The position numbers were made by a program, and so were the translations under genes. From Gammaproteobacteria bacterium 45_16_T64 (GTDB taxonomy: Bacteria; Pseudomonadota; Gammaproteobacteria; Pseudomonadales; Ketobacteraceae): a stretch of 64,000 nucleotides of DNA. Shown here piece after piece: positions 1 through 64,000 of the stretch; within the stretch, counting starts at the first letter, position 1, and the number at the start of each line of letters is the position of its first letter. Where the stretch lies: the NCBI GenBank assembly GCA_002162955.1, contig MABD01000016.1, forward strand, positions 1 to 64,000. The letters run 5' to 3'. The notes below the pieces were generated by a model. The model made no database searches and had not been told where the DNA came from. It was given only the letters and a program-made list of their open reading frames with translations.

Positions 1-37
1 TATCCGAGATACTCAAACCAGATCCGCCGAGATGTAA

Positions 38-67
38 AAAAAGCGAACCCCAAATGGGGCTCGCTTT
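38..67 (-). terminator. Rho-independent terminator of the twin-TM gene
   Basis: An inverted repeat (AAAGCGA, CCCC / GGGG, TCGCTTT, loop AAAT) is followed on the minus strand by a run of eight T. It lies about 70 nt past the stop of the minus-strand gene at 136-342 and would end that transcript. Confidence 0.75.
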
Positions 68-135
68 ATGATCTCTAACTGTGGGACAGCAGTGGTTAAT
101 TACGCCCTTTTTTGTGTCTGTTATTATCACTACGA

Positions 136-342
136 CTAATATTGATTAGGTGAAATCAAGCCAAAATAATACCCAGCAATCAACAACACGACTAAAGAAA
201 CGGATAACGAGATCCGCACTGTTAGCGCAATCACTACACGCTTACCATCATCGTCACCCTTCCCCAAAAATACCGCACCAGCACCTAAACTAATAAGCAC
301 TAAAACTAGGTTAATCAGGACGATTATTTTGTAAAAGCTCAT
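136..342 (-). CDS. DUF2909 family twin transmembrane protein
   Basis: Small inner-membrane protein of 68 residues with two hydrophobic helices (about residues 5-25 and 44-63) joined by a short charged loop (GKGDDDGKR). The pattern ALTVR-SLSV followed by a second helix fits the DUF2909 'twin transmembrane protein' family, which in gammaproteobacteria is commonly found among cytochrome c oxidase assembly genes, as here next to SURF1 and ctaA/ctaB. The ATG at 342 is preceded by AAAGAGA. Its function is not known. It is divergent from the SURF1 gene, so the two share a promoter region of about 150 nt. Confidence 0.8.
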   Translation of the reverse strand: MSFYKIIVLINLVLVLISLGAGAVFLGKGDDDGKRVVIALTVRISLSVSLVVLLIAGYYFGLISPNQY

Positions 343-489
343 ACAAATCTCTTTATAAATGTTATCTTACAGTCTGCTTCGCAAAGTCGTTATTTAAAAC
401 CACATTTGCCTTCAAGCGAAACACGTTAGCACATTAATTTGCTATCCCCTAAATATTACGACTTTCACAAAAGCATTCGAGACCACCGC

Positions 490-1215
490 ATGCAACACCG
501 GTTTAAGCCCACATTTTTTCTATCTCTTTTTTGCCTCGTACTACTGAGTACTTTTGTCAGCCTTGGCGTTTGGCAAGTTAATCGTGTCGAAGAAAAACAG
601 CAAATGCAGGCAGAAATCGAATATCTCATGGCGCAACCGGCAAGAAACCTAAACCAAACGTCACTTGATACTATTGCGCAACACCAAAAAGCGACAGTAA
701 CGGGCCAATTCAAAACCGAGCATCAATTCTTATTAGATAATATTATTCAAGACGGTAAACCTGGATACTATGTAATGACCCCCTTCATGATCGAGGGCAC
801 GCAAACCAGCATATTGATCAACCGAGGCTGGGTCCACCAAGGAAAAAATCGTCAGCAACTCCCCTCAATCAATACCCCGAGCGAAACACTTACCCTTACC
901 GGAAAGCTTGCTAACCCTCGATCAAAACCTGTGGTACTCGGCAATCTCGACACACCAAAATCAGACCAAACACCGTTATGGTTCTACATGGATTTGGCCT
1001 ATTTCAGACTCTCTGTAGATTACCCTGTGTTGCCGCTAGTGTTACGACTTGACCCTACGAAAAATTCCACTCTGATTCGACATTGGCCTGAATTCAGCGC
1101 CAAAACGGGTATGCATATAGGGTATGCTATCCAATGGTTCGTTTTCGCATTGTTTGTTCTTTTCGCATTTGTAGGAACAAGCGTCAAAAAAGAAGAAGGT
1201 TTACTTAATGACTGA
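490..1215 (+). CDS. SURF1 family cytochrome oxidase assembly protein
   Basis: Inner-membrane factor for heme a insertion or assembly of aa3-type cytochrome c oxidase. It has the SURF1 layout: an N-terminal membrane helix (about residues 7-26) ending in GVWQ, a periplasmic domain of roughly 170 residues with the usual NRGWV segment, and a C-terminal helix (about 212-232). A TTG at 439 would add 17 residues; the ATG at 490 places the helix directly after a short basic leader, as is usual. It is the first gene of a four-gene run (SURF1, Sco-like, ctaA, ctaB) and its stop overlaps the next start by 8 nt, indicating co-translation. Confidence 0.9.
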   Translation: MQHRFKPTFFLSLFCLVLLSTFVSLGVWQVNRVEEKQQMQAEIEYLMAQPARNLNQTSLDTIAQHQKATVTGQFKTEHQFLLDNIIQDGKPGYYVMTPFMIEGTQTSILINRGWVHQGKNRQQLPSINTPSETLTLTGKLANPRSKPVVLGNLDTPKSDQTPLWFYMDLAYFRLSVDYPVLPLVLRLDPTKNSTLIRHWPEFSAKTGMHIGYAIQWFVFALFVLFAFVGTSVKKEEGLLND

Positions 1216-1855
1216 TTTATCAACTAACCCAACAAGCACAAAACAAACAAATCACTACAAAGGTTACAAGCGCATCATCAATCCGTTATTTGCGATGATA
1301 CTATTGTTCGGCCTACCCTATATTTTGTCATGGTATTTCTTGTACAGCGGCGACCCTATTGCATTTGAACAACCCAACAATAATGGAGAGCTTGTTTCAC
1401 CCATCATTCCATTGAGCGAATACGCATTAACACAAACAAACGGGGCTTCCTTACTTCCGTCCGATTTAGCGGGCAACTGGTCATTAGTCACCGTTACCTC
1501 GGCTTGCGAAAAGTCCTGTGAAGAGAACTTGTTCAACTTACGCCAGACTCGAAAAGCGCTCGGGGTGAATCGAAAAGTTATCAAACCCATCCTCATCTTA
1601 AATACACTTAGCGCAATCGAGCCATTGACCATTGACCTGGCAAACGAGTTTCCACAGCTTGCCATCGTCGCCCCGTCAAAAGATGCAGAAAAAATCACCC
1701 GTATGTTTGCGAATTTAACCCCTGAGATCGACAACAGCGTATTTATGGTCGACCCCTTCGGTAACATTATGATGTTCTATCCTGCAGGGTTCGAACAAAA
1801 AGGGTTATTAAAAGACTTGCAACGCTTATTAAAAGTCTATAAACCGGATATATAA
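1208..1855 (+). CDS. Membrane-anchored Sco-like thioredoxin-fold protein
   Basis: A 215-residue protein with one N-terminal membrane helix (about 26-47) and a periplasmic domain. Around C100 and C104 it has a CxxxC motif (CEKSC), and later a VDPFGN segment, both reminiscent of Sco/SenC copper chaperones. The single histidine that Sco proteins use as a third copper ligand is not obvious. Orthologues of this kind lie between SURF1 and heme A synthase in many gammaproteobacteria, so a redox or copper role in oxidase assembly is inferred. It overlaps SURF1 by 8 nt and is followed by ctaA after 29 nt. Confidence 0.65.
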   Translation: MTDLSTNPTSTKQTNHYKGYKRIINPLFAMILLFGLPYILSWYFLYSGDPIAFEQPNNNGELVSPIIPLSEYALTQTNGASLLPSDLAGNWSLVTVTSACEKSCEENLFNLRQTRKALGVNRKVIKPILILNTLSAIEPLTIDLANEFPQLAIVAPSKDAEKITRMFANLTPEIDNSVFMVDPFGNIMMFYPAGFEQKGLLKDLQRLLKVYKPDI

Positions 1856-1884
1856 CTTTCTCAACGAAGATAATAATAAGACTT

Positions 1885-2949
1885 ATGGATAAAGCTTTCT
1901 TAAAAGTTTCGATAGCCGCCACGGCGTTAGCACTCTTTGTTATCGTGCTTGGTGCGTTTGTTAGATTGTCTGATGCGGGGCTAGGTTGCCCCGACTGGCC
2001 AGGTTGCTACGGGAAACTGCTGGCCCCCAGCGAAGCGCAGGAAGTTCGTGCTGCCAACCAAGCCTTTCCCGAGCGCCCCGTCGAATCCCCAAAAGCCTGG
2101 AAAGAAATGATCCACCGTTATTTCGCCAGCACTCTAGGCCTCTTTATTCTGATACTTGCAGGTCTCGCACTCAAAAATCAGAAACAAAAAGGCCAACAAA
2201 TCACACTCCCAATATTGCTTGTCCTCCTTGTTGGCTTTCAAGGAGCCCTAGGCATGTGGACTGTCACGATGTTACTTAAACCAGCTATCGTGACCCTACA
2301 TTTACTTGGCGGTATGCTGACACTCGCCCTACTCTGGTGGTTAACACTTACACATCACTACAAAGATACTGACGATAACGGTAAAACACTGGTCGTATCG
2401 CACTCTACCAAGCGCTGGGCGCTCCTCGCCTTAATCGTCGTATACTGCCAGATTGCCTTAGGCGGATGGACCAGCACCAACTACGTCGCGCTGCACTGCT
2501 GGGACTTACCTACATGCCAAGGTGAATGGTTACCTCCCACCGATTTTAAAGAAGGCTTCACTCTTTGGCGAGGGCTCGGCGTTGATTATGAAGGTGGGGT
2601 ACTCTCCCAAGCGGCAGGCACCGCCGTACACCTAACCCACCGATTGGGAGCAATGATAACGCTTATCATTGTTGGTGGCCTAGCCATTCGATTATTTACC
2701 CTTGGCTCCGCCACCGGTAGGCGTTTTGGCATTCTTCTCGCATTAATGTTATGTGGCCAAATATCTCTTGGGTTACTGAATATAATATTGGTATTACCAA
2801 TTTCGATTGCAGTAGCTCATAATGGTGGTGCAGCTTTACTACTGTTATGTTTGGTTACCATTAATAAAAAGATAAAAATAACGTCAAAAAACGCACAAAG
2901 CTCATCAATAAAGCCAGTTTCAGAAACGAATTTATCGATGACTCGCTAG
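1885..2949 (+). CDS. ctaA: Heme A synthase (COX15/CtaA)
   Basis: Oxidises the C8 methyl of heme O to give heme A for aa3-type oxidase. The 354-residue protein has about eight membrane helices and the paired histidine motifs of the family: HRY near residue 77, HLLGG, THRLGAM and AHNGG. A loop cysteine pair, C35 and C41 (CPDWPGC), matches the CtaA redox pair, and CWDLPTC forms the equivalent second pair. It precedes ctaB, the enzyme that makes its substrate. The last 25 residues are polar and poorly conserved. Confidence 0.93.
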   Translation: MDKAFLKVSIAATALALFVIVLGAFVRLSDAGLGCPDWPGCYGKLLAPSEAQEVRAANQAFPERPVESPKAWKEMIHRYFASTLGLFILILAGLALKNQKQKGQQITLPILLVLLVGFQGALGMWTVTMLLKPAIVTLHLLGGMLTLALLWWLTLTHHYKDTDDNGKTLVVSHSTKRWALLALIVVYCQIALGGWTSTNYVALHCWDLPTCQGEWLPPTDFKEGFTLWRGLGVDYEGGVLSQAAGTAVHLTHRLGAMITLIIVGGLAIRLFTLGSATGRRFGILLALMLCGQISLGLLNIILVLPISIAVAHNGGAALLLLCLVTINKKIKITSKNAQSSSIKPVSETNLSMTR

Positions 2950-3029
2950 CCTTAATAAAAATATAAAGAAAACAAGAACAACAATGAGTTGACGATCACA
3001 CTCACTCAATGGACGATAGAGGGAACCAT

Positions 3030-3941
3030 ATGACTGATACAACAATGACACAAGAGAGCATACCCACCTGGCAACAGTATTTGGAATTATGCAAACCCAA
3101 AGTTGTATTATTGATAGTGTTTACCGCCGTAGTAGGCATGCTTTTATCCACACCAGGAATGGTGCCACTGGATATTTTCATTTTCGGTAATCTTGGCATT
3201 GGCCTAGCCGCAGCCTCTGGTGCGGCTATTAATCACTGGGTCGACCAAAAAATTGATGCTGAGATGGAGCGTACCCAAGGTCGTCCGCTACCCAACGGCG
3301 GAATGTCATCACGCTCGGCACTATTTTTTGCTCTATCATTGACTGTAATCTCGATGGTCATACTAACCACGCTGGTAAATCCTCTCACCGCCATTCTGAC
3401 TTTTTTCTGTGTGATTGGATATGCGGTTATTTACACCATGTTCCTAAAGCGCTCGACTCCGCACAATATCGTCCTAGGAGGTGCAGCAGGAGCAGCGCCT
3501 CCCATACTAGGGTGGGCAGCCGTTACAGGCGAAGTTCACACTGAATCATTACTGCTATTTCTGATTATCTTTATATGGACGCCACCGCACTTCTGGGCTT
3601 TGGCCATTCGACGCAGGGATGATTACGCGAAAGTTGATGTGCCAATGCTACCAGTAACACATGGTATTCCTTTTACTAAGCTGCAGGTCCTTTTGTATTC
3701 AATTATGTTATTGGCTGTTACCTTGATACCTTTTGCGATCCAAATGTCTGGGCTTATATACTTAGCAGGGGCTGTGGCTCTCGGAATTGGGTTCATTTAT
3801 CACGCCTATAAACTGTATCTGTGTGAAGGCGATGAGCATGCGATGAAGACATTCGCATATTCTATTTTCTACCTTACTGCGCTCTTTGGATTTTTACTCG
3901 TTGATCATTATGCCCGCATTGCCATTCGCATTTTTATGTAA
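3030..3941 (+). CDS. ctaB: Protoheme IX farnesyltransferase (heme O synthase)
   Basis: UbiA-superfamily membrane prenyltransferase that attaches the farnesyl group to protoheme IX. The first aspartate-rich motif is NHWVDQKID, then MERTQGRPLPNG; the second conserved stretch is RRRDDYAKVDVPMLPV. Nine hydrophobic segments follow the family pattern. An ATG at 3009 would add seven residues but has no ribosome site; the ATG at 3030 has AGAGGGA six nt upstream and is preferred (303 residues). The gene ends the assembly run and is followed by a strong bidirectional hairpin. Confidence 0.93.
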   Translation: MTDTTMTQESIPTWQQYLELCKPKVVLLIVFTAVVGMLLSTPGMVPLDIFIFGNLGIGLAAASGAAINHWVDQKIDAEMERTQGRPLPNGGMSSRSALFFALSLTVISMVILTTLVNPLTAILTFFCVIGYAVIYTMFLKRSTPHNIVLGGAAGAAPPILGWAAVTGEVHTESLLLFLIIFIWTPPHFWALAIRRRDDYAKVDVPMLPVTHGIPFTKLQVLLYSIMLLAVTLIPFAIQMSGLIYLAGAVALGIGFIYHAYKLYLCEGDEHAMKTFAYSIFYLTALFGFLLVDHYARIAIRIFM

Positions 3942-3950
3942 CGACTAAAC

Positions 3951-4003
3951 TAACACCCACAAAAAAAGCCGCTTCATATAAGCGGCTTTTTTTGTGGGTG
4001 TTA
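3951..4003. terminator. Bidirectional terminator between ctaB and the oxidase-like gene
   Basis: A perfect 24-bp inverted repeat with a 5-nt loop (CATAT at 3975-3979) lies between two convergent genes. Each arm contains a GC-rich core (GCCGCTT) next to seven A or T, so a U tract is made in either direction. Confidence 0.92.
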
Positions 4004-4014
4004 GTAATCTATAT

Positions 4015-5370
4015 TTACTCGCCTTGATCCTGACCCTTTGATCTCCAGGCCTTGATAATAACGATGAGAAACAACAATCCCCCTATTGTAGAAATCAATC
4101 CGCCCAGGCCCATCATTCCCATACCCAAGACTTCCGGTAAGCGATCCAAATCCTGCGCAGCGCCCGCAGTTTTACGTTGAACGCCATAACCACCGGACCA
4201 TGCTAACCCAAGAATGTGCATCAATTGCCCTCCACCATAAACATAGGGCTGTATCTTAGCTAATTTCACACTAGGTTTTCCTAAACCAAGCTTAGGCATT
4301 AATAGGTAAGCCACCCCCATAAATGCAAGCGTCACCCCTACAATAGAACCATGATAGTGAGCCGGTATAACAACATTCACACCTTCTATCATAAACCCAA
4401 TAATTCCACCGGCACTGAACAAAACAAAAGACGCAATGAGCGCTGACTTCATGGGTTTCGCCACAGGTTCAGCTCTAGGCATGGCAAACAATTGCCAAAT
4501 CACAATCATACCAAGAGGCATACAAGCCAGCCCGCCATATTGCATTAGCTGAGTAAATTCCAGCCTATGCACAGCAGACTCTACAGCACCATGCGAATAA
4601 ATCATGGGGACCAACACTAGGGGTAAAATAACAAGCACACTCAACGCTGCCATCACCTTTGGCGGTAAGCTAAAGCGAGCACCACAAGCTTGCGCTAACC
4701 AGACCCAAGCAACCAGCAGCAGCAAGGTATGGGTAAATTGTAAGGTATGACCAGCCCCCCAAAATAACACCTCAAAATACAGTTCACCCGATAATGCCTC
4801 GGGTATTTCGGTATAGGTCCAAACCAATGCAGCAATACTCAAAAGCGTAGGTATGGCCGCTAAATAACACGCGAGCGATAGCACATCTTTACCATCCGTT
4901 GGCATATTCGGTAGGTGAATCAAACGCCCCACCAATAAGATACCAATCCCAATCCCAAAGGTAGATAGCGCAGCGTAAAACACCGGATGCTGTAAAACAG
5001 GCACATAATTATTCATCAGTGGATTGCCCACACCAAAAAATGGACTTGATACCATAACCAAGGTACCCGCGACAGCAATGTACCACGCCAAATTATCTAT
5101 CAACCCTCCGGATTTTGGATTGCTCGCGCACCAAAAAACACCCGCCATAGAAAGAAACCAAATAAGCACAGATAGATCTACATGCACCACAAGCGCCACA
5201 TGAAAAAAATCGATCCAAGGAATAATACTTTGCACACCAGGCGTTCGAGATAACACCAGCAATAACGAAAAAACACCCGCAGCCAACAGTGAAGCCACAG
5301 CCAACCCCAACCATTTAGCGGTGATCTTTCGCTGCATTTCCGTTTCTATTAACAAGACAAACTGATTCAC
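4015..5370 (-). CDS. Divergent orphan heme-copper oxidase subunit I-like protein
   Basis: A 451-residue membrane protein with about 12 helices. Histidines fall where heme and copper ligands of heme-copper oxidases lie: VVHVDLSVLIW in helix II, FWGAGHTLQ in a helix VI position, YSHGAVES in a helix VII position and PAHYHGSIVG, which resembles the AHFHY segment holding both heme axial ligands. The usual adjacent HH pair is not seen (SHG instead). No subunit II or III gene is next to it. The GTG start at 5370 has an excellent AGGAGGG site five nt upstream. It could be a CcoN/NorB-like relative or an alternative oxidase; the electron donor is unknown. Confidence 0.65.
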   Translation of the reverse strand: MNQFVLLIETEMQRKITAKWLGLAVASLLAAGVFSLLLVLSRTPGVQSIIPWIDFFHVALVVHVDLSVLIWFLSMAGVFWCASNPKSGGLIDNLAWYIAVAGTLVMVSSPFFGVGNPLMNNYVPVLQHPVFYAALSTFGIGIGILLVGRLIHLPNMPTDGKDVLSLACYLAAIPTLLSIAALVWTYTEIPEALSGELYFEVLFWGAGHTLQFTHTLLLLVAWVWLAQACGARFSLPPKVMAALSVLVILPLVLVPMIYSHGAVESAVHRLEFTQLMQYGGLACMPLGMIVIWQLFAMPRAEPVAKPMKSALIASFVLFSAGGIIGFMIEGVNVVIPAHYHGSIVGVTLAFMGVAYLLMPKLGLGKPSVKLAKIQPYVYGGGQLMHILGLAWSGGYGVQRKTAGAAQDLDRLPEVLGMGMMGLGGLISTIGGLLFLIVIIKAWRSKGQDQGE

Positions 5371-5618
5371 TCTACCCTCCTATTTATTGTGCAAATGCCT
5401 ACTTATTATTGTGATATCGCATAGTACTGGAACAACCCAAGAAGTGAAACGCCAATCCCGCTGCCACACTTGTTCAAAAAAAAACCTAAAGGAATTTTAG
5501 CCACAAGAAAAAGGATGAATAACTTCAACGTCTCAAAGAATGCTTTCATCAAGATTGATTAATAAATACAATAAAGGCTCATATTTCAACCATAAGAATA
5601 TAAAGGAGTTTTTCTGAC

Positions 5619-7241
5619 ATGCCTGCCTCACGCCCCATCACTCAAGCCCTAAGGCTACTATCGTTATTTACATTGAGTTGGTTACTTTCTATAGGCACTA
5701 CTCACGCAGAAGTCATCAGCCGGGATGCTCAAACTGACAAAACTACATCAATACAGTTCACGGCAACGTTACTGGGTTTAACCGCAAGCCCTGATCTACT
5801 CACCGTAAACATCAGCGACCCGTCGTCATCGCTTTGCTTTTCAGAAGAAAGTGCGCAAAAAGGGCTTACCTGTGAAACTGAACGTTTCACTCCTGTTGGC
5901 ACTGACAACGTTCTAAGCTACACGCCATCATCCAGTGCCGAAGCAGGCGATACCTATACTCTTGACTATACTGCCACCGCCAACTATTCAGAAGAGGAAG
6001 GCAGCCGAATTGAAAATACATCAGGCACCATTGTTTTTCTCATCACCGGTACAAGCAACAGTGAAACGACATTCATCACTGAGATCTGTGACCCTAACGA
6101 TACTAGTGCTGCCTCCTTTTGCTCAGACTATGAAAATAGCTCAGCCGATGAGCAAATTGCGTTTCTTGATACCATAAACCCCGATGAGGTGGTTGCAGAA
6201 TATACTGTAACAAAAGAACTCACTTCCGCTCAGACCGGGAATATTTTCGGGCGTATAAGTGAACTGCGCGCAGGTAATAAAGGTGTCAGCGTAGCAGGCT
6301 TAAACTATTCCATCGAAGGCGAGCAGTTTTCAGGGCGTTGGTTACACGCGATTGCCGACAGTATTGGTGGCGCGGCCGGTGCCGACGACCCAGCCCCTGT
6401 TAGCAATTGGGGGTTTTTCATCAACGGCTCAATCACTGACGGAAATAAAGACAGTACAGACCTTGAAGGTGGATACGATTCTGATGCAAGCACAATAACC
6501 GCTGGCGTGGACTACCGCTTTTCATCCAATTTGATTGCCGGTTTCGCCTACGGCATTAGTCAAAGCTCCCTAGAGTTTGACGGCAGCACAGACGACGGCA
6601 TCGATAATGACATGAACAATGCCATCGTCTATGGCACCTGGTACAAAGGAGCGTTTAATGTAGACTTGCTTCTGGGTTACTCTCAAGGCGAAATAGAAAC
6701 CTCACGAGAAATCACATTAGTCAGTAGCACTGCCAAAGGTGAAACAGACTCTACACAAATGTTCTTCAGCATTTCTAGCGGCTACGACTTCTCTGATGGC
6801 CCTCTTTCCTACGGCCCTTATGCCAGCTTTGACTATGCCAAAGGGGAAATTGAAGCCTATGACGAAATTAACGGTGGCGGCCTGGAAGTTGGCTTTGATG
6901 ATCAAGACATCAATTCTCAGGTTTTCACTATGGGTGGCCGAGTATCCTACGCCATTAGCACTGAATGGGGGGTGATTGCTCCACACGCCCGCGCGGAATG
7001 GAAAAAAGAATTCGATAATAGCCGAGACATCATCTCGGGCAACTTCCTTAGCTACGCAAACTCCAGCTTTTCAATTGAAGCCGACGACTTCGATGATAAC
7101 TGGTTTCATGCGGGAGTGGGCATGTCTGCGACGTTCCGTCATGGCCTTTCAGCCTATATCGATTATGACAGCATCATTGCTTACGACGAAACGGACCTGA
7201 GCACGTTCTCCTATGGCGGTCGCTGGGAAGCATCCTTCTAA
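5619..7241 (+). CDS. Autotransporter-domain outer membrane protein (copy 1)
   Basis: A 540-residue secreted protein with a signal peptide (cleavage likely after THA, near residue 30). A short acidic passenger of about 200 residues with a few cysteines and Ig-like strand patterns follows. A C-terminal beta-barrel of about 300 residues ends in an aromatic residue (WEASF), as in type V autotransporters. The barrel starts near the GRWLHAIADSIGGAAGA stretch. AAGGAG lies 10 nt before the ATG. A close paralogue follows in tandem at 7510. The passenger has no enzymatic motif that I recognise, so adhesion or a surface role is only a guess. Confidence 0.75.
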   Translation: MPASRPITQALRLLSLFTLSWLLSIGTTHAEVISRDAQTDKTTSIQFTATLLGLTASPDLLTVNISDPSSSLCFSEESAQKGLTCETERFTPVGTDNVLSYTPSSSAEAGDTYTLDYTATANYSEEEGSRIENTSGTIVFLITGTSNSETTFITEICDPNDTSAASFCSDYENSSADEQIAFLDTINPDEVVAEYTVTKELTSAQTGNIFGRISELRAGNKGVSVAGLNYSIEGEQFSGRWLHAIADSIGGAAGADDPAPVSNWGFFINGSITDGNKDSTDLEGGYDSDASTITAGVDYRFSSNLIAGFAYGISQSSLEFDGSTDDGIDNDMNNAIVYGTWYKGAFNVDLLLGYSQGEIETSREITLVSSTAKGETDSTQMFFSISSGYDFSDGPLSYGPYASFDYAKGEIEAYDEINGGGLEVGFDDQDINSQVFTMGGRVSYAISTEWGVIAPHARAEWKKEFDNSRDIISGNFLSYANSSFSIEADDFDDNWFHAGVGMSATFRHGLSAYIDYDSIIAYDETDLSTFSYGGRWEASF

Positions 7242-7261
7242 CCCATCACTTTAGAAGTAGT

Positions 7262-7289
7262 AAAGGCCGGGGCTTCCTGGCCTTTTTTT
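7262..7289 (+). terminator. Rho-independent terminator of autotransporter copy 1
   Basis: The stem AAAGGCC / GGCCTTT with a G/C-rich interior is followed by seven T, 20 nt after the stop codon. The copy after the second paralogue (9171-9201) has the same GGCC core. Confidence 0.85.
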
Positions 7290-7509
7290 ATGCAAAAAAC
7301 CTTTCCACCTAGCCTATTAATCAATAGAATGCCCGCTGGATGTGGACTGCTCAGTTTATATACGATGCGTATACACATCCTTGTCATAGGGAAAACGTGG
7401 CAAAACAGGGAATGTACGCGCTACGGATGATTACCCAGCTCTCCTTTGCGACTTGCCTTACCTACGCTTTGCACGTTCTTATTATCACTATCTAGGGGGC
7501 TAACTGCAC

Positions 7510-9153
7510 ATGCTTGTTTCTACACCTATCGCTCGATTTTTCGGGACTTTCTCACTTATTGCTATCGGCTGGATCTTATCCAGCGCAAACGCTTATGGCG
7601 TTGCACTACAATATTCGGCACCACTTAATCAAACCTTAACAGTAGAATTCACCCCCGAATTGCTTGGATTTGAGCCTAACCCAGATACATTCATCGTAAG
7701 GGTTGACGACATGGGCGGAGAAACATGCTCTGCCGAAACACGTATCAATGAAGATATCGCTGAAAGAGAACTCTGCGAAACAGAGACATCCAATTTTAAC
7801 CAAGAAACAAATATCTTCACTTATACCCCATCTGACTTCGCAGAAGAGGGCGACACTTACCAGTTGGCTTATTCTGTTGAGATTTCCTATGGCGAAGGCG
7901 AGCCCTCATTTGATGGCGACCCTGTCACTATAACAATAGCCGAAGGAAGCACCGATACCATCGCCGTCAAAACAGCGGTTACTGTCTTTGAAGATGATTT
8001 TTGTGACGGCCTCACCAGGGAAGACTTTTGTGACTAATACGATACCCCTACTGGCGAATACACCGCTGAAGACTATGCAGACTCGATCAACCCCGATGAA
8101 GTCGTTGCTGAGTACACCGTAACAAAGCAGCTTATTTCTGCACAAACGGGCAACGTTTTTGGACGTATCGGCGAGTTACGCTCCGGTAAAACCGGTACCA
8201 GCGTCGCTGGATTAACATACTCCATTGATGGTGAAAAGCTATCAGGTCGCTGGTTGCATGCAATCGCCGATAGTATTGGTGGTGCCGCCGGGGCTGATGA
8301 AGCATCGCCTGTCAGTAACTGGGGGTTCTTTGTTAATGGCTCCATCACCGACGGTGAGAAAGACGGTACAGACCTAGAGCGCGGTTATGATACTGACGCT
8401 AACACTATCACCATTGGCGTTGATTATCGCTTTAGCCCCGAGTTAATTGCCGGTGTTGCGTATGGAATCAGCCAAAGCTCACTGGACTTTGATGGCAGCA
8501 ATGACGACGGTATGGATAATGACATGAACAATGCCATTATCTACGGCACTTGGTACAAACAATCATTTAACATTGATGTACTAGTCGGTTTCTCACAGGG
8601 CGAAATAGAAACCTCTCGCGAGATATTACTCACCAGCAGTACCGCAAAGGGTGAAACCGATACAGACCAAGCATTCTTCAGCATTTCCAGCGGCTATGAC
8701 TTCTCTAACGGGTCACTGTCCTATGGTCCTTACGCCAGCTTCGATTATATTACTGGCGAAATTGAGGCCTACGAAGAAACCAATGGCGGGGGCTTAGAAG
8801 TCGCCTTTGATGACCAAGATATCAATTCACAGGTTTTCACCCTTGGTGGTCGAGTGTCCTATGCCATCAGCACTGAGTGGGGTGTTATCGCGCCCCACGC
8901 ACGAGCCGAATGGAAAAAGGAATTTGATGACAGCCGTGATGTCATCTCTGGTAATTTTGTTAAACATGAGAACTATGGTTTCTCAATTGAAGCCGATGAT
9001 TTTGATGACAACTGGTTCCACGCGGGTGTTGGTGTTTCCGCCACCTTCCGTCACGGTGTATCAGCCTACATCGATTATGACAGTATCATTGCCTACGATG
9101 AAACAGCGCTAAGCACCCTCTCCTATGGTGGTCGTTGGGAAGCTTCTTTCTAA
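7510..9153 (+). pseudogene. Autotransporter-domain protein (copy 2), interrupted by one in-frame TAA
   Basis: This is a tandem paralogue of the gene at 5619-7241. Reading from the ATG at 7510 gives a signal peptide and passenger of 175 residues up to TAA at 8035-8037. The same frame then stays open (YDTPTGEY... INPDEVVAEYTV) through a complete barrel to 9153, ending in WEASF like copy 1. Apart from this one codon the reading frame is intact over 547 codons. The barrel is very similar to copy 1, the passenger much less so. The downstream piece could start at ATG 8254 but would lack a signal peptide. Either a recent nonsense mutation, a phase-like off state, or stop readthrough is possible; inactivation is the simplest reading. 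Confidence 0.8.
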
Positions 9154-9170
9154 CATCAGTAATAGAGTAC

Positions 9171-9201
9171 AAAAAAGGCCAGGGATTCCCTGGCCTTTTT
9201 T
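9171..9201 (+). terminator. Rho-independent terminator of autotransporter copy 2
   Basis: A perfect hairpin (AAAAAAGGCCAGGG, loop ATT, CCCTGGCCTTTTTT) lies 18 nt after the stop. Confidence 0.9.
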
Positions 9202-9369
9202 GTATGTTATATAAACAAGATTTCTTAGGAGAACATCTACTAACGCATAACTAACTGTTTTCCGAGGATAATTCGAAACCGCAATTATCTCGGCCGTGTT
9301 TATACTTGCCAAGAAATCAAACCAACGCTATGCCCAATAGAGTAACCCTAAAAAGTAACTCACCAAGCA

Positions 9370-9714
9370 ATGGCAATAATCATGCAAATAAACTTACTCA
9401 ACGATGAAGAGCAAACCAAAGAGTTCCTCTACTATGACGCCGACGGAATCTACATTGGCCGCAGTGAAGGCTTAGGTCCAGACCCTCACTTATACAGTCA
9501 AGCCCACTATGTTTTCGATGGTGATAGTGACATGGTCAAGAACCTCGACATTCTCAATATCTCTCGCAAACGACTTATCTCTTTACGAAAAACACTCATT
9601 GCCGTCCCGATTAAAGATATGGGAAAAATCATTGAGATCAATCAGCAAATTAAGTCACTTGAGAAAGACATTGATATGCTCGAAGGCAGCCTCTCATTAC
9701 CTGAAGCCATCTAA
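9370..9714 (+). CDS. Hypothetical protein
   Basis: A 114-residue soluble protein that I do not recognise. The N-terminal half is acidic (FLYYDADGIYIGR, FDGDSDMVKN). The C-terminal half is predicted helical with a heptad-like run (MGKIIEINQQIKSLEKDIDMLEG). No signal peptide or membrane helix is seen. The start is uncertain: ATG at 9370 or ATG at 9382, neither with a good ribosome site. It is not a shadow of another gene and its codon use fits its neighbours, so it is probably real. It converges on the acyl-CoA dehydrogenase pair, leaving only 9 nt between stops. Confidence 0.5.
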   Translation: MAIIMQINLLNDEEQTKEFLYYDADGIYIGRSEGLGPDPHLYSQAHYVFDGDSDMVKNLDILNISRKRLISLRKTLIAVPIKDMGKIIEINQQIKSLEKDIDMLEGSLSLPEAI

Positions 9715-9723
9715 CAGAGAATG

Positions 9724-10854
9724 CTAAACCATCTCAGCATATTTTGATAAGTGATGATCGACGTTACCAAATAGCGCATCAATACAGGTTAAGCGCTTAA
9801 AGTAATAGCCCACATCAAGCTCATCCGTCATTCCCATGCCCCCGTGTAATTGGACTGCCTCTTGTCCAATTTTTCTGCCTGCCTTACCTATTTGCACTTT
9901 AAGTCCAGATATGGACTTATTTACCTCATCAAACCCTTCGACATAATGTAAGACTGCCATTAATAGTACAGATTTGGACTGTTCATAATGCATAAACATA
10001 TCCACCATTCTGTGCTGTAACACCTGAAATTTACCAATTGGCGTTCCAAATTGCTTACGGGTTTTACTGTATTCCACCGTCGTTTGATAAAGTAACTCCA
10101 TCGTCCCTACCGCATCTGCACCAACGGTAATTATGGCTTCCATTAACACTTGCTCAAGTGATTCGTAGGCCGTATGTGTTTGCCCCAATATTGCCGATGG
10201 CGGCACCCTCACCTGGTCAAATTCAATATCCGCAGCCCTATAGCCATCCATTGTTGGGTAGCCAGATAACGTCACCCCCTGTTGCGAAGGGTCCACCACA
10301 AAAACTGTCAGCCCAGCAGAATCCCCAGGCTTTCCACTTGTTCTGGCAACCACTAATAACTGATCAGCCGCTTCCGCACTTAACACGACGGTCTTTTTAC
10401 CATTCAATACATAGTCATCACCAGAAAGCTCCCCAGTCATCGCTATGTTTTCCACTTGCTGGCGCGCGCCAATTTCGTTGTACGCCAAAGCCATTTTGAT
10501 GCCACCCTCACATAGCGAAGGCAAAATCTCCTGCTTTTGCTGCTCGCTCCCTTGTAACTCCACCAATCGCCCGCCCAGAATAACAGTCGATAACCATGGC
10601 TCTACCATTAGGCCTTTTCCAAGCTCCTCCAGTAACACCATCACGTCAACCATTGAACCACCGATGCCACCATACTGCTCGCTAAAAGGTACGCACAACC
10701 AGCCCAACTCAGCAAATTGCTTCCATTGAGCGTCGCTATAACCCTCTTTGGTGTGCATAATCTTTCGACGCTGCTCAAATTGACACTCTTTCTTAACCCA
10801 TTTTGCAGCGCTGTCTTTCAGCATTTGCTGCTCTTCTGATAATGAAAAATCCAC
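9724..10854 (-). CDS. Acyl-CoA dehydrogenase family protein (likely non-catalytic or beta partner)
   Basis: FAD-dependent acyl-CoA dehydrogenase fold of 376 residues: an N-terminal helical domain, a central beta domain (GEKKTVVLS-type stretch, NGKKTVV near residue 150) and a C-terminal helical bundle (RKQFGTPIGKFQVLQHRMVDM). The GTG at 10854 has GGAGG five nt upstream; a TTG 12 nt earlier lies in the ribosome site itself. The C-terminus (TCIDALFGNVDHHL) lacks the usual YEGT-type glutamate, and no FERGG-type glutamate is seen either. It lies 36 nt downstream of a second family member, in the manner of heteromeric pairs known from steroid and branched-acyl side-chain oxidation. Confidence 0.85.
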   Translation of the reverse strand: MDFSLSEEQQMLKDSAAKWVKKECQFEQRRKIMHTKEGYSDAQWKQFAELGWLCVPFSEQYGGIGGSMVDVMVLLEELGKGLMVEPWLSTVILGGRLVELQGSEQQKQEILPSLCEGGIKMALAYNEIGARQQVENIAMTGELSGDDYVLNGKKTVVLSAEAADQLLVVARTSGKPGDSAGLTVFVVDPSQQGVTLSGYPTMDGYRAADIEFDQVRVPPSAILGQTHTAYESLEQVLMEAIITVGADAVGTMELLYQTTVEYSKTRKQFGTPIGKFQVLQHRMVDMFMHYEQSKSVLLMAVLHYVEGFDEVNKSISGLKVQIGKAGRKIGQEAVQLHGGMGMTDELDVGYYFKRLTCIDALFGNVDHHLSKYAEMV

Positions 10855-10890
10855 TATGACCTCCAAAGAATAATTCGACTCGCTTACTCG

Positions 10891-12093
10891 CTACAAACCC
10901 AGCACAGCTTTGGCAATAATGCCCCGCTGCACCTCATTTGAACCACCGTAAATACTCGTAGCTCGAGTGTTGAGGTATTTCGGCATGATAGCCATTGCCT
11001 CTTTAGGCCCCACCCCATCAATCGAAGAACCAGGTTCTATTGCATCAACTTGTAATGGCACGCCATACTCCCCCACAGCTTCAATAGCCAATTCAGTCAC
11101 ACGCTGGCTTATTTCAGTGCCTAGAATTTTTGTCATAGATGCTTCTGGACCGGGGTTTTGACCATTACCTAGGGCTGATTTAATTCTATTTTCGGTGAAT
11201 GCTAAGCCAGATATTTCAATTTCAATTTCACAATATTTGCGTTTAAAAAAGCCGTTATCCCACAGGGTCTCACCACCGACAATCACACCCTCAGCAAGCT
11301 TTTTAATATTCGCTAATTGAAAATAAAGGCTCGGTGCATATTCCTGCCCTCCTCTCTCAAACATCAGCAAGTACTTAGCCACTGTCCACCCATCATTTTC
11401 CTTGCCGATCCGATTGGCTTTTGGCACTCGTACATTATCGAAGAACACCGTGTTTTGCTCATGCACCTGATCAATACCAATAATCGGCTCCACGGTTATT
11501 CCCGGTGTGTCCATATCCAACAGCAGGAATGTGATTCCCTGTTGAGGTTTACCTTCCCTAGAGGTTCTAACCAAACAGAACATTTTATTCGAGTATTGCG
11601 CGTAGGTTGTCCAAATCTTAGTTCCATTGACAACATAGTCATCACCGTCAGACTCGGCAAAAGTTTGCAATGACGCTAGATCTGAACCCGCACCTGGTTC
11701 GGAATAGCCCTGGCACCAAAAATCCTCGCCAGATAGGATTCTTGGTAGATACTCGGCTTTTTGTTCATCTGTACCATAACCAATAATGCAGGGACCGCAC
11801 ATCAGAAGTGACATTGGGATTAATGGTGGCGCATTAGCTTTCAGGCACTCCTCGGAAAAAATTGAGCGTTGAACTATATCCCAACCTGTTCCCCCGTATT
11901 GCTCAGGCCAATGCGGTGCAGCCCAACCCTGCTTGTGTAGAATTTTCTGCCACGCAATGGCTCGGCTCGGCTCAGCGAACACACTCGTTGCTAACCGCCC
12001 AGCCTCTCGAATATCGTCGGTTAAGTTACCTCGAATAAACGATCGCACCTCTTCACGAAACGCTTCATATTCCGTACCTATAGATAAGTCCAT
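10891..12093 (-). CDS. Acyl-CoA dehydrogenase (probable catalytic partner)
   Basis: A 400-residue acyl-CoA dehydrogenase that introduces the alpha-beta double bond in acyl-CoA. It shows the conserved CQGYSEPGAGSDLASLQT stretch, the FAD-binding NGTKIWTTYAQ strand and the C-terminal YGGSNEVQRGIIAK motif. The classic catalytic glutamate position of medium-chain enzymes holds Gly (IYGGS), but a glutamate in MFERGGQEYA is placed like the base of isovaleryl-CoA or FadE29-type enzymes. ATG at 12093 has GAGGAG upstream. It is the first gene of a two-gene operon with the paralogue at 9724-10854. Confidence 0.88.
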   Translation of the reverse strand: MDLSIGTEYEAFREEVRSFIRGNLTDDIREAGRLATSVFAEPSRAIAWQKILHKQGWAAPHWPEQYGGTGWDIVQRSIFSEECLKANAPPLIPMSLLMCGPCIIGYGTDEQKAEYLPRILSGEDFWCQGYSEPGAGSDLASLQTFAESDGDDYVVNGTKIWTTYAQYSNKMFCLVRTSREGKPQQGITFLLLDMDTPGITVEPIIGIDQVHEQNTVFFDNVRVPKANRIGKENDGWTVAKYLLMFERGGQEYAPSLYFQLANIKKLAEGVIVGGETLWDNGFFKRKYCEIEIEISGLAFTENRIKSALGNGQNPGPEASMTKILGTEISQRVTELAIEAVGEYGVPLQVDAIEPGSSIDGVGPKEAMAIMPKYLNTRATSIYGGSNEVQRGIIAKAVLGL

Positions 12094-12198
12094 ATTCTCC
12101 TCACTATTTGCTCACTCGTTAATAGTTTTACATTAATAACTTGCTTCGCACATCAACACTCGCGACACACTGACCAGACAGTCAACTCTGGGCACAAA

Positions 12199-12244
12199 AA
12201 AACCCCGGTTAGAATTTCACTTTGCAATGAATAACCGGGGTTTT
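12199..12244 (-). terminator. Terminator of the TPR-like protein gene
   Basis: The 13-bp arms AAAACCCCGGTTA / TAACCGGGGTTTT enclose a 20-nt loop; on the minus strand the stem runs into a T tract. It lies just beyond the stop at 12272. Confidence 0.8.
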
Positions 12245-12271
12245 AAATGAAGCTTATCTAGTCGCTATATA

Positions 12272-13135
12272 CTAGCCCCGCTGTATCGATTTAATTAAGC
12301 GACCAAACGCCTTGGCGATCTCTTTCACCGCAACATCATCTTTCGCTACCCGCATCCAGTCGGTATTATCTGCTGGGTTTAATAGCGTGCAGCTATCGGC
12401 CGCTTTGCTACATCGGTAACCTATATGTGGGTTTACCCCAAATGCATTCAATCGGCTCACTTTAATTGCCGACGCTGCGCTTCGCTTTCCAACTTTCACA
12501 TCTTTCGTTGTCAATAAAATATCGCCACTTGACGATACCGACACTGAATAGCTCATGTGATCTGCTGTTTCCTGATTCTTTACTTTTCCTTCGATAAAGA
12601 CATAAGACTTCAACAGACTATTGATATGAGAAACCAGGGACGACGTTAAATCAGCACCAAGATACAGTTGGTTTACTTTGGCGTCATACACTGAGCCCGG
12701 ATTCGACTCTAGTAAGCTCACTTTTTCTTCCCAATCTTTCGCGAATTCTCGTGTTTTCTCTTTCGTTGCTATATCGGCTTGCTTATCTGCTAGCTGAGTT
12801 TCAATATCCGTGAGTAAAAGTAGTGCCGCTTCGTAATATTCAGCCTCTTTACCCCCACTCTCTACATACTGCTCAACTCTCTTCTTTGCACCAACATACT
12901 GGCCCTCGTTAAATAACACCTGACCCAGTAACCAGTGAAACTCGTTACTGGGTTTAATTCCTAACGGCTCAACACGATCCAAATAAACTCGCGCAGCAGC
13001 AAAATCCTTCATTGCAATCTTACTTTTACCAGCAAGCACTAAGCGATCTGCTTCGATTTCTGGTGCCAATGCCCAGCTATTCACTGACAGCACCATAGCA
13101 ATAATGCCTATCAATACACTCTGAAACTTGTTCAT
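12272..13135 (-). CDS. Exported TPR-like repeat protein, function unknown
   Basis: A 287-residue protein with a signal peptide (cleavage near SWALA, about residue 23). About 100 residues with tetratricopeptide-like helices follow (KDFAAARVYLDRVEPLG, FNEGQYVGAKKRVEQYV), then a charged linker (ADKQADIATKEKTREFAKDWEEK). The C-terminal domain, about 130 residues, has two cysteines (C250-type, YRCSKAADSC) and no known motif. It is probably periplasmic and may take part in protein-protein contacts. It stands alone, with its own terminator. Confidence 0.65.
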   Translation of the reverse strand: MNKFQSVLIGIIAMVLSVNSWALAPEIEADRLVLAGKSKIAMKDFAAARVYLDRVEPLGIKPSNEFHWLLGQVLFNEGQYVGAKKRVEQYVESGGKEAEYYEAALLLLTDIETQLADKQADIATKEKTREFAKDWEEKVSLLESNPGSVYDAKVNQLYLGADLTSSLVSHINSLLKSYVFIEGKVKNQETADHMSYSVSVSSSGDILLTTKDVKVGKRSAASAIKVSRLNAFGVNPHIGYRCSKAADSCTLLNPADNTDWMRVAKDDVAVKEIAKAFGRLIKSIQRG

Positions 13136-13447
13136 ACGGGCTTACCTCTCCTAGCAATTGTTCTCTTGCTCTATCACGCTAAGCCCTGAGCTAAACATCT
13201 GGCAAATAGGCTATCACGGGACTTGATAGAGCGAAGTGGCAGTAACCAACACCACCAATGACATAATCAAACATTGTTATTGTTAAGTCACCGTAGGTTC
13301 CCCAAGGCGACAGATGAATACTTCCACACTAATCTATTTAATGGGCTTTCGCACCCCCTTATTCCGCGGGCGCTGGGTTGATTCACAAAAATAATAAAGC
13401 CGAGATAAACTCGGCTTTATTTAGTCATGATTTCAAGAAAAAAGGCA
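13136..13447. other. Gene-free stretch between the TPR-like and PilZ genes
   Basis: About 310 nt without a supported ORF. It holds the presumed promoter of the TPR-like gene and the terminator of the PilZ gene (13394-13420). I see no RNA gene or repeat in the rest. Confidence 0.6.
13394..13420 (-). terminator. Terminator of the PilZ gene
   Basis: ATAAAGCCGAG / CTCGGCTTTAT hairpin with a 5-nt loop, 27 nt after the stop of the PilZ gene on the minus strand. Confidence 0.8.
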
Positions 13448-13822
13448 TCAAGTATCAGATGGCGTATTTGTCTTAAAGCTAAAGTAATTAGTCAGTCCGT
13501 TCACTAGATCATGCAACGTTTGAGGCGCATCCACTATTTTGAAGCCGGTGTCAAAACTATCAGGGCTCACATCCGGCCGACACCAACAACTCAGCGCATC
13601 GAAATCGATATGCTTCACACCATTCAGCTCTTTAGGTAGCTTCACCCGAAACTCAAACACACTATGGGTTAACAACGGGATATTGCTAACTAAGCGCAAC
13701 CCTTCCGAGGAAATATTCACGATATAACCGATAGGCTTACCTGTCTTGCGATTATATATCTGCAAGTAGGACTTTAGCTGCTGGCGTTTTATTAATCGTT
13801 TTTCTTTGATTTTTTTATCCAT
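13448..13822 (-). CDS. PilZ domain protein, probable c-di-GMP receptor
   Basis: A single-domain protein of 124 residues. The RxxxR motif is at R9 and R13 (RLIKR), and the second c-di-GMP motif appears as NISSEG near residue 36. These are the residues PilZ domains use to hold cyclic di-GMP, so binding is likely. No output domain is attached. It could act on motility or surface adhesion by a protein contact. It is monocistronic, divergent from slt with about 300 nt between. Confidence 0.85.
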   Translation of the reverse strand: MDKKIKEKRLIKRQQLKSYLQIYNRKTGKPIGYIVNISSEGLRLVSNIPLLTHSVFEFRVKLPKELNGVKHIDFDALSCWCRPDVSPDSFDTGFKIVDAPQTLHDLVNGLTNYFSFKTNTPSDT

Positions 13823-14125
13823 AGGTATGTTAGCGTTAAATTAGAGGTTTCCACATAGGGAACAGATAGCATGCTCACCATGTGCGGCATTTCTATTAAG
13901 TTTAGTCGTTGATACCCGTTCCTCAACGCAAACCTTTCATCTAACAGTACTTTTTTTACAATCAAGCCGAATTTTGTTAGGGTTGTTGACATATAAAAAT
14001 GCTAACCTGTTGATATATTAACGATATAGTATTCTCCCAATTGGAACCTTTGGCTATTTTCGCTACTCTTAAAGCTAAACGTAGGCGACTTAGCCTTAAC
14101 CTACACATGCCGTACCCCTTCATTT
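13823..14125. other. Divergent promoter region, pilZ gene / slt
   Basis: About 300 nt between divergent starts. A 66-residue ORF on the minus strand (13792-13992) overlaps the pilZ start and has no family look. The A/T-rich part near 14000-14040 (ATATATTAACGATATAGTATTC-type, several TATAAT-like hexamers) is the likely promoter area. No other structure seen. Confidence 0.45.
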
Positions 14126-16342
14126 ATGAGAACAACAAGACCATTCTTCACTTTGCAGAGAGTCTTAATTTGCCTCTTCGCCTCTCTGGTTAGCTTTTCT
14201 GGCGCACTACAATGCTCCGTGACAGCTGCACAAGCCAATAGCATCGAGCCCACACGCTTGCTTGAAGAGAGAAAACGTTTCGCCGATGCTCGAGCACAGC
14301 TACGCAAAGGCAACTTGACTCAATTCTCTTCCATTTCGGAAGAACTAAGAGATTACCCACTTTACCCTTATCTCGACTTTTTTAAGCACAAACGATATAT
14401 CAGTAAGTTATCACTCGACCAAATGGATGAATTTAGTCGTACTAACATCGACTCTCCTATCTCCTATCGACTCTACAATGCATGGCTTGCCTCACTTGCC
14501 AGACACCAGCGCTGGCAAGACTACGTTGCGACTTATGAAAGCAGCGGTAAACCCAAATACGACTGTTACTACTATTGGGCACTATTTAAAGAAGGCCAAA
14601 CCAAGCGCGCTTTTGCGGGAGCAGAGAAATTATGGCTAGTAGGAAAATCCCAACAAAAAGCCTGCGATCCACTGTTTGAAGTATGGAAAAAAACCGACGC
14701 ATTTAACGAAACAATCGCATGGAAGCGTACACAACTAGCGATGAATAATAGGAAATTACAGCTGGCAAAATATCTTGAACGCTTTCTCGCTGAGCCCGAA
14801 AAGTCAATTTCCAATGAATGGCGACGGGTTTATCGCTCTCCCAAACGGTTACAAAAAATCAGTCGCTATAAACAGTGGTCAAGCAAAGCTAAACCCCTGA
14901 TTCTCTCAAGTTTTAAACGCCTTATCCTAAAGGAAACAGAGCTAGCTCGGTCATTATGGCCGGAATATGAAAAGGCCTTCGATTTCACCCCAGAAGAAAG
15001 CGCCGACGTCTACCAATACTTCGCAAAGATACTCGCACTGCGCTACGACGATAACGCCGAATATTGGCTTAACCAAGCTCTCACGTTACCCGGTGGCGAT
15101 GTCATCATTGATTACGGCATTCGGCATGCGTTAAGGGATCATGACTGGCAACGCGTTAAGCGCTGGCTTGCGATGACCCCACAAGCAGAGCGTGGCTCCA
15201 ATCAATGGCGCTACTGGGAGGCAAAGGCGAACCTTGCAATAGAGCAATATAACACCTCCCAACAACAGCCTTTGCTATTTGATACTACGGCGATAAACCT
15301 CGCTAACGAGGCGTTATCTACCTTCCCTATCTACGATCACTTGGAAGAGGTAACTCCGTATACACAGTTACTGACACCACATATCAGCTTTATGGAAAAC
15401 CTAGTAAACACCAACAATACCAATGCGCTATTACCGGACAGCACACTATTTTTGTTTGATAGCCAGCAGCTCCCTAAGGCTAGCTTTGGAGAGTTATCCA
15501 GCGAGCGTAGCTTTTATGGTTTTATGTCGAGTGAGATCCTTGATAAACCATTACAACTTAATCACCAAGAAAGGGTAGCCGAGCAGGAGCAATTGACACG
15601 CATTCTAAGTAACCCAGGTATCATTCGCGCAAGAGAGCTCTATCAAATCAACGAAGACAGTTACGCAAAAAGTGAATGGAACCTAGCAATATCACGCATG
15701 CCGTCAGAAGATAGAAGCATTGCTGCCCAACTGGCGGACCAATGGGGATGGCATCACCAAGCTATTATGGCTGCGGCTCGCTCTGATATACGTGACAATC
15801 TAAAACTTCGCTTCCCTATCGCCTTTGGCAGCACTGTATCTTCTTTCGCCAACAAAAACGGTATCGGAGATGATTGGGTTTTATCACTGATTCGACAAGA
15901 AAGTGCTTTTGCTTTCCAAGCTAAATCTCCGGTCGGTGCTTTAGGTATGATGCAGATTATGCCGGCTACCGCCAAGCAAGTTTCAAAAAGCATTGGATTA
16001 CGCTACAAAGGAAAACGCTCCCTGCTTTCTCCGAAAAACAATATACAACTAGGCACCGCTTACATGGGGCAATTACTCAAGCGCTTCCAAGGTAACACGA
16101 TCCTAGCAACCGCAGCCTATAATGCTGGCCCTCACAGAGCCTCCAGGTGGCAACCCAAACACCTCCCGATGGCCGGGGACATTTGGATAGAGACCATTCC
16201 ATTTAGAGAAACACGAAACTATGTCAAAAATGTTATGACCTATCAAGCCATATACCGAGCGCATCTAGGACAGGAAATTAAACTCGCAAAATCTCTGCAA
16301 AGCATTCCCGCCCGATCGCCACGTAAAGTAACTACCTACTAG
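14126..16342 (+). CDS. slt: Soluble lytic murein transglycosylase (Slt70 type)
   Basis: A periplasmic enzyme that cleaves peptidoglycan to 1,6-anhydromuropeptides. It is 738 residues with a signal peptide (about 1-36), a long alpha-superhelical U-domain, a linker domain and a C-terminal SLT domain. The catalytic glutamate is in LIRQESAF (about residue 590), followed by SPVGALGMMQIMPATA and later TAAYNAGPHRASRW, all family hallmarks. It is longer than E. coli Slt70 (645 residues) in the helical part. No clear Shine-Dalgarno sequence precedes the ATG. It converges on the serine hydrolase gene. Confidence 0.92.
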   Translation: MRTTRPFFTLQRVLICLFASLVSFSGALQCSVTAAQANSIEPTRLLEERKRFADARAQLRKGNLTQFSSISEELRDYPLYPYLDFFKHKRYISKLSLDQMDEFSRTNIDSPISYRLYNAWLASLARHQRWQDYVATYESSGKPKYDCYYYWALFKEGQTKRAFAGAEKLWLVGKSQQKACDPLFEVWKKTDAFNETIAWKRTQLAMNNRKLQLAKYLERFLAEPEKSISNEWRRVYRSPKRLQKISRYKQWSSKAKPLILSSFKRLILKETELARSLWPEYEKAFDFTPEESADVYQYFAKILALRYDDNAEYWLNQALTLPGGDVIIDYGIRHALRDHDWQRVKRWLAMTPQAERGSNQWRYWEAKANLAIEQYNTSQQQPLLFDTTAINLANEALSTFPIYDHLEEVTPYTQLLTPHISFMENLVNTNNTNALLPDSTLFLFDSQQLPKASFGELSSERSFYGFMSSEILDKPLQLNHQERVAEQEQLTRILSNPGIIRARELYQINEDSYAKSEWNLAISRMPSEDRSIAAQLADQWGWHHQAIMAAARSDIRDNLKLRFPIAFGSTVSSFANKNGIGDDWVLSLIRQESAFAFQAKSPVGALGMMQIMPATAKQVSKSIGLRYKGKRSLLSPKNNIQLGTAYMGQLLKRFQGNTILATAAYNAGPHRASRWQPKHLPMAGDIWIETIPFRETRNYVKNVMTYQAIYRAHLGQEIKLAKSLQSIPARSPRKVTTY

Positions 16343-16354
16343 TCGTTAGTTCGA

Positions 16355-17605
16355 CTATACCGAAGGGCAGCGCTTAGAAATTGTATTGAGCAGCATGCCC
16401 AACCTCGGTAAATGCGTCCCTACGAGAGGGTTACCGGACGTTAAAATCGATACCGAAGTCGCCCGTTGAGGGTCAGCCCAACAAAGGTTATTGGTGAGCC
16501 CTAAGTGTCCGTATGCATGCGCAGTCGCAGGCCCAAACATTCCCCACCCAGAACTACCTAACATCATTCCAGCACTATAACGCATGGGCACCATCAGAAT
16601 CCGATCCAGCTCAGGCTTATTCACCTCACGAATGGCGCGCTCGACGGTAACTGGCTGAAATATTCGCTTGCCGTCTAGCTCCCCACCATTTAACAAACAT
16701 TGAAAAAATCGCGAGCATTCATCCGCTGTCGCCACAATGTTTCCTGCAGGAATCACCTGCTGATAGAACCGTGGATCGTTGGACAGCTCAACCGCTGTTT
16801 CAAAAGACGCCCCCAGTACACGCTTTATAAACTGTTTAACCGGGAAGACAATCGGCAAGCCTGTTACATAATTACGCGCAATATCGGGGTATTGTGCATC
16901 CGTAGTACCATAATTAAAGTACTTAAACCCTAAAGGTTCCTGCACATGCTTTCGCATAAATTCGCGAATACTCTCGCCCGTAATTCGCTGTATCAACTCC
17001 CCTAGTACATAACCGCCCGTAATTGCATGATACGCTAGCTCTCGGCCGTGTATGGTTGTTGGCTCCGCGTTATATAAGATCTTTAGAATCTCGTCGTAAT
17101 CAAACAACACTTCCGGGTCAATATCTTTAAACGTCGCAATGCCAGCTCGATGAGCCAATATTTGCTGCACAGTAATGTTCTTTTTGCCATTCGCACCAAA
17201 CTCGGGAATGTAAAAACTCACAGGATTAAGTACGTTAAGATCACCTTGCTCTTCTAATAAGTGCACCAACATCGCGGTAATCGCTTTGGATGCAGAAAAC
17301 AAACACATCGGCATATCGGGCGTCGCGACCACAGACTCCCCAACTTCGCCAGGGCCATTACCCCGCTGATGCCCAATCGAGCGATTCAGCACAACTTCCC
17401 CATGACGTCGCATGGACATGGTCACCGCAGGATACAGTCCTGTTTTATACAACGCCTCAGCACTTTCCCATATCGCTTCACGATCTTCAAACGTCAGCCC
17501 CAATAGTTCAGGGTTGACTTCGTCATCCCCGATGCGAGTGACTGACGCCAAATCGCTAGGGACGTCAATATTGCGTTCTATTCGTGATAATGGATTCAGA
17601 TTCAT
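16355..17605 (-). CDS. Beta-lactamase-fold serine hydrolase (EstB-like esterase)
   Basis: Class C beta-lactamase/family VIII esterase fold. The nucleophile motif SASK is at S104-K107 of the 416-residue form, a tyrosine follows in ELAYHAITGGYVLGE near residue 192, and the third motif is HAYGHLGLTNN. This pattern suits a carboxylesterase or lipase rather than an antibiotic-cleaving enzyme. No signal peptide is seen, so it is probably cytoplasmic. The frame stays open upstream: ATG at 17641 or GTG at 17704 would add 12 or 33 residues. None of the three has a good ribosome site. Substrate unknown; an acyl ester would fit the lipid context. Confidence 0.8.
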   Translation of the reverse strand: MNLNPLSRIERNIDVPSDLASVTRIGDDEVNPELLGLTFEDREAIWESAEALYKTGLYPAVTMSMRRHGEVVLNRSIGHQRGNGPGEVGESVVATPDMPMCLFSASKAITAMLVHLLEEQGDLNVLNPVSFYIPEFGANGKKNITVQQILAHRAGIATFKDIDPEVLFDYDEILKILYNAEPTTIHGRELAYHAITGGYVLGELIQRITGESIREFMRKHVQEPLGFKYFNYGTTDAQYPDIARNYVTGLPIVFPVKQFIKRVLGASFETAVELSNDPRFYQQVIPAGNIVATADECSRFFQCLLNGGELDGKRIFQPVTVERAIREVNKPELDRILMVPMRYSAGMMLGSSGWGMFGPATAHAYGHLGLTNNLCWADPQRATSVSILTSGNPLVGTHLPRLGMLLNTISKRCPSV

Positions 17606-17641
17606 AGGTAATTTTTCTATTATTGCTGTGGGTGAGTACAT

Positions 17642-17989
17642 AGTAACGTCCAAAATATAACGTCCAGAATTCGACTGCGTCTGAGGGGGTCCCCCTCCAC
17701 ACACAGATAGACAGAGTGTTTATTGTGCATTATCGTACCAGCTTACCAATAAAATGTAGAGTTCAAAACCTAGAGCTATGGAGAATGCGCCTAGGGCCTA
17801 ATAAATCTTAGTTGATTCACTTTTATTTGGCCAAATCCAACCTGCGAGACAGATAAGCTGTCAGTTTTTACTGACTGACACACCAAATTTACGTCTACTT
17901 GAGTAGGACTTAGTCGTTAGTCAAATTCTAGGTTACACACTCTAATCAACTAGCGGTACAATACCCCCTCACAGATACACCAGCACCAT
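17642..17989. other. Divergent intergenic region, serine hydrolase / ABC1 kinase
   Basis: About 350 nt between divergent starts. It contains a short inverted repeat near 17860-17882 (CTGTCAG ... CTGACTGACA) but no ORF or RNA gene that I can support. Promoters for both genes should lie here. Confidence 0.4.
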
Positions 17990-19312
17990 ATGGAAAAACC
18001 TATGTCACCCAGGATAGAAAAACTCAGCGCAGGGCTTAAAGGCGCTCTTCGGATTGGTCAGACTGCTAGCATACTTGCCAAGGTTGGCATGAATTGGGTT
18101 GCCGGAGATCGTCCACCGCCACCTAAATTGCTTAGAGAGACATTTGAGAGCTTAGGTACAACCTACATTAAGCTTGGACAGTTCATCGCGAGTTCACCCT
18201 CAGTATTCCCAGATGCTTACGTAGAAGAGTTTCAACTCTGCTTAGACAAGACCCAACCGGTACCCTTTTCCATCATGCGTACTGTTTTGGAACAGGAACT
18301 CGGTAAGTCACTGGAATCCGTATTCACTGAAATTAATCCAGAACCTTTAGCATCCGCCTCTATTGCCCAAGTGTATGCCGCCAAGTTAAAAACAGGGGAA
18401 GATGTTGTCATTAAGGTTCAGAAGCCTGGTGTTGAGAATATCCTGTTAACTGACCTTAATTTTCTATATGTCGGGGCTCGCTTACTGGAATACTTTGTGC
18501 CCAATTTATCCATGGCCTCTCTCTCTGACATCGTTGATGAAATCCAAAAAGGCATGCTGGCTGAGTGTGACTTCCTTGAGGAAGCAAAGAATATCAAAGC
18601 GTTCCAGGAATTCTTGGTTACCACCGGTAATCAAGATGCCATCGCTCCAAAGGTATATCCTGAAGCCACAACCCAACGAATCCTCACCATGGAACGTCTC
18701 TACGGCGTACCGTTCACAGATCTAGACAGTGTTCGACAATTCACAAGCAACCCTGAGAATACGCTACTTACTGCAATGAACACGTGGTTTGCCAGCCTGC
18801 TATTTTGTGATTCTTTCCATGCAGACGTGCATGCAGGCAACTTATTGGTGCTAGAAAACGGCAAGATTGGTTTTATCGACTTCGGTATCGTCGGCAGAAT
18901 CCGCCCTGAAACCTGGGAATCTGTTTCCAAATTTATCTGGGCGATTGGCCAAGAAGACTACCAAGCCATGGCTGAATCGATGCTAGGTATTGGCATGACA
19001 GATGGCAAAGTCGATACGCAGCAATTGGCGAAAGATATTGAAGACCTTTATACCAATATGGATAGCACTGTCATGGTTGACCCCATGGACCTCAATGCCG
19101 CTAATGAGCAAGAAGTTAATCGCATCATGATGAAGCTTGTGAGCCTAGGTAAAGAGCACGGCATTCACTTCCCAAGAGAATTTGCATTACTTCTAAAGCA
19201 GCTACTGTATTTTGATCGCTACGTACGAATTCTCGCAATGGAAAGCAACATTTACATGGATGATAGGCTTAACATATCACCCGACAATATGAACTGGAAA
19301 TCACTGCACTAA
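17990..19312 (+). CDS. ABC1/UbiB-family atypical kinase (AarF-like), first copy
   Basis: A 440-residue member of the ABC1 (UbiB/ADCK) protein-kinase-like family. Diagnostic elements are the KxGQ motif (YIKLGQF, near residue 60), the alanine-rich loop (ASASIAQVYAA), the VAIK-like lysine (VIKVQKPG), the catalytic loop HADVHAGNLL and metal-binding FIDFGIVG. Members act on ubiquinone biosynthesis or lipid metabolism; the exact role here is unclear because it is not next to ubiE or ubiJ. A second start, ATG at 18002, has GGAAA just upstream and may be the true one. A second family member lies at 24846. Confidence 0.85.
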   Translation: MEKPMSPRIEKLSAGLKGALRIGQTASILAKVGMNWVAGDRPPPPKLLRETFESLGTTYIKLGQFIASSPSVFPDAYVEEFQLCLDKTQPVPFSIMRTVLEQELGKSLESVFTEINPEPLASASIAQVYAAKLKTGEDVVIKVQKPGVENILLTDLNFLYVGARLLEYFVPNLSMASLSDIVDEIQKGMLAECDFLEEAKNIKAFQEFLVTTGNQDAIAPKVYPEATTQRILTMERLYGVPFTDLDSVRQFTSNPENTLLTAMNTWFASLLFCDSFHADVHAGNLLVLENGKIGFIDFGIVGRIRPETWESVSKFIWAIGQEDYQAMAESMLGIGMTDGKVDTQQLAKDIEDLYTNMDSTVMVDPMDLNAANEQEVNRIMMKLVSLGKEHGIHFPREFALLLKQLLYFDRYVRILAMESNIYMDDRLNISPDNMNWKSLH

Positions 19313-19325
19313 GCCTTCTCCACAA

Positions 19326-19372
19326 CGATAATCAAAGACCACGGCACTACTTTATACCGTCTTTGATTATCG
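19326..19372. terminator. Bidirectional hairpin between convergent genes
   Basis: Perfect 14-bp arms (CGATAATCAAAGAC at 19326-19339, its complement at 19359-19372) with a 19-nt loop. No long T tract follows, so termination efficiency is uncertain. Confidence 0.6.
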
Positions 19373-19400
19373 TACACCTCGTACACATCATTCCTATCTG

Positions 19401-19943
19401 CTAGTCCTGACACGACGTCAAAATACCTGCTAATTTTTCGACACCCAGCTCCTGGCAGTAGACGATGTTCCGCTCTGGGATTGCCGCAGGGTCAGGGTAT
19501 CGCTCAAGTGCTTTTTCCACCCCTGCTTCTCGAAGCAGGTGCAACATGGGAAAAGGAGAGCGATTAGTAAAATGGCTTGCGTCTTTTTCATCAACACCGT
19601 CAAAACAATAATCAGGGTGAAAACTCGCAAGCTGAAACACACCTTCATAACCTTGCTGCGCAAGCAGATCATTGCCTAAATCCAATAAGTCGAGATAAGC
19701 ATCAAAATCTCTAAAGCCCTCACTAAAGATAAGCAATGCCGTTTCTATCTGTGTTTTTTCACTGAGGGTCTGACATAACTCAACTAATACGTGCAACGCT
19801 TCAGCAAGGTCACGCTCCGCACACACAAAAAAAGACACGCCCCCCTTGTCTAACTCTTTACGCGCAAACGGGCAAATATTGTGATCCACTATAAATTCAT
19901 TCACCCATTTTTGGGTCTTCGCAATAACCTGTTCGTCTGACAC
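19401..19943 (-). CDS. DUF1415 family protein
   Basis: A 180-residue cytosolic protein of the DUF1415 family. Typical features are the N-terminal HNICPFARKE, a FHPDYCFDGV stretch and NRSPFPMLHLLRE; the role is not known. The GTG at 19943 is preceded by GAGGAAGGG and gives the usual family N-terminus (SDEQVIAKTQKW). The frame remains open 22 codons further upstream, but that extension is hydrophobic and basic with no ribosome site. The gene stands alone. Confidence 0.8.
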   Translation of the reverse strand: MSDEQVIAKTQKWVNEFIVDHNICPFARKELDKGGVSFFVCAERDLAEALHVLVELCQTLSEKTQIETALLIFSEGFRDFDAYLDLLDLGNDLLAQQGYEGVFQLASFHPDYCFDGVDEKDASHFTNRSPFPMLHLLREAGVEKALERYPDPAAIPERNIVYCQELGVEKLAGILTSCQD

Positions 19944-20279
19944 AACACCCTTCCTCTTGATTATGTTGATCACCATTTTACCGAATCGCAACAAGAAGAA
20001 AAATCTCATTCACGAAGATTATCGGCGCCCCTCACACAACTGGTTGTTTTGTATACTGACCCCATTTTACACAAGCAAGTCTATCTGGTCATTGATTAAC
20101 CCTGACATCTCTATAAAATGCCTCAACCTGGCGGTTTTTCAATCATTTGTTGGGATCTGACCAGGAAAAGCACTGATTTAGCTTTTATTGTTAATTATTT
20201 TTATTAAAACCACTTAGCTACGGAGCTAACGCTTTGTAATGCCGCTCGTAGCATTGCAGTTGTATGCGTTAGAAATATT

Positions 20280-21953
20280 ATGTTGTTATTTTTGACTCGT
20301 CGTAGAGCGCGTTTGGCGCTGTTATTGAAGCTTTGCCTTCTTGTTTCACTATTATTTCCTGCTGGAGCTTCGGCTCAATTTGTTCAGAATATCACCATCG
20401 GCAACCCGAAGGCCCTTGGCTTAGCTCATGCTGTCACTGCCGACCCACCGGGAATTGACTCTATACACTTTAACCCTGCGGGATTAGCAAAGATTAAAGG
20501 ACGCGAGCTCTCTGTGAAACTGCTAGCGGCTCAAATGACGTTTCGAACTGAGTTTGGTGATCGCCATCTCGCAAAAGCAGAAACCACTAATGGGGAAAGT
20601 CTTGAAGATACATACAAAGAGGTCTGGGGCATAGACTACCCAGACGACCCGTTCGAAAACACAACGTCATACTCAGACACACCTGTTCTGATGCTACCAT
20701 TCGGCGGACTAACCGACGTCCCCGCAATCGTTGTGCCCTTTGGTGGTATTGCCATAGAAGACCCCGATTACGGTTGGGTATTTGCTACCGCAGTATATTC
20801 CCCACAAGCGATGGGCTTTAAGCGAGATGAAGACGACCCAGGTCGATACCAAGGCCAAGAGGTTGGCATATCTCGAATTACCTACTTCTCCCCCTCTATT
20901 GGTATACAAGTTAACGACACACTGTCTATTGGCGCCTCGATCGGTTTTTCATGGCAGGGCTTAGGAATTATATCGGGCATACGAGCGCCGATTACAACCC
21001 TCGCATTCATTGATGCGACATTAGATAACATAGACGCAGCGACTCCAGGAGACCTGTCAGAGCTTGTTAGCGCGATCGGCCCCTATGACCCAGTTGGCAC
21101 TCTGTCTCTCGAAATGGAAGATGCGCTTTCCTTTAGTTTTAACCTCGGTCTTCTATGGGAGGCTACGCCATGGATTTCATTTGGGCTAGTTTATCAAAGT
21201 GAATCAACATCAAATCTTAAAGGCGATTACAAAATGGAAAGTGATACCGGGGAATGGCTTGCCATGACCGAAAGCTTACTCATTGCAAACCCCGCCATAG
21301 CAGCGCTCAACGGCGGCTATGGCTTACACGCCCAAGAGGTCACCAAAGGTACAGTCGAATTAGAATATATTGTCCCACAACACTTTGCGATCGGCACCTC
21401 GGTTCAGGTATTCCCCAACCTAAAAGTCAATGTAGACTTAAAATGGACAGATTATGCTGCCTGGGAATCTTTGGACTTTGTCTTTAGTGATTCAATCGAT
21501 TTCCTTACCATTTCTGATTTAATTTACCAATTTGGGCCAGCGCTAAGCGATGGCGACAATGCAGATCCAAATATTATGCGTGTTAAGCGCGATTACGAAA
21601 GTGTATGGAGCTGGGCCATCGGCACAGAATACCAATACAGTGACAACTTGGTCTTACGAGCAGGTTATGAACCCAGAACCAGCTCCATTCCAGAAGAACG
21701 TGTAGACTTACTGGCACCGATAGCCGGTGCTGAACTCTATACAGTGGGCTTTGGCTATCGAGTAGATGCCTATACAAAAGTTGATTTAGCACTAGGCTGG
21801 CTGCATTCTGCGTTCACCTCTGGCGCAGGTGAATCCAAAAATCTAAACTCCACAAAACCCGGTACCGTAGTCTACAACCCTTACGCATACTTAGACGTAG
21901 AACAGGAAACCAATGCGTATATCCTAGCCCTAAGTTACGATACAAAATTTTAA
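20280..21953 (+). CDS. FadL/OmpP1-family outer membrane transport protein
   Basis: An outer-membrane beta-barrel of 557 residues, longer than E. coli FadL (446). It has a signal peptide (cleavage after ASA, about residue 33). The mature N-terminus carries the family NPAGLAKIKG signature, expected to plug the barrel and bind hydrophobic ligands such as long-chain fatty acids or alkanes. The C-terminus ends in F (ALSYDTKF), as barrel proteins do. No strong ribosome site precedes the ATG. The preceding 60 nt can fold into a nested stem (AACGC / GCGTT enclosing AATGC / GCATT), possibly an untranslated-leader structure. Confidence 0.85.
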   Translation: MLLFLTRRRARLALLLKLCLLVSLLFPAGASAQFVQNITIGNPKALGLAHAVTADPPGIDSIHFNPAGLAKIKGRELSVKLLAAQMTFRTEFGDRHLAKAETTNGESLEDTYKEVWGIDYPDDPFENTTSYSDTPVLMLPFGGLTDVPAIVVPFGGIAIEDPDYGWVFATAVYSPQAMGFKRDEDDPGRYQGQEVGISRITYFSPSIGIQVNDTLSIGASIGFSWQGLGIISGIRAPITTLAFIDATLDNIDAATPGDLSELVSAIGPYDPVGTLSLEMEDALSFSFNLGLLWEATPWISFGLVYQSESTSNLKGDYKMESDTGEWLAMTESLLIANPAIAALNGGYGLHAQEVTKGTVELEYIVPQHFAIGTSVQVFPNLKVNVDLKWTDYAAWESLDFVFSDSIDFLTISDLIYQFGPALSDGDNADPNIMRVKRDYESVWSWAIGTEYQYSDNLVLRAGYEPRTSSIPEERVDLLAPIAGAELYTVGFGYRVDAYTKVDLALGWLHSAFTSGAGESKNLNSTKPGTVVYNPYAYLDVEQETNAYILALSYDTKF

Positions 21954-21973
21954 TGAGTAGATCTTAACTTAGC

Positions 21974-22007
21974 ACAACGAGGACTTTCCTGCGAAAGCCC
22001 TCGTTGT
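21974..22007. terminator. Hairpin between the FadL-family gene and the NUDIX gene
   Basis: ACAACGAGGaCTTTC / GAAAGcCCTCGTTGT, 15-bp arms with one mismatch and a CTGC-rich loop, between convergent genes. T tracts are short. Confidence 0.6.
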
Positions 22008-22022
22008 ACCCCCTTATTATCT

Positions 22023-22535
22023 TTATCCTTCGTAGTGACGAATAGCACTCACCACAATATCTCCGTTACCAAACGCGAGCATATCCTTCGTAACAGACTC
22101 TATCGGCAACCATCGCAGTTCGGCAACATCGTCACCAGCTCTCATACCAACATACTGTTCACACCGAGCAAAAAAGAATGTGTCACACGTATGGTAGTCC
22201 ACATTAGCGTATTGATATAACGTTGGTCCAGAAGTGAAATAACGTAAATCACACAGGTCCAAACCTAGCTCCTCTTTTATTTCCCTCGTCACGCCTTGCT
22301 CTAATGTCTCCCCTGGATCAACAAATCCACCGGGTAGATCCAGCATACCTTTTTCTGGGTCCCGACCCCGAACTGCCACCAACAGCTTTCCATCTTCAAT
22401 GATAATCGCAGACGCCGTTGTCGCTGCATTAAAGAAAAATTCGAAGTGACACTCAGAACAAACAAATCGCTTTATATTGCAACGTTCAAAACTCGCCTTA
22501 CCGCATTGCGGACAATAGAGCTGTCTCGCCATCAT
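22023..22535 (-). CDS. NUDIX hydrolase with zinc-ribbon N-terminus
   Basis: A 170-residue pyrophosphohydrolase. The zinc ribbon uses C8, C11, C26 and C29. The NUDIX box runs from about G70 to G91 (GGFVDPGETLEQ then REIKEELG), with the full GX5EX7REUXEEXGU pattern. This architecture resembles NADH pyrophosphatase-like and ADP-ribose-type enzymes, but the long N-terminal domain of NudC is missing. The substrate cannot be set from sequence. A second Met (residue 2) is an equally possible start. Confidence 0.85.
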   Translation of the reverse strand: MMARQLYCPQCGKASFERCNIKRFVCSECHFEFFFNAATTASAIIIEDGKLLVAVRGRDPEKGMLDLPGGFVDPGETLEQGVTREIKEELGLDLCDLRYFTSGPTLYQYANVDYHTCDTFFFARCEQYVGMRAGDDVAELRWLPIESVTKDMLAFGNGDIVVSAIRHYEG

Positions 22536-22576
22536 TAATTTCCTTCATCAAATAAAACACATGAATCAGATACAAA

Positions 22577-22607
22577 AAAAGCACTAGGACAAGTCACTAG
22601 TGCTTTT
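22577..22607 (-). terminator. Terminator of the acyltransferase-epimerase operon
   Basis: AAAAGCACTAG / CTAGTGCTTTT hairpin; on the minus strand it ends in seven T. It lies 16 nt after the stop at 22623. Confidence 0.85.
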
Positions 22608-22622
22608 CAATAGAGCATTAGC

Positions 22623-23576
22623 CTACAAAATACCTAATGCCTTTTTTTCACGATAATACGAAAAGATATCATCCAAACTACGCTTGGATTTAAAGTTAAA
22701 CGTTTCGCTAAATAAGCTTCCATCAATTACTACGGGATATTTATAATAATTGATTAAATAACTTGGCCACGCCTTAAGGCCTAACAGCTTACTGATAGTA
22801 TGTGGCGCCCGTTCAGGAGCAGAAGGTATCGGCAAGCGCGTACAACCACATTGTACAACGGCCTCCTGATAACTAATCCAATCATCATTAGCAACATTAT
22901 AAATACCTGGATGATTCTGTTCAAAGGCCAGCACAATAGCGTTCGCCATGTCATCCACATGAATAAACTGCATCATCGGAGAAAAACCAATCAACACTGG
23001 TGCTAACGAGTTTGATAACAGCAAACTCATACTATTGAGTACACCCGGCCCTGCAATATTGCACGGTCGCAAAATCGTGATATTTAGCTCTGGATGCTTC
23101 CACAAATAAATATTTGCGAGATTTTCCAGCTCAACAGAATCAACCAAATCCATTGTCAGCTCTGATGCTTTCAACGGCTGATCTTCTGAAATCAACGCAG
23201 CATTATAAGGGCTTGCGCCATACACAAAGAATGTGGATAGAACAATAACTTGATGCACATCATATTTATGACACAGATCTAACAGTCTCTGTGTACCCAG
23301 CACATTATGATTATAGCGATTTCTATGGGTCGACTCATACAATCCCATACGGCCCAAATGAATCACCGCTTCAATATTGTGCTTACGAAAAATATCTTCG
23401 AAACCGCGCTTATTGTATTCCACGCGATAACTCGACATGCCTTCGTCGATTTGAACTCTCCGACGAAAATCAACCAATACCACGTGGTATTGCTCTTTTA
23501 ACTGCTTAATCACGCTCTGCGCCAACGAGCCACCGGCACCCGTGATCAATATTTCTGGTTTTTCTACTTCACTCAT
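22623..23576 (-). CDS. NAD-dependent epimerase/dehydratase (extended SDR)
   Basis: A 317-residue Rossmann-fold protein with an N-terminal ILITGAGGSLAQ dinucleotide site and a catalytic-type S-x-n-Y segment (STFFVYGAS). The usual YxxxK is not clear (VELENLANIYLWK instead), so activity may be altered. ATG at 23576 has GGGTGG upstream and overlaps the stop of the acyltransferase gene by ATGA, a sign of coupled translation. The pairing with an acyltransferase suggests a lipid or polar head-group substrate, as inference only. Confidence 0.75.
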   Translation of the reverse strand: MSEVEKPEILITGAGGSLAQSVIKQLKEQYHVVLVDFRRRVQIDEGMSSYRVEYNKRGFEDIFRKHNIEAVIHLGRMGLYESTHRNRYNHNVLGTQRLLDLCHKYDVHQVIVLSTFFVYGASPYNAALISEDQPLKASELTMDLVDSVELENLANIYLWKHPELNITILRPCNIAGPGVLNSMSLLLSNSLAPVLIGFSPMMQFIHVDDMANAIVLAFEQNHPGIYNVANDDWISYQEAVVQCGCTRLPIPSAPERAPHTISKLLGLKAWPSYLINYYKYPVVIDGSLFSETFNFKSKRSLDDIFSYYREKKALGIL

Positions 23577-24391
23577 GAAAACCACCCATTTCTGTCTTCT
23601 AACCCCTGTTGAATCAAGCGGTTTATTTCATCTTTAACCTGTTCAACTTTAATCGCCGCATCGTCTTCGGTATCTATCGGCCCTTCAAACACCATTGGCT
23701 TTCCAAAATGAAGCCGTACTTTGGCAGGTAGAGGAAACGGGGATGTTACTGGTAGATAAGGTATACCCAGCATCCTAGCTAATCTATTCAAATGAAAAGG
23801 TGTCGGCATTGTCTCTTCGCAGCCAACAATTCCCACAGGAACAATAGGTGTGTTTGTTTGTACTGCTAAATGCATAAAACCAAGGCCAAAACGCTGTAAT
23901 TTGTAGCGCTTACTCCAGGGCTTCCCCGCACCGCGTATCCCTTCAGGAAACACCACAATCGCCTCTTCCCTGCTCAGCATTTTCGCACAATTCACCGGGT
24001 CACCTAATACTGCACCCACTTCATTAAGAATATTGCCGACAAACGGTGCCTGGGGGAAAAAGCGCTCTATCATTGCTCGAACTGCTCGAGGAGCATGCGG
24101 ATTGGTCGCTAGAGCGTAACCAACCAATGCGCCATCAATGGGTAACTGCCCACTATGGTTTGCAATAAGTAACAAGCGACCATCACTGGGGATGTTCTCT
24201 AACCCTGTAGCCTCTACGCGAAAGTACTTTTCATAGATAGGCTTAAATATGCTAATACCAATCTTATAAGCGTCGGAGTTAAAACCCCACGCATCATACC
24301 CAAAACTTCCCACAGGCTTTGGAATACGATCAACTGCCTCGTTTGTTTCCTTCGAAACAAGCCTTTCCTTTAAAAATTCCCTGATTTTCAT
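23573..24391 (-). CDS. PlsC-like 1-acyl-glycerol-3-phosphate acyltransferase family
   Basis: A 272-residue glycerolipid acyltransferase fold. The NHxxxxD-type block appears as LIANHSGQLPIDG, a spacing seen in a subgroup with NHSGQLPxDG. The second block is VVFPEGIRGAGKPW, and the phosphate-binding region is PIVPVGIVGCEE. There is no obvious membrane helix, so it is probably peripheral. It is the first gene of a two-gene operon with the epimerase, overlapping by 4 nt. The acceptor could be lysophosphatidic acid or another lipid. Confidence 0.82.
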   Translation of the reverse strand: MKIREFLKERLVSKETNEAVDRIPKPVGSFGYDAWGFNSDAYKIGISIFKPIYEKYFRVEATGLENIPSDGRLLLIANHSGQLPIDGALVGYALATNPHAPRAVRAMIERFFPQAPFVGNILNEVGAVLGDPVNCAKMLSREEAIVVFPEGIRGAGKPWSKRYKLQRFGLGFMHLAVQTNTPIVPVGIVGCEETMPTPFHLNRLARMLGIPYLPVTSPFPLPAKVRLHFGKPMVFEGPIDTEDDAAIKVEQVKDEINRLIQQGLEDRNGWFS

Positions 24392-24845
24392 CAGTCTCTA
24401 GTCCTCAACAACGTACACCCTTTAAAGAAACTAACGAATTAGCCTCACCATGCATTCCCATGCGCTTAATAGCGCCACCTGCCCTTAATAATATAGGCAA
24501 GGATCATTCCAACATGAATAACCAAGACATTCCCCCTGTCATGATCAAACACAGAACCAAAAAAAGCGTAATTTTGTTGTCGTTATTTCGTCAATCAGCA
24601 TGCTAACTCTTACCCCAAGACGGGCAGTAAACTGCGGGCGCATTATAACAACAATTAATAGGAAGGTTAGTGTTCTTTACATAGCCTTCCTGATTTTTTT
24701 CCCTACCACTCGATCAACCGAACAACCGTGATGGAAATGTTTACCCAATGATAAGTGCTTGTATTTGTATGTGGCGACTGTTAAAAATAATGACTAACTA
24801 GGCATATTTATCGAGCTCTCAGGAGAGGTATCGATTAAAAAGGCA
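24392..24845. other. Divergent intergenic region with an orphan terminator-like hairpin
   Basis: About 450 nt without a supported gene. It holds a possible -10 (TATAAC near 24645) and, just after it, a plus-strand hairpin with T tract at 24660-24700. The stretch AGGAGAGG at 24821-24828 looks like a ribosome site but lies 18 nt before the next ATG. Confidence 0.5.
24660..24700 (+). terminator. Orphan terminator-like hairpin (possible attenuator)
   Basis: AGGAAGG / CCTTCCT (24660-24666 and 24685-24691) followed by GATTTTTTT. The only gene upstream is on the other strand, so a plus-strand terminator here would act on a leader of the ABC1 gene at 24846 or on a very short RNA. Confidence 0.4.
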
Positions 24846-26222
24846 ATGCCACCTCGCAATAACGTAGGTAACAACGTGACTGATAACGATAAAAAGAACG
24901 AGAAACGGTTTAAAGCAACCACGCCAGGGAAACGCTTTTTTAAGCTTGCGGGGATGTCTGCTTCTATTGCCAAAAACTATGCTGGCAACAAAGTTAAAGG
25001 CATGTTCGCAGACGAAGAGGTCAAGAAAGAAAATCAAGAAGCCATGTATGCGGATATGGGTATTCGCATCGCCGAGACTCTTGGTGAGATGAAAGGCGCC
25101 GTGATGAAAGTCGGGCAAATTGTGTCTCAAGTCAAAGATCTTATGCCCCCAGAGGTCGCAAAAGCGTTAGAAACGCTTCAAAAAGAATCGCCGCCTATGC
25201 CTTACGCGATGATTAGACGTCAACTTATTCGCTCACTTGGGGATGAACCAGAAGCGTTGTTTGCTCACTTCGAACAAGAACCTTTTGCCGCCGCATCCAT
25301 CGGACAGGTACACAAAGCCATCACCAAAGATGGGGTCAATTGCATCGTCAAAATTCAATACCCTGGCGTCAAAGAGTCATGTGACTCTGATCTGAAACAG
25401 ATCAAGCGCCTCTTTAAAATGGCTGGTTTGGTCAAATTGAGCAAAGAGATTGTCGATAAGACATTTGATGAAATACGCGACATGCTGTACGAAGAGCTTG
25501 ACTACAACCATGAAGCTGAAAACCTCAAGTTCTTCGGTGAGCATTACAAAAATCACCCTTATATTATCGTCCCCGAATATATTGAAGAGCTGTCCTCAGA
25601 AACGGTACTCACGCTATCTTACGTAGAAGGCGATAGTCTACAAAATGTAAAATCCCCAAAATATGACCAAGACATGAGAAACACCCTTGCCTATCGACTG
25701 TTTGATACGATGGGTAGACAAATATACGAATTACAACGCGTTCACTGCGACCCACATCCTGGCAATTTTGCTTTTCGCCCTGACGGCAGCATTATCATTT
25801 ACGATTTTGGTGCGGTTAAGGAAGTATCCGATAAGACCATACGTATTCATAAGAGCTTAATTACTGATGCGCTTGAAGGCAAAACGAATACGCTTGAGAA
25901 ACACCTTGTCGACATGGGCGTTCGACAATCTGACGGACCCGATGTTCCTGATAGCTATTTTGAAGAATGGTTGAGCATCATTATGGAGCCATTCAACAAC
26001 GATGACCCTTTCGACTTTTCACAATCTCGCGTTCATACACGCGTCGCAAAAAAACTTAAAAAAGATGCATTTAAATATCTTGGCGCATTTCAGCCATCGC
26101 CAGAAACTATGCATGTAGATAGGGTGTTATCAGGACACTACTGGACATTAATAGATCTAGAAGCCAACATTTCATTACGCGGACTCATTAAAGAAATCCT
26201 TTTTGAAGGGCAACCAGCCTAA
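24846..26222 (+). CDS. ABC1/UbiB-family atypical kinase (ADCK3-like), second copy
   Basis: A 458-residue ABC1-family protein. It shows KxGQ as MKVGQI, the alanine-rich loop AAASIGQVHKA, the VAIK-like lysine in IVKIQYPG, catalytic HCDPHPGNF and YDFGAVKEV. It is clearly distinct from the copy at 17990 and closer to the ADCK3/COQ8 type (AAAS loop with KMGQ-like helix). Start is uncertain: ATG at 24846 or GTG at 24876, the latter with AGG nearby. It converges on a lipoprotein gene with 8 nt between stops. Confidence 0.85.
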   Translation: MPPRNNVGNNVTDNDKKNEKRFKATTPGKRFFKLAGMSASIAKNYAGNKVKGMFADEEVKKENQEAMYADMGIRIAETLGEMKGAVMKVGQIVSQVKDLMPPEVAKALETLQKESPPMPYAMIRRQLIRSLGDEPEALFAHFEQEPFAAASIGQVHKAITKDGVNCIVKIQYPGVKESCDSDLKQIKRLFKMAGLVKLSKEIVDKTFDEIRDMLYEELDYNHEAENLKFFGEHYKNHPYIIVPEYIEELSSETVLTLSYVEGDSLQNVKSPKYDQDMRNTLAYRLFDTMGRQIYELQRVHCDPHPGNFAFRPDGSIIIYDFGAVKEVSDKTIRIHKSLITDALEGKTNTLEKHLVDMGVRQSDGPDVPDSYFEEWLSIIMEPFNNDDPFDFSQSRVHTRVAKKLKKDAFKYLGAFQPSPETMHVDRVLSGHYWTLIDLEANISLRGLIKEILFEGQPA

Positions 26223-26230
26223 GAGAGACC

Positions 26231-26734
26231 TCAACCTTTGATGTGATGACCTTGATACCAACTCACTGGCGTAATCCTCAGTGTTATGCCAGTGGCTTTC
26301 ACACCATGCTGCGTTAGAGGGTGTATGAATTCAATCAGGTTATTTGCATCCGCTCCAGGCATCACTCGATGAATAACATTTTGAGAGTAGGTCTGCCCGT
26401 CTTTCTTAATAACCGTAGTTATCTCCAATTCCAAAAAGATGACTTCTGGCAATATATCTCCCGTAGCAACCACCTTAAACTTCCCACTCACTATTGGTTG
26501 GAATGATTGCTCCTCTATGAGCATAACCTCATCCTGAATCAGAAACTGAGGCTCCGAAAATACACTGCTGCGCTCGATAGTATCAATACGCCCTAGTACA
26601 TCCTCGAGCATGCCCGCCTGACTAGTCAAGCCATCCTTAAGTGCCAAATTTTGCTCTTGCAATTCTGAAACCCGAGAATCCTTGCAGGCAGTTATCGCAA
26701 ACAAGCAAAGACAGAAACTTAGTGCTTTTATCAT
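26231..26734 (-). CDS. Putative lipoprotein with N-terminal coiled coil
   Basis: A 167-residue protein with a lipobox ending in ITAC (C17), so it should be lipid-anchored. Residues 22-55 (SELQEQNLALKDGLTSQ then MLEDVLGRIDTIERS) look like a short coiled coil. A beta-rich domain of about 100 residues follows. I do not recognise the family. It lies downstream of, and in line with, the MltC-like gene (about 100 nt gap with a hairpin), so it may have its own promoter. Confidence 0.6.
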   Translation of the reverse strand: MIKALSFCLCLFAITACKDSRVSELQEQNLALKDGLTSQAGMLEDVLGRIDTIERSSVFSEPQFLIQDEVMLIEEQSFQPIVSGKFKVVATGDILPEVIFLELEITTVIKKDGQTYSQNVIHRVMPGADANNLIEFIHPLTQHGVKATGITLRITPVSWYQGHHIKG

Positions 26735-26782
26735 GTGGCCCCTAGTAATAAAGACATTAACAACACAAACCTAATGAACAAC

Positions 26783-26808
26783 AAAAAAGGCCACCCAAAA
26801 GGCAGCCT
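26783..26808 (-). terminator. Weak terminator of the MltC-like gene
   Basis: On the minus strand AAGGCtgCC / GGtgGCCTT with loop TTTTG, followed by six T. It lies 24 nt after the stop at 26832. Confidence 0.6.
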
Positions 26809-26831
26809 TACAAGATTCCTACAACGGTTAA

Positions 26832-28073
26832 TTACACACGTTTATAGTAATTCCTTCGCTTAAGCACTTTACTTACGTATTCTCGAGTTTCACGTCGTGG
26901 CAATTTTGTCATCAGCGTTTTCAACACTTGATCTGGCGTCATACTATTAATAACAGAAAGCGCCTTTTTGAAACTCGCTTGTTTGATAAATGCTTTCGCA
27001 GAACTCGATGCACCACCATTGTAAGATGCAATAGCGTAGTACAATCTGCTTTCTGGATTCTTGATACCTTTAAGATAATTGTAGTAGAGCACGTGTAAAT
27101 AAGCAGCACCCGCTTCGATGTTTCGTGACGGATTATACAAATATCGCGCCGATAACAATTTTGACTTTTTATATAATTTTTTCGCAGCATCCCGACCTGC
27201 CGTTGCCGGTACAATTTGCATAAGACCAAAAGCAGGCACACCGGATCGGGCTAGAGGGTTGAAGTGGCTCTCCGTATGAATAATTGCCATAACAACATCC
27301 GACGACAAATCAAAACGTTGCGCATTTTTTTTCGCGATAGGCGCAAATTTACGTACCTTTTTACGAATCCTATTATCGGGCAGCGGAATGGTATAAGTGA
27401 TCTTCTTATTTCCGCCAATAGGCAGCGCTGCAATACTTGCGGTCAATACTTGGTAGCGAATACTTGCGTTCTTAAGTAGTAGTTTCGCCTTTTTACTGAT
27501 CGCCTTAGGTGTAGGGGACGCTTTCGTGAACAACTCCTCTAACACCAAGCCACCATCTTCAGCACTGGGAGGTTCTTTGCTGTATTGCGTAATCACCCGG
27601 TCCACCGCCCGTTGGACAGGGTCCTTCGCTAATGCTCCAGATATACTTGAGCCCAATACAACTTCAAGTTCTTTTTGCACCGTCTTGGATAGTACGCCAA
27701 AATCTATACGCCGATTCGCGAATTGATTCTCGACACTTATCTCAATATGATTTTTTTCGAAATCCACTACACGTTTAGACGACCAATCCTCGCTATAGGT
27801 AACCCATCGAGTCTTGCTACTCACTTCAGAGCTGGGCCAATGCTGTCTGATTTCCCCTTGGTATTTCTCAGTCGCCTGCCTAAAAGCCAACACAATTGCC
27901 CGATGCTGCCTCTCTTCTTCCGATAAATTTGCGATAGCCTTACCCTGGCGCAACAAAGGGCTATCTGGCTTTCTTTCACGGTCTATAACCCAGCCGCCTC
28001 CATTGGCCTGCGACCAGCCACTAAAGCTGACGCAAAATAACAAAGCGCTAATAAACCAACGACCTCTTAACAT
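26832..28073 (-). CDS. MltC-like lytic murein transglycosylase
   Basis: A 413-residue exported enzyme. It has a signal peptide (about 1-23), a DUF3393/MltC N-terminal domain (about 60-170) and a C-terminal SLT domain. The catalytic glutamate is E268 in IIHTESHFNP, followed by GLMQIVPATAGRDA and ASYNGGASS. The whole C-terminal part tracks E. coli MltC. Unlike MltC there is no convincing lipobox: the only cysteine in the leader is inside the hydrophobic core (LLFCVSF), so it may be a soluble periplasmic form. Confidence 0.87.
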   Translation of the reverse strand: MLRGRWFISALLFCVSFSGWSQANGGGWVIDRERKPDSPLLRQGKAIANLSEEERQHRAIVLAFRQATEKYQGEIRQHWPSSEVSSKTRWVTYSEDWSSKRVVDFEKNHIEISVENQFANRRIDFGVLSKTVQKELEVVLGSSISGALAKDPVQRAVDRVITQYSKEPPSAEDGGLVLEELFTKASPTPKAISKKAKLLLKNASIRYQVLTASIAALPIGGNKKITYTIPLPDNRIRKKVRKFAPIAKKNAQRFDLSSDVVMAIIHTESHFNPLARSGVPAFGLMQIVPATAGRDAAKKLYKKSKLLSARYLYNPSRNIEAGAAYLHVLYYNYLKGIKNPESRLYYAIASYNGGASSSAKAFIKQASFKKALSVINSMTPDQVLKTLMTKLPRRETREYVSKVLKRRNYYKRV

Positions 28074-28375
28074 ATAAACCCCACAGTCCAGAAAATTTTA
28101 TATAACACTTTTGTTATCGAAACCTGCCACTCATTCAAGTTTGCGCAAGAGACGAATTATTTGTGACGTAGCTCTCACATCAAATAGGCCACGTCATCAT
28201 TATTTCGTATAAGTGAATTATTCCAGAAACCCGTTCATATTTTGACCAAAACTTTAGATCTTATTTACTCTAAAACGGCAGATGTTATAACGTGCAATAG
28301 AACAATCATGTCGCCAGCGAGAGTAAACACTCACACTGGCTCAATTCATCCTCCAACATAAGGTCACATCCGTCA
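28074..28375. other. Gene-free stretch upstream of the MltC-like gene
   Basis: About 300 nt with promoter-like A/T-rich segments; no ORF, RNA gene or strong hairpin seen. Confidence 0.4.
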
Positions 28376-28630
28376 TTAGCATTCGTCCAAATACATAAAT
28401 GAAAGAAACGTTGTAAACATACCGACCACCAGCACGACGTGCAAAACGGGTTGCAACATCATCAATAACCCGGCGACGATCCAAAAATTCTTCACCACCG
28501 AGCGCTTTCGCTGATGCCGATCAGATAACAACCGACTATTGGAGATCCCTCTATCTATTTGATTATGGAGAATTTTTTGACGCCAACTGGTAAGTATGCA
28601 CGTCGTAAACCACAGAAAGATAAAACGCAT
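28376..28630 (-). CDS. Small membrane protein, conserved-looking, unknown
   Basis: An 84-residue protein with an N-terminal hydrophobic stretch, a basic middle (SDRHQRKRSVVKN) and a strongly hydrophobic C-terminus ending FLSFMYLDE. From memory the end resembles a small gammaproteobacterial membrane protein. The ATG at 28630 is preceded by a near-perfect AGAAGGAGG site seven nt upstream. The frame is open 51 codons further, but that part has no ribosome site and overlaps the promoter of the MORN gene. Function unknown. Confidence 0.6.
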   Translation of the reverse strand: MRFIFLWFTTCILTSWRQKILHNQIDRGISNSRLLSDRHQRKRSVVKNFWIVAGLLMMLQPVLHVVLVVGMFTTFLSFMYLDEC

Positions 28631-28830
28631 GCTGCCTCCTTCTATATTCACTCTACCTTTTAACCATAGCTCAAAGCTTTTTAGTGACCCACTTAAAAGA
28701 GTATTGTTTTTATACAAAGAAGTACTGGCATAGAAGATGCTCCTCGTAATAACATAGTGATCTAATCGAAAGTTAGAAAACACTGTATATCCCTAACAAT
28801 AAAAACATCACACGGAATTGAGTAAGAAAT

Positions 28831-30306
28831 ATGTCGCACTTCAAGTCCTTTTCCAAAACCTTATTAGGCTTCTCTCTTGTCGCCGCTAGCGCATCTTTTT
28901 CACCGATAACGCAAGCAGACACTTATGACGGCAATAGAGATACAAACAATCGCTTCCACGGTGAAGGGACTTACACCTACTTAAATGGTGGCAGCTACCA
29001 AGGTAAATGGAAGCACGGCCAAAAATCAGGAAAAGGAAAGCGTACGTGGTCTGACGGTACCGTTTATGATGGTGACTGGGATAATAACGCTCCAGACGGC
29101 AAGGGAGTCAAAACTTACAGTGATGGCTCACAGTACAGTGGTAACTTCAGCAACGGTGAGCACGCAGCCCAGGGCACAATGAAATGGCGAAACGGTGACA
29201 TCTACGTCGGTAACTGGAAAAAAGGTAAACCCGATGGACAAGGAACCAAGCAATTTGCAAACGGTGAGTCTTATACCGGTGAATTCAATGCTGGAGACCA
29301 ATCTGGTCAAGGTAAATACATCTACGCCGATCGAAGCCGCTACGAGGGCAACTGGAAGCATAATGCTCCTCACGGCAGAGGCACATTAACACTCGTTTCC
29401 GGCGACAAATACATCGGCAACTTTTTGCAAGGCCAGCCAGAAGGGTTTGGTGAGTTCTTTTATTCCAATGGTGATCGCTATACCGGTCAATGGAAAAATG
29501 GTAAACGCACCGGTAAAGGCAGCCTTAAATACAATGCTGGCGGCTCCTATGATGGCTATTTTGAACATGGGAAAAAATCAGGATATGGAATATTAGTCAA
29601 TGCGCTAGGCGATGAGTATGTAGGCCCGTTCAAAAATGACATGGCTCATGGTAAAGGCACCTGTAAACAGCAGCTTCAAAAAATTGACTGTGAATATAAG
29701 TTTGGTCAGAAAATCACATCGAAGAAGCTACAATTAATTGCCAAGAACGAAACCCCAATCATCCCTACCGCACCAGTGAGCACTGTCACAGCAGTGATAT
29801 CGACAGCACCGATCGTCGCAGCCAAATCGAAATTCAAGAAAACTATCGTTAAGGATATCAAAAAGATGTCCAAGACCTACTCCCTAGCAGACATCCCAAG
29901 AAAAACATCGGACGTTCTATTTAGTCACGATTTTGATGCTGACCTGATGGCTATTCCAGAAAAAGCCCGCTGGAAGAAACGCAGCGCACTCTTTTCCGAT
30001 AACGTTCGTATTGAATCAAAACACGGAACGGTACTCATTGCGATTGAACTAGCCAATTATCGCGGCCCTGGTGTTTACAAAATAGACGACGATCGCGTCA
30101 CCGTCACCCAGAAGAACAAGAAGGAATACCAAGCATCTGAAATAAAGCCCAGTACAATCACCATAAAAAGTGATGATAATTCCTGGATTAGTGGCACATT
30201 CGACTTAGTGTTATTTAATGATTCAACCCAAAAGCCAGCCCATGAAATCAAGAACGGTGTATTCCGCCTTTCGAAAGACGGCAAACTAGGCTATCAAAGC
30301 TGGTAA
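28831..30306 (+). CDS. Exported MORN-repeat protein
   Basis: A 491-residue protein with a signal peptide (cleavage after TQA, about residue 30) and eleven consecutive 23-residue MORN repeats (about residues 32-285). Each runs as Y-x-G-x-W/F-x-x-G-x-x-x-G-x-G. MORN repeats form flat beta sheets that contact membranes or lipids. The C-terminal part (about 290-491) is lysine-rich, then forms a folded-looking domain with no recognised motif. It is probably periplasmic. The gene converges on the wax-ester reductase gene with a strong hairpin between. Confidence 0.82.
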   Translation: MSHFKSFSKTLLGFSLVAASASFSPITQADTYDGNRDTNNRFHGEGTYTYLNGGSYQGKWKHGQKSGKGKRTWSDGTVYDGDWDNNAPDGKGVKTYSDGSQYSGNFSNGEHAAQGTMKWRNGDIYVGNWKKGKPDGQGTKQFANGESYTGEFNAGDQSGQGKYIYADRSRYEGNWKHNAPHGRGTLTLVSGDKYIGNFLQGQPEGFGEFFYSNGDRYTGQWKNGKRTGKGSLKYNAGGSYDGYFEHGKKSGYGILVNALGDEYVGPFKNDMAHGKGTCKQQLQKIDCEYKFGQKITSKKLQLIAKNETPIIPTAPVSTVTAVISTAPIVAAKSKFKKTIVKDIKKMSKTYSLADIPRKTSDVLFSHDFDADLMAIPEKARWKKRSALFSDNVRIESKHGTVLIAIELANYRGPGVYKIDDDRVTVTQKNKKEYQASEIKPSTITIKSDDNSWISGTFDLVLFNDSTQKPAHEIKNGVFRLSKDGKLGYQSW

Positions 30307-30325
30307 CGTTTTTATTAATACAATT

Positions 30326-30369
30326 CAGACATAAAAAATGCCGACAAATGTCGGCATTTTTTATGTCTG
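30326..30369. terminator. Bidirectional terminator, MORN gene / reductase gene
   Basis: A perfect 21-bp inverted repeat from CAGACATAAAAAA to its complement, with GCCGACA core and A/T tracts in both arms, between convergent genes. Confidence 0.9.
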
Positions 30370-30384
30370 GTTTTCACCGTGAAT

Positions 30385-32367
30385 CTACCAGTGTATTCCC
30401 CGCATCAAGTATGCAAAGGCAACCTGCTCACTGGATACCTGTGGTGACTTCTCCCCCGCTCCTTTAGAAGCAGTAGAATCAGGAAACATCCTAAACCCTG
30501 TATTAAGAATAATCTCAGTCATTTTAGGGGCGACAGTTCCCATTACCTGAGCAAAGATACCTAACCGTGTCGCAATTCGCTTCGGCTTATAAATAATTGC
30601 CTCACAAATCATATCCGCCGCCTCTTCCGGGCTAATGGTCGGTACATTCTCATAAATTTTTGTTGGCGCAATCATGGGAGTCCGAACCAACGGCATGTTA
30701 ATCGTCGTAAACTTCACACCTTCGTCAGAGAACTCTGATGCCGCACAACGAGTAAAGGCATCTAGCGCTGATTTCGATGCGACATAGGCGGAGAATCTTG
30801 GTGCATTCGTGAGCACACCAATTGAGGATATATTGATCACCTGTCCTGAGCGCTGGCTTTCCATTTCTGGAAGCAAGTTCATCATCAAGCGCAAGGCACC
30901 AAAATAGTTCAATTGCATGGTTCGCTCAAAATCATGGAACCGATCATAAGACGCAGAAATCGCCCGTCGAATAGACCGACCCGCATTATTGACCAAGATA
31001 TCGACCTTACCAAAGTCTTTCAGGACCTCTTCACAGAAACGATCACAATCGTCCATATCAGATACATCAACAGAATAGCAATACGCCTCACCGCCTAATG
31101 CCTCAATCTCATCCTTGGTTTCCTGAAGTTTTTCTTTGGTTCGCGCAGCAAGCACAACCTTCGCACCAGCCTCACCCAACTTAAGAGCAGCAGCCTTACC
31201 GATACCCGATGTTGCCCCGGTTACCACGACCACTTTTGCTCCAACACAGCCTTCCAGTGTTCGATCAACAAAGTTATCGGGGTCTAGATTACGCGCCCAA
31301 TAATCCCAAATAGCCGGCGCATAATCCAGTAATGACGGACAGCTGATACCAGAACCATCCAATGCCGCACGGGCCTCACGATTATCAAATCGAGTACGAT
31401 AATCGGTAAATTTCAGCGTTGATTTGGGAATGCCTAAATCATTGAGCACCATATTAATAATACGCTGCACAGGAGGCATTGACCCCAATGCCTGCTTAAC
31501 AAACGGCGGTACAAAGCCAAACAGGTTCTTATCAATTCTCATGCTCATCTGCGGTGCATTACCCGCCTTCGCAAAGATATTGATAGCCTCCCCCACCTTA
31601 TAATGATCGGTATCAGTCAAGTGGAAGCATTTGCCGTCAAGGTCTGCCGTGTGGGCTATATGATCCATCGCATCGACCACGTAATCCACCGGCACAATAT
31701 TCAGACGCCCACCTTCAATACCGACCATTGGCATCCAGGGTGGTAATACACTGCGCAACTTTTTGATCATCTGGAAGAAAAAGTATGGGCCGTCGATTTT
31801 GTCCATTTCACCGGTCTTGGAATGGCCAACCACCATAGCAGGTCGATAAATGCGGTATGGCACTTTACATCCACTTCTCACCAAGCCTTCCGAATCATGT
31901 TTAGTTCTTAAATAAGGATCATCGAGTTTCTCCGCCTCCTCAAACATATCCTCTCTAAATATGCCCGAGAACATGCCAGCAGCAGCAATAGAGCTGGTGT
32001 GATGAAAGCACCCAGCATCAACGGATTCAGCCAATCCGATCGCATGTTTAGTGCCATCCATATTGGCAACAACTTGTGACTCTTCAGAAGCAGTCAGGTC
32101 ATACACCGCCGCTAAGTGAAAGAAGTGTTGAATGTTGCCCTTAAGATCAGCAATGGTCTCATCACTTACCCCGAGGTTTTTCTCTGCTAAATCACCCACA
32201 ACGGCAATTAGCTTTTCAGAAGACACGCCTAGCTCTTCACGCAACATTTCAATCTTATAGGCGGATTCCTGACGCACTAACACATAAATGGACCCTTCGC
32301 GCTTGACCAAATTTTGCATCAAAAAACGACCAAGAAATCCCGTTGCACCAGTAATGAAATAACTCAT
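30385..32367 (-). CDS. Fatty acyl-CoA reductase, alcohol-forming (two-domain SDR)
   Basis: A 660-residue fusion of two NADPH-binding reductase domains. The N-terminal extended SDR (male-sterility type) has TGATGFLGR at residues 6-14 and a YLRTK active-site motif. The C-terminal classical SDR has VVVTGATSGIGKA and YVASK. From memory it follows the Marinobacter enzyme that turns acyl-CoA into fatty alcohol nearly end to end, including the C-terminus (SSEQVAFAYLMRGI). It would supply fatty alcohol to the wax ester synthase encoded just upstream (70 nt gap, same strand). No signal or membrane helix is seen. Confidence 0.88.
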   Translation of the reverse strand: MSYFITGATGFLGRFLMQNLVKREGSIYVLVRQESAYKIEMLREELGVSSEKLIAVVGDLAEKNLGVSDETIADLKGNIQHFFHLAAVYDLTASEESQVVANMDGTKHAIGLAESVDAGCFHHTSSIAAAGMFSGIFREDMFEEAEKLDDPYLRTKHDSEGLVRSGCKVPYRIYRPAMVVGHSKTGEMDKIDGPYFFFQMIKKLRSVLPPWMPMVGIEGGRLNIVPVDYVVDAMDHIAHTADLDGKCFHLTDTDHYKVGEAINIFAKAGNAPQMSMRIDKNLFGFVPPFVKQALGSMPPVQRIINMVLNDLGIPKSTLKFTDYRTRFDNREARAALDGSGISCPSLLDYAPAIWDYWARNLDPDNFVDRTLEGCVGAKVVVVTGATSGIGKAAALKLGEAGAKVVLAARTKEKLQETKDEIEALGGEAYCYSVDVSDMDDCDRFCEEVLKDFGKVDILVNNAGRSIRRAISASYDRFHDFERTMQLNYFGALRLMMNLLPEMESQRSGQVINISSIGVLTNAPRFSAYVASKSALDAFTRCAASEFSDEGVKFTTINMPLVRTPMIAPTKIYENVPTISPEEAADMICEAIIYKPKRIATRLGIFAQVMGTVAPKMTEIILNTGFRMFPDSTASKGAGEKSPQVSSEQVAFAYLMRGIHW

Positions 32368-32437
32368 ACCTGCTCCTCGTTTCCCCTAAGCGGGGCTTAC
32401 CCAAAATAAAAATAAAAACAAATAACCCAAAAACACA

Positions 32438-33805
32438 CTAGGCTGCGGAAAAGGCCGCTACCAAAGATGGATCGCCAGCAGCGATCCCTTGTCGCAAAGC
32501 ATTCAGCTCTGCCACAAATCCATCAACGATTAATGCAGGATCAGAGACCAACGCTTTATCAGCGATGACGCCAAACTCAACATTTCCCGCATAACTGAGG
32601 ATGCTAACACCTAACCCAATGCTGCCACTTTGTGGCACCCAAAACATAGGACTGGATATTTTCACCCCATCAAACTGCAAGGCCTCGGTAGGACCAGGAA
32701 CATTCGTCATCACGGCTGATGCTTTCTGACTGAAGAAATCGAGTGCGGCCTTTTGTAACTTAACAGGGCCATGCCCTAAAATCGCCAGCACGCCATAAGA
32801 CATATGCGCCTGCATTCCACTCTTCAGTGTAGACATGTTTCTGCGTACCTTCGCAATTCTGCGAGAAGAATCCGCCTCACTCACCGGAAGATCCAGATAC
32901 ACTAACCCAAAGTGATTACCCAGATTCAACGCCTCTGACAAAGGACGTAGATTCATCGGTACCGTAGCTCTCACGCTTACACCGTCGGCAGAATCACCAG
33001 AGCCCTCAATATAACGGCGCAAACTGCCCGCAACGCAGCCCAACAGCACATCATTGATCGTACAATTAATCGCTTTGCCAATATCCTTCACTTCTGCCAA
33101 AGAAATGGAAGGAGCCCAAGCCACTTGCTTGTCCGTCGATAATGGTTTCTTGAACGTTGTTTTGGTATCTGATGACAACAAAGCCACATGCGCAGACTCG
33201 TACAACCAACCCAGTGAAAATGCACAGGCAGTTCCCGCTTGCTTGGCTTGATGAGTCAACCAACCAAGCGCACCCGGCTTAGCTTGGGCCGGTTTAGGGG
33301 CATTATGGCGAGCCGCTGGTGAAGTACTCATCACCGAAACATCGGCAATGGCATCAAACACGGATACCAACGCCAAACCATCAGCGTACGCATGGTGGAT
33401 ACGAAACACCATGGCACTTTTGCCCTGATAATCAGCAATATGATAGAACCGCCACAAAGGCTTCCCTGCGTCTAGCGGTTCCGATATTAGGCTAACAATA
33501 AAGTTCTGCATGTCTTTTTCAGACTTGTCGCCTTCCAATTCGACACTGGCAAGGTGGTAATTCAGGTCTAGCGCCTCAGCCTTATGCCAAAAATATTCGC
33601 CGTCGCGATTTAACGGCAACTTCCCAAATCGAGGAATCGCCAATAAACGCTCTTTGATGATGGCAAGAAAACGTTCCTTCGAAAAAGACGCGTCAAACTC
33701 CCAAAATCCATTAATCACCATCAGGTTATCTGGCGAATCCATCCGCAACCACGCGGTATCCACAACCGACATTGCTTCCGGCTGCACACTCTTGGCATTC
33801 CTCAT
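32438..33805 (-). CDS. Wax ester synthase/diacylglycerol acyltransferase (WS/DGAT)
   Basis: Esterifies acyl-CoA with a fatty alcohol or diacylglycerol to make storage lipid. The 455-residue protein carries the catalytic HHxxxDG motif as HHAYADG (H137, H138, D142, G143), a PLWRF segment before it, and NDVLLG further on, all typical of WS/DGAT. ATG at 33805 has AAGGGA upstream; a TTG seven codons earlier lacks one. It is the first gene of a two-gene unit with the fatty acyl-CoA reductase and divergent from a FabR-like regulator. Confidence 0.92.
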   Translation of the reverse strand: MRNAKSVQPEAMSVVDTAWLRMDSPDNLMVINGFWEFDASFSKERFLAIIKERLLAIPRFGKLPLNRDGEYFWHKAEALDLNYHLASVELEGDKSEKDMQNFIVSLISEPLDAGKPLWRFYHIADYQGKSAMVFRIHHAYADGLALVSVFDAIADVSVMSTSPAARHNAPKPAQAKPGALGWLTHQAKQAGTACAFSLGWLYESAHVALLSSDTKTTFKKPLSTDKQVAWAPSISLAEVKDIGKAINCTINDVLLGCVAGSLRRYIEGSGDSADGVSVRATVPMNLRPLSEALNLGNHFGLVYLDLPVSEADSSRRIAKVRRNMSTLKSGMQAHMSYGVLAILGHGPVKLQKAALDFFSQKASAVMTNVPGPTEALQFDGVKISSPMFWVPQSGSIGLGVSILSYAGNVEFGVIADKALVSDPALIVDGFVAELNALRQGIAAGDPSLVAAFSAA

Positions 33806-33892
33806 AATTTTTCCCTTAGCCTGCAAACTAATCCCAATCAGCCTGCTTTACATCATTGAGCCCAATCAAACATCGAGCATTGACGCCAATTC

Positions 33893-33985
33893 AGCGTACA
33901 AGTGTGAGCTATAGTACTCATCAAAAGCTATTTCGCAACCTTTAATTTGTACATTTCTTTACACTAAAGTGGATAGCCCAGTGTA
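33893..33985. promoter_or_regulatory. Candidate operators between WS/DGAT and the FabR-like regulator
   Basis: Two imperfect palindromes lie in the divergent promoter region. One is AGCGTACA-AG-TGTGAGCT (33893-33910), about 90 nt before the WS/DGAT start; the other has arms TACACT / AGTGTA (33960-33965, 33980-33985). TetR-type regulators such as FabR bind sites of this kind, and AGCGTACA looks like what I recall of FabR half-sites. This is inference. Confidence 0.35.
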
Positions 33986-34104
33986 TATCGGTCAAAATAG
34001 AGGCAAATGAGCATATTTCAAACAAGAGCGTAACTTTATGTAAGTAACCATTGAACATTCAGCTAACAAGTGTACCCTGAATAAAAACACAAGATTGGAA
34101 TAGC

Positions 34105-34746
34105 ATGAGTACACGAGCAGAACAAAAGCAACGCACACGGGAAGCCATTATTGAGGCTGCCTTACGAAAACTGAATGAAGACAAAGGGTTATCGAGCCTG
34201 AGCCTAAGAGAAGTTGCTAAAGAAGCAGGCATAGCACCGACCTCTTTCTATCGACATTTCGAAAATTTAGATGCCCTCGGCTTGGAACTCGTCGAAAAAG
34301 CCACTGAAAAACTCCACGTTTTATTGAAGATGGCCAAACAGTCACATGCCAAAACCGACGATATTACACAAAACCTAGTCGGTTATTGTTTGGATCACTT
34401 TAAAGAGAACGGCAATTTATTTCGCGTATTGGCCCGCGAGGCAGTCGGAAGCTCGGTAACGTTACGCCAAGCCATCCAAAAAGAACTACGGCAAATCAAC
34501 AAAGAGCTCGCGCATCTGATTGAGCTAGAGAGCCGGCTTAAACAACGCAATATTACTGACCCTAAGATGGTGGCCGAGGCCATCAGCACCATTATCTTTT
34601 ATATGGGCGTGTCGACCATCGATTTACCCTATGCTATGCGCCAAGACGCTGAAAAGCGTCTTATCCATCACATCAAAGCTATTTATAACGGCTCTGAAGT
34701 AATGGCCAATAGGCTACACCTAGAAAGGCAGATGATGCTAAGTTAA
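34105..34746 (+). CDS. fabR: TetR-family regulator, FabR-like
   Basis: A 213-residue TetR-family repressor. The N-terminal helix-turn-helix (about residues 28-50, LSLREVAKEAGIAPTSFYRHF) is almost the same as that of FabR, which senses the saturated/unsaturated acyl pool and represses fabA/fabB. The rest also fits FabR in length and in the FRVLARE-GSS stretch. It is divergent from the wax ester genes, so it may tie storage-lipid synthesis to the acyl pool. GGAA lies nine nt before the ATG. Confidence 0.82.
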   Translation: MSTRAEQKQRTREAIIEAALRKLNEDKGLSSLSLREVAKEAGIAPTSFYRHFENLDALGLELVEKATEKLHVLLKMAKQSHAKTDDITQNLVGYCLDHFKENGNLFRVLAREAVGSSVTLRQAIQKELRQINKELAHLIELESRLKQRNITDPKMVAEAISTIIFYMGVSTIDLPYAMRQDAEKRLIHHIKAIYNGSEVMANRLHLERQMMLS

Positions 34747-34853
34747 CGATAATTTGGGTCATCATCTTCTTTCTACTACCAAACAGAAATAGGCTATAGT
34801 TATACTAAAATACGTGTTTTAGTGATCGCGAAATGACTTTAGCCTAGGACCTC

Positions 34854-35747
34854 ATGACACCTTCGAAGCAAACGAAAGAGCAAGCGGATATTGAGCGCGA
34901 CGCGAACAAGCTGTACCAACGACTACAGCAAGATATCGCCGTTGGCACTCGCCCCCTACCCAACTTCCCCAAAATAGCCTCAAGGGTTGGAGAGCTAGTA
35001 CTGGACCCAAACTACCGAGCAAAAGACCTTGTAGAGGTGCTTGAATACGACCAACATCTCTCTGACTTGCTCATGAAAGTAGCGTCCAGCTCCCTATACC
35101 CTGGCAAAGACCCCTGCGACCACTTAAGCCTAGCCCTCAGACGTATGGGAGCAGATACCACACGAAACCTTGTTTTGATCTACACCCTAGATAAGCTTTT
35201 TCGAACCGACAAACCCACAATTCGACAAAAAATCAAACAGGTCTGGGCGCAAAGTGCCAAAGTCGCCGCCATCGCCGCCTGGATCGCCAATTTCGCCCCA
35301 GGCTATAAGAGTGAAAGTGCATTACTTGCTGGGCTGCTACAAGACACTGGCCCACTCTTCATTATTTCTGCGCTCGGTGAAAAATTAAAAACAGAATACC
35401 ACTGGAAACTCATCGATCACATGAGCAAAGAACATGGCAATGAGTTTGCCGTCAACATCCTTCAGCATTGGAAAATGCCTGAAGACATCGTTACTTGCGC
35501 TCAAACAAAAGACCAATGGCTACGAGATGACGGCAAAAAAGCAGACCTGGCTGACCTCATTCTCATCGCCCGTTACCATGCCTATTTGGGCACAGACAAG
35601 ATAAAAGGCTGCCCCAAAATTACCGACATGCCCGCCGCTATCAAAGTTAAATTTCAAAAAGGTGAAATGACACCCTTTCAAGGTTTAAAAATTGTCTCAG
35701 AATACAAAGATGAAATAGCCGACATCACCCGCATGCTGATTATCTAG
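34854..35747 (+). CDS. HDOD domain protein
   Basis: A 297-residue signalling-type protein with an HDOD (HD-related output) domain covering about residues 35-235. The signature LPNFPKIASRV comes first, then SLALRRMGADTTRNLV and ALLAGLLQDTGPL. The catalytic HD pair is not kept, as is normal for HDOD. No receiver or GGDEF domain is attached. AGGAC precedes the ATG. Its partner pathway is not known. Confidence 0.82.
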   Translation: MTPSKQTKEQADIERDANKLYQRLQQDIAVGTRPLPNFPKIASRVGELVLDPNYRAKDLVEVLEYDQHLSDLLMKVASSSLYPGKDPCDHLSLALRRMGADTTRNLVLIYTLDKLFRTDKPTIRQKIKQVWAQSAKVAAIAAWIANFAPGYKSESALLAGLLQDTGPLFIISALGEKLKTEYHWKLIDHMSKEHGNEFAVNILQHWKMPEDIVTCAQTKDQWLRDDGKKADLADLILIARYHAYLGTDKIKGCPKITDMPAAIKVKFQKGEMTPFQGLKIVSEYKDEIADITRMLII

Positions 35748-35759
35748 CACCAAAAAGCA

Positions 35760-35806
35760 ATATTGCAAGAAAGCCATGGCGTTAACCAGTGGCTTTCTTG
35801 CAATAT
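35760..35806. terminator. Bidirectional terminator, HDOD gene / EamA gene
   Basis: Perfect 17-bp arms (ATATTGCAAGAAAGCCA and its complement) with a 13-nt loop between convergent genes. Confidence 0.8.
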
Positions 35807-35810
35807 ATTC

Positions 35811-36680
35811 TTAAGCGGGAAACAACTTATCTCCCCAATGATAAATACACAACCCTCCACTAATAAGCGCAGCACCAACAATAATACTCGACGTTAATTG
35901 TTCCCCATTGAGCATCACACCTAGCGCAATCGCCAATACCGGCGTCACCAACGTTGACAATGACACAGCCGTCGCAGGTAATCTTTCCAGCACATAGAAG
36001 TAGCTAAAGAAGCCAATAATCGAACCAAAAAACGCCAAATATAGAATCGCCATAATCGACTTATCGCTCACCTCTGCCACGGGCTCCGCGAACAAGATAT
36101 AGATTAATCCAAATAAAGGCACTGCAAATAATAACGACCCCGATGTCTGCGCCACTGTATGCAGAGATGCATCAATTTTCTTAATTAAGATACCACTCAA
36201 ACTAAAACAAAATACCGCAAATACGATAAGCGCCAATCCAATGAGACTTTGCTCAGCAAGATTAACATCTCCGCGAAACACGACAATCAAGCCAGTGATC
36301 GCAAGACTCAAGGCCACCCATTGCGGCACCCCAAATGGAGGCTCATCCAATACATAACGAGCAATAACACTCGATATTATTGGCGACAATCCAAATAAGA
36401 CAGAGATCATCCCGGACGACAGGTAAGAAGCACCAATATAGGTAGTCACCATACCCAGAAATAACCCAATACTTGTCACACTGTAACTCAATATCGCTTT
36501 TTTATGCCTAGGCACTGTAATCCCCATGCATTTAGCAATCAGCCACGCGACGATCGCGGCAATAAATATACGCCAAAACGCACCGGCTAGTGGTGAAAAA
36601 CCTTCGCTACTCCACTTGATACCCAGCGGGGTTGTAGCCCACACAAAAATTACAATAATATATGCTATGACAGTCGACAT
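35811..36680 (-). CDS. EamA/DMT-family transporter
   Basis: A 289-residue membrane protein with ten hydrophobic helices arranged as two five-helix EamA repeats, as in drug/metabolite exporters (RhaT/YdcZ type). The first repeat carries the usual WATTPLGIKW and FWRIFIAA segments. The substrate cannot be told from the sequence. It lies alone between two hairpins. Confidence 0.85.
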   Translation of the reverse strand: MSTVIAYIIVIFVWATTPLGIKWSSEGFSPLAGAFWRIFIAAIVAWLIAKCMGITVPRHKKAILSYSVTSIGLFLGMVTTYIGASYLSSGMISVLFGLSPIISSVIARYVLDEPPFGVPQWVALSLAITGLIVVFRGDVNLAEQSLIGLALIVFAVFCFSLSGILIKKIDASLHTVAQTSGSLLFAVPLFGLIYILFAEPVAEVSDKSIMAILYLAFFGSIIGFFSYFYVLERLPATAVSLSTLVTPVLAIALGVMLNGEQLTSSIIVGAALISGGLCIYHWGDKLFPA

Positions 36681-36742
36681 GACGCTTCCTCTCCATTCCT
36701 CCTAACAGTGATAAAATGCAGCGTTCATTGCGACCAAAACGA

Positions 36743-36773
36743 AAAAGGCCGCAGTGTAATGCTGCGGCCTTTT
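36743..36773 (-). terminator. Terminator on the minus strand next to the cca promoter
   Basis: AAAAGGCCGCAG / CTGCGGCCTTTT with a 7-nt loop; on the minus strand it ends in five T. It lies 9 nt beyond the stop of the small ORF at 36782 and upstream of the EamA gene. Confidence 0.75.
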
Positions 36774-36781
36774 GAGAATTT

Positions 36782-37102
36782 CTAATAACGTGTTAATTTC
36801 TCTACTACGTTACCCCATCCAGCCACAGCATAATATGTCGGCGCCATGTAATGGCACAGACGGTCATCGCGGAAATCATCGATTTCGCGAATTTGACGCT
36901 TTTGGGCTGGACTGATAATCTGGTTAACGTATTCATGCTTTGAATGTTCGTTCAGGGCGTCAAAAAGGTCAACTATTTTTCTGTTATTTTTTATGAATGT
37001 ATATCTTGTCGGCGGCGCAGTCCGCGATGCATTACTCGACCGTCCTATCAAAGATAGAGACTGGGTTGTGGTGGGAAGCTCACCAGAGCACATGCTCACC
37101 AA
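36782..37102 (-). CDS. Possible small protein, start overlapping cca antisense
   Basis: The last 70 or so codons (from about 36995 down to 36782) lie in the cca upstream region, look like coding sequence (KIVDLFDALNEHSK, AQKRQIREIDDFRDDR, YYAVAGWGNVVEKLTRY) and are followed at once by a terminator. The only ATG in frame is at 37102, inside cca on the opposite strand, so the real start may be a rare codon near 36990, or the gene is a truncated remnant. Family not recognised. Confidence 0.4.
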   Translation of the reverse strand: MVSMCSGELPTTTQSLSLIGRSSNASRTAPPTRYTFIKNNRKIVDLFDALNEHSKHEYVNQIISPAQKRQIREIDDFRDDRLCHYMAPTYYAVAGWGNVVEKLTRY

Positions 37103-38246
37103 CGGCTATCAACAAGTTGGAAATGACTTCCCTGTATTTCTTCATCCTGATTCCGGGGAAGAATATGCCCTCGCGCGCACCGAAAAAAAAGTTGGTGAGG
37201 GTTATGGCGGTTTTGAATGCTATGCCGGTGACGACGTCTCCCTTGAGGAAGACTTATCCCGCAGAGACCTAACCATTAACGCAATGGCCCAAGCCGATGA
37301 TGGAAAGATCATCGACCCATTTAACGGCCAAACGGATCTCGACAATAAAATTCTACGGCACGTATCCGACGCATTTATAGAAGACCCCTTGCGAGTACTA
37401 CGCGTCGCTCGTTTTCTTGCCCGCTACGGTAACTTAGGGTTTTCCATCGCCACCGAGACCCTTGACTTGATGGCTAACATTAGCCAATCCGGCGAATTGG
37501 AAGCACTGACAATTGAGCGGGTCTGGGCTGAAACAGAAAAAGCCCTGTCGGAACCCTGCCCGCGCGCGTACTTTGAAACACTAAGGCAGTGCGGAGCGTT
37601 AGCCGCATTGTTTCCTGATATCGATGCGCTCTTTGGTATTCCTCAGCCAGAAAAACATCACCCAGAAATAGATACAGGCATACACATATTAATGGCTCTA
37701 GATCAGGCGGTGATATGCAGCCAGAATTTTAACGAAAGCGATAAACTCGCCGTACGCTTTTCAGCAATAACCCATGATCTAGGTAAAGGGAAAACCCCCG
37801 CCGAAGAGTTACCCGCACATCATGGACATGAAACCATTAGTGAGTTTCTTACCAAAAACCTTTGTAAACAATATAAAGTACCCAATCATGCTGCCAGAAT
37901 AGCGACTCTCGTTGCGCGCCACCACACGCAATGCCATCGTGCTTTTGAACTTAAACCGTCTACACTTATGCGTCTACTGGAGTCCCTTGACGTATTGCGC
38001 CGACCCGAAACCCTCACACTCTTTATCGCCGCCTGCGAAGCAGATGCAAGAGGAAGAACTGGGCTCGAAGACACGCACTATCCGCAGGCAGATTATTTAA
38101 TTGATGCCGCGCAAGTGATAAAGAAAATTGATCCAAAAACACTTATAGATTTAGGGTTTTTAGGCGCAGCACTTGGCAGTGAAATGCGAGAACGTAGAAT
38201 ACGATTACTCAAAGATTTGAAAAAAAACTACACGCAAACTTCCTAA
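36993..38246 (+). CDS. cca: tRNA CCA-adding nucleotidyltransferase with HD domain
   Basis: Adds or repairs the 3' CCA of tRNA. It has 417 residues: the nucleotidyltransferase head with GGAVRD (7-12) and the metal-binding D21 and D23 (DRD), then SRRDLTINAMA and DPLRVLRVARF. A C-terminal HD phosphohydrolase domain carries ITHDLGKG and ARHHTQCHRA, as in the E. coli multifunctional enzyme. No good ribosome site precedes the ATG. The next gene starts within 10 nt, so they are probably co-transcribed. Confidence 0.93.
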   Translation: MNVYLVGGAVRDALLDRPIKDRDWVVVGSSPEHMLTNGYQQVGNDFPVFLHPDSGEEYALARTEKKVGEGYGGFECYAGDDVSLEEDLSRRDLTINAMAQADDGKIIDPFNGQTDLDNKILRHVSDAFIEDPLRVLRVARFLARYGNLGFSIATETLDLMANISQSGELEALTIERVWAETEKALSEPCPRAYFETLRQCGALAALFPDIDALFGIPQPEKHHPEIDTGIHILMALDQAVICSQNFNESDKLAVRFSAITHDLGKGKTPAEELPAHHGHETISEFLTKNLCKQYKVPNHAARIATLVARHHTQCHRAFELKPSTLMRLLESLDVLRRPETLTLFIAACEADARGRTGLEDTHYPQADYLIDAAQVIKKIDPKTLIDLGFLGAALGSEMRERRIRLLKDLKKNYTQTS

Positions 38247-38255
38247 GTGAGCATT

Positions 38256-38990
38256 ATGACAGACACAAAAGTTGCGCTTATCACCGGCGCATCACAACGC
38301 TTAGGCGCAGCAACATCTCGACAACTGCACCAACGGGGGTACAACATAGTTGTACATTACCGACACTCGAAAAAACAAGCCCAAGCGCTAGCATCGGAAC
38401 TTAACGCAATAAGACACCATTCCTGTAAATGCATCCAAGCTGATTTGGATCAAATACCTGAAGTAGAGATACTCGCTCAGGAAACCCTAGCATCGTGGCA
38501 ACGCCTAGACCTGCTCGTCAACAACGCCTCAGGGTTTTTTTCCACACCGATAGGTGAATGCACAGAACAACAATGGGACAACCTTTTCGGCAGCAACAGC
38601 AAAGCGCCGCTATTCCTTAGCCAAGCACTCGCTCCTGCACTGGCAAACACTCAGGGCTCCATCGTGAACATGATCGACATTCATGCCAACGCGCCCCTTA
38701 ACAATCACACCTTGTATTGCATGGCAAAAAGCGCGCTAAAGATGATGACGCTTTCGCTGGCAAAAGAACTGGCACCAAACATTCGCGTCAACGGCGTATC
38801 ACCAGGCGCTATTTTATGGCCCAAACCAGAGCAAGAAATGACACCCCAAGAGAAACAACACATACTCTCAGGCATCCCGCTTCAACGCTTAGGCCACCTA
38901 GATGACATCGCCAGCACCGTTGCATTTCTCGCCTCAGCAAACTACATTACAGGACAAATCATCGCGGTAGACGGCGGTCGATCCCTATAA
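38256..38990 (+). CDS. Pteridine reductase (FolM-like SDR)
   Basis: A short-chain dehydrogenase of about 244 residues. The NADPH site is ITGASQRLGAA; the catalytic region is NMIDIHANAPLNNH then YCMAK (YxxxK). The D in place of the usual Ser, with DIHA, is typical of pteridine reductases, which reduce dihydrobiopterin or dihydrofolate. The ATG at 38256 is preferred; a GTG at 38247 adds three residues. It lies directly after cca and converges on folK/folB, which work in the same pathway. Confidence 0.85.
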   Translation: MTDTKVALITGASQRLGAATSRQLHQRGYNIVVHYRHSKKQAQALASELNAIRHHSCKCIQADLDQIPEVEILAQETLASWQRLDLLVNNASGFFSTPIGECTEQQWDNLFGSNSKAPLFLSQALAPALANTQGSIVNMIDIHANAPLNNHTLYCMAKSALKMMTLSLAKELAPNIRVNGVSPGAILWPKPEQEMTPQEKQHILSGIPLQRLGHLDDIASTVAFLASANYITGQIIAVDGGRSL

Positions 38991-38996
38991 ATATCC

Positions 38997-39491
38997 CTAA
39001 CACCCCTGCCACTCAAAAGGAATCTGCCACAACTTTTGAGTCTTACTGTATTGCTGCCACATAGCGCCATAACTGATCTGCAACACAGGGTGTAACTCTT
39101 CGCTCGCAATGTCGGCTAATGGTAGCAATACAAAGGCATTTTTTTCGATCTCATCTCTGGGTAATTGCACCCCATCAATATCACCTACCAGCCCACCTAC
39201 CGTTAAGATATCAATATCCAACGTTCTTGAGCTAAATTTAGGGTCCGATCGTGATCGATCATTTTCATCCTCGATCATTTTCACCACGCGCTGCAACTCG
39301 CCAACCGGCAAATCAGTTTCCATCGCAACCACGAGGTTATAGAACGCGTCACCATCAAACCCAACGGACTCGCTTTCATAGACAGGGGATAATACAAGAG
39401 CACCAAAATGGCGCTGCAAAGCCTCTAAACCTGCAGTGATATGAAGTTCACGCTCAATATTACTACCCAAACTAAGGTACACTTTTGCCAT
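38997..39491 (-). CDS. folK: Hydroxymethyldihydropteridine pyrophosphokinase
   Basis: Transfers pyrophosphate from ATP to 6-hydroxymethyl-7,8-dihydropterin in folate synthesis. The 164-residue protein has the N-terminal LSLGSNIE, a middle FYNLVVAMETDLP, and the RSDPKFSSRTLDIDIL signature with paired aspartates. It starts immediately after the folB stop with no gap, so the two are coupled. Confidence 0.93.
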   Translation of the reverse strand: MAKVYLSLGSNIERELHITAGLEALQRHFGALVLSPVYESESVGFDGDAFYNLVVAMETDLPVGELQRVVKMIEDENDRSRSDPKFSSRTLDIDILTVGGLVGDIDGVQLPRDEIEKNAFVLLPLADIASEELHPVLQISYGAMWQQYSKTQKLWQIPFEWQGC

Positions 39492-39848
39492 TTACACTTT
39501 CTCTCCACGCTCAATGACAACGCCAACATCTTTTGCGCCACGCACAGCGCCAGGCTTGCTCAAACGCAACCTAACCCAGGGGACATTAAATTCATTACGT
39601 ACAATCTCAGTAATTCTCTCGGCCATTGTTTCCACTAACTGGAACTCACTGGCTTCCACAAAAGCAATGAGTCTCTTCGATACCGCTTTATAGTCTAATG
39701 TATCGTCAATATGATCCGATGCCGCCGCTTTGGCGATGTCTGTACCCATCTCCAAATCTAGACTTACCGTCTGCTTAATACTTCTTTCCCAGTCAAAAAT
39801 ACCAATAACTGTCTGAATATTTAACTCACGTACGTATACTATATCCAT
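39492..39848 (-). CDS. folB: Dihydroneopterin aldolase
   Basis: A 118-residue enzyme of folate synthesis that cleaves dihydroneopterin to the FolK substrate. It shows the family N-terminus IVYVRELNIQTVIGIFDWER, DTLDYKAV and FQLVETMAERI. First gene of the folB-folK operon; divergent from plsY with a gap of about 75 nt. Confidence 0.93.
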   Translation of the reverse strand: MDIVYVRELNIQTVIGIFDWERSIKQTVSLDLEMGTDIAKAAASDHIDDTLDYKAVSKRLIAFVEASEFQLVETMAERITEIVRNEFNVPWVRLRLSKPGAVRGAKDVGVVIERGEKV

Positions 39849-39924
39849 TCAATGAACCATTTGTTTTAATGTTGAAATACTACTGAATGAGCAATAATAC
39901 GCGAAGTCTCCAAGGAAACGAATT

Positions 39925-40584
39925 CTGAATACTCTATTAGTCATTGTATTGTGGTTATTATCGTATCTGATGGGCTCTATTTCATCGGCGATATTAATAT
40001 GCCGAGTGCTTGGATACCCAGACCCACGCTCGACAGGCTCCCAAAACCCTGGTGCCACCAATGTCTTACGTGTTGCTGGCAAAATTGCCGCAGGAGCCAC
40101 GCTACTGGGCGATGTTGCCAAAGGTGTGCTGCCCATTCTTATCGCGATGGAGCTCAATGCTCCCCCTCTCGTTCTCGCGCTATGCGGCTTATGCGCCTTT
40201 CTTGGACACCTATACCCAGTCTATTTCGACTTCCGAGGTGGAAAAGGCGTCGCCACCGCTCTAGGCGTTGTTCTTACCCTGCATTTACCCACTGGCTTAT
40301 TGATCATCACTACCTGGCTAGCCACGATGGCAGCTACTCGGACAGCCTCCGTCGCGGCATTAATTAGCTGGGCATTTGCGCCTTTTTTCTTTCAACTCAC
40401 CGCGCCGAACCACTTGCAAAGCAGCTACCTACCGATCATCGCCACACTATCATTGCTACTCATTCTTACTCATCGCAGTAACATGTTGAATCTATATCGA
40501 GGGGAAGAACATCGCTTTGAGGACACCCCACAAAGCAATGCTCAAGACCAAGCCACCACTCACAACAAGAATGATGCTAGCTAA
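39925..40584 (+). CDS. plsY: Glycerol-3-phosphate acyltransferase PlsY (start probably CTG)
   Basis: Inner-membrane enzyme that acylates glycerol-3-phosphate from acyl-phosphate. The two catalytic loops are clear: [12 protein letters not shown] and [13 protein letters not shown]. There are about five helices. The first in-frame usual start is TTG at 39949, which would cut into helix 1 and has no ribosome site. A CTG at 39925 with AAGGA eight nt upstream gives [12 protein letters not shown], the expected full helix. No ATG is available. The polar C-terminal tail is not conserved. Its end overlaps tsaD by 8 nt (convergent). Confidence 0.88.
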
Positions 40585-41599
40585 GCTGATCGAGCGGCCA
40601 ACGAGCCTTCACGCTAATGCGTTGATCTGAAGCCCCATCCGCTTGCAAACGCTTACAACCTGCAAAGGCTATCATCGCGCCATTATCCGTACAAAACTCA
40701 ACCCGAGGGTAATACACCTCAACCCCCATACCGCCCATTGTCGTTTTTAAACGTTCCCTCAGCATGGTATTGGCACTCACCCCACCAGCAATAACCAGAC
40801 GTCTGTATTTCGCTTGTTTTATCGCTCTTTTGCACTTCATTATCAATGTATCAACCACAGCCTCCTGAAAGGCAAAAGCAATATCATTCTGAGTTTGCTC
40901 CCCCAATGGCCCCTCTTGCTCAACACAGTCCTCAATGGTATTCAAACAATACGTCTTTAATCCGCTAAAGCTGAAATTAAGACCAGGCTTTCCAATCATT
41001 GGTCGCGGAAACGTAAAACGCCCTGCCGTACCCGACTCAGCCGCTTTTGCAATTGCTGGCCCACCAGGGTACCCAAGGCCAAGCATCTTCGCAGCTTTAT
41101 CAAACGCCTCCCCTGCCGCATCATCCAACGATTCACCAAGAATCGTGTATTCGCCATAACCATCGACACCGATAAGCTGGGTATGCCCTCCGCTCACCAA
41201 CAGTGCTAAGAAAGGCATCTCCGGTGCATTATCTTCCAACATTGGTGCCAATAGGTGGCCTTCCATATGATGCACTGGTATCGCGGGTATACCCCACCCA
41301 TACGCAATACTCTTACCCACCGAGGCACCCACCAATAGCGCACCCACCAGACCTGGGCCAGCGGTATAAGCAATGGCGTCGATATCCTCCTTGCTCAACC
41401 CTGCCTCATCCATGACTTGTCGAATTAGGGGAATAATCTTTCGCACATGGTCCCGTGACGCCAACTCTGGCACAACACCACCGTATTCCTGGTGCAACTC
41501 AATCTGACTGTAAAGCACGTGAGCTAACAAGCCATCTTTGCTATCATAGATGGCTATACCGGTCTCATCGCAGGACGTTTCAATTCCAAGAACTTTCAC
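40577..41599 (-). CDS. tsaD: tRNA threonylcarbamoyladenosine transferase
   Basis: Catalyses, with TsaB and TsaE, transfer of threonylcarbamoyl to A37 of ANN-decoding tRNAs. The 340-residue protein has the ASKHA fold, the metal-binding [24 protein letters not shown] and ATP-contacting [10 protein letters not shown] motifs. It is divergent from rpsU, the arrangement usual in gammaproteobacteria. Confidence 0.96.
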
Positions 41600-41739
41600 T
41601 GTAACCCTCTATTTTTAAGGATGTTTAGACTGAATATAATAACCTGCCAAACAGGTTTTGCAATTCATCTGCATTAGGATTACAATTCACGCCCCAAATC
41701 TGGAGCCATATGCTCTTTTGAGACGGATACAGGATCTGA

Positions 41740-41769
41740 TTTAGGCGAATGTATAATTCTTCGCCTAAA
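41740..41769 (+). promoter_or_regulatory. rpsU promoter with palindrome around the -10 box
   Basis: A TATAAT at 41752-41757 sits in the middle of an inverted repeat, TTTAGGCGAA (41740-41749) and TTCGCCTAAA (41760-41769). The start of transcription would fall in the right arm. No good -35 hexamer is seen at the usual spacing. The layout is like a repressor operator covering a promoter; the regulator is unknown. Confidence 0.5.
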
Positions 41770-41805
41770 ATGAAGTTAACCCATTAAAAGTAAAAGGTAC
41801 GATTA

Positions 41806-42021
41806 ATGCCTCAGGTAAAGGTAAAAGATAACGAGCCATTCGACGTTGCACTACGTCGCTTCAAGCGTTCTTGTGAAAAAGCCGGTGTTCTTGCAGAAGT
41901 ACGTCGTCGCGAGTATTACGAAAAGCCAACTCAAGTTCGCAAGCGTAAAGCCGCTGCGGCTGTTAAGCGTCACGCGAAAAAAGTTTCTCGCGAAACTATT
42001 CGACGTAAGCGCCTCTACTAA
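41806..42021 (+). CDS. rpsU: 30S ribosomal protein S21
   Basis: 71 residues, strongly basic, with the S21 pattern [20 protein letters not shown] and [14 protein letters not shown]. It is the first gene of the rpsU-dnaG-rpoD macromolecular synthesis cluster. It is followed by a hairpin at 42069 that should lower read-through to the genes behind. Confidence 0.97.
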
Positions 42022-42068
42022 GACTCTGTTCAGCCTGTTAAGTTAACACTTCACAGATCCTCGAACAT

Positions 42069-42106
42069 CAAATACGCTGTACAGGAAGCCCTGTTCGGCG
42101 TATTTG
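42069..42106 (+). terminator. Internal terminator/attenuator after rpsU
   Basis: CAAATACGC / GCGTATTTG with an inner ACAGG / CCTGT stem, then a T-rich tail. A terminator between rpsU and dnaG is known in E. coli, where it sets the ratio of S21 to primase. Confidence 0.7.
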
Positions 42107-42187
42107 TGTTTGTGATTTTGCCATAGGCCATACGTAACAAGCCTCTCCTTATCACATCCCGCACGAACATCATCACAAGGAAACGCC

Positions 42188-42634
42188 ATGTCAGCGCTTA
42201 GAGACCAACTCAATCAAGCCGTCAAAGCCGCCATGAAAGCCAAAGAGAAGGATCGCCTCACCACTCTTCGTATGGCCACCGCAGCACTTAAGCAGATTGA
42301 AGTCGACGAAAGAATCACCCCAGATGACACCCGCATTATTGCCGTGCTAGACAAAATGATGAAGCAGCGCAAAGATGCAGCCCAACAGTTTACTGACGGC
42401 AATCGTGAAGATTTAGCTGAAAAAGAACGCTTTGAAATCACCGTTCTGCAAGAATTCATGCCTAAAGCACTTACCGAAGACGAGCTTAATAGCCTCATCG
42501 ACGCAGCAATTGAAAGCACTGGCGCTGCCGGCATGCAAGACATGGGTAAGGTAATGGGCATTCTAAAGCCACAAATTCAAGGCAAGGCTGATATGGGCAA
42601 TGTCAGCAAACAAATCAAAACGCGCCTAGGTTAA
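42188..42634 (+). CDS. yqeY: GatB/YqeY domain protein
   Basis: A 148-residue protein with the helical YqeY fold, related to the C-terminal tRNA-binding domain of GatB. It begins MSALRDQLNQAVKAAMKAKEK and has the conserved QFTDGNREDLAEKE and GAAGMQDMGKVMG stretches. Its function is not settled. It is commonly found between rpsU and dnaG in gammaproteobacteria, 18 nt before dnaG here. Confidence 0.92.
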   Translation: MSALRDQLNQAVKAAMKAKEKDRLTTLRMATAALKQIEVDERITPDDTRIIAVLDKMMKQRKDAAQQFTDGNREDLAEKERFEITVLQEFMPKALTEDELNSLIDAAIESTGAAGMQDMGKVMGILKPQIQGKADMGNVSKQIKTRLG

Positions 42635-42652
42635 GTCGAGACACCCAACCTT

Positions 42653-44722
42653 ATGGCAGGCAAGATTCCCGAACACTTTATTGATGACGTCCTCGCCAGA
42701 ACGGACCTAGTTGAGCTTATTGGCAGCCAGGTCCGGCTCAAAAAATCAGGCAAGAACTACGCTGCCTGCTGCCCGTTTCACGACGAAAAGACCCCCTCCT
42801 TCACCGTCAGCCCAGACAAACAATTCTATTATTGCTTTGGTTGTGGTGCTAGCGGCAACGCCATCGGCTTTCAGATGGACTACGTTCGCGAAGGGTTCGT
42901 TGAGGCCATCGAAGGGCTAGCGCAAAAACTTGGGCTAGAAGTGCCCCGCGAAGGCGGCGGGCAATTTGAGAAAAAAGACAACTCAGGGTTATATGACATC
43001 CTTGAGAAAGCCAATCAGTTTTTCCAATCCCAGCTTAAAAACCCCAAAATTAGAGAAAAAGCCGTCAGCTACCTTAAGCGACGCGGCCTATCCGGCGAAA
43101 CCGCAAAAAGATTTCAAATCGGTTACGCACCACCAGGCTGGGACAACTTGATATCCCAATTTGCCGACACAGAAAAAAAGCGCCAACAACTTATCGACGC
43201 CGGACTCACTGTGCGCAACGACAACGGACGCGAGTACGATCGCTTCCGCGACCGCATCATGTTCCCGATACGCGACATGCGCGGAAGAACTATCGCCTTT
43301 GGTGGACGCGTACTTGGCAACGACAAACCCAAGTACCTCAACTCCCCAGAAACCGACGTCTTCCACAAGAGCCGCGAACTCTACGGGCTCTACGATGCCA
43401 GAAAACATCCGCAAAAATTTGAGCGCGCAGTTGTTGTCGAAGGCTATATGGATGTTATCGCCCTCACCCATCATGGCATCCATTATTCCGTCGCCACGCT
43501 AGGTACCGCCTCCAACCAAGATCATATTGAAAAGCTATTCCGCTATGTCTCGGAAGTCGTATTTTGCTTTGATGGCGACGCCGCAGGCAGAAAAGCCGCC
43601 AATCGCGCCTTGGAAAACTCCCTACCCTGCATGAAGGACGGGCGCCAAATTCGCTTCCTGATCCTACCTGAAGGCGAAGACCCCGACACCCTCGTCAATA
43701 AAGACGGGCCGGAAGTATTAGAAGAACAATTTCGTACAGCAACACCACTATCGGAGCGTTTCTTTAGCGCCCTGTCGGAAGATATAGATATCGACACAAT
43801 GGATGGCAAGGCGCGTCTCGCGAGCCAAGCAGCCCCATTACTCGACAAGCTACCGCAAGGTGTATTCCGCCAACTCATGCTAGGAAAGCTCGCATCCATT
43901 ACCGAACTTTCCACTGAGAGCCTTGAAAACGCCATTTCGGTTTCAAGCACACCAACGCCTCCTGTGACAGCGCAAAAGTCAACGCAAAGGCCAGCACAAC
44001 AATCCCAGCATAACGAAGGTCAATCCAGTCCAGAAAACCACCCCAAACATGATGGCGGTTATCCTGGTGGCGACTTCCCAATGCCTGACGATTACTATCC
44101 GCCACAAGATTATGACGGTTTTCCTGGTGGCGAACCGACAATGGACAACTTTGCTCCACCACAATTCCCAGAGCACCAGCAATTCCCCGACCAACAACAA
44201 GGGAGCAAGCCAGGCTTCAAGAAAAAGAAGTGGAAAGGCAAAAAAGGTTTCAAGAAGGGTAAAAACAACTATTTTGACGATGATGAGCCAATACTACCTG
44301 CCGCCCCGGTAACACCCATTATCGATTCGGTCATTAGAATCATCTTGCATACCCCCAAAGATGCCGCAAACACCGACCTTTCGCACAACCTCTTACATTT
44401 CCAGTCCCCTTACATGGAATTACTTCGAGATTTGCTGTCTTTACTTAAGGAGCGCCCAGAAGCATCAACAGCCGCCATACTCGGCAGATGGCACGCCACC
44501 GAAGAAGGCGAACATCTAGCGCAGCTGGCCGCAAAGGAGTTTTTGATCCCTCAAGAGATCAGCGCCCCCGAACTCCAAGACGCGCTACGCAAACTGGAAC
44601 AAGCAAAAGTCGAGTCCGATCTCGACGAACTCATCAAAGATGGCGCGAAAGACAAGACAAAACTCAGAGAACTACTAAAATTACAGCAGTTACTAGCCCA
44701 GGAGCCAGAAAAGCCAGAATAA
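42653..44722 (+). CDS. dnaG: DNA primase
   Basis: Makes RNA primers at the replication fork. It has a CHC2 zinc site (C40, H43, C61, C64), the TOPRIM domain with VVEGYMDV and FDGDAAGRKA, and a C-terminal DnaB-binding domain. The protein is 689 residues against 581 in E. coli. The difference is a low-complexity linker (about residues 430-550), first rich in Pro, Asp and Gln with a repeated YPGGDFP / FPGGEPT unit, then a Lys-rich patch (KPGFKKKKWKGKKG). It lies 18 nt after yqeY and 146 nt before rpoD. Confidence 0.96.
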   Translation: MAGKIPEHFIDDVLARTDLVELIGSQVRLKKSGKNYAACCPFHDEKTPSFTVSPDKQFYYCFGCGASGNAIGFQMDYVREGFVEAIEGLAQKLGLEVPREGGGQFEKKDNSGLYDILEKANQFFQSQLKNPKIREKAVSYLKRRGLSGETAKRFQIGYAPPGWDNLISQFADTEKKRQQLIDAGLTVRNDNGREYDRFRDRIMFPIRDMRGRTIAFGGRVLGNDKPKYLNSPETDVFHKSRELYGLYDARKHPQKFERAVVVEGYMDVIALTHHGIHYSVATLGTASNQDHIEKLFRYVSEVVFCFDGDAAGRKAANRALENSLPCMKDGRQIRFLILPEGEDPDTLVNKDGPEVLEEQFRTATPLSERFFSALSEDIDIDTMDGKARLASQAAPLLDKLPQGVFRQLMLGKLASITELSTESLENAISVSSTPTPPVTAQKSTQRPAQQSQHNEGQSSPENHPKHDGGYPGGDFPMPDDYYPPQDYDGFPGGEPTMDNFAPPQFPEHQQFPDQQQGSKPGFKKKKWKGKKGFKKGKNNYFDDDEPILPAAPVTPIIDSVIRIILHTPKDAANTDLSHNLLHFQSPYMELLRDLLSLLKERPEASTAAILGRWHATEEGEHLAQLAAKEFLIPQEISAPELQDALRKLEQAKVESDLDELIKDGAKDKTKLRELLKLQQLLAQEPEKPE

Positions 44723-44820
44723 AACACAACAACGATGGTTGAAATCCACTCAACCGCCCCCATTAAATGGGCTTATCCCCCCAATCCTCAAGGGTTCTAG
44801 CAAATTCGCGGCGAGACTTG

Positions 44821-44826
44821 TATAAT
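44821..44826 (+). promoter_or_regulatory. Candidate -10 box for rpoD
   Basis: A perfect TATAAT preceded by TTG, 43 nt before the rpoD ATG, inside the dnaG-rpoD gap. No clear -35 is found at 16-18 nt; CTTGTATAATG could work as an extended -10. A separate rpoD promoter here would add to read-through from dnaG. Confidence 0.5.
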
Positions 44827-44868
44827 GCCGCGTTCGATCGCGTCCCCTGACCTAGGAAACGGCACCGC

Positions 44869-46704
44869 ATGAGCGATAAAGAAGCGCAAAAATCACTGTT
44901 AAAACAACTTATTGCCCGTGGTAAAGAGCAAGGCTTTTTGACCTACGCAGAAGTTAATGACCACCTGCCCGCAGACATCACCGATCCCGACCAGATCGAA
45001 GATATCGTTGGCATGATAAACGACATGGGCATTCCAGTTCACGAAACTGCCCCTGAAGCAGATGAACTGCTAATGAACGACGGTTCTGACGGCACCGACG
45101 AAGACGCAGCAGAAGAAGCTGCCGCCGCGTTAGCATCCGTAGAAACCGAACCAGGCAGAACTACTGACCCTGTCCGCATGTATATGCGTGAAATGGGTAC
45201 CGTAGAACTTCTCACCCGTGAAGGTGAGATTGTTATCGCCAAGCGGATTGAAGAAGGCGTACGCCAAGTATTGCACTCTCTCGCCTCATGGCCCGGCGCC
45301 GTTCAAAGCATTCTTAATGAATACAACAAAGTTGAGACCGAAGAGCGTCGATTAACCGATATCATTAACGGTTATGTCGATCCTAACGAAGACCACGCCG
45401 TCGTTATCCCACCACCCCACCAACCAAAGGTTGAAGGTGCCGATAAGAACGATGACGACGATGACGAAGACGAGCCAGACAACTCTCTGTGCCCAGAAGA
45501 AGCTAAAGAACGCTTTGGCGAACTTGCTGACCTTCTAGCAAAAGCAGACTCTGCCGTAGAGAAGCACGGCCGCGACTCTAAGCAAGCCGAAAAAGCATTC
45601 TTAGCACTAGGCGATATTTTTATCACCTTTAAGATTGTTCCGCGCCTGTTCGACACCATGGTTCACCAGGTACGAACAACTCTCGCGACAATCCGCAAGC
45701 ACGAACGCTTCATCATGAATAGCTGTATTCGTATTGCGAAAATGCCTCGCCCAGCCTTCCTTAAATCCTTTCCAGGAAATGAAGTGAAGCTTGAGTGGGT
45801 AGATGCAGAAATCAAGAAAGGTGCCGTTTACAACGAAGGTTTGATGGAGCTTCGCCCAGAGATTCTTCGCTCACAGCGCCGCCTAATGGCCATTGAAGAA
45901 GGAATTGAACTTACCATTCCTGAAATCAAAGAAATCAACCGCCGCATGTCGATTGGTGAAGCCAAAGCCCGCCGCGCCAAGAAAGAAATGGTTGAAGCTA
46001 ACTTGCGTTTGGTTATCTCCATCGCGAAGAAGTACACCAACCGCGGCTTGCAGTTCCTTGATTTGATCCAGGAAGGCAACATCGGTCTAATGAAAGCGGT
46101 AGACAAGTTTGAATACCGTCGTGGTTATAAGTTCTCTACTTATGCAACCTGGTGGATTCGTCAGGCTATCACCCGATCTATTGCGGATCAGGCGAGAACC
46201 ATTCGTATCCCAGTGCATATGATCGAAACCATCAACAAGCTAAACCGTGTTTCACGTCAAATGCTGCAAGAGATGGGTCGAGAGCCAACACCGGAAGAAC
46301 TCGGTATACGCTTAGAGATGCCAGAAGATAAGGTTCGCAAGGTACTGAAAATTGCCAAAGAGCCTATCTCGATGGAAACCCCTATCGGTGATGATGAAGA
46401 TTCACACCTAGGTGATTTTATCGAAGACACCAATATCCACTCTCCAATGGATACGGCTACCACCGAAGGTCTTCGAGAAGCCACCCGCGAAGTACTCTCC
46501 GGCCTCACCGCCAGAGAAGCAAAAGTACTGAGCATGCGTTTTGGTATCGACATGAACACTGACCACACCCTAGAGGAAGTGGGCAAGCAGTTCGACGTTA
46601 CCCGTGAACGTATTCGTCAGATTGAAGCAAAAGCACTACGCAAACTACGTCACCCAAGCCGCTCAGAGCACTTACGCAGCTTCTTGGACAACGACAAGCA
46701 TTAA
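44869..46704 (+). CDS. rpoD: RNA polymerase primary sigma factor sigma-70
   Basis: The housekeeping sigma factor, 611 residues. It has region 1.1 at the start, [16 protein letters not shown] (region 1.2), a long acidic non-conserved region ([13 protein letters not shown]), region 2 with [17 protein letters not shown], region 3, and region 4 ending [20 protein letters not shown]. Complete; the last gene of the cluster, followed by a strong terminator. Confidence 0.97.
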
Positions 46705-46763
46705 TCTTAGCGATTTCAGCTTGTTAAGACGTATTAAAGCGTAAATTTTGCGATAAAAAAGTA

Positions 46764-46796
46764 GCGCCCATTATATTGGATCAGTATAATGGGCGC
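46764..46796 (+). terminator. rpoD terminator, overlapping a possible tRNA promoter
   Basis: GCGCCCATTATA / TATAATGGGCGC, 12-bp perfect arms with a 9-nt loop, 60 nt after the rpoD stop. The right arm holds a TATAAT (46785-46790) that is well placed as -10 for the tRNA starting at 46807. Confidence 0.8.
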
Positions 46797-46806
46797 CTTC
46801 TTATAT

Positions 46807-46883
46807 GGCCCCTTAGCTCAGTTGGTTAGAGCATCCGACTCATAATCGGCAGGTCCCCTGTTCGAGTCAGGGAGGGGCCACCA
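46807..46883 (+). tRNA. tRNA-Ile2 (anticodon CAU, lysidine type)
   Basis: A 77-nt gene with encoded CCA. The acceptor stem GGCCCCT / AGGGGCC, D-arm GCTC / GAGC, anticodon loop CTCATAA and T-arm CCCTG TTCGAGT CAGGG are all present. The acceptor stem and D-arm match E. coli ileX as I remember it rather than elongator or initiator tRNA-Met, so C34 is expected to become lysidine (TilS) and read AUA. Base pair 27-43 is a T/C mismatch. The tRNA marks the border between core genes and the accessory region. Confidence 0.93.
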
Positions 46884-46996
46884 TTTTTATCCGTCAAAAA
46901 CACCACCTAGAACAACCTCAAGCCTACGCAATACCCTTCCTTTTTGAGCAATGCCCGTACACTTATTTCATTTCGCCAAGCATCGTGACTTCAATG

Positions 46997-47293
46997 CTAG
47001 TCAGATAATTGCGTATCGATATCCATACTTTCATGCAAAATACGAACAACCGTAATACTATCGCGCTCTATTTTATATACAATTAAGTGACGCGCTTGAT
47101 GATGTATTCGAACTGGCGGTGAGAATTCCTGTCGCTCGTGACACATCAATGGCTGACCAGCAACTAATTGAAACGCCTCATCCATTCGATCGATGTAGTC
47201 ATCCGCTTGCTTCAAGCCCCACTCTTCCGCTGTATAAAACCAAATATCTTCCAGATCTTTTTCTGCCGCAGGTACAAGCTTATAGTTTTGCAT
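46997..47293 (-). CDS. parE: RelE/ParE-family toxin
   Basis: A 98-residue toxin of the RelE/ParE fold: AAEKDLEDIWFYTAEEWGLKQADDYIDR at the start, then HHQARHLIVYKIERDSITVVRILHESMD at the end. ParE-type members poison gyrase. Its start overlaps the antitoxin gene by 14 nt. First module past the tRNA. Confidence 0.9.
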   Translation of the reverse strand: MQNYKLVPAAEKDLEDIWFYTAEEWGLKQADDYIDRMDEAFQLVAGQPLMCHERQEFSPPVRIHHQARHLIVYKIERDSITVVRILHESMDIDTQLSD

Positions 47294-47531
47294 CTTTGGG
47301 TTGCTGTTTCACCCTTGCTTTGAAATCATCCTTATTCCAGGCCTTTGGCTCACCGCTCTCAATACCGGCCGTTATCGCTTGCTGCATCACCTGCAACTTT
47401 TGCGCTCGCAACTGATCCTTTCGGATCAAATCACGCACATAATCACTATTATTTGCATAGAGACCACTTTTTGTTTGAACCTCAACCCAATCACGCATTG
47501 GGTCGGGCAAAGAAATGTTCATAGTCGCCAT
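47280..47531 (-). CDS. parD: ParD-family antitoxin
   Basis: An 83-residue antitoxin: an N-terminal ribbon-helix-helix (MNISLPDPMRDWVEVQTKSGLYANNSDYVRDLI, read in parts) and a disordered C-terminus that should bind the toxin. ATG at 47531 has GGAG eight nt upstream; the frame is open 26 codons further but without a ribosome site. It should also repress its own promoter. Confidence 0.9.
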   Translation of the reverse strand: MATMNISLPDPMRDWVEVQTKSGLYANNSDYVRDLIRKDQLRAQKLQVMQQAITAGIESGEPKAWNKDDFKARVKQQPKDAKL

Positions 47532-47599
47532 AGCGTAAACTCCAGATTTAAATGCATACAACGCTTTTATGACATATTTTGGCAAAGATTGCCAACAAT

Positions 47600-47795
47600 C
47601 ACACCTCAAGCACCTTCAAAGGTGTAACGTTACTATTTTTCCAAACCAACAGGCCACTTGTCGTACCACCAATAGCAATAGCCTTACCGGAGCAATTAGA
47701 TATTTCAGCTGCACGCAACCCATCTGCGCGCCCGTTGACTAAAAAGAGCTTTATCGTTGTGAGTATATTAGCAATTAGGCCAGGTAGTAGTCGCC
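47600..47795 (-). pseudogene. Remnant resembling the N-terminus of a GIY-YIG nuclease gene
   Basis: Between hsdR and parD the minus strand reads TTIKLFLVNGRADGLRAAEI then SNCSGKAIAIGG. From memory this fits the opening of GIY-YIG nuclease proteins that often neighbour restriction systems (IRLFLVDG...LRTAEI.NW.GK). After about 35 codons the likeness ends and the frame stops near 47604. No start codon is in place. It would be a gene broken at both ends at the border of two modules. Confidence 0.45.
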
Positions 47796-47806
47796 GACTC
47801 CTGGCA

Positions 47807-50800
47807 TTACTGACCAGACCCCTTTAACAATTCCAGCACCACCCGAGCAAAGCTCTCCGCTTTACTTGGGTCCGACAACAACTGCATCATTTGATTTTGG
47901 TGGGCATCACTACTATCCAACACGGCATCATCAATCGCCTTGGAAAAGCCACCTAAAAGCGCTTGCTCGGTACTATTATTGGCAATTTGATGCATAACCA
48001 GCTCGTTTTCACTGATTTTATCGCGAATCGTATAGGCATAATTCACCAGATCTTTTTCAGTCAGCTCATCTGTGATAAAAACCTCATTAAGCCGACTGAT
48101 AATTTGCGACAGAAACTCTTCTTTCTTATCTTTCGGTTTTGCACCACCCACACCATCACCGGGCGCTAGATATTCCGCTGCATCCTCTTTTAATATGAGG
48201 TTTTGCTGCCGTATTTTCGACAAACGGTAATGACTTAACTCGACATTACTAAGATCCACCTCGTCTTCTTCAATAGCTGCCTCACGTAGCATTGGTCGGA
48301 GATTTCGGGCATAAAGACATAGCCTTTCCAGATCCTTATCGTCGTAATCAACGATTTGCGACATAAAGTCATAAAAGCGCACAAAAGAACCCAAGTCTTT
48401 TTTGAAAATCTCTAACGCGTCTTTCTCTTGTTTGCATTCTTTAAAGCTGTTTTCAGCGTTCGCGATCAATACCGCATCATCAAACCTTTTTTGGCGTTCA
48501 AACATGTCTTTCGCTTGTTTATACGCCTCAATTGCGTGTTTATACTTATGAGTCCAACGCTCAACGGCTGGTTTACAAATATTCGCGATGGCCGCATGGC
48601 TTTTACTTGGAATGTCATAAGCCTCACAAAATTGCTTAACCTCCTGCCAATAAAAGATACCCGCCGCTTTTAACTTGTCCGAAAGATCAAAAATCACATC
48701 AGGGTCAGACACGTCATCTAACTGCACTGTTTGATAATACGGTTGAAACGCCCCCAAAATATCGTCAGGCTCATTAAAGAAATCCAGTACATAGGTACCC
48801 GCCTCAGCCTTACCCGGGAATGTACGGTTTAAACGTGACAGCGTCTGCACGCACTCAACTCCGCCCAGCTTCTTATCGACATACATGGCACAGAGTTTGG
48901 GTTGATCAAAGCCCGTCTGAAACTTATTAGCAACAAGCATCACCTGGTAGTCATCACTATCAAAGGCTTTTCGCAGATCACGGCCTTTAAGACCAGGGTT
49001 CATACCAGACTCAGTAAACTTCTCGCCAATAATGCCTTCAACATTCGGGTCTTTATCACTGAACTCAACTTCACCCGAAAACGCCACCATGGCAACCACC
49101 TTCTGATAACCTTTTTCGGTGATATAGCGATCAAAAGCCAACTTATAACGCACAGCTTCCTTACGTGAGCTGGTGACCACCATAGCCTTAGCCTGACCAC
49201 CCAATAGACCCATCACATTATTTTTAAAGTGCTCCACAATCACCTGCACTTTTTGGCTGATGTTGTAGTCATGCAGGCGCACCCATTGGTTAAGCTTCAC
49301 CTTAGCCTTTTTACTCTCTACCTCCTCATCACTACCAGAAATTTTCATGGCCAGGTTATAAGCCACTTTGTAATTGGTGTAATTTTTTAAGACATCCAGA
49401 ATAAAGCCTTCTTCAATGGCCTGACGCATGCTGTACACATGGTAGGCTTCGGGCTTATTGGTTTTAGAGGGTACTTCATCGGGTTTGGGTAAACGGCCAA
49501 ACAACTCCAGAGTTTTGGTTTTTGGTGTTGCGGTGAAGGCCAGATAACTCAGATTGGTTAATCCTGGGCGTGAAGCAACGGTTGCTTCAATAGCATCTCC
49601 CGAGTCAATCTCTTCATCACCCTCTTTTGTGTCGATCATCAACACTTCTTTTAGCTGTCGTGCGGTACTGCCGGTTTGTGAGCTGTGGGCTTCATCGGCA
49701 ATTACCACATAGTTACGCTGTTTAAGGCTCGCGCTGTTTTCGATGGCTTTTAATACATAAGGAAAGGTTTGAATCGTCACGATAATAATCGGCTGTGAGC
49801 TTTCCAGCGCCGCCGCGAGCTTTTCTGATTTAGAGCCGTCACCTTCGTTACGATTAATACGCCCTACCACACCTTCTACCGAGGTGAACTGGGAGATGGT
49901 TTCTTGTAACTGATCATCCAGTACCGTTCTATCCGTAACCACGATCACCGAATCAAACAGCTTGTTACCTTCTTCCGTATGAATGGCCGATAACTGATGA
50001 GCCGACCAAGCAATAGAATTCGATTTACCGGAACCAGCACTGTGTTGAATCAGGTATTTATGGCCTGGGCCTTCAGTACGGGCGGCATTCACTAACTGGC
50101 TAACCACATCCCATTGATGATAACGGGGGAAGATTAACGTTTCTTTTTTTGATTTACGCCCTTCCCAGTCTTCTTTCTCTTCGATTTGTAAATGCACAAA
50201 ACGGGCAAGAATATTCAGTAGGTTATCGGGCAGTAGTACCTCATTCCATAAATAATCCGTCGCATACTGGTTCACATCCGCTGGCACATCGTTACCAGCA
50301 CCACCGTCTTTGGTTCCTTTGTTAAAGGGTAAAAAGTACGTCTTATCCCCTTCAAGCCGAGTAGCCATATGCACTTCATATTGGCTAACGGCAAAATGCA
50401 CCAACGCCCCGCGTTTAAACGTTAGCAAGGGCTCAGGCTTTTTAGTGGCAGGATCTATCGCAAAACGGGTAGTTTTGTATTGCTTAATGGCGTTTTCTAC
50501 CGCCTGTTTAAACTCTGACTTTAGCTCTAAGGTGGCTACCGGTAAGCCATTCACAAACAACACCAAGTCAATACGCCATTTTTTAGCGCGTGTACCGGTC
50601 TCCGCCTCATGCTCGTCAGTAGCACTCTTATCGTCACACCAAGGTGAATACACCAACTCCGGCACCACCCGCAGACGGTTCTCTTTGTAACGCGCTAGCG
50701 TATCCGGATTTAAATCATGCTCGGGTTTAAACTGGCATAAACTAAAGCGAGTACCACGATCACGTAGTTCGTGACGTAACACCCCCAAGGTGCCATAGGT

Positions 50801-51067
50801 ACGCATTTCTTTATTGGCGGCGTTAGGATCGGCTTTATTCAGCTGAGAGGCAACACGTTCTAAGAATTTACCGTCTGGGTCATTCGGATACAGCGCTTTG
50901 AACTTTTTCCACTGATCCTTCTGGGTGTCTTTAACAAAACCCAACACATCCTCTGAATACAACGCCAGTTCACGGTTGTAACCACTGGGTTTGCCTAGTA
51001 ACCAACCGTTATCCACCAACTGCTGGATCATTTCATTTTGAAATGCGAATTCACTCGCGCTTGCCAT
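47807..51067 (-). CDS. hsdR: Type I restriction enzyme R subunit
   Basis: The motor and nuclease subunit of a type I restriction-modification complex, 1086 residues. The N-terminal PD-ExK nuclease has RIDLVLFVNGLPVATLELKSE (read as D...ELK). The SF2 translocase has Walker A SAGSGKS near residue 350, VIADEAHSSQ and motif VI-type FQTGFDQP. The C-terminal helical domain should contact HsdM. AAGGAAG lies before the ATG. All motifs are intact, which contrasts with the truncated hsdM of the same operon. Confidence 0.94.
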   Translation of the reverse strand: MASASEFAFQNEMIQQLVDNGWLLGKPSGYNRELALYSEDVLGFVKDTQKDQWKKFKALYPNDPDGKFLERVASQLNKADPNAANKEMRTYGTLGVLRHELRDRGTRFSLCQFKPEHDLNPDTLARYKENRLRVVPELVYSPWCDDKSATDEHEAETGTRAKKWRIDLVLFVNGLPVATLELKSEFKQAVENAIKQYKTTRFAIDPATKKPEPLLTFKRGALVHFAVSQYEVHMATRLEGDKTYFLPFNKGTKDGGAGNDVPADVNQYATDYLWNEVLLPDNLLNILARFVHLQIEEKEDWEGRKSKKETLIFPRYHQWDVVSQLVNAARTEGPGHKYLIQHSAGSGKSNSIAWSAHQLSAIHTEEGNKLFDSVIVVTDRTVLDDQLQETISQFTSVEGVVGRINRNEGDGSKSEKLAAALESSQPIIIVTIQTFPYVLKAIENSASLKQRNYVVIADEAHSSQTGSTARQLKEVLMIDTKEGDEEIDSGDAIEATVASRPGLTNLSYLAFTATPKTKTLELFGRLPKPDEVPSKTNKPEAYHVYSMRQAIEEGFILDVLKNYTNYKVAYNLAMKISGSDEEVESKKAKVKLNQWVRLHDYNISQKVQVIVEHFKNNVMGLLGGQAKAMVVTSSRKEAVRYKLAFDRYITEKGYQKVVAMVAFSGEVEFSDKDPNVEGIIGEKFTESGMNPGLKGRDLRKAFDSDDYQVMLVANKFQTGFDQPKLCAMYVDKKLGGVECVQTLSRLNRTFPGKAEAGTYVLDFFNEPDDILGAFQPYYQTVQLDDVSDPDVIFDLSDKLKAAGIFYWQEVKQFCEAYDIPSKSHAAIANICKPAVERWTHKYKHAIEAYKQAKDMFERQKRFDDAVLIANAENSFKECKQEKDALEIFKKDLGSFVRFYDFMSQIVDYDDKDLERLCLYARNLRPMLREAAIEEDEVDLSNVELSHYRLSKIRQQNLILKEDAAEYLAPGDGVGGAKPKDKKEEFLSQIISRLNEVFITDELTEKDLVNYAYTIRDKISENELVMHQIANNSTEQALLGGFSKAIDDAVLDSSDAHQNQMMQLLSDPSKAESFARVVLELLKGSGQ

Positions 51068-51138
51068 ACCCGTACTTCCTTTTATTCTATCGGAGCCAAC
51101 GCTTTAACCAGCGCTTAAATTTCTTTACTAATACTAAC

Positions 51139-52104
51139 CTAACTAACCTCGTAGCTTTGACAAATCAAAGGTTTCGCTTTTTCTAAATCTTCAGCACTAC
51201 GAATATTCACCTCAATATCACCGGTACCCCAGTGTCCGACGCCCGTCATATCACGACAAAGGTCATCGTTAACTGCAACCTCCCTTGGTAATTTCAAATA
51301 CACCTGTAATTTAGGGTCTTTTTTACCGCTCATAATTACAATCGACACAAAGTTTTTAATGCGCTTAAAGGCGGTATACAGCTTTAGATCTTTACGCTGC
51401 ACCTCATCCCCCAGCTGATCGGTAAAGCCGCATAACTCCTCGAATAAGGCGGCTAGATTAGGCGGTGCACCCGCAAGCCGCTCTGCCTGTGTTTTGTCTG
51501 TGCCGTTTTTCTTGCCACTTGTTAAATTTTTTACAGACGATTCTGGTAAATTGACCGCCGCCTGTTGTGTTAAGGCCTGTGCCTTTGTCTGATGGGTTGC
51601 ACTTTGCGCGTTCACCAGCTCTAGCAACAATAGGTCATTACCAAAATAACGGTAACGCATCAGCTCGATATTACGGTTAATCTGTTGTACGGCGTGTTCA
51701 TCATATTTATTGAAATCCGCCGCAATGCAGATCAAGCGAGTTCCCGACCACTCAATGGTTTCAGCAACATCATTACCGAGATGTTTCATTACCAGCAACT
51801 GAAACTCTGCCTGATGATCTAACAACCAATCTAAATAGAACAAACCCTGATTGATCACATTTTGATTTTTAGAACGTTTGTATTCGATGATTACCGGGCA
51901 GCCATTTTCATCCAAACCTAACGAGTCGATACGCCCCTTATGGGTTTTACCGGTATCGTATTCTGAAGCAAGGAACTGAACCCCCAGAAACGTTTGCATA
52001 TTAGACTCGATCTGCTTTTGCAGATTACTTTCTAACGTAGCAATACTACCGGCCAGTTCAGTAAAAACCTCACCAGATTGAGAGAACAGCTTGATATCAC
52101 TCAC
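51139..52104 (-). CDS. DUF5655 protein with PD-ExK-like nuclease N-terminus
   Basis: A 321-residue protein. The N-terminal half carries GRIDSLGLDENGCPVIIEYKR, a PD-(D/E)xK-type core (D then E-x-K), and FNKYDEHAV. The C-terminal half has the DUF5655 pattern (KLYTAFKRIKNFVSIVI, GTGDIEVNIRSAEDLE). Such proteins recur in type I restriction operons; the role is unknown. Start is GTG at 52104. It sits between rhuM-fic and hsdR with gaps of about 70 nt on each side. Confidence 0.72.
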   Translation of the reverse strand: MSDIKLFSQSGEVFTELAGSIATLESNLQKQIESNMQTFLGVQFLASEYDTGKTHKGRIDSLGLDENGCPVIIEYKRSKNQNVINQGLFYLDWLLDHQAEFQLLVMKHLGNDVAETIEWSGTRLICIAADFNKYDEHAVQQINRNIELMRYRYFGNDLLLLELVNAQSATHQTKAQALTQQAAVNLPESSVKNLTSGKKNGTDKTQAERLAGAPPNLAALFEELCGFTDQLGDEVQRKDLKLYTAFKRIKNFVSIVIMSGKKDPKLQVYLKLPREVAVNDDLCRDMTGVGHWGTGDIEVNIRSAEDLEKAKPLICQSYEVS

Positions 52105-52176
52105 ATTATCGACCCTATATTAATCAAGAGGTATGTTTGTCTTTCCTATACTTCTATTACTTCAATCTCGTATCCC

Positions 52177-53157
52177 TTATCGAACCAAATTCATAATTAA
52201 ATGAATCATTAACTCTTTTTGTGCCGGGTCACTTTGCGCCACCAATAACGCAATCGCTGCCAAGGCATTATCATTGATTTTTAATTCCCCCGACTTCTTT
52301 CGGTGATGCTCATTGCGCTGTAAAAACCAGATAAACATAAACGCGCCAATGCGTTTATTGCCATCGCTGAAGGGGTGGTTTTTGATGATGAAATACAGCA
52401 GATGTGCGGACTGTGCTTCGATGCTGGGGTACAGATACTCATCACCGAAGCTCTGCACCACTGAACCTAGTACACCGGCAAAGCTATCGTCTTTTTCATT
52501 GCCCACCAGTTCGGTTGCTTCACCTTTGGCTATTAGATTCTTTACCAACAAGGCGATAGCAGCGCGAGCTTCGTCATAGTTGATTTGGTAACGGATATCC
52601 TCATCGAAATCAGCGGTGGGCAGTCGCTCACTATCAAACTGGTTGAGCAGAACAAAGGTATTGGTGTAATCTGCGATGATTTTTACCAAGCCTTGCGCTT
52701 CTGGCAAGCTAGCCTGATCTATCACATTTTGCTGAAACAGACTGAGGGTTTGCTCCAACTGGTTCAGCTGGTCTTTGTGTTGCTGCAGTCGTTTTTCATT
52801 CAGCGTATACCCTTGCACCAGATGCTCTTTTAGGCGTGCAGTAGCCCACTGACGAAACTGAGTGCCCTTTTGGGAGTTCACACGATAACCGACTGAAATT
52901 ATGGCATCCAAGTTATAATATTCAACCTGATAGATTTTGCCATCTGAGGCAGTTGTTGCATTTTTTGCAACAACTGCCTCTTTGTCTAACTCATTGTCTT
53001 TAAAGACATTTCTCAAGTGACGGGAGACTACCGATTTATCTCGACCAAACAAGTCTGCTATCTGAAGCAAGCTTAACCACAAGGTTTCCTGAGCGGCATC
53101 CAGCTGCACTTCAATGACATTATTTTCCCCTTCGTAAATCAGTATTTCATTCTTCAT
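52177..53157 (-). CDS. RhuM-family / Fic-domain fusion protein
   Basis: A 326-residue protein. The N-terminal RhuM-like part has FGRDKSVVSRHLRNVFKDNEL and YNLDAIISVGYRVNS. A coiled-coil-like middle (about 118-145) leads to a Fic/Doc domain with the active-site loop HPFSDGNKR at 261-269. Fic proteins transfer AMP or phosphate to target proteins. ATG at 53157 follows AAGGAAAG and overlaps the stop of the 62-aa ORF by ATGA. Its place inside a restriction operon suggests a defence or toxin role, as inference. Confidence 0.85.
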   Translation of the reverse strand: MKNEILIYEGENNVIEVQLDAAQETLWLSLLQIADLFGRDKSVVSRHLRNVFKDNELDKEAVVAKNATTASDGKIYQVEYYNLDAIISVGYRVNSQKGTQFRQWATARLKEHLVQGYTLNEKRLQQHKDQLNQLEQTLSLFQQNVIDQASLPEAQGLVKIIADYTNTFVLLNQFDSERLPTADFDEDIRYQINYDEARAAIALLVKNLIAKGEATELVGNEKDDSFAGVLGSVVQSFGDEYLYPSIEAQSAHLLYFIIKNHPFSDGNKRIGAFMFIWFLQRNEHHRKKSGELKINDNALAAIALLVAQSDPAQKELMIHLIMNLVR

Positions 53158-53342
53158 AGCACTTTCCTTGTAACTAATTGAATATCCATTATTCCAGCAT
53201 ATTCCAGAATAGAACCTATTGATTTGATACCAACGGATAAGCAATGCTTAGCAGTTGAATTTTGAGCAGCCACAGCATGTTTATAGGCTGATTTAATAGG
53301 CTCGAAGCTAGCACAGTGCTCTTGATAAAGCGCCGCACTCAT
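53154..53342 (-). CDS. 62-residue ORF coupled to hsdS and rhuM-fic
   Basis: A short ORF whose ATG overlaps the hsdS stop (ATGA) and whose stop overlaps the rhuM-fic ATG (ATGA). Both couplings argue that it is translated. The sequence (SAALYQEHCASFEPIKSA, AAQNSTAKHCLSVGIKS) has no motif that I know; two cysteines are present. It could also just be a spacer that carries ribosomes from hsdS to rhuM-fic. Confidence 0.5.
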   Translation of the reverse strand: MSAALYQEHCASFEPIKSAYKHAVAAQNSTAKHCLSVGIKSIGSILEYAGIMDIQLVTRKVL

Positions 53343-54763
53343 GCGACGACTTCTTTGTTGTTGATGTTTGGCGATTCTGAGGGCTGCCCGCCTTCTGGAT
53401 TAAAGTGTCTTACGTCGATTTTACCGGTGACAGCTGCAGAGATTAGGGCTGTGCGGCGCTCTTGTAATAAATCGATCTGCCTTTGCGCTGACAATTCTAG
53501 CAATTCAAATTTGTCTTTCATTTCGTCCAAAAATACGGAAATATCAACTTGCTCACCATAAGGCGGGTAAGCAAATTTATATTGGCGAAACGTTTCTGCC
53601 GGTAAATGAGCGATCGTTGCTTTAGCTACTCCACCACTGAACCGTTCTTGATGCACGGCATCAAACATCACATAAAACATAAAGCGGGAATTATCACGAG
53701 AGTAATTATATGGTCTAAGACGGTGTAACGCTTTTTGATAAAAACACTTATCATCATTCTCCCAGATAGCACTTCGCCCAATTTCTCCGCCTTCACAGAC
53801 TATCAAGTCTCCTGCTTCAACGGAGTAGCGCCGATGTTCTTCAGGCCGGAAGTCCATCTTCGGAAGATCTTCTGTGTTAATCCTATCCCATTGAACATCG
53901 GTATTTCGTAAATATGCACCGAGGTAATCACCTGTAATTTTCTTATCATCTAGCATCTTACCCAAAAGAACTTCGTAACGATAAGAGAGCTTTACAACAT
54001 CCCAATGCTCTGGCACTTCACCTAACCATTCAACACCTGAGTCGCGCATGGGGGCGTTGGGGTTGAGGCCTTTCGTGACGGCATGGCTGATCACAGCTTG
54101 GCGTTTTTCTTTTAGCAGTTTGATCAGCTGTTGTTGTTTTTCGATCAGGGTGTCGATTTTAGCGGTTTCGTGGTCGAGGAAGTTGGCAATTTTTTCTTGT
54201 TCGGCTTCTACCGGAAAGCCAAACTTTTCAGCTAAATAGGCCGATGAATCTAAGTTCTGGATCCCTGTGTTTTGCTTAATCGAACAATAGTTAATATTCT
54301 CACTATAAAACCTACTAAAAACATAGTTTAAAAATCTGCTATTAAACCCTGATTTTGGTGTCATCTTCGCAACAAAATTAGATGTCACAGCTTCAAATTC
54401 TTTATCGAACAAGACAACCTGCCCAACCAACGTCTTCTCTCCACCCCCAGATTTCTCGAGCAATAAATCACCACGCTTTAACTTGCGTGTTAGTTTTTCT
54501 TTCTCTTCGATCTTGCGGTAAGTATACCCAGCTTCTTGCAGTGAGAGCTTAGGCCGATCAAAATCAGCGACACGAAGAACCACTGTGTTATTTCCATCTT
54601 TTTCCGGTTCAGTCCCCCAAATGCCATTTACACACCCATCAATTGTTCGTTTTAGTTGCATAACCTCCCAGTGACCAGGGATTTTACCAAGCCCACTGAT
54701 GCCAGAATCTTTATACTCAGAGTAAGCCTCATATTTTCCGCTCAAAACCATTCCCTCTGCCAT
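53339..54763 (-). CDS. hsdS: Type I restriction enzyme S (specificity) subunit
   Basis: A 474-residue DNA-recognition subunit with two target recognition domains (about 25-190 and 240-410). Each starts with a G-x-I/V-P-x-H-W block (LGKIPGHWEVMQL, LGEVPEHWDVVKL) and is followed by a conserved helix (EKIANFLDHETAKIDTLIEKQQQLI; ISVFLDEMKDKFELLELSAQRQ) that spaces the halves. The two half-sites define a bipartite target. Complete. Its ATG overlaps the stop of the small hsdM-tail ORF as TAATG. Confidence 0.92.
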   Translation of the reverse strand: MAEGMVLSGKYEAYSEYKDSGISGLGKIPGHWEVMQLKRTIDGCVNGIWGTEPEKDGNNTVVLRVADFDRPKLSLQEAGYTYRKIEEKEKLTRKLKRGDLLLEKSGGGEKTLVGQVVLFDKEFEAVTSNFVAKMTPKSGFNSRFLNYVFSRFYSENINYCSIKQNTGIQNLDSSAYLAEKFGFPVEAEQEKIANFLDHETAKIDTLIEKQQQLIKLLKEKRQAVISHAVTKGLNPNAPMRDSGVEWLGEVPEHWDVVKLSYRYEVLLGKMLDDKKITGDYLGAYLRNTDVQWDRINTEDLPKMDFRPEEHRRYSVEAGDLIVCEGGEIGRSAIWENDDKCFYQKALHRLRPYNYSRDNSRFMFYVMFDAVHQERFSGGVAKATIAHLPAETFRQYKFAYPPYGEQVDISVFLDEMKDKFELLELSAQRQIDLLQERRTALISAAVTGKIDVRHFNPEGGQPSESPNINNKEVVA

Positions 54764-54881
54764 TACGAATGCACCTCTTGTAGCAGATTCATAATCTCAG
54801 CACTTACAACACCCAAATCCGCACCAATCTCCACCAAATTTCTAGGAAATTGATACAGATAAAAATAACAATTAAATTGAA
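54760..54881. repeat. Diverged direct repeat, copy A (hsdM 3' end remnant)
   Basis: About 120 nt that match 55949-56070 at an offset of 1189 nt, for example the shared GAATGCACCTCTTGTA, then CATAATCTC and CCAAATCCGCA. The two copies flank yhcG. Confidence 0.8.
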
Positions 54882-54906
54882 TCAAAGCCTGTTCTATTAA
54901 TGTCAT
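54763..54906 (-). CDS. 47-residue ORF, duplicate of the hsdM C-terminus
   Basis: Residues from about 11 ([18 protein letters not shown], then [15 protein letters not shown]) repeat the last 37 residues of HsdM ([18 protein letters not shown], then [15 protein letters not shown]) with differences. The DNA of 54761-54880 is a diverged copy of 55950-56069. Its ATG overlaps the yhcG stop (ATGA) and its TAA overlaps the hsdS ATG (TAATG). It looks like the original end of hsdM left in front of hsdS when yhcG was inserted. Confidence 0.7.
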
Positions 54907-55952
54907 AATTCACTCCCTAGCTCGCTTTCAATTTCCTCAATACTAGGCAAACTGGATCTCAGATTATCCGGCAAAGTCTGAGTCAGCTGATACTCAGTAA
55001 CACCTAACGGTTTTTGAATATCACTCAGGGCATATTCCACCACCGTTTTATCTTTGTTTTTACATAGCAAAATGCCAATTGTGGGGGCATCACCCTCCTG
55101 ACGCAGCTGTTCATCAACCGCTTTGATATAAAAGTTTAGCTTACCAGCATGCTCGGGTTCAAAGTCAGTGATTTTCAGCTCTATCACCACATGACAATGC
55201 AGTCGCGTGTGGTAAAACAGCAGGTCTAAATAAAAGTCGCGATCCCCCACCTGAATAGGAACCTGCTTTCCCATGTAAGCGAAACCTGCACCTAGCTCTA
55301 ATAAAAACTGGCTAATATGGTCAATCAATCCCTTTTCTAATTCTCGCTCGCTGTAGTTTTTGCTGAGGGTGAGAAAATCAAACACGTAGGGATCTTTTAA
55401 GGTTTGTTGGGCAAGATCAGACTGTACTGCTGGCAAGGTTGATTCAAAATTACTGATGGCTTTGCCTTCGCGTTGATATAACCCGCTTTCAATCTGGTGC
55501 GTCAGTACACTGCGGCTCCAACCATGCTCGATGGTAGCGCGTACATAATAGAGTGCCTCTTGGGTAGTTTGGCACTTGCTGATGATATGTACATTATGCC
55601 CCCAAGGAATAGCAATCAATTGGGCAACAGCCTGTTGCCCAATTGATTGACCTCCTACCCAAAAGCGATGCCACTGCCTAATATACTTAATATTTCTTTC
55701 TGAAAATCCTTTAATCTCAGGGAATTCAGCTATTAAATCCTGGCTCAGTTGTTTTATAAAACCGCTACCCCAACTGGTTTGTTGCTGGCGCTTAACAATT
55801 TCTTCACCCAGTTCCCAATAAAACTGCAATAAACTGCTGTTTACCTGCACCGCCGCTTTTAGCTGTGTTTGCCTGAAGCGATTCTTTAAATCACCTAACC
55901 ATTGACCATATGCACTATCATGCTTTATCGGATCTTTGCTTTCACCTGCCAT
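54903..55952 (-). CDS. yhcG: YhcG-family (DUF1016) PD-(D/E)xK nuclease
   Basis: A 349-residue protein. The N-terminal DUF1016 helical domain (residues 20-160; [45 protein letters not shown]) is followed by a PD-ExK core: [21 protein letters not shown], with D and E-x-K in place. Members are found as extra genes in type I restriction operons. Start overlaps the hsdM stop (TAATG). The gene is flanked by the two copies of the hsdM tail, so it seems to have been inserted between hsdM and hsdS. Confidence 0.88.
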
Positions 55953-56070
55953 TAAGAATGCACCTCTTGTAACAGACTCATAATCTCGGCACTCACGGCA
56001 TCCAAATCCGCATCAATCTCTACCAAATCCCGCGGTGGCTGATATTGATAAAAATGGCGGTTAAACGGGA
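55949..56070. repeat. Diverged direct repeat, copy B (3' end of hsdM)
   Basis: The end of the hsdM reading frame, matching copy A at 54760-54881. Confidence 0.8.
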
Positions 56071-57484
56071 TTTCATATCCAACGATGCCCACTTCCTGAT
56101 CTTTTTCATCTCTCTTATTGGCGTCTATCCAGGCATCAGGCACATGGGGTTGCACTTCTTTTTTGAAGTAGGCTTCGTTTAGCGCATTGACCGCTTGTGA
56201 AGGATCAAGGTTAACGTTTTCATTATCTCGCAGGTCGCCATCAGGTTTGTATTCAACAACGCTTTTTCCATTACCCCCATCCACCTCAAACATGCCGTAC
56301 AGCGGATTGGCTTCGGTGTTTTTATGCACCTTCTTAATCACCTTTTCCGCTTCTGGGTTTTTCCAGCTTACGGCGGTGGTGATTTGTTTTTTCTCTTTGG
56401 TATCTAAGGTAATGCCTTGGGCTTTGCAGGCTGCTTTGAGGGCAGCTTCATAACCGTTCATATCATCACACTGCTCGGTACCCATACATTGTGGAGAGCC
56501 TTGTTGCAGTTTCTTGGCTTTAAGCAGGGTTTGTTTTTGAGCCGTCCAGGTTTTACTATCTAACAGCTCTTTAATCTTGGCTTCTTTCAGGTCGCTGAAA
56601 TTCTGTTTGATATGCTTTCGAATTTCCGTCTCGAATTCGGCAAGCTGTCCATAATGCGGGCAATCTTCTTCATCCGTCCAGGTACCATTACTGGCTTTTA
56701 ATTGCTCAGCGTATAGCCATTTCATCGGTGCATTTAAGGGCTTGGGGGCAAAGCGCAGTTCAGCTAAACGCTCATCACTGAATTGATAACTCTCGCGTAA
56801 TGGACGCTCAATGGTGATACGACGGTAGCCAAATTCATGGGTGGAAAAAATTTTGCTGGCGAAGGTTTTTGGCGTTTCTTGCTTTGGATTTGCCGATTGA
56901 CGACCACGATTACTTTTTTGCTCGGCAGGTTTGTCGAGTTCTCTTGCGTCAACAACTTCAAAGGCACCAAAGCTGCGAGTAATGGTGGCGATATCATCGG
57001 CACTCATCTCATTACGTTTTGAGCCTAGGGATTTACGCATTTTACCGCAGAGATTAACGCCGTTAATGAGCTGTACTTTTCCACGTCGCCCCGGCAGACC
57101 TTTACGTTCAGCTTCTTCGTCAGATATTTTTTTATTCGATAACACCCATACGTAGGTAGCAATGCCGGTGTTGTAGAACATATCAGTGGGGAGCGCGACG
57201 ATGGTTTCTAATAGGTCGGCCTCAAGGATGTAACGGCGGATTTCGGATTCTCCGGAACCTGCCCCGCCCGTAAACAGTGGTGAGCCGTTAAGAATTATAC
57301 CAATACGACCGCCACCCTCTGATGTATCCCGCAATTTGCTGAGCAAGTGCATAAGGAATAATAACGAGCCATCAGAGACGCGAGGTAAACCTGGACCAAA
57401 GCGTCCGCCGAAGCCCTTGAGGGCGTTTTCGTCTTTGATAGTTGATTCTATTTTTTTCCAATCTACACCAAAGGGTGGATTCAT
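55952..57484 (-). pseudogene. hsdM: Type I methyltransferase subunit, 5'-truncated at the NPPF motif
   Basis: 510 codons of an N6-adenine methyltransferase subunit. It starts right at the catalytic motif (M then [10 protein letters not shown]) and has the rest: [28 protein letters not shown], and a long C-terminal part that binds HsdS. About 250-300 residues that should precede it, the helical N-terminal domain and the SAM-binding motif I, are absent. In frame upstream of the ATG only two codons remain before a TAA. So methylation cannot be expected from this piece alone. The lost part is replaced by a 216-nt gap and the DISARM-like operon. Confidence 0.85.
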
Positions 57485-57700
57485 GTAATATTAACTCTTT
57501 TAACGGGATACAAAATATATCCTTTAATTTCAATAACTTGAAACAAACAACGGCATCCAATAAAAAATGCAGAAAAACTCTTATCAGGCTACATTTTTTC
57601 GTGTATATATTTCTGAATAACAATCCGGCGCCCGCCAACCAATATCAGAGAATAGGTTAGTAGTAAGTCTGCTATATGCCCTGAATAAATCTACACTCAG
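57485..57700. other. Junction between truncated hsdM and the DISARM-like operon
   Basis: 216 nt, A/T-rich, with no convincing ORF, terminator or transposon end. An AAAAGAG lies 10 nt before the truncated hsdM ATG and could allow weak translation. It is the place where the two defence systems meet. Confidence 0.6.
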
Positions 57701-59374
57701 TTAGACACACTCTTTTATCACCACAAGTAAATGCTTTGCTCGAGAACAAGCCACATAGTAGTCAGACTTCGTAAAATTAAATGACTCATCCTCTGGGACA
57801 TCAAAGAGAATAATTGCATCCGCCTCCAGTCCCTTGAACCCTCTTACTGTAGAGAATAAAATACCTTTACCGTCTTTCCAGTCTCGAATATTGTCAATTA
57901 ACGGTACTCCCTTGATCTTACTAGTTCCTTTTAGTGAGCAGTTCGACATTTTGTTTGGCGATAAAACAGCCACCTGTTGAGCTTTTAACTTGCCCTTATT
58001 AACCCACTCGTGAACATAGCGCTCTATACGTTTTTTGATATCGAATTCGAGATCCAGGGCTATAACTACAGGTTCAATTCCTACCGGTGCGTCTTCCCGA
58101 GTGGGCACAGGTACTTCTAGAATCTCACTACAATGTTCCGCTATTAATTTGGTATTTCGACAATTAACAGGTAACTGAAATGGATCACCTAGTGCAGGCA
58201 GAGAGGTGACCTGATCAACATAGAGGTTTTGTTTAGGATCAAAGAAAACATACATAGCACCTTCTTCTTCCTTGCTATTAATCATCTCAAGAGGCACCCA
58301 CCAATTCGGGTAAAAATCTTGCCCTTCATCAACAATAACAGCATCAAACCTCTGTTCGACCATATCAATAGCATCAATTAGGTTTTCTGGGGCAGTTTCT
58401 TTCCAGAATTTATCGCTATTATGAGATGGAGGGTTAAAAGGCACATGCGCCTGCTTACACCAGTCATAACAAAGGCCGTGAAAGTGTTTTACTGTGATTC
58501 TGCCTTTATACGACTCATCAATGGAGTCATTAATCCACTCGACGAGTTGCTTGTTATAACAAACCAACAATGTAGATAGGCCTTGATCGGCAAATTTAAT
58601 CGCTTGCGCTTGTGCGAGCATCGTTTTTCCTGAGCCAGCTACACCATTTATACAAGCCCTCTTTCTTGCGGCTAAAAATTCTAAAGCTTGTAATTGAATA
58701 CTTGTGAGTCTAAATAGCTTTTCCTCTTGTTCTTCGACTTTTCTAAACAAAACAGGCAACAGCTTAAACCCAGGGGATATAGCTTGTTGTATTTTTGCCA
58801 TATCATCTTTTGATAATGGAACAGGCTTATCTCGTCTTATCCACTGAGTTAACGCACCCTTCATGTTCCTATCTAAATACGGCAAATCACTTGCTGAAAA
58901 TATGATGACCGGCTCAGAGCCAGGAGGAGTTGGGCCTGAATACTCACAATCAGGAAAAACAACAGCATAGCCAAATCCAAAAGGAAGGCTATTGGCCCCC
59001 TGATAGCCTCGCAACTTAATAGCGTTTTCAAGGTAATGTGTATTTCGACTTGCCTGCTCAAAAGGGTCTTGAATAGACTTTAATCTTCCACCTGAAAGAA
59101 CTCTACTCCATCGCCTGCCATCGGCATCATAGTCAATTTCACCCCCCTTCACTTCTAGCACTAACATACCATGTGAAGGAATTAGTATGACGAAATCAGT
59201 TTCACCCTCCTTGATTGTTGTGTTACCACGATCATTTCTGTCAGTTTTTAGCCACGGGTAGGAATGATATATGACACAATCATCAGGGAGTTGGTCGACC
59301 AAACACCGCGCCACATCTCTCTCAGACTTAACGTTGATATCATCGATTTCTACTTTTGGTATTAAGCGGGCCAT
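57701..59374 (-). CDS. NERD-domain nuclease fused to SF1 (UvrD-like) helicase
   Basis: A 557-residue protein. The N-terminal NERD domain (about 15-125) has a PD-ExK-like core, GETDFVIL and LEVKGG (D60, E74, K76). The SF1 helicase has Walker A NGVAGSGKT (about 243-251), Walker B VIVDEGQDFYP, and a C-terminal motif (VRGFKGLEADAIILFD, YYVACSRAKH). ATG at 59374 has AAGGA seven nt upstream; GTG at 59380 is the alternative. It lies about 10 nt after drmC and is probably the last gene of that operon. DNA or RNA cleavage coupled to unwinding is inferred. Confidence 0.85.
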   Translation of the reverse strand: MARLIPKVEIDDINVKSERDVARCLVDQLPDDCVIYHSYPWLKTDRNDRGNTTIKEGETDFVILIPSHGMLVLEVKGGEIDYDADGRRWSRVLSGGRLKSIQDPFEQASRNTHYLENAIKLRGYQGANSLPFGFGYAVVFPDCEYSGPTPPGSEPVIIFSASDLPYLDRNMKGALTQWIRRDKPVPLSKDDMAKIQQAISPGFKLLPVLFRKVEEQEEKLFRLTSIQLQALEFLAARKRACINGVAGSGKTMLAQAQAIKFADQGLSTLLVCYNKQLVEWINDSIDESYKGRITVKHFHGLCYDWCKQAHVPFNPPSHNSDKFWKETAPENLIDAIDMVEQRFDAVIVDEGQDFYPNWWVPLEMINSKEEEGAMYVFFDPKQNLYVDQVTSLPALGDPFQLPVNCRNTKLIAEHCSEILEVPVPTREDAPVGIEPVVIALDLEFDIKKRIERYVHEWVNKGKLKAQQVAVLSPNKMSNCSLKGTSKIKGVPLIDNIRDWKDGKGILFSTVRGFKGLEADAIILFDVPEDESFNFTKSDYYVACSRAKHLLVVIKECV

Positions 59375-59384
59375 CTGCACATCC

Positions 59385-60530
59385 TTATTGTGTTAATTCT
59401 ACAGCTAGCGGGTAGAACATTTCCCATTCATCTTCCGTCAGTTTAAAGCTTTGCGTAGCGGAAAATCCGCGGATAGAGATTAAGTAAAACTGCTCTTCAT
59501 TGTTATTCATATCTTGTTGACGTGACCAGGTATATTTACCTACCATCAATTTTCCATCGCGCTCAACAACAACCACCGAGTTAGCTTTAGGCTTATCTTC
59601 ATTTTCACTGCAACGAGAAAACACTCTTGTTTCTTCAATATCCTGCTTTTCATTTTTAAACTGAACAATGGCAGACTTGGAGTGTTTTAGAGTATGCGCT
59701 AACACACCAAGTGAGATTGACTGATACTCTTTAAATTTTCCCCCTCGACTAGTGCGATTAACTGAATATGGAATAATTTCTTTACTGCTAATCATTGAAG
59801 TTAACTGACAACATATCCCATCAGGTATACTACCGCCAACAATATGCACTCCCATCTCAATATTTTTATCAAGTGCCGCCGAGGTTAAGTTTGCGCTTGT
59901 CACAAACGCTATATTTTTGTCCGCTACTGCACATTTAGCGTGCACCCTCGCAAACCCAACTCCCGCGTCCTCTCTATTCTCTCGCGGCCAAACATAAAGA
60001 ATGATTCCTGGTATGACATCATTAAGACGAGCAACGGTTTCTCGAAAGTCGCTTGAATTTTCTTTGTCTTCAGACTCAATCAACATTCTTACATCAACAC
60101 CGCGCTCCACAGCTTCAGCGATTGCCCCCTCTACTGAGGGAATATTAATCAAAACGAAAGAAACAATAAAAAGGGAATCATTCGCAGAATTAATAACATC
60201 AAGTAGAACTTGTTCGGAACGCCGAACAGGGAATTGATTTAGATCAGGCCCCGTCCATACGAGGTCGACCTTCTCTCGATTTCTTTCTTCAATATATCCA
60301 AAAGATACACCTGCAATTAAACCCGCTAGTTCATCGTTTGTGCTACCTAATCGTTCCCACTCAGTTAAAACGCCTTCCAATAGTTTGTTAGCAGCATCTG
60401 TCGTGAAATGGCCACATAAAGACAAGTAATTATCAACGGCCGTAGCTTTAATACGCGTACATAATGATTTAACCTTCGCAGGATGTTGATCTTGTACCAA
60501 TTCAAAAATTGCAGCTGAAAGTCTATCCAT
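59385..60530 (-). CDS. drmC: DrmC-like phospholipase D-family protein
   Basis: A 381-residue PLD-superfamily protein with one HxKx4D motif (H197, K199, D204, then N214), as in the DISARM component DrmC, which may cut nucleic acid as a dimer. The helical N-terminus (1-90) and the PLD part (95-255) fit DrmC. A further 125 residues at the C-terminus (FKEYQSISLG..., beta-rich) look like an added domain. Start follows the drmB stop by two nt. Confidence 0.82.
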   Translation of the reverse strand: MDRLSAAIFELVQDQHPAKVKSLCTRIKATAVDNYLSLCGHFTTDAANKLLEGVLTEWERLGSTNDELAGLIAGVSFGYIEERNREKVDLVWTGPDLNQFPVRRSEQVLLDVINSANDSLFIVSFVLINIPSVEGAIAEAVERGVDVRMLIESEDKENSSDFRETVARLNDVIPGIILYVWPRENREDAGVGFARVHAKCAVADKNIAFVTSANLTSAALDKNIEMGVHIVGGSIPDGICCQLTSMISSKEIIPYSVNRTSRGGKFKEYQSISLGVLAHTLKHSKSAIVQFKNEKQDIEETRVFSRCSENEDKPKANSVVVVERDGKLMVGKYTWSRQQDMNNNEEQFYLISIRGFSATQSFKLTEDEWEMFYPLAVELTQ

Positions 60531-60532
60531 GA

Positions 60533-62401
60533 TTAATCGTTCCCAAATAAAGCGGCATCAGCGTTATCAAGTGTTGGTACTACCAACGCTCGATCGAGAT
60601 AACGATTGCCTTTCTCACAGGATGTTTCCGCAGCAAAAGTACAGGCATGACAAGCAGCAGCATGAAGAGACCTATCTTTTTCCGGCTTATGTTCTGAACA
60701 CAAAGGGTCTGAAGAGCATACTTTTGCCCGATTTAATGCCTGATCAAGCAAACGCCCCAAATTTTCAGGCTTACCAAGTTCCACCAGACCACCTAATGTG
60801 CCATCAGAGTCAGCCGCAGCGGTATAAATGAGAATACCTGCCTGACTGTTATCGTTACTTGTATCTCCATAAATCCGCTCTCGGATACTCGCCGCGTTAT
60901 AACCACATTCCAGTGCCAACTCTCTAATCAAAAGATGGGATATTGTGTGTAATAGAACATAACGTATACCCGGATAACCCTCTTCAGACGATAACTTTCT
61001 TGAATTCCTCCAACCTCTATGCCCTTCAAATAGAGAAGCATTAATCGCTTGAACGGCTGGCTTGGCCTCCCATTTCTTCAATACTGCCTCATTAAATTGG
61101 ATAAAAACACCTTCTCCATGAACCTGACTGGCTGGCACCCAGTTCGGCGATTCATTAGATAGACCTGCCATGGGAGGTTGTTCACCTGGTGCATTACTTT
61201 CTTCAGGCGCTTCGACACGGGTGAAACCAATTAGCGCATTCACCTCTCTCAAACGCTTCAAAAGAAGTACATTTTCAATTTCATTTTTGTAATGAGCTGG
61301 TTTATCGACAACCTCACTTAGAAAGTGTGGCCAATCATTTGGAGGATTTGGCTCAATAAAAACTTCCCATTCAGGGCCTTTGATATCTTCCTGTGTGACA
61401 TCATCACCAATCTCCCCTTTATTAATGGCATCAATCACACTCCACACTTCTTCATGCGTATATTGATCAATACCTGGTAAAATTGCGTTCTTTACAAGCA
61501 CCTTTAAAATAGCTTTCACTTCTAATGCAGATTCAACATCGACAAAATTGTCCCAACCATCTTGTACCAATTGAATGATTGGATCTCGCGATAATGGTAT
61601 AGCCAATGCAGATAGGGTTACCGGAAACCAACTGTTAGTAGCGCCTAAAAGAACACCTCGGGGTACTTCATCACAAATTGCGTCATATTTATCTAGATGC
61701 GGATGCCTTCCCCTACAAGCAGGTAAGTTCTCTTTACCGGCCTTCCCAAAAGCCTGCGCCATATTACGCTTAGCGTCACAGCTATCACACTTAACCCATA
61801 GGTTTTCAGTTTGCAGCGAGGCCCCACTTTCGAAAAACCGCAAGCCCCCAGTACAACCGGACCTACCGCCATGAACATAATAGCGCCATGGAAAATCATC
61901 TAAGTGTCCATTTCTACAGGCCATTAAGAAACGCGCCGGGACAGCATCAGCATCTTTAGCGGGCTTATCTCCTTTGGAACCACGACAAGACTCATGTACA
62001 AAGCGCGTATTTTCTGGTCGATATCGACTCTCTTTTATCTTAAACAACCCAGAATCATACTCTGCTAACATACCGCACTTCACGCAACGCAACCATCGAG
62101 GAAATGGCCTCACCGGCACACCGATTCGCGCTTCAGCAGACCAAACATCCGTATGTTTCGTTTTTACAAAGGGTGGCATACGCATACTTTCTACTTGCGG
62201 GCCTAAACGCTGTTTAACAGCTGTCAACAAACGAGCCTCAGTTACCGGTGGACATCTATCTCTATCCCAACGATCAATTCCCAATGTCACGACGGAAAGA
62301 CTCGGCATATCAATCAATGCACCCGGACCGTATGTCCAAAGCAATTGGCTCGGACGAACTTCACCAACAGGGGTTATATCGGAAGTATTTTTATTACTCA
62401 T
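60533..62401 (-). CDS. drmB: DISARM protein DrmB (DUF1998)
   Basis: A 622-residue protein matching DrmB in layout: an N-terminal GEVRPSQLLWTYGPGALIDMPSLSV signature, zinc-type cysteine pairs (CVKC, CDSC; LKCxxC-like), and a C-terminal DUF1998 domain with GYPGIRYVLLHTISHLLIREL and a cysteine group (CHACTFAAETSC, CEKG). DrmB forms a complex with the DrmA helicase that blocks phage DNA. Its ATG overlaps the drmA stop (TAATG). Confidence 0.9.
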   Translation of the reverse strand: MSNKNTSDITPVGEVRPSQLLWTYGPGALIDMPSLSVVTLGIDRWDRDRCPPVTEARLLTAVKQRLGPQVESMRMPPFVKTKHTDVWSAEARIGVPVRPFPRWLRCVKCGMLAEYDSGLFKIKESRYRPENTRFVHESCRGSKGDKPAKDADAVPARFLMACRNGHLDDFPWRYYVHGGRSGCTGGLRFFESGASLQTENLWVKCDSCDAKRNMAQAFGKAGKENLPACRGRHPHLDKYDAICDEVPRGVLLGATNSWFPVTLSALAIPLSRDPIIQLVQDGWDNFVDVESALEVKAILKVLVKNAILPGIDQYTHEEVWSVIDAINKGEIGDDVTQEDIKGPEWEVFIEPNPPNDWPHFLSEVVDKPAHYKNEIENVLLLKRLREVNALIGFTRVEAPEESNAPGEQPPMAGLSNESPNWVPASQVHGEGVFIQFNEAVLKKWEAKPAVQAINASLFEGHRGWRNSRKLSSEEGYPGIRYVLLHTISHLLIRELALECGYNAASIRERIYGDTSNDNSQAGILIYTAAADSDGTLGGLVELGKPENLGRLLDQALNRAKVCSSDPLCSEHKPEKDRSLHAAACHACTFAAETSCEKGNRYLDRALVVPTLDNADAALFGND

Positions 62402-64000
62402 TACACACCTCCCTTATCTACATTCGATTTTGGCACTTGAGGCTTCCAGGCTGGACCTTCATCTATTCTTTTAGTATTCATCTGTAATTTAACACCGGGC
62501 TCAACTTCACGCATCGACATTGGAACAGTAAAGCGCCCCCATTCGTTAATGCCTGGGGATTTAACTAAAGCGACTTTAGAATCCACATTCTCGCCTCGCT
62601 TTTCATATGCAACAGTACGTCCTGCCACCGCAGTTTCTTTTACCCAATGATCCACGCGATCTTTGATACAACCTTCAGCCAAATCTCTGGATGTTACATC
62701 CTCTTCCACCATCCACACCCTATCAGTAATGGATTGCATCATTTCATTTACCGCAGGTGTCGATGTTTGTTTTAAGGTTGACGCACCGTCATTTGGGTTA
62801 AGGTCATCATCACCCAAACGCATCATACTTAACATCGCACCAGTTAGGCCCCTATCCATCGCTCGGGGGGAGAATGGCGTAACAGACTGCGCTTCTACAT
62901 GCTTGTAGAAGGTGGCATGATAATGTTCAAAGGTTTCATAATGAGATAAATCTCGAGGTCTTGCCCAAGTCAGCACAGTACACACCAGGCCAGGAAAACT
63001 ACGCCCCACCCGACTGGTTGCCTGTATGTACTCTGCCGTGCTTTTAGGCTGTCCATTTACGGCCATAACACCAAGACGATTAACATCCACCCCTACAGAA
63101 AGCATGTTAGTGGCTAATACCACATCAATGGCCCGACTTTCTCCCTCTTCCCATTTAGTAACGTACTTGCCTTCTTGAGCATCGTACCGAGCCTTAAACT
63201 TCACTTCCAACTGATCAAGGTATTTGGGGATATCCTGACTCGATACCCGTGAGGTTAATTCCTTGATGTTATTTACACTTCGCTGGGCTAAACCTGGCCT
63301 TTCAACCAAGCTCATTTGCACACGATATGAACGCGTTTGCACATCATCTTCAGCTAAACGCTTCATACCCCCTAACTCACGGAGTGAATTGAAATAACCA
63401 ACACTCGTCATATAAGGATCTGCAACTTGACCAAAGCGATCAAATAAAGCTTGGGATGCAGTTAAGAACGCCGTGTACACTCTAATAAGAACCGCTGGCC
63501 GCGCACTACCTGGTGAGCAAACCCCCATGTAACGTCGGCCATAATGCTCCTCAATAGGCCTCTGCACAGAGAAAAAGTTATCTTCAACATCCAAACCATG
63601 AGGCGGGAATACCGATACCTGGCGCATAAATACGCCGCTAACTTGCTCTTTGGCTTTACGAACCGTCGCTGTTGAAGCAATGATTTTTGGCTTGATGGTA
63701 TTACCTTCATATTGCCATGAAGACAACTCATCAACAGCCGTTTCATATAGACCCACCATCGTACCTAATGGACCACTAATTAGGTGAAATTCATCTTGAA
63801 TAATCAAATCTGGTGGCCGTAAAGGTGAAATTACTTTTACTTTTGTTGCTGCCCCGAGTTTCGATTTAGCATGGTTACCCGTGCAACACTTTTCATCTTT
63901 CCAAATCAACCCATGGCGCTCACACTCTAAACTCGCCTTTCCAAATAAATTTCGTGTTGCACCTCGCCAAGCCATCATGGCAAATTTGTCGACCGTAGCA
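62401..64000 (-). CDS. drmA: DISARM helicase DrmA, C-terminal part (runs off the window)
   Basis: 533 codons of an SF2 helicase open to the right edge. It has a Walker B of DEFH type (LIIQDEFHLISGPLG), motif III STAT, motif V-like NMLSVGVDVNRLG and motif VI QATSRVGRSFPG. The reading frame continues above ATG 63978 (VDKFA then MMAWRG), so the N-terminus and Walker A lie beyond position 64000. Together with DrmB it forms the core of DISARM anti-phage systems. The methylase gene expected for DISARM is not in the window. Confidence 0.9.
   Translation of the reverse strand, partial: ATVDKFAMMAWRGATRNLFGKASLECERHGLIWKDEKCCTGNHAKSKLGAATKVKVISPLRPPDLIIQDEFHLISGPLGTMVGLYETAVDELSSWQYEGNTIKPKIIASTATVRKAKEQVSGVFMRQVSVFPPHGLDVEDNFFSVQRPIEEHYGRRYMGVCSPGSARPAVLIRVYTAFLTASQALFDRFGQVADPYMTSVGYFNSLRELGGMKRLAEDDVQTRSYRVQMSLVERPGLAQRSVNNIKELTSRVSSQDIPKYLDQLEVKFKARYDAQEGKYVTKWEEGESRAIDVVLATNMLSVGVDVNRLGVMAVNGQPKSTAEYIQATSRVGRSFPGLVCTVLTWARPRDLSHYETFEHYHATFYKHVEAQSVTPFSPRAMDRGLTGAMLSMMRLGDDDLNPNDGASTLKQTSTPAVNEMMQSITDRVWMVEEDVTSRDLAEGCIKDRVDHWVKETAVAGRTVAYEKRGENVDSKVALVKSPGINEWGRFTVPMSMREVEPGVKLQMNTKRIDEGPAWKPQVPKSNVDKGGV

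Follow-up and report, generated by a model that had tools for sequence, protein, structure and literature searches.

Organization and class assignment of the DISARM operon

In the window, the whole 64,000-nucleotide stretch of DNA analyzed here, the last gene of a DISARM operon encodes a fusion of a NERD nuclease domain and an SF1 helicase, hereafter NERDhel. The locus raises the question of whether this gene, correctly recognized in an earlier note as an addition to the standard DISARM gene lists, is a working part of the system or only its neighbor. All genes of the operon lie on the minus strand. Within the window are the 3' part of the helicase gene drmA (62401..64000; the whole gene encodes 1356 aa and reaches contig position 66471), drmB (60533..62401; 622 aa), encoding a MrfA-type zinc-binding (DUF1998-type) protein, drmC (59385..60530; 381 aa), encoding a PLD-type nuclease with HxK(x)4D at residue 197, and, as the last gene, NERDhel (57701..59374; 557 aa from ATG), which a type I restriction cluster adjoins within the window. 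Past the window, in contig coordinates that run on from the window numbering, lie a gene with AspBHI-type N-terminal and Mrr-type domains (AspBHI-like; 66440-67663), the N6-adenine methylase gene drmMI (67666-71808), drmD (71808-74945), a drmMII-like C5-methyltransferase gene (74984-76033), and a small HTH gene (76540-76872), likewise minus-strand, whose link to the operon is putative. The whole operon thus reads drmMII, drmD, drmMI, AspBHI-like, drmA, drmB, drmC, NERDhel. The overlaps previously described as joining drmA, drmB, and drmC hold for the first junction, where the drmA stop at 62401 creates a 1-nt overlap with drmB, but not for the second, where drmB and drmC are separated by 2 nt; the spacing of about 10 nt given for NERDhel was accurate, its likely ATG at 59374 lying 10 nt past the drmC stop.

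Family models bear out the DISARM-like character of the operon, with PADLOC scores of 1554, 289, and 492 bits (the last across residues 1-379) and NCBIfam scores of 1462, 750, and 205 bits (cut-offs 950, 240, and 133) for DrmA, DrmB, and DrmC, respectively. All five members of the PADLOC type I definition (DrmA, DrmB, DrmC, DrmD, DrmMI; PMC9252829) are found with PADLOC and NCBIfam models. Because Leucothrix and Vibrio hepatarius have the genes in the same order, with catalytic residues conserved, the operon is more than a chance assembly, and since drmMI, drmD, and the drmMII-like gene sit just past position 64000, the system is class 1 DISARM, complete and with two methylases. It shares drmA, drmB, drmC, drmD, and drmMI, with the same domains, with class 1 systems such as that of Serratia sp. 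SCBI (PMC9142583), and carries both drmMI and drmMII where the published class 1 description allows either or both; it differs in the addition of NERDhel, the AspBHI-like gene, and a long DrmC.

These upstream genes decide one of the earlier proposals, namely that nuclease action takes the place of methylation. The listed part of the window (50000-64000) indeed shows no DISARM methylase, which favored such a variant, but drmMI and the drmMII-like gene lie just beyond, directly upstream on the same strand and with their motifs present; gene content refutes the proposal, leaving it a negligible probability. Standard drmM and drmD genes upstream, the first part of the outcome that the earlier note named as refuting, were found; its milder version, a nuclease beside methylation, survives.

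Other assignments fit less well. Class 2 (type II in PADLOC: drmE, drmA, drmB, drmC, drmMII; PMC9252829) needs DrmE, which was found neither among the best 25 PADLOC families for each of the 8 operon proteins nor in NCBIfam scans of 9 window-locus proteins, and the window system has drmD and drmMI instead. TALON is recognized by a YprA helicase with a C-terminal inactivated RNase H domain together with NERD endonuclease, TPR-CSD, and TBP genes, and ARMADA by an unsplit YprA helicase with a C-terminal Vsr-type nuclease; here drmA and drmB are encoded separately, and the Pfam scan of the 8 operon proteins showed no TALON-type domains and no Vsr domain in DrmA or DrmB. The YprA helicase is likewise unsplit in ARMADA type II and TALON as described in PMC12458937, TALON additionally having TPR-CSD and TBP genes, and sections 5 and 8 of that paper describe neither with a NERD-SF1 protein plus DISARM. 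For Gabija, the GajB models did not exceed 23 bits on NERDhel; GajA was not among the PADLOC matches listed for the 8 operon proteins. A precedent for an added nuclease-type gene is the Shield-type RmuC protein ShdA in Pseudomonas DISARM-like operons (PMC10270631); ShdA, however, is an RmuC rather than a NERD-SF1 protein, and the reports in that source are confined to Pseudomonas.

The NERDhel protein

A GTG at 59380 also leaves the NERDhel frame open, giving 559 aa, and residues are numbered from this start. Pfam detects the NERD domain at 41.5 bits (cut-off 22.1), alongside SF1/UvrD helicase matches. The conserved nuclease (E20, D62, E76, K78) and helicase residues (K252, D351, E352, R408, R547) are present, and 27 linked rows of the alignment keep both sets, single gaps aside. 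Two structure models were both weak (mean pLDDT 68, pTM 0.40), their fold matches agreeing only with a PLD nuclease and an SF1 helicase, and we assign no fold to the DrmC extension; the NERDhel model, at these values, falls near SF1 helicases that include the nuclease-helicase Dna2 and Schlafen proteins. The top PADLOC match is RTasNERD-Hel (201 bits), a helicase that accompanies defence reverse transcriptases, and the candidate model C3a187 scores 120 bits. Both resemble NERDhel in domain order across nearly its full length; their genomic partner, however, differs, and no reverse transcriptase was recognized among the operon proteins scanned. The part of the literature searched yielded no description of NERDhel in DISARM, and in the annotated records examined such genes are called, e.g., 'NERD domain-containing protein' or 'AAA family ATPase'.

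Recurrence of NERDhel beside drm genes

Whether the NERD helicase keeps company with drm genes elsewhere had been posed as a check, and it does recur, contrary to the second part of the outcome that the earlier note named as refuting. Leucothrix (from drmMII to NERDhel) and V. hepatarius have the same operon order; in G382, a genome of the same family as the window, drmA and drmB flank NERDhel, each at a distance of 9 nt; and in three further genomes (G379, G789, G720) it lies between a drmE-family gene and drmA. The linkage spans several phyla, with overlaps of a few nucleotides, and a same-strand neighbor lies within 15 nt of NERDhel in 19 of 21 loci. At least nine plasmid records carry DrmB and NERDhel within 10 kb (55 DrmB and 62 NERDhel records, 60 of the latter listed), against 0.05 records expected with both.

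To sample loci regardless of NERDhel, 369 genomes were compared with DrmA, of which 35 gave a match at E<=0.001. Twelve of these scored 45 bits or more and were kept; the other 23, scoring about 16-21 bits in frames of 538-775 aa and one of 233 aa, were set aside as presumed ordinary helicases. A second sample of 15 genomes overlapped the first in two. NERDhel is present in 11 of these 24 drmA loci, from which the window is excluded. Among the unselected loci placed on the drmA tree, which leaves out two fragments (G465, G620) and G487, it occurs in nine of ten loci of DISARM-like drmA clades and in none of the six class 1 loci; two plasmid loci of class 1 are likewise without it, so NERDhel is not needed in class 1. 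A drmMII gene heads the operon in Leucothrix, V. hepatarius, and G382, and does so in class 1 loci without NERDhel as well (G779, G249, Microvirga), so that it does not mark the NERDhel type.

This pattern bears on the possibility that NERDhel is a stand-alone defence gene which a DISARM operon in a defence island acquired at its end, and which acts by itself and shares only transcription. NERD-SF1 helicases do accompany other systems, as the RTasNERD-Hel and C3a187 matches indicate; the same part of the NERDhel tree (built after removing seven repeats of the same loci) also holds relatives outside DISARM (L107, L108, L065, and L056, whose start lies 385 nt short of the contig end, leaving its upstream side beyond view); at L055, NERDhel persists after loss of drmA and drmB, adjoining another defence candidate; and the restriction cluster adjoining the window gene fits the same picture. 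Nevertheless, linkage in several phyla, positions inside operons (between drmA and drmB or between the drmE-family gene and drmA), the few-nucleotide overlaps, and the alternation with DrmC described below all speak against it, and we regard capture of an autonomous gene as unlikely. The class 1 NERDhels form one clade (100/99) that matches a drmA clade (100/98) not tracking host kinship, so NERDhel shares its inheritance with DrmA.

Alternation of NERDhel with DrmC

Across 39 stretches compared with two profiles, leaving out G487, G465, and G620, NERDhel without DrmC occurs at 19 DISARM-type loci, 8 of which had been fetched by the NERDhel searches themselves, and DrmC without NERDhel at 9, 3 of them weak. 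Both occur together at five loci, every one in the clade of the window, and neither at three DISARM loci (L116, L117, L120). The NERDhel profile rests on 23 sequences, part of which come from loci that it was afterwards used to score, and the DrmC profile on 11, all among those then matched. Two of the relatives that carry NERDhel resemble class 2 in having drmE-family, drmA, drmB, and C5-methyltransferase genes (G379, G720), and a third (G789) has drmE-family, drmA, and drmB genes plus a further gene matching drmMII at 25% (BLASTP); unlike class 2, all three have NERDhel and lack a DrmC match.

DrmC is often missing from DISARM and is dispensable, and the nuclease step is called a mystery by Bravo et al. 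(PMC9142583). Since relatives of NERDhel sit in DISARM operons without the usual nuclease, NERDhel is a good candidate for the cutting step, and gives the disabling of phage DNA by DISARM a named, testable candidate nuclease. A safeguard or repair factor that clears stalled or cut DISARM intermediates from host or phage DNA, rather than an effector, would agree with the predicted proximity of the weak NERDhel model to Dna2 and Schlafen proteins; alternation with DrmC suits an effector better, and we hold the safeguard role to be improbable, more so than autonomous action. We therefore favor, as a probable reading, a complete class 1 DISARM operon in which NERDhel is a working component, an alternative nuclease that replaces DrmC elsewhere and joins it here.

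More tentatively, with the balance tipping slightly against it, NERD-SF1 proteins could be the missing effector nuclease in a large, unrecognized share of DISARM: a third layout of drmA-drmB plus NERDhel, in which a drmE-family gene and a C5-methyltransferase are optional, would dispense with DrmC and hence fail the published five-gene type I and II definitions, while one class 1 lineage would have taken the module in beside a DrmC that is extended in most members. The result would be a two-nuclease DISARM, supplemented in the present operon by an enzyme directed at modified DNA that would catch phages hidden by altered bases. The loci examined suggest that searches demanding DrmC miss a recurrent DISARM form.

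The C-terminal extension of DrmC

The NCBIfam DrmC model spans residues 12-247 of 381, leaving about 134 extra C-terminal residues, close to the estimate of about 125 on which DrmC had been judged unusually long. The long form is already represented by a PADLOC model of 381 positions; what is newly seen is NERDhel in DISARM. The extension is common to the window, Leucothrix, V. hepatarius, and a fragment (L054), and in all four NERDhel adjoins the extended drmC. A role as NERDhel adaptor is unsupported beyond this co-occurrence, as G382 pairs NERDhel with a short DrmC. A 75-aa ORF at L055 was considered as a free-standing extension domain, but reading of the ORFs places it behind an IS3-type transposase, and the best interpretation is that it remains from a drmC since lost. 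No plasmid match to the extension was found at E 0.01.

Proposed mechanism and the AspBHI-like gene

We propose the following working model. DrmMI and DrmMII would mark host DNA, and DrmAB, reported in the literature to be activated by unmethylated 5'-overhang DNA, would load onto unmarked DNA that has a free single-stranded end and move along it. The exposed DNA would be degraded by NERDhel, here together with DrmC, through a presumed coupling to DrmAB and on a presumed substrate; any parts played by DrmD and the DrmC extension are likewise presumptive. The AspBHI-like enzyme, in turn, may cleave phage DNA bearing foreign cytosine marks.

BREX and the type IV enzyme BrxU, reportedly placed on one plasmid by Picton in 2021, offer a likeness, in that methylation-based defence stands together with an enzyme acting on modified DNA; the core system and the enzyme differ, and the pairing here is presumptive. 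The AspBHI-like protein, predicted to be modification-dependent, scores 214 bits with the AspBHI-type N-terminal and 50 bits with the Mrr-type catalytic Pfam model and carries GGRD and EAK motifs. As a fixed class 1 partner it is unsupported: its 21 plasmid records all lack DrmB within 10 kb of it, and a search of the genomes of Leucothrix and V. hepatarius, run without a positive control and so of no weight by itself, came back empty. In four plasmid neighborhoods read, a C5-methyltransferase lies within 5 kb in two and is missing in two, and in G379 and G720 the AspBHI-like gene recurs alongside NERDhel and a C5-methyltransferase.

Extension of the operon past the window edge

The window covers bases 1-64000 of contig 34 (78,234 bases) in an assembly of 6.49 Mb. 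The four genes proposed in the earlier note are real and form open frames, all on the minus strand: the NERD-SF1 helicase gene (NERDhel; likely ATG at 59374, end at 57701), drmC (59385-60530), drmB (60533-62401) and drmA, which is cut by the window edge and runs up to contig position 66471 (1356 aa in all). The overlap claimed between drmA and drmB holds (1 nt), while drmB and drmC lie 2 nt apart; NERDhel indeed starts 10 nt past drmC. DrmC is long, as had been noted, with ~134 residues beyond the NCBIfam model, and the 381-position PADLOC DrmC model fits it end to end.

Past the edge, the same operon continues with an AspBHI-like restriction gene (contig 66440-67663, 407 aa), drmMI (67666-71808, 1380 aa; PADLOC DrmMI 1710 bits), drmD (71808-74945, 1045 aa; NCBIfam DrmD 1382, cut-off 610) and a drmMII-like C5-methyltransferase gene (74984-76033, 349 aa; PADLOC DrmMII 294 bits); a small HTH gene (76540-76872) lies upstream. 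The suggested methylase-free variant is thereby abandoned. DrmA, DrmB, DrmC and DrmD all score above their NCBIfam cut-offs. For the DrmD protein, one PADLOC model labelled DrmA gives 1605 bits versus 1476 from the DrmD models, and the NCBIfam name is DrmD. As quoted in PMC9252829, the PADLOC definition of type I calls for DrmA, DrmB, DrmC, DrmD and DrmMI and excludes loci with DrmE. The operon proteins scanned include all five and, among the matches listed, no DrmE, so the operon is a class 1 DISARM with methylases.

Recurrence of NERDhel at DISARM loci

When loci were sampled without regard to NERDhel, DrmA matches of 45 bits or more turned up in 12 of the 369 genomes from the class, and nine of these (8 of 11 without the window) have NERDhel within ~5 kb of the match. 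In genomes G125 and G172, NERDhel is on the opposite strand to drmA and convergent to drmB; their loci (L105, L106) are DISARM-like and nearly identical across two different families, which suggests recent transfer. Across the phylum, DrmA matched in 15 of 398 genomes (E<=1e-8). Thirteen had not been counted before, three with NERDhel (G709, G720, G789) and ten without; genome G648 has an SF1 helicase that lacks the NERD part. Combining both samples and excluding the window, NERDhel is found at 11 of 24 drmA loci, two of the 24 being fragments. Sorted by the DrmA tree, the unselected loci carry NERDhel in 0/6 cases in the class 1 clade versus 9/10 in the DISARM-like clades (Fisher p 0.0009, ignoring relatedness); support for the clade uniting every class 1 row is 93/99. 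NERDhel is also absent from two class 1 plasmid loci found via DrmB, in Microvirga and Deinococcus AJ005.

Among plasmid records, 55 match DrmB and 62 match NERDhel; nine have both within 10 kb, versus 0.05 records with both expected by independence. The hosts are Rhizobiaceae or Azospirillum in seven of the nine, and Rhodococcus opacus B4 and Deinococcus gobiensis in the other two; some records are near-copies. NERDhel adjoins drmA or drmB in stretches from six of the nine.

Searching genome_contigs with the window NERDhel, a single-protein query that reaches close relatives only, confirmed six loci; genes at loci found through NERDhel were identified by BLASTP against the window operon. The order drmMI-drmA-drmB-long drmC-NERDhel recurs in Leucothrix arctica (NERDhel identity 70%), where the upstream part is drmMII-drmD-drmMI, and in Vibrio hepatarius (69%), with drmMII-drmD upstream and drmD cut by the contig end. 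A short MAG contig (L054) holds drmC-NERDhel, and a Phycisphaerae MAG has drmA-drmB, two other genes and then NERDhel. In a further MAG (L055:8190-15506), an intact NERDhel (68%) stands behind a 75-aa drmC remnant, with transposase-like ORFs that we read as an IS3-type transposase; the locus is therefore read as a lost class 1 DISARM operon. The protein after this NERDhel matches the PADLOC candidate PDC-S68 (1541 bits). No DISARM was seen at the Cyanosarcina match (30%), which begins 385 nt from a contig end. NERDhel is matched by 15 of 96 near genomes, the window's own included, and two of these, both from the window's family, were examined as 20-kb stretches: G382 is class 1, with drmMII at the head and NERDhel between drmA and drmB, and G379 has the order drmE-family, NERDhel, drmA, drmB, C5-methyltransferase, AspBHI-like.

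At 19 of 21 NERDhel loci, a same-strand neighbour overlaps the gene or lies at most 15 nt away. This neighbour is drmA, drmB or drmC in 14 of the 19, a fused YprA-type helicase of >2,000 aa in two (Leisingera, Paracoccus) and another ORF in three (L057, L099, L101). On the Leisingera and Paracoccus plasmids (L062:5713-14728; L063:5843-14669), the fused helicase (2,052-2,094 aa) is directly followed by NERDhel, and a DrmD-like SNF2 gene lies nearby on the other strand (domain scan: Leisingera only).

Distribution relative to DrmC

Thirty-nine stretches, two of which (L098, L119) stop near the operon, were searched with two profiles, DrmC (built from 11 sequences) and NERDhel. Both occur together in five (the window, Leucothrix, V. 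hepatarius, L054 and G382). NERDhel without DrmC is seen at 19 DISARM-type loci, eight of which had been fetched through NERDhel, and DrmC without NERDhel in six clear cases plus three weak DrmC-like matches (29-37 bits). Neither profile matched L116, L117 or L120; the last three stretches, L055 and the two fused-YprA loci, have NERDhel only. On plasmids, the window DrmC is matched by 19 of the 55 DrmB records, none of them among the nine with NERDhel, against an expected 3.1 (p 0.015, without correction for relatedness).

Inheritance of NERDhel

The 43-row NERDhel tree was midpoint-rooted, and some of its deep forks are weak. The six class 1 rows, including the decayed L055, form one clade (100/99), whose sister comprises the NERDhels beside fused YprA-type helicases of Leisingera and Paracoccus; ten DISARM-like rows form a second clade (99/97). 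Rows without DISARM number 21, with 17 outside the DISARM side and four inside (L056, L065, L107, L108). The DrmA tree unites the four NERDhel-bearing class 1 rows in one clade (100/98), whose sister, G249, lacks NERDhel. In both trees G382, though of the window's family, branches outside window, Leucothrix and Vibrio, so NERDhel follows the DISARM operon rather than the host. We read this as one acquisition of NERDhel in one class 1 lineage, its place having changed later. In G249 (L139:1637-7592), also class 1, drmMI lies in two pieces, and a 526-aa ORF stands between them.

Catalytic residues and possible role

Counted from the GTG at 59380, D62 of the NERD domain and K252, D351, E352, R408 and R547 of the helicase are identical in 27/27 DISARM- or YprA-linked NERDhel rows, and E20, E76 and K78 in 26/27, with one alignment gap each. 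Because nearly all unlinked rows retain these residues too, the conservation shows that the enzyme is intact, not that it has a DISARM role. Motifs that we take to be catalytic are present in DrmC (HxK(x)4D), DrmMI (NPPF), DrmMII (PCQPF and ENV) and the AspBHI-like protein (GGRD and EAK).

NERDhel would supply a nuclease and a second motor for DrmAB. According to PMC9142583, unmethylated DNA with a 5' overhang activates DrmAB, 5mC reduces DrmAB ATPase, DrmC is dispensable and did not co-purify, and the DISARM nuclease is unknown. PMC12458937 describes YprA branches as coming with nucleases, that of DISARM being DrmC, and assigns a RelE-GajB-like helicase to ARMADA II and a NERD endonuclease to TALON; its main text uses the word "NERD" in two places, the TALON passage and a reference title. 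PMC13192584 presents DruE, a YprA relative, as a helicase-nuclease effector, in PMC10952713 NERD is listed for both Mokosh type I and Nhi-like, and the Shield paper (PMC10270631) offers a precedent for an accessory gene of DISARM. No description of NERD with DISARM was found in the literature searched, a collection with few subscription papers and without the original DISARM paper.

The window operon, G379 and G720 each combine NERDhel and drmA-drmB with an AspBHI-like gene and a C5-methyltransferase gene, the last two at L061:2523-4691 in G379 and at L122:13796-16215 in G720. The AspBHI-like gene may plausibly form a second layer that targets modified phage DNA, because it lies inside the operon and beside the C5-methyltransferase gene in G379 and G720.

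Neighbouring genes

Downstream of drmB in G789 (L121:14677-17003) lie an RmuC-family gene and an exonuclease-I-like gene, of interest given the RmuC-type accessory reported for DISARM. Five plasmid loci of DISARM or DISARM-like type with a C5-methyltransferase also have an annotated gene for a Vsr-type (very short patch repair) endonuclease (L143:5985-6434; L067:14679-15095; L145:4294-4746; L147:17612-18067; L148:1832-2332). In the window, a type I methylase gene (55952-57484) starts 216 nt after NERDhel; judged from its sequence, its front part is missing, because the gene begins at the NPPF motif and the N6_Mtase profile matched at positions 132-279 of 311 only. The remainder of the defence island (47807-55952) holds HsdR-type, HsdS-type and YhcG/DUF1016-type genes, a DUF5655 protein and a RhuM-Fic fusion.
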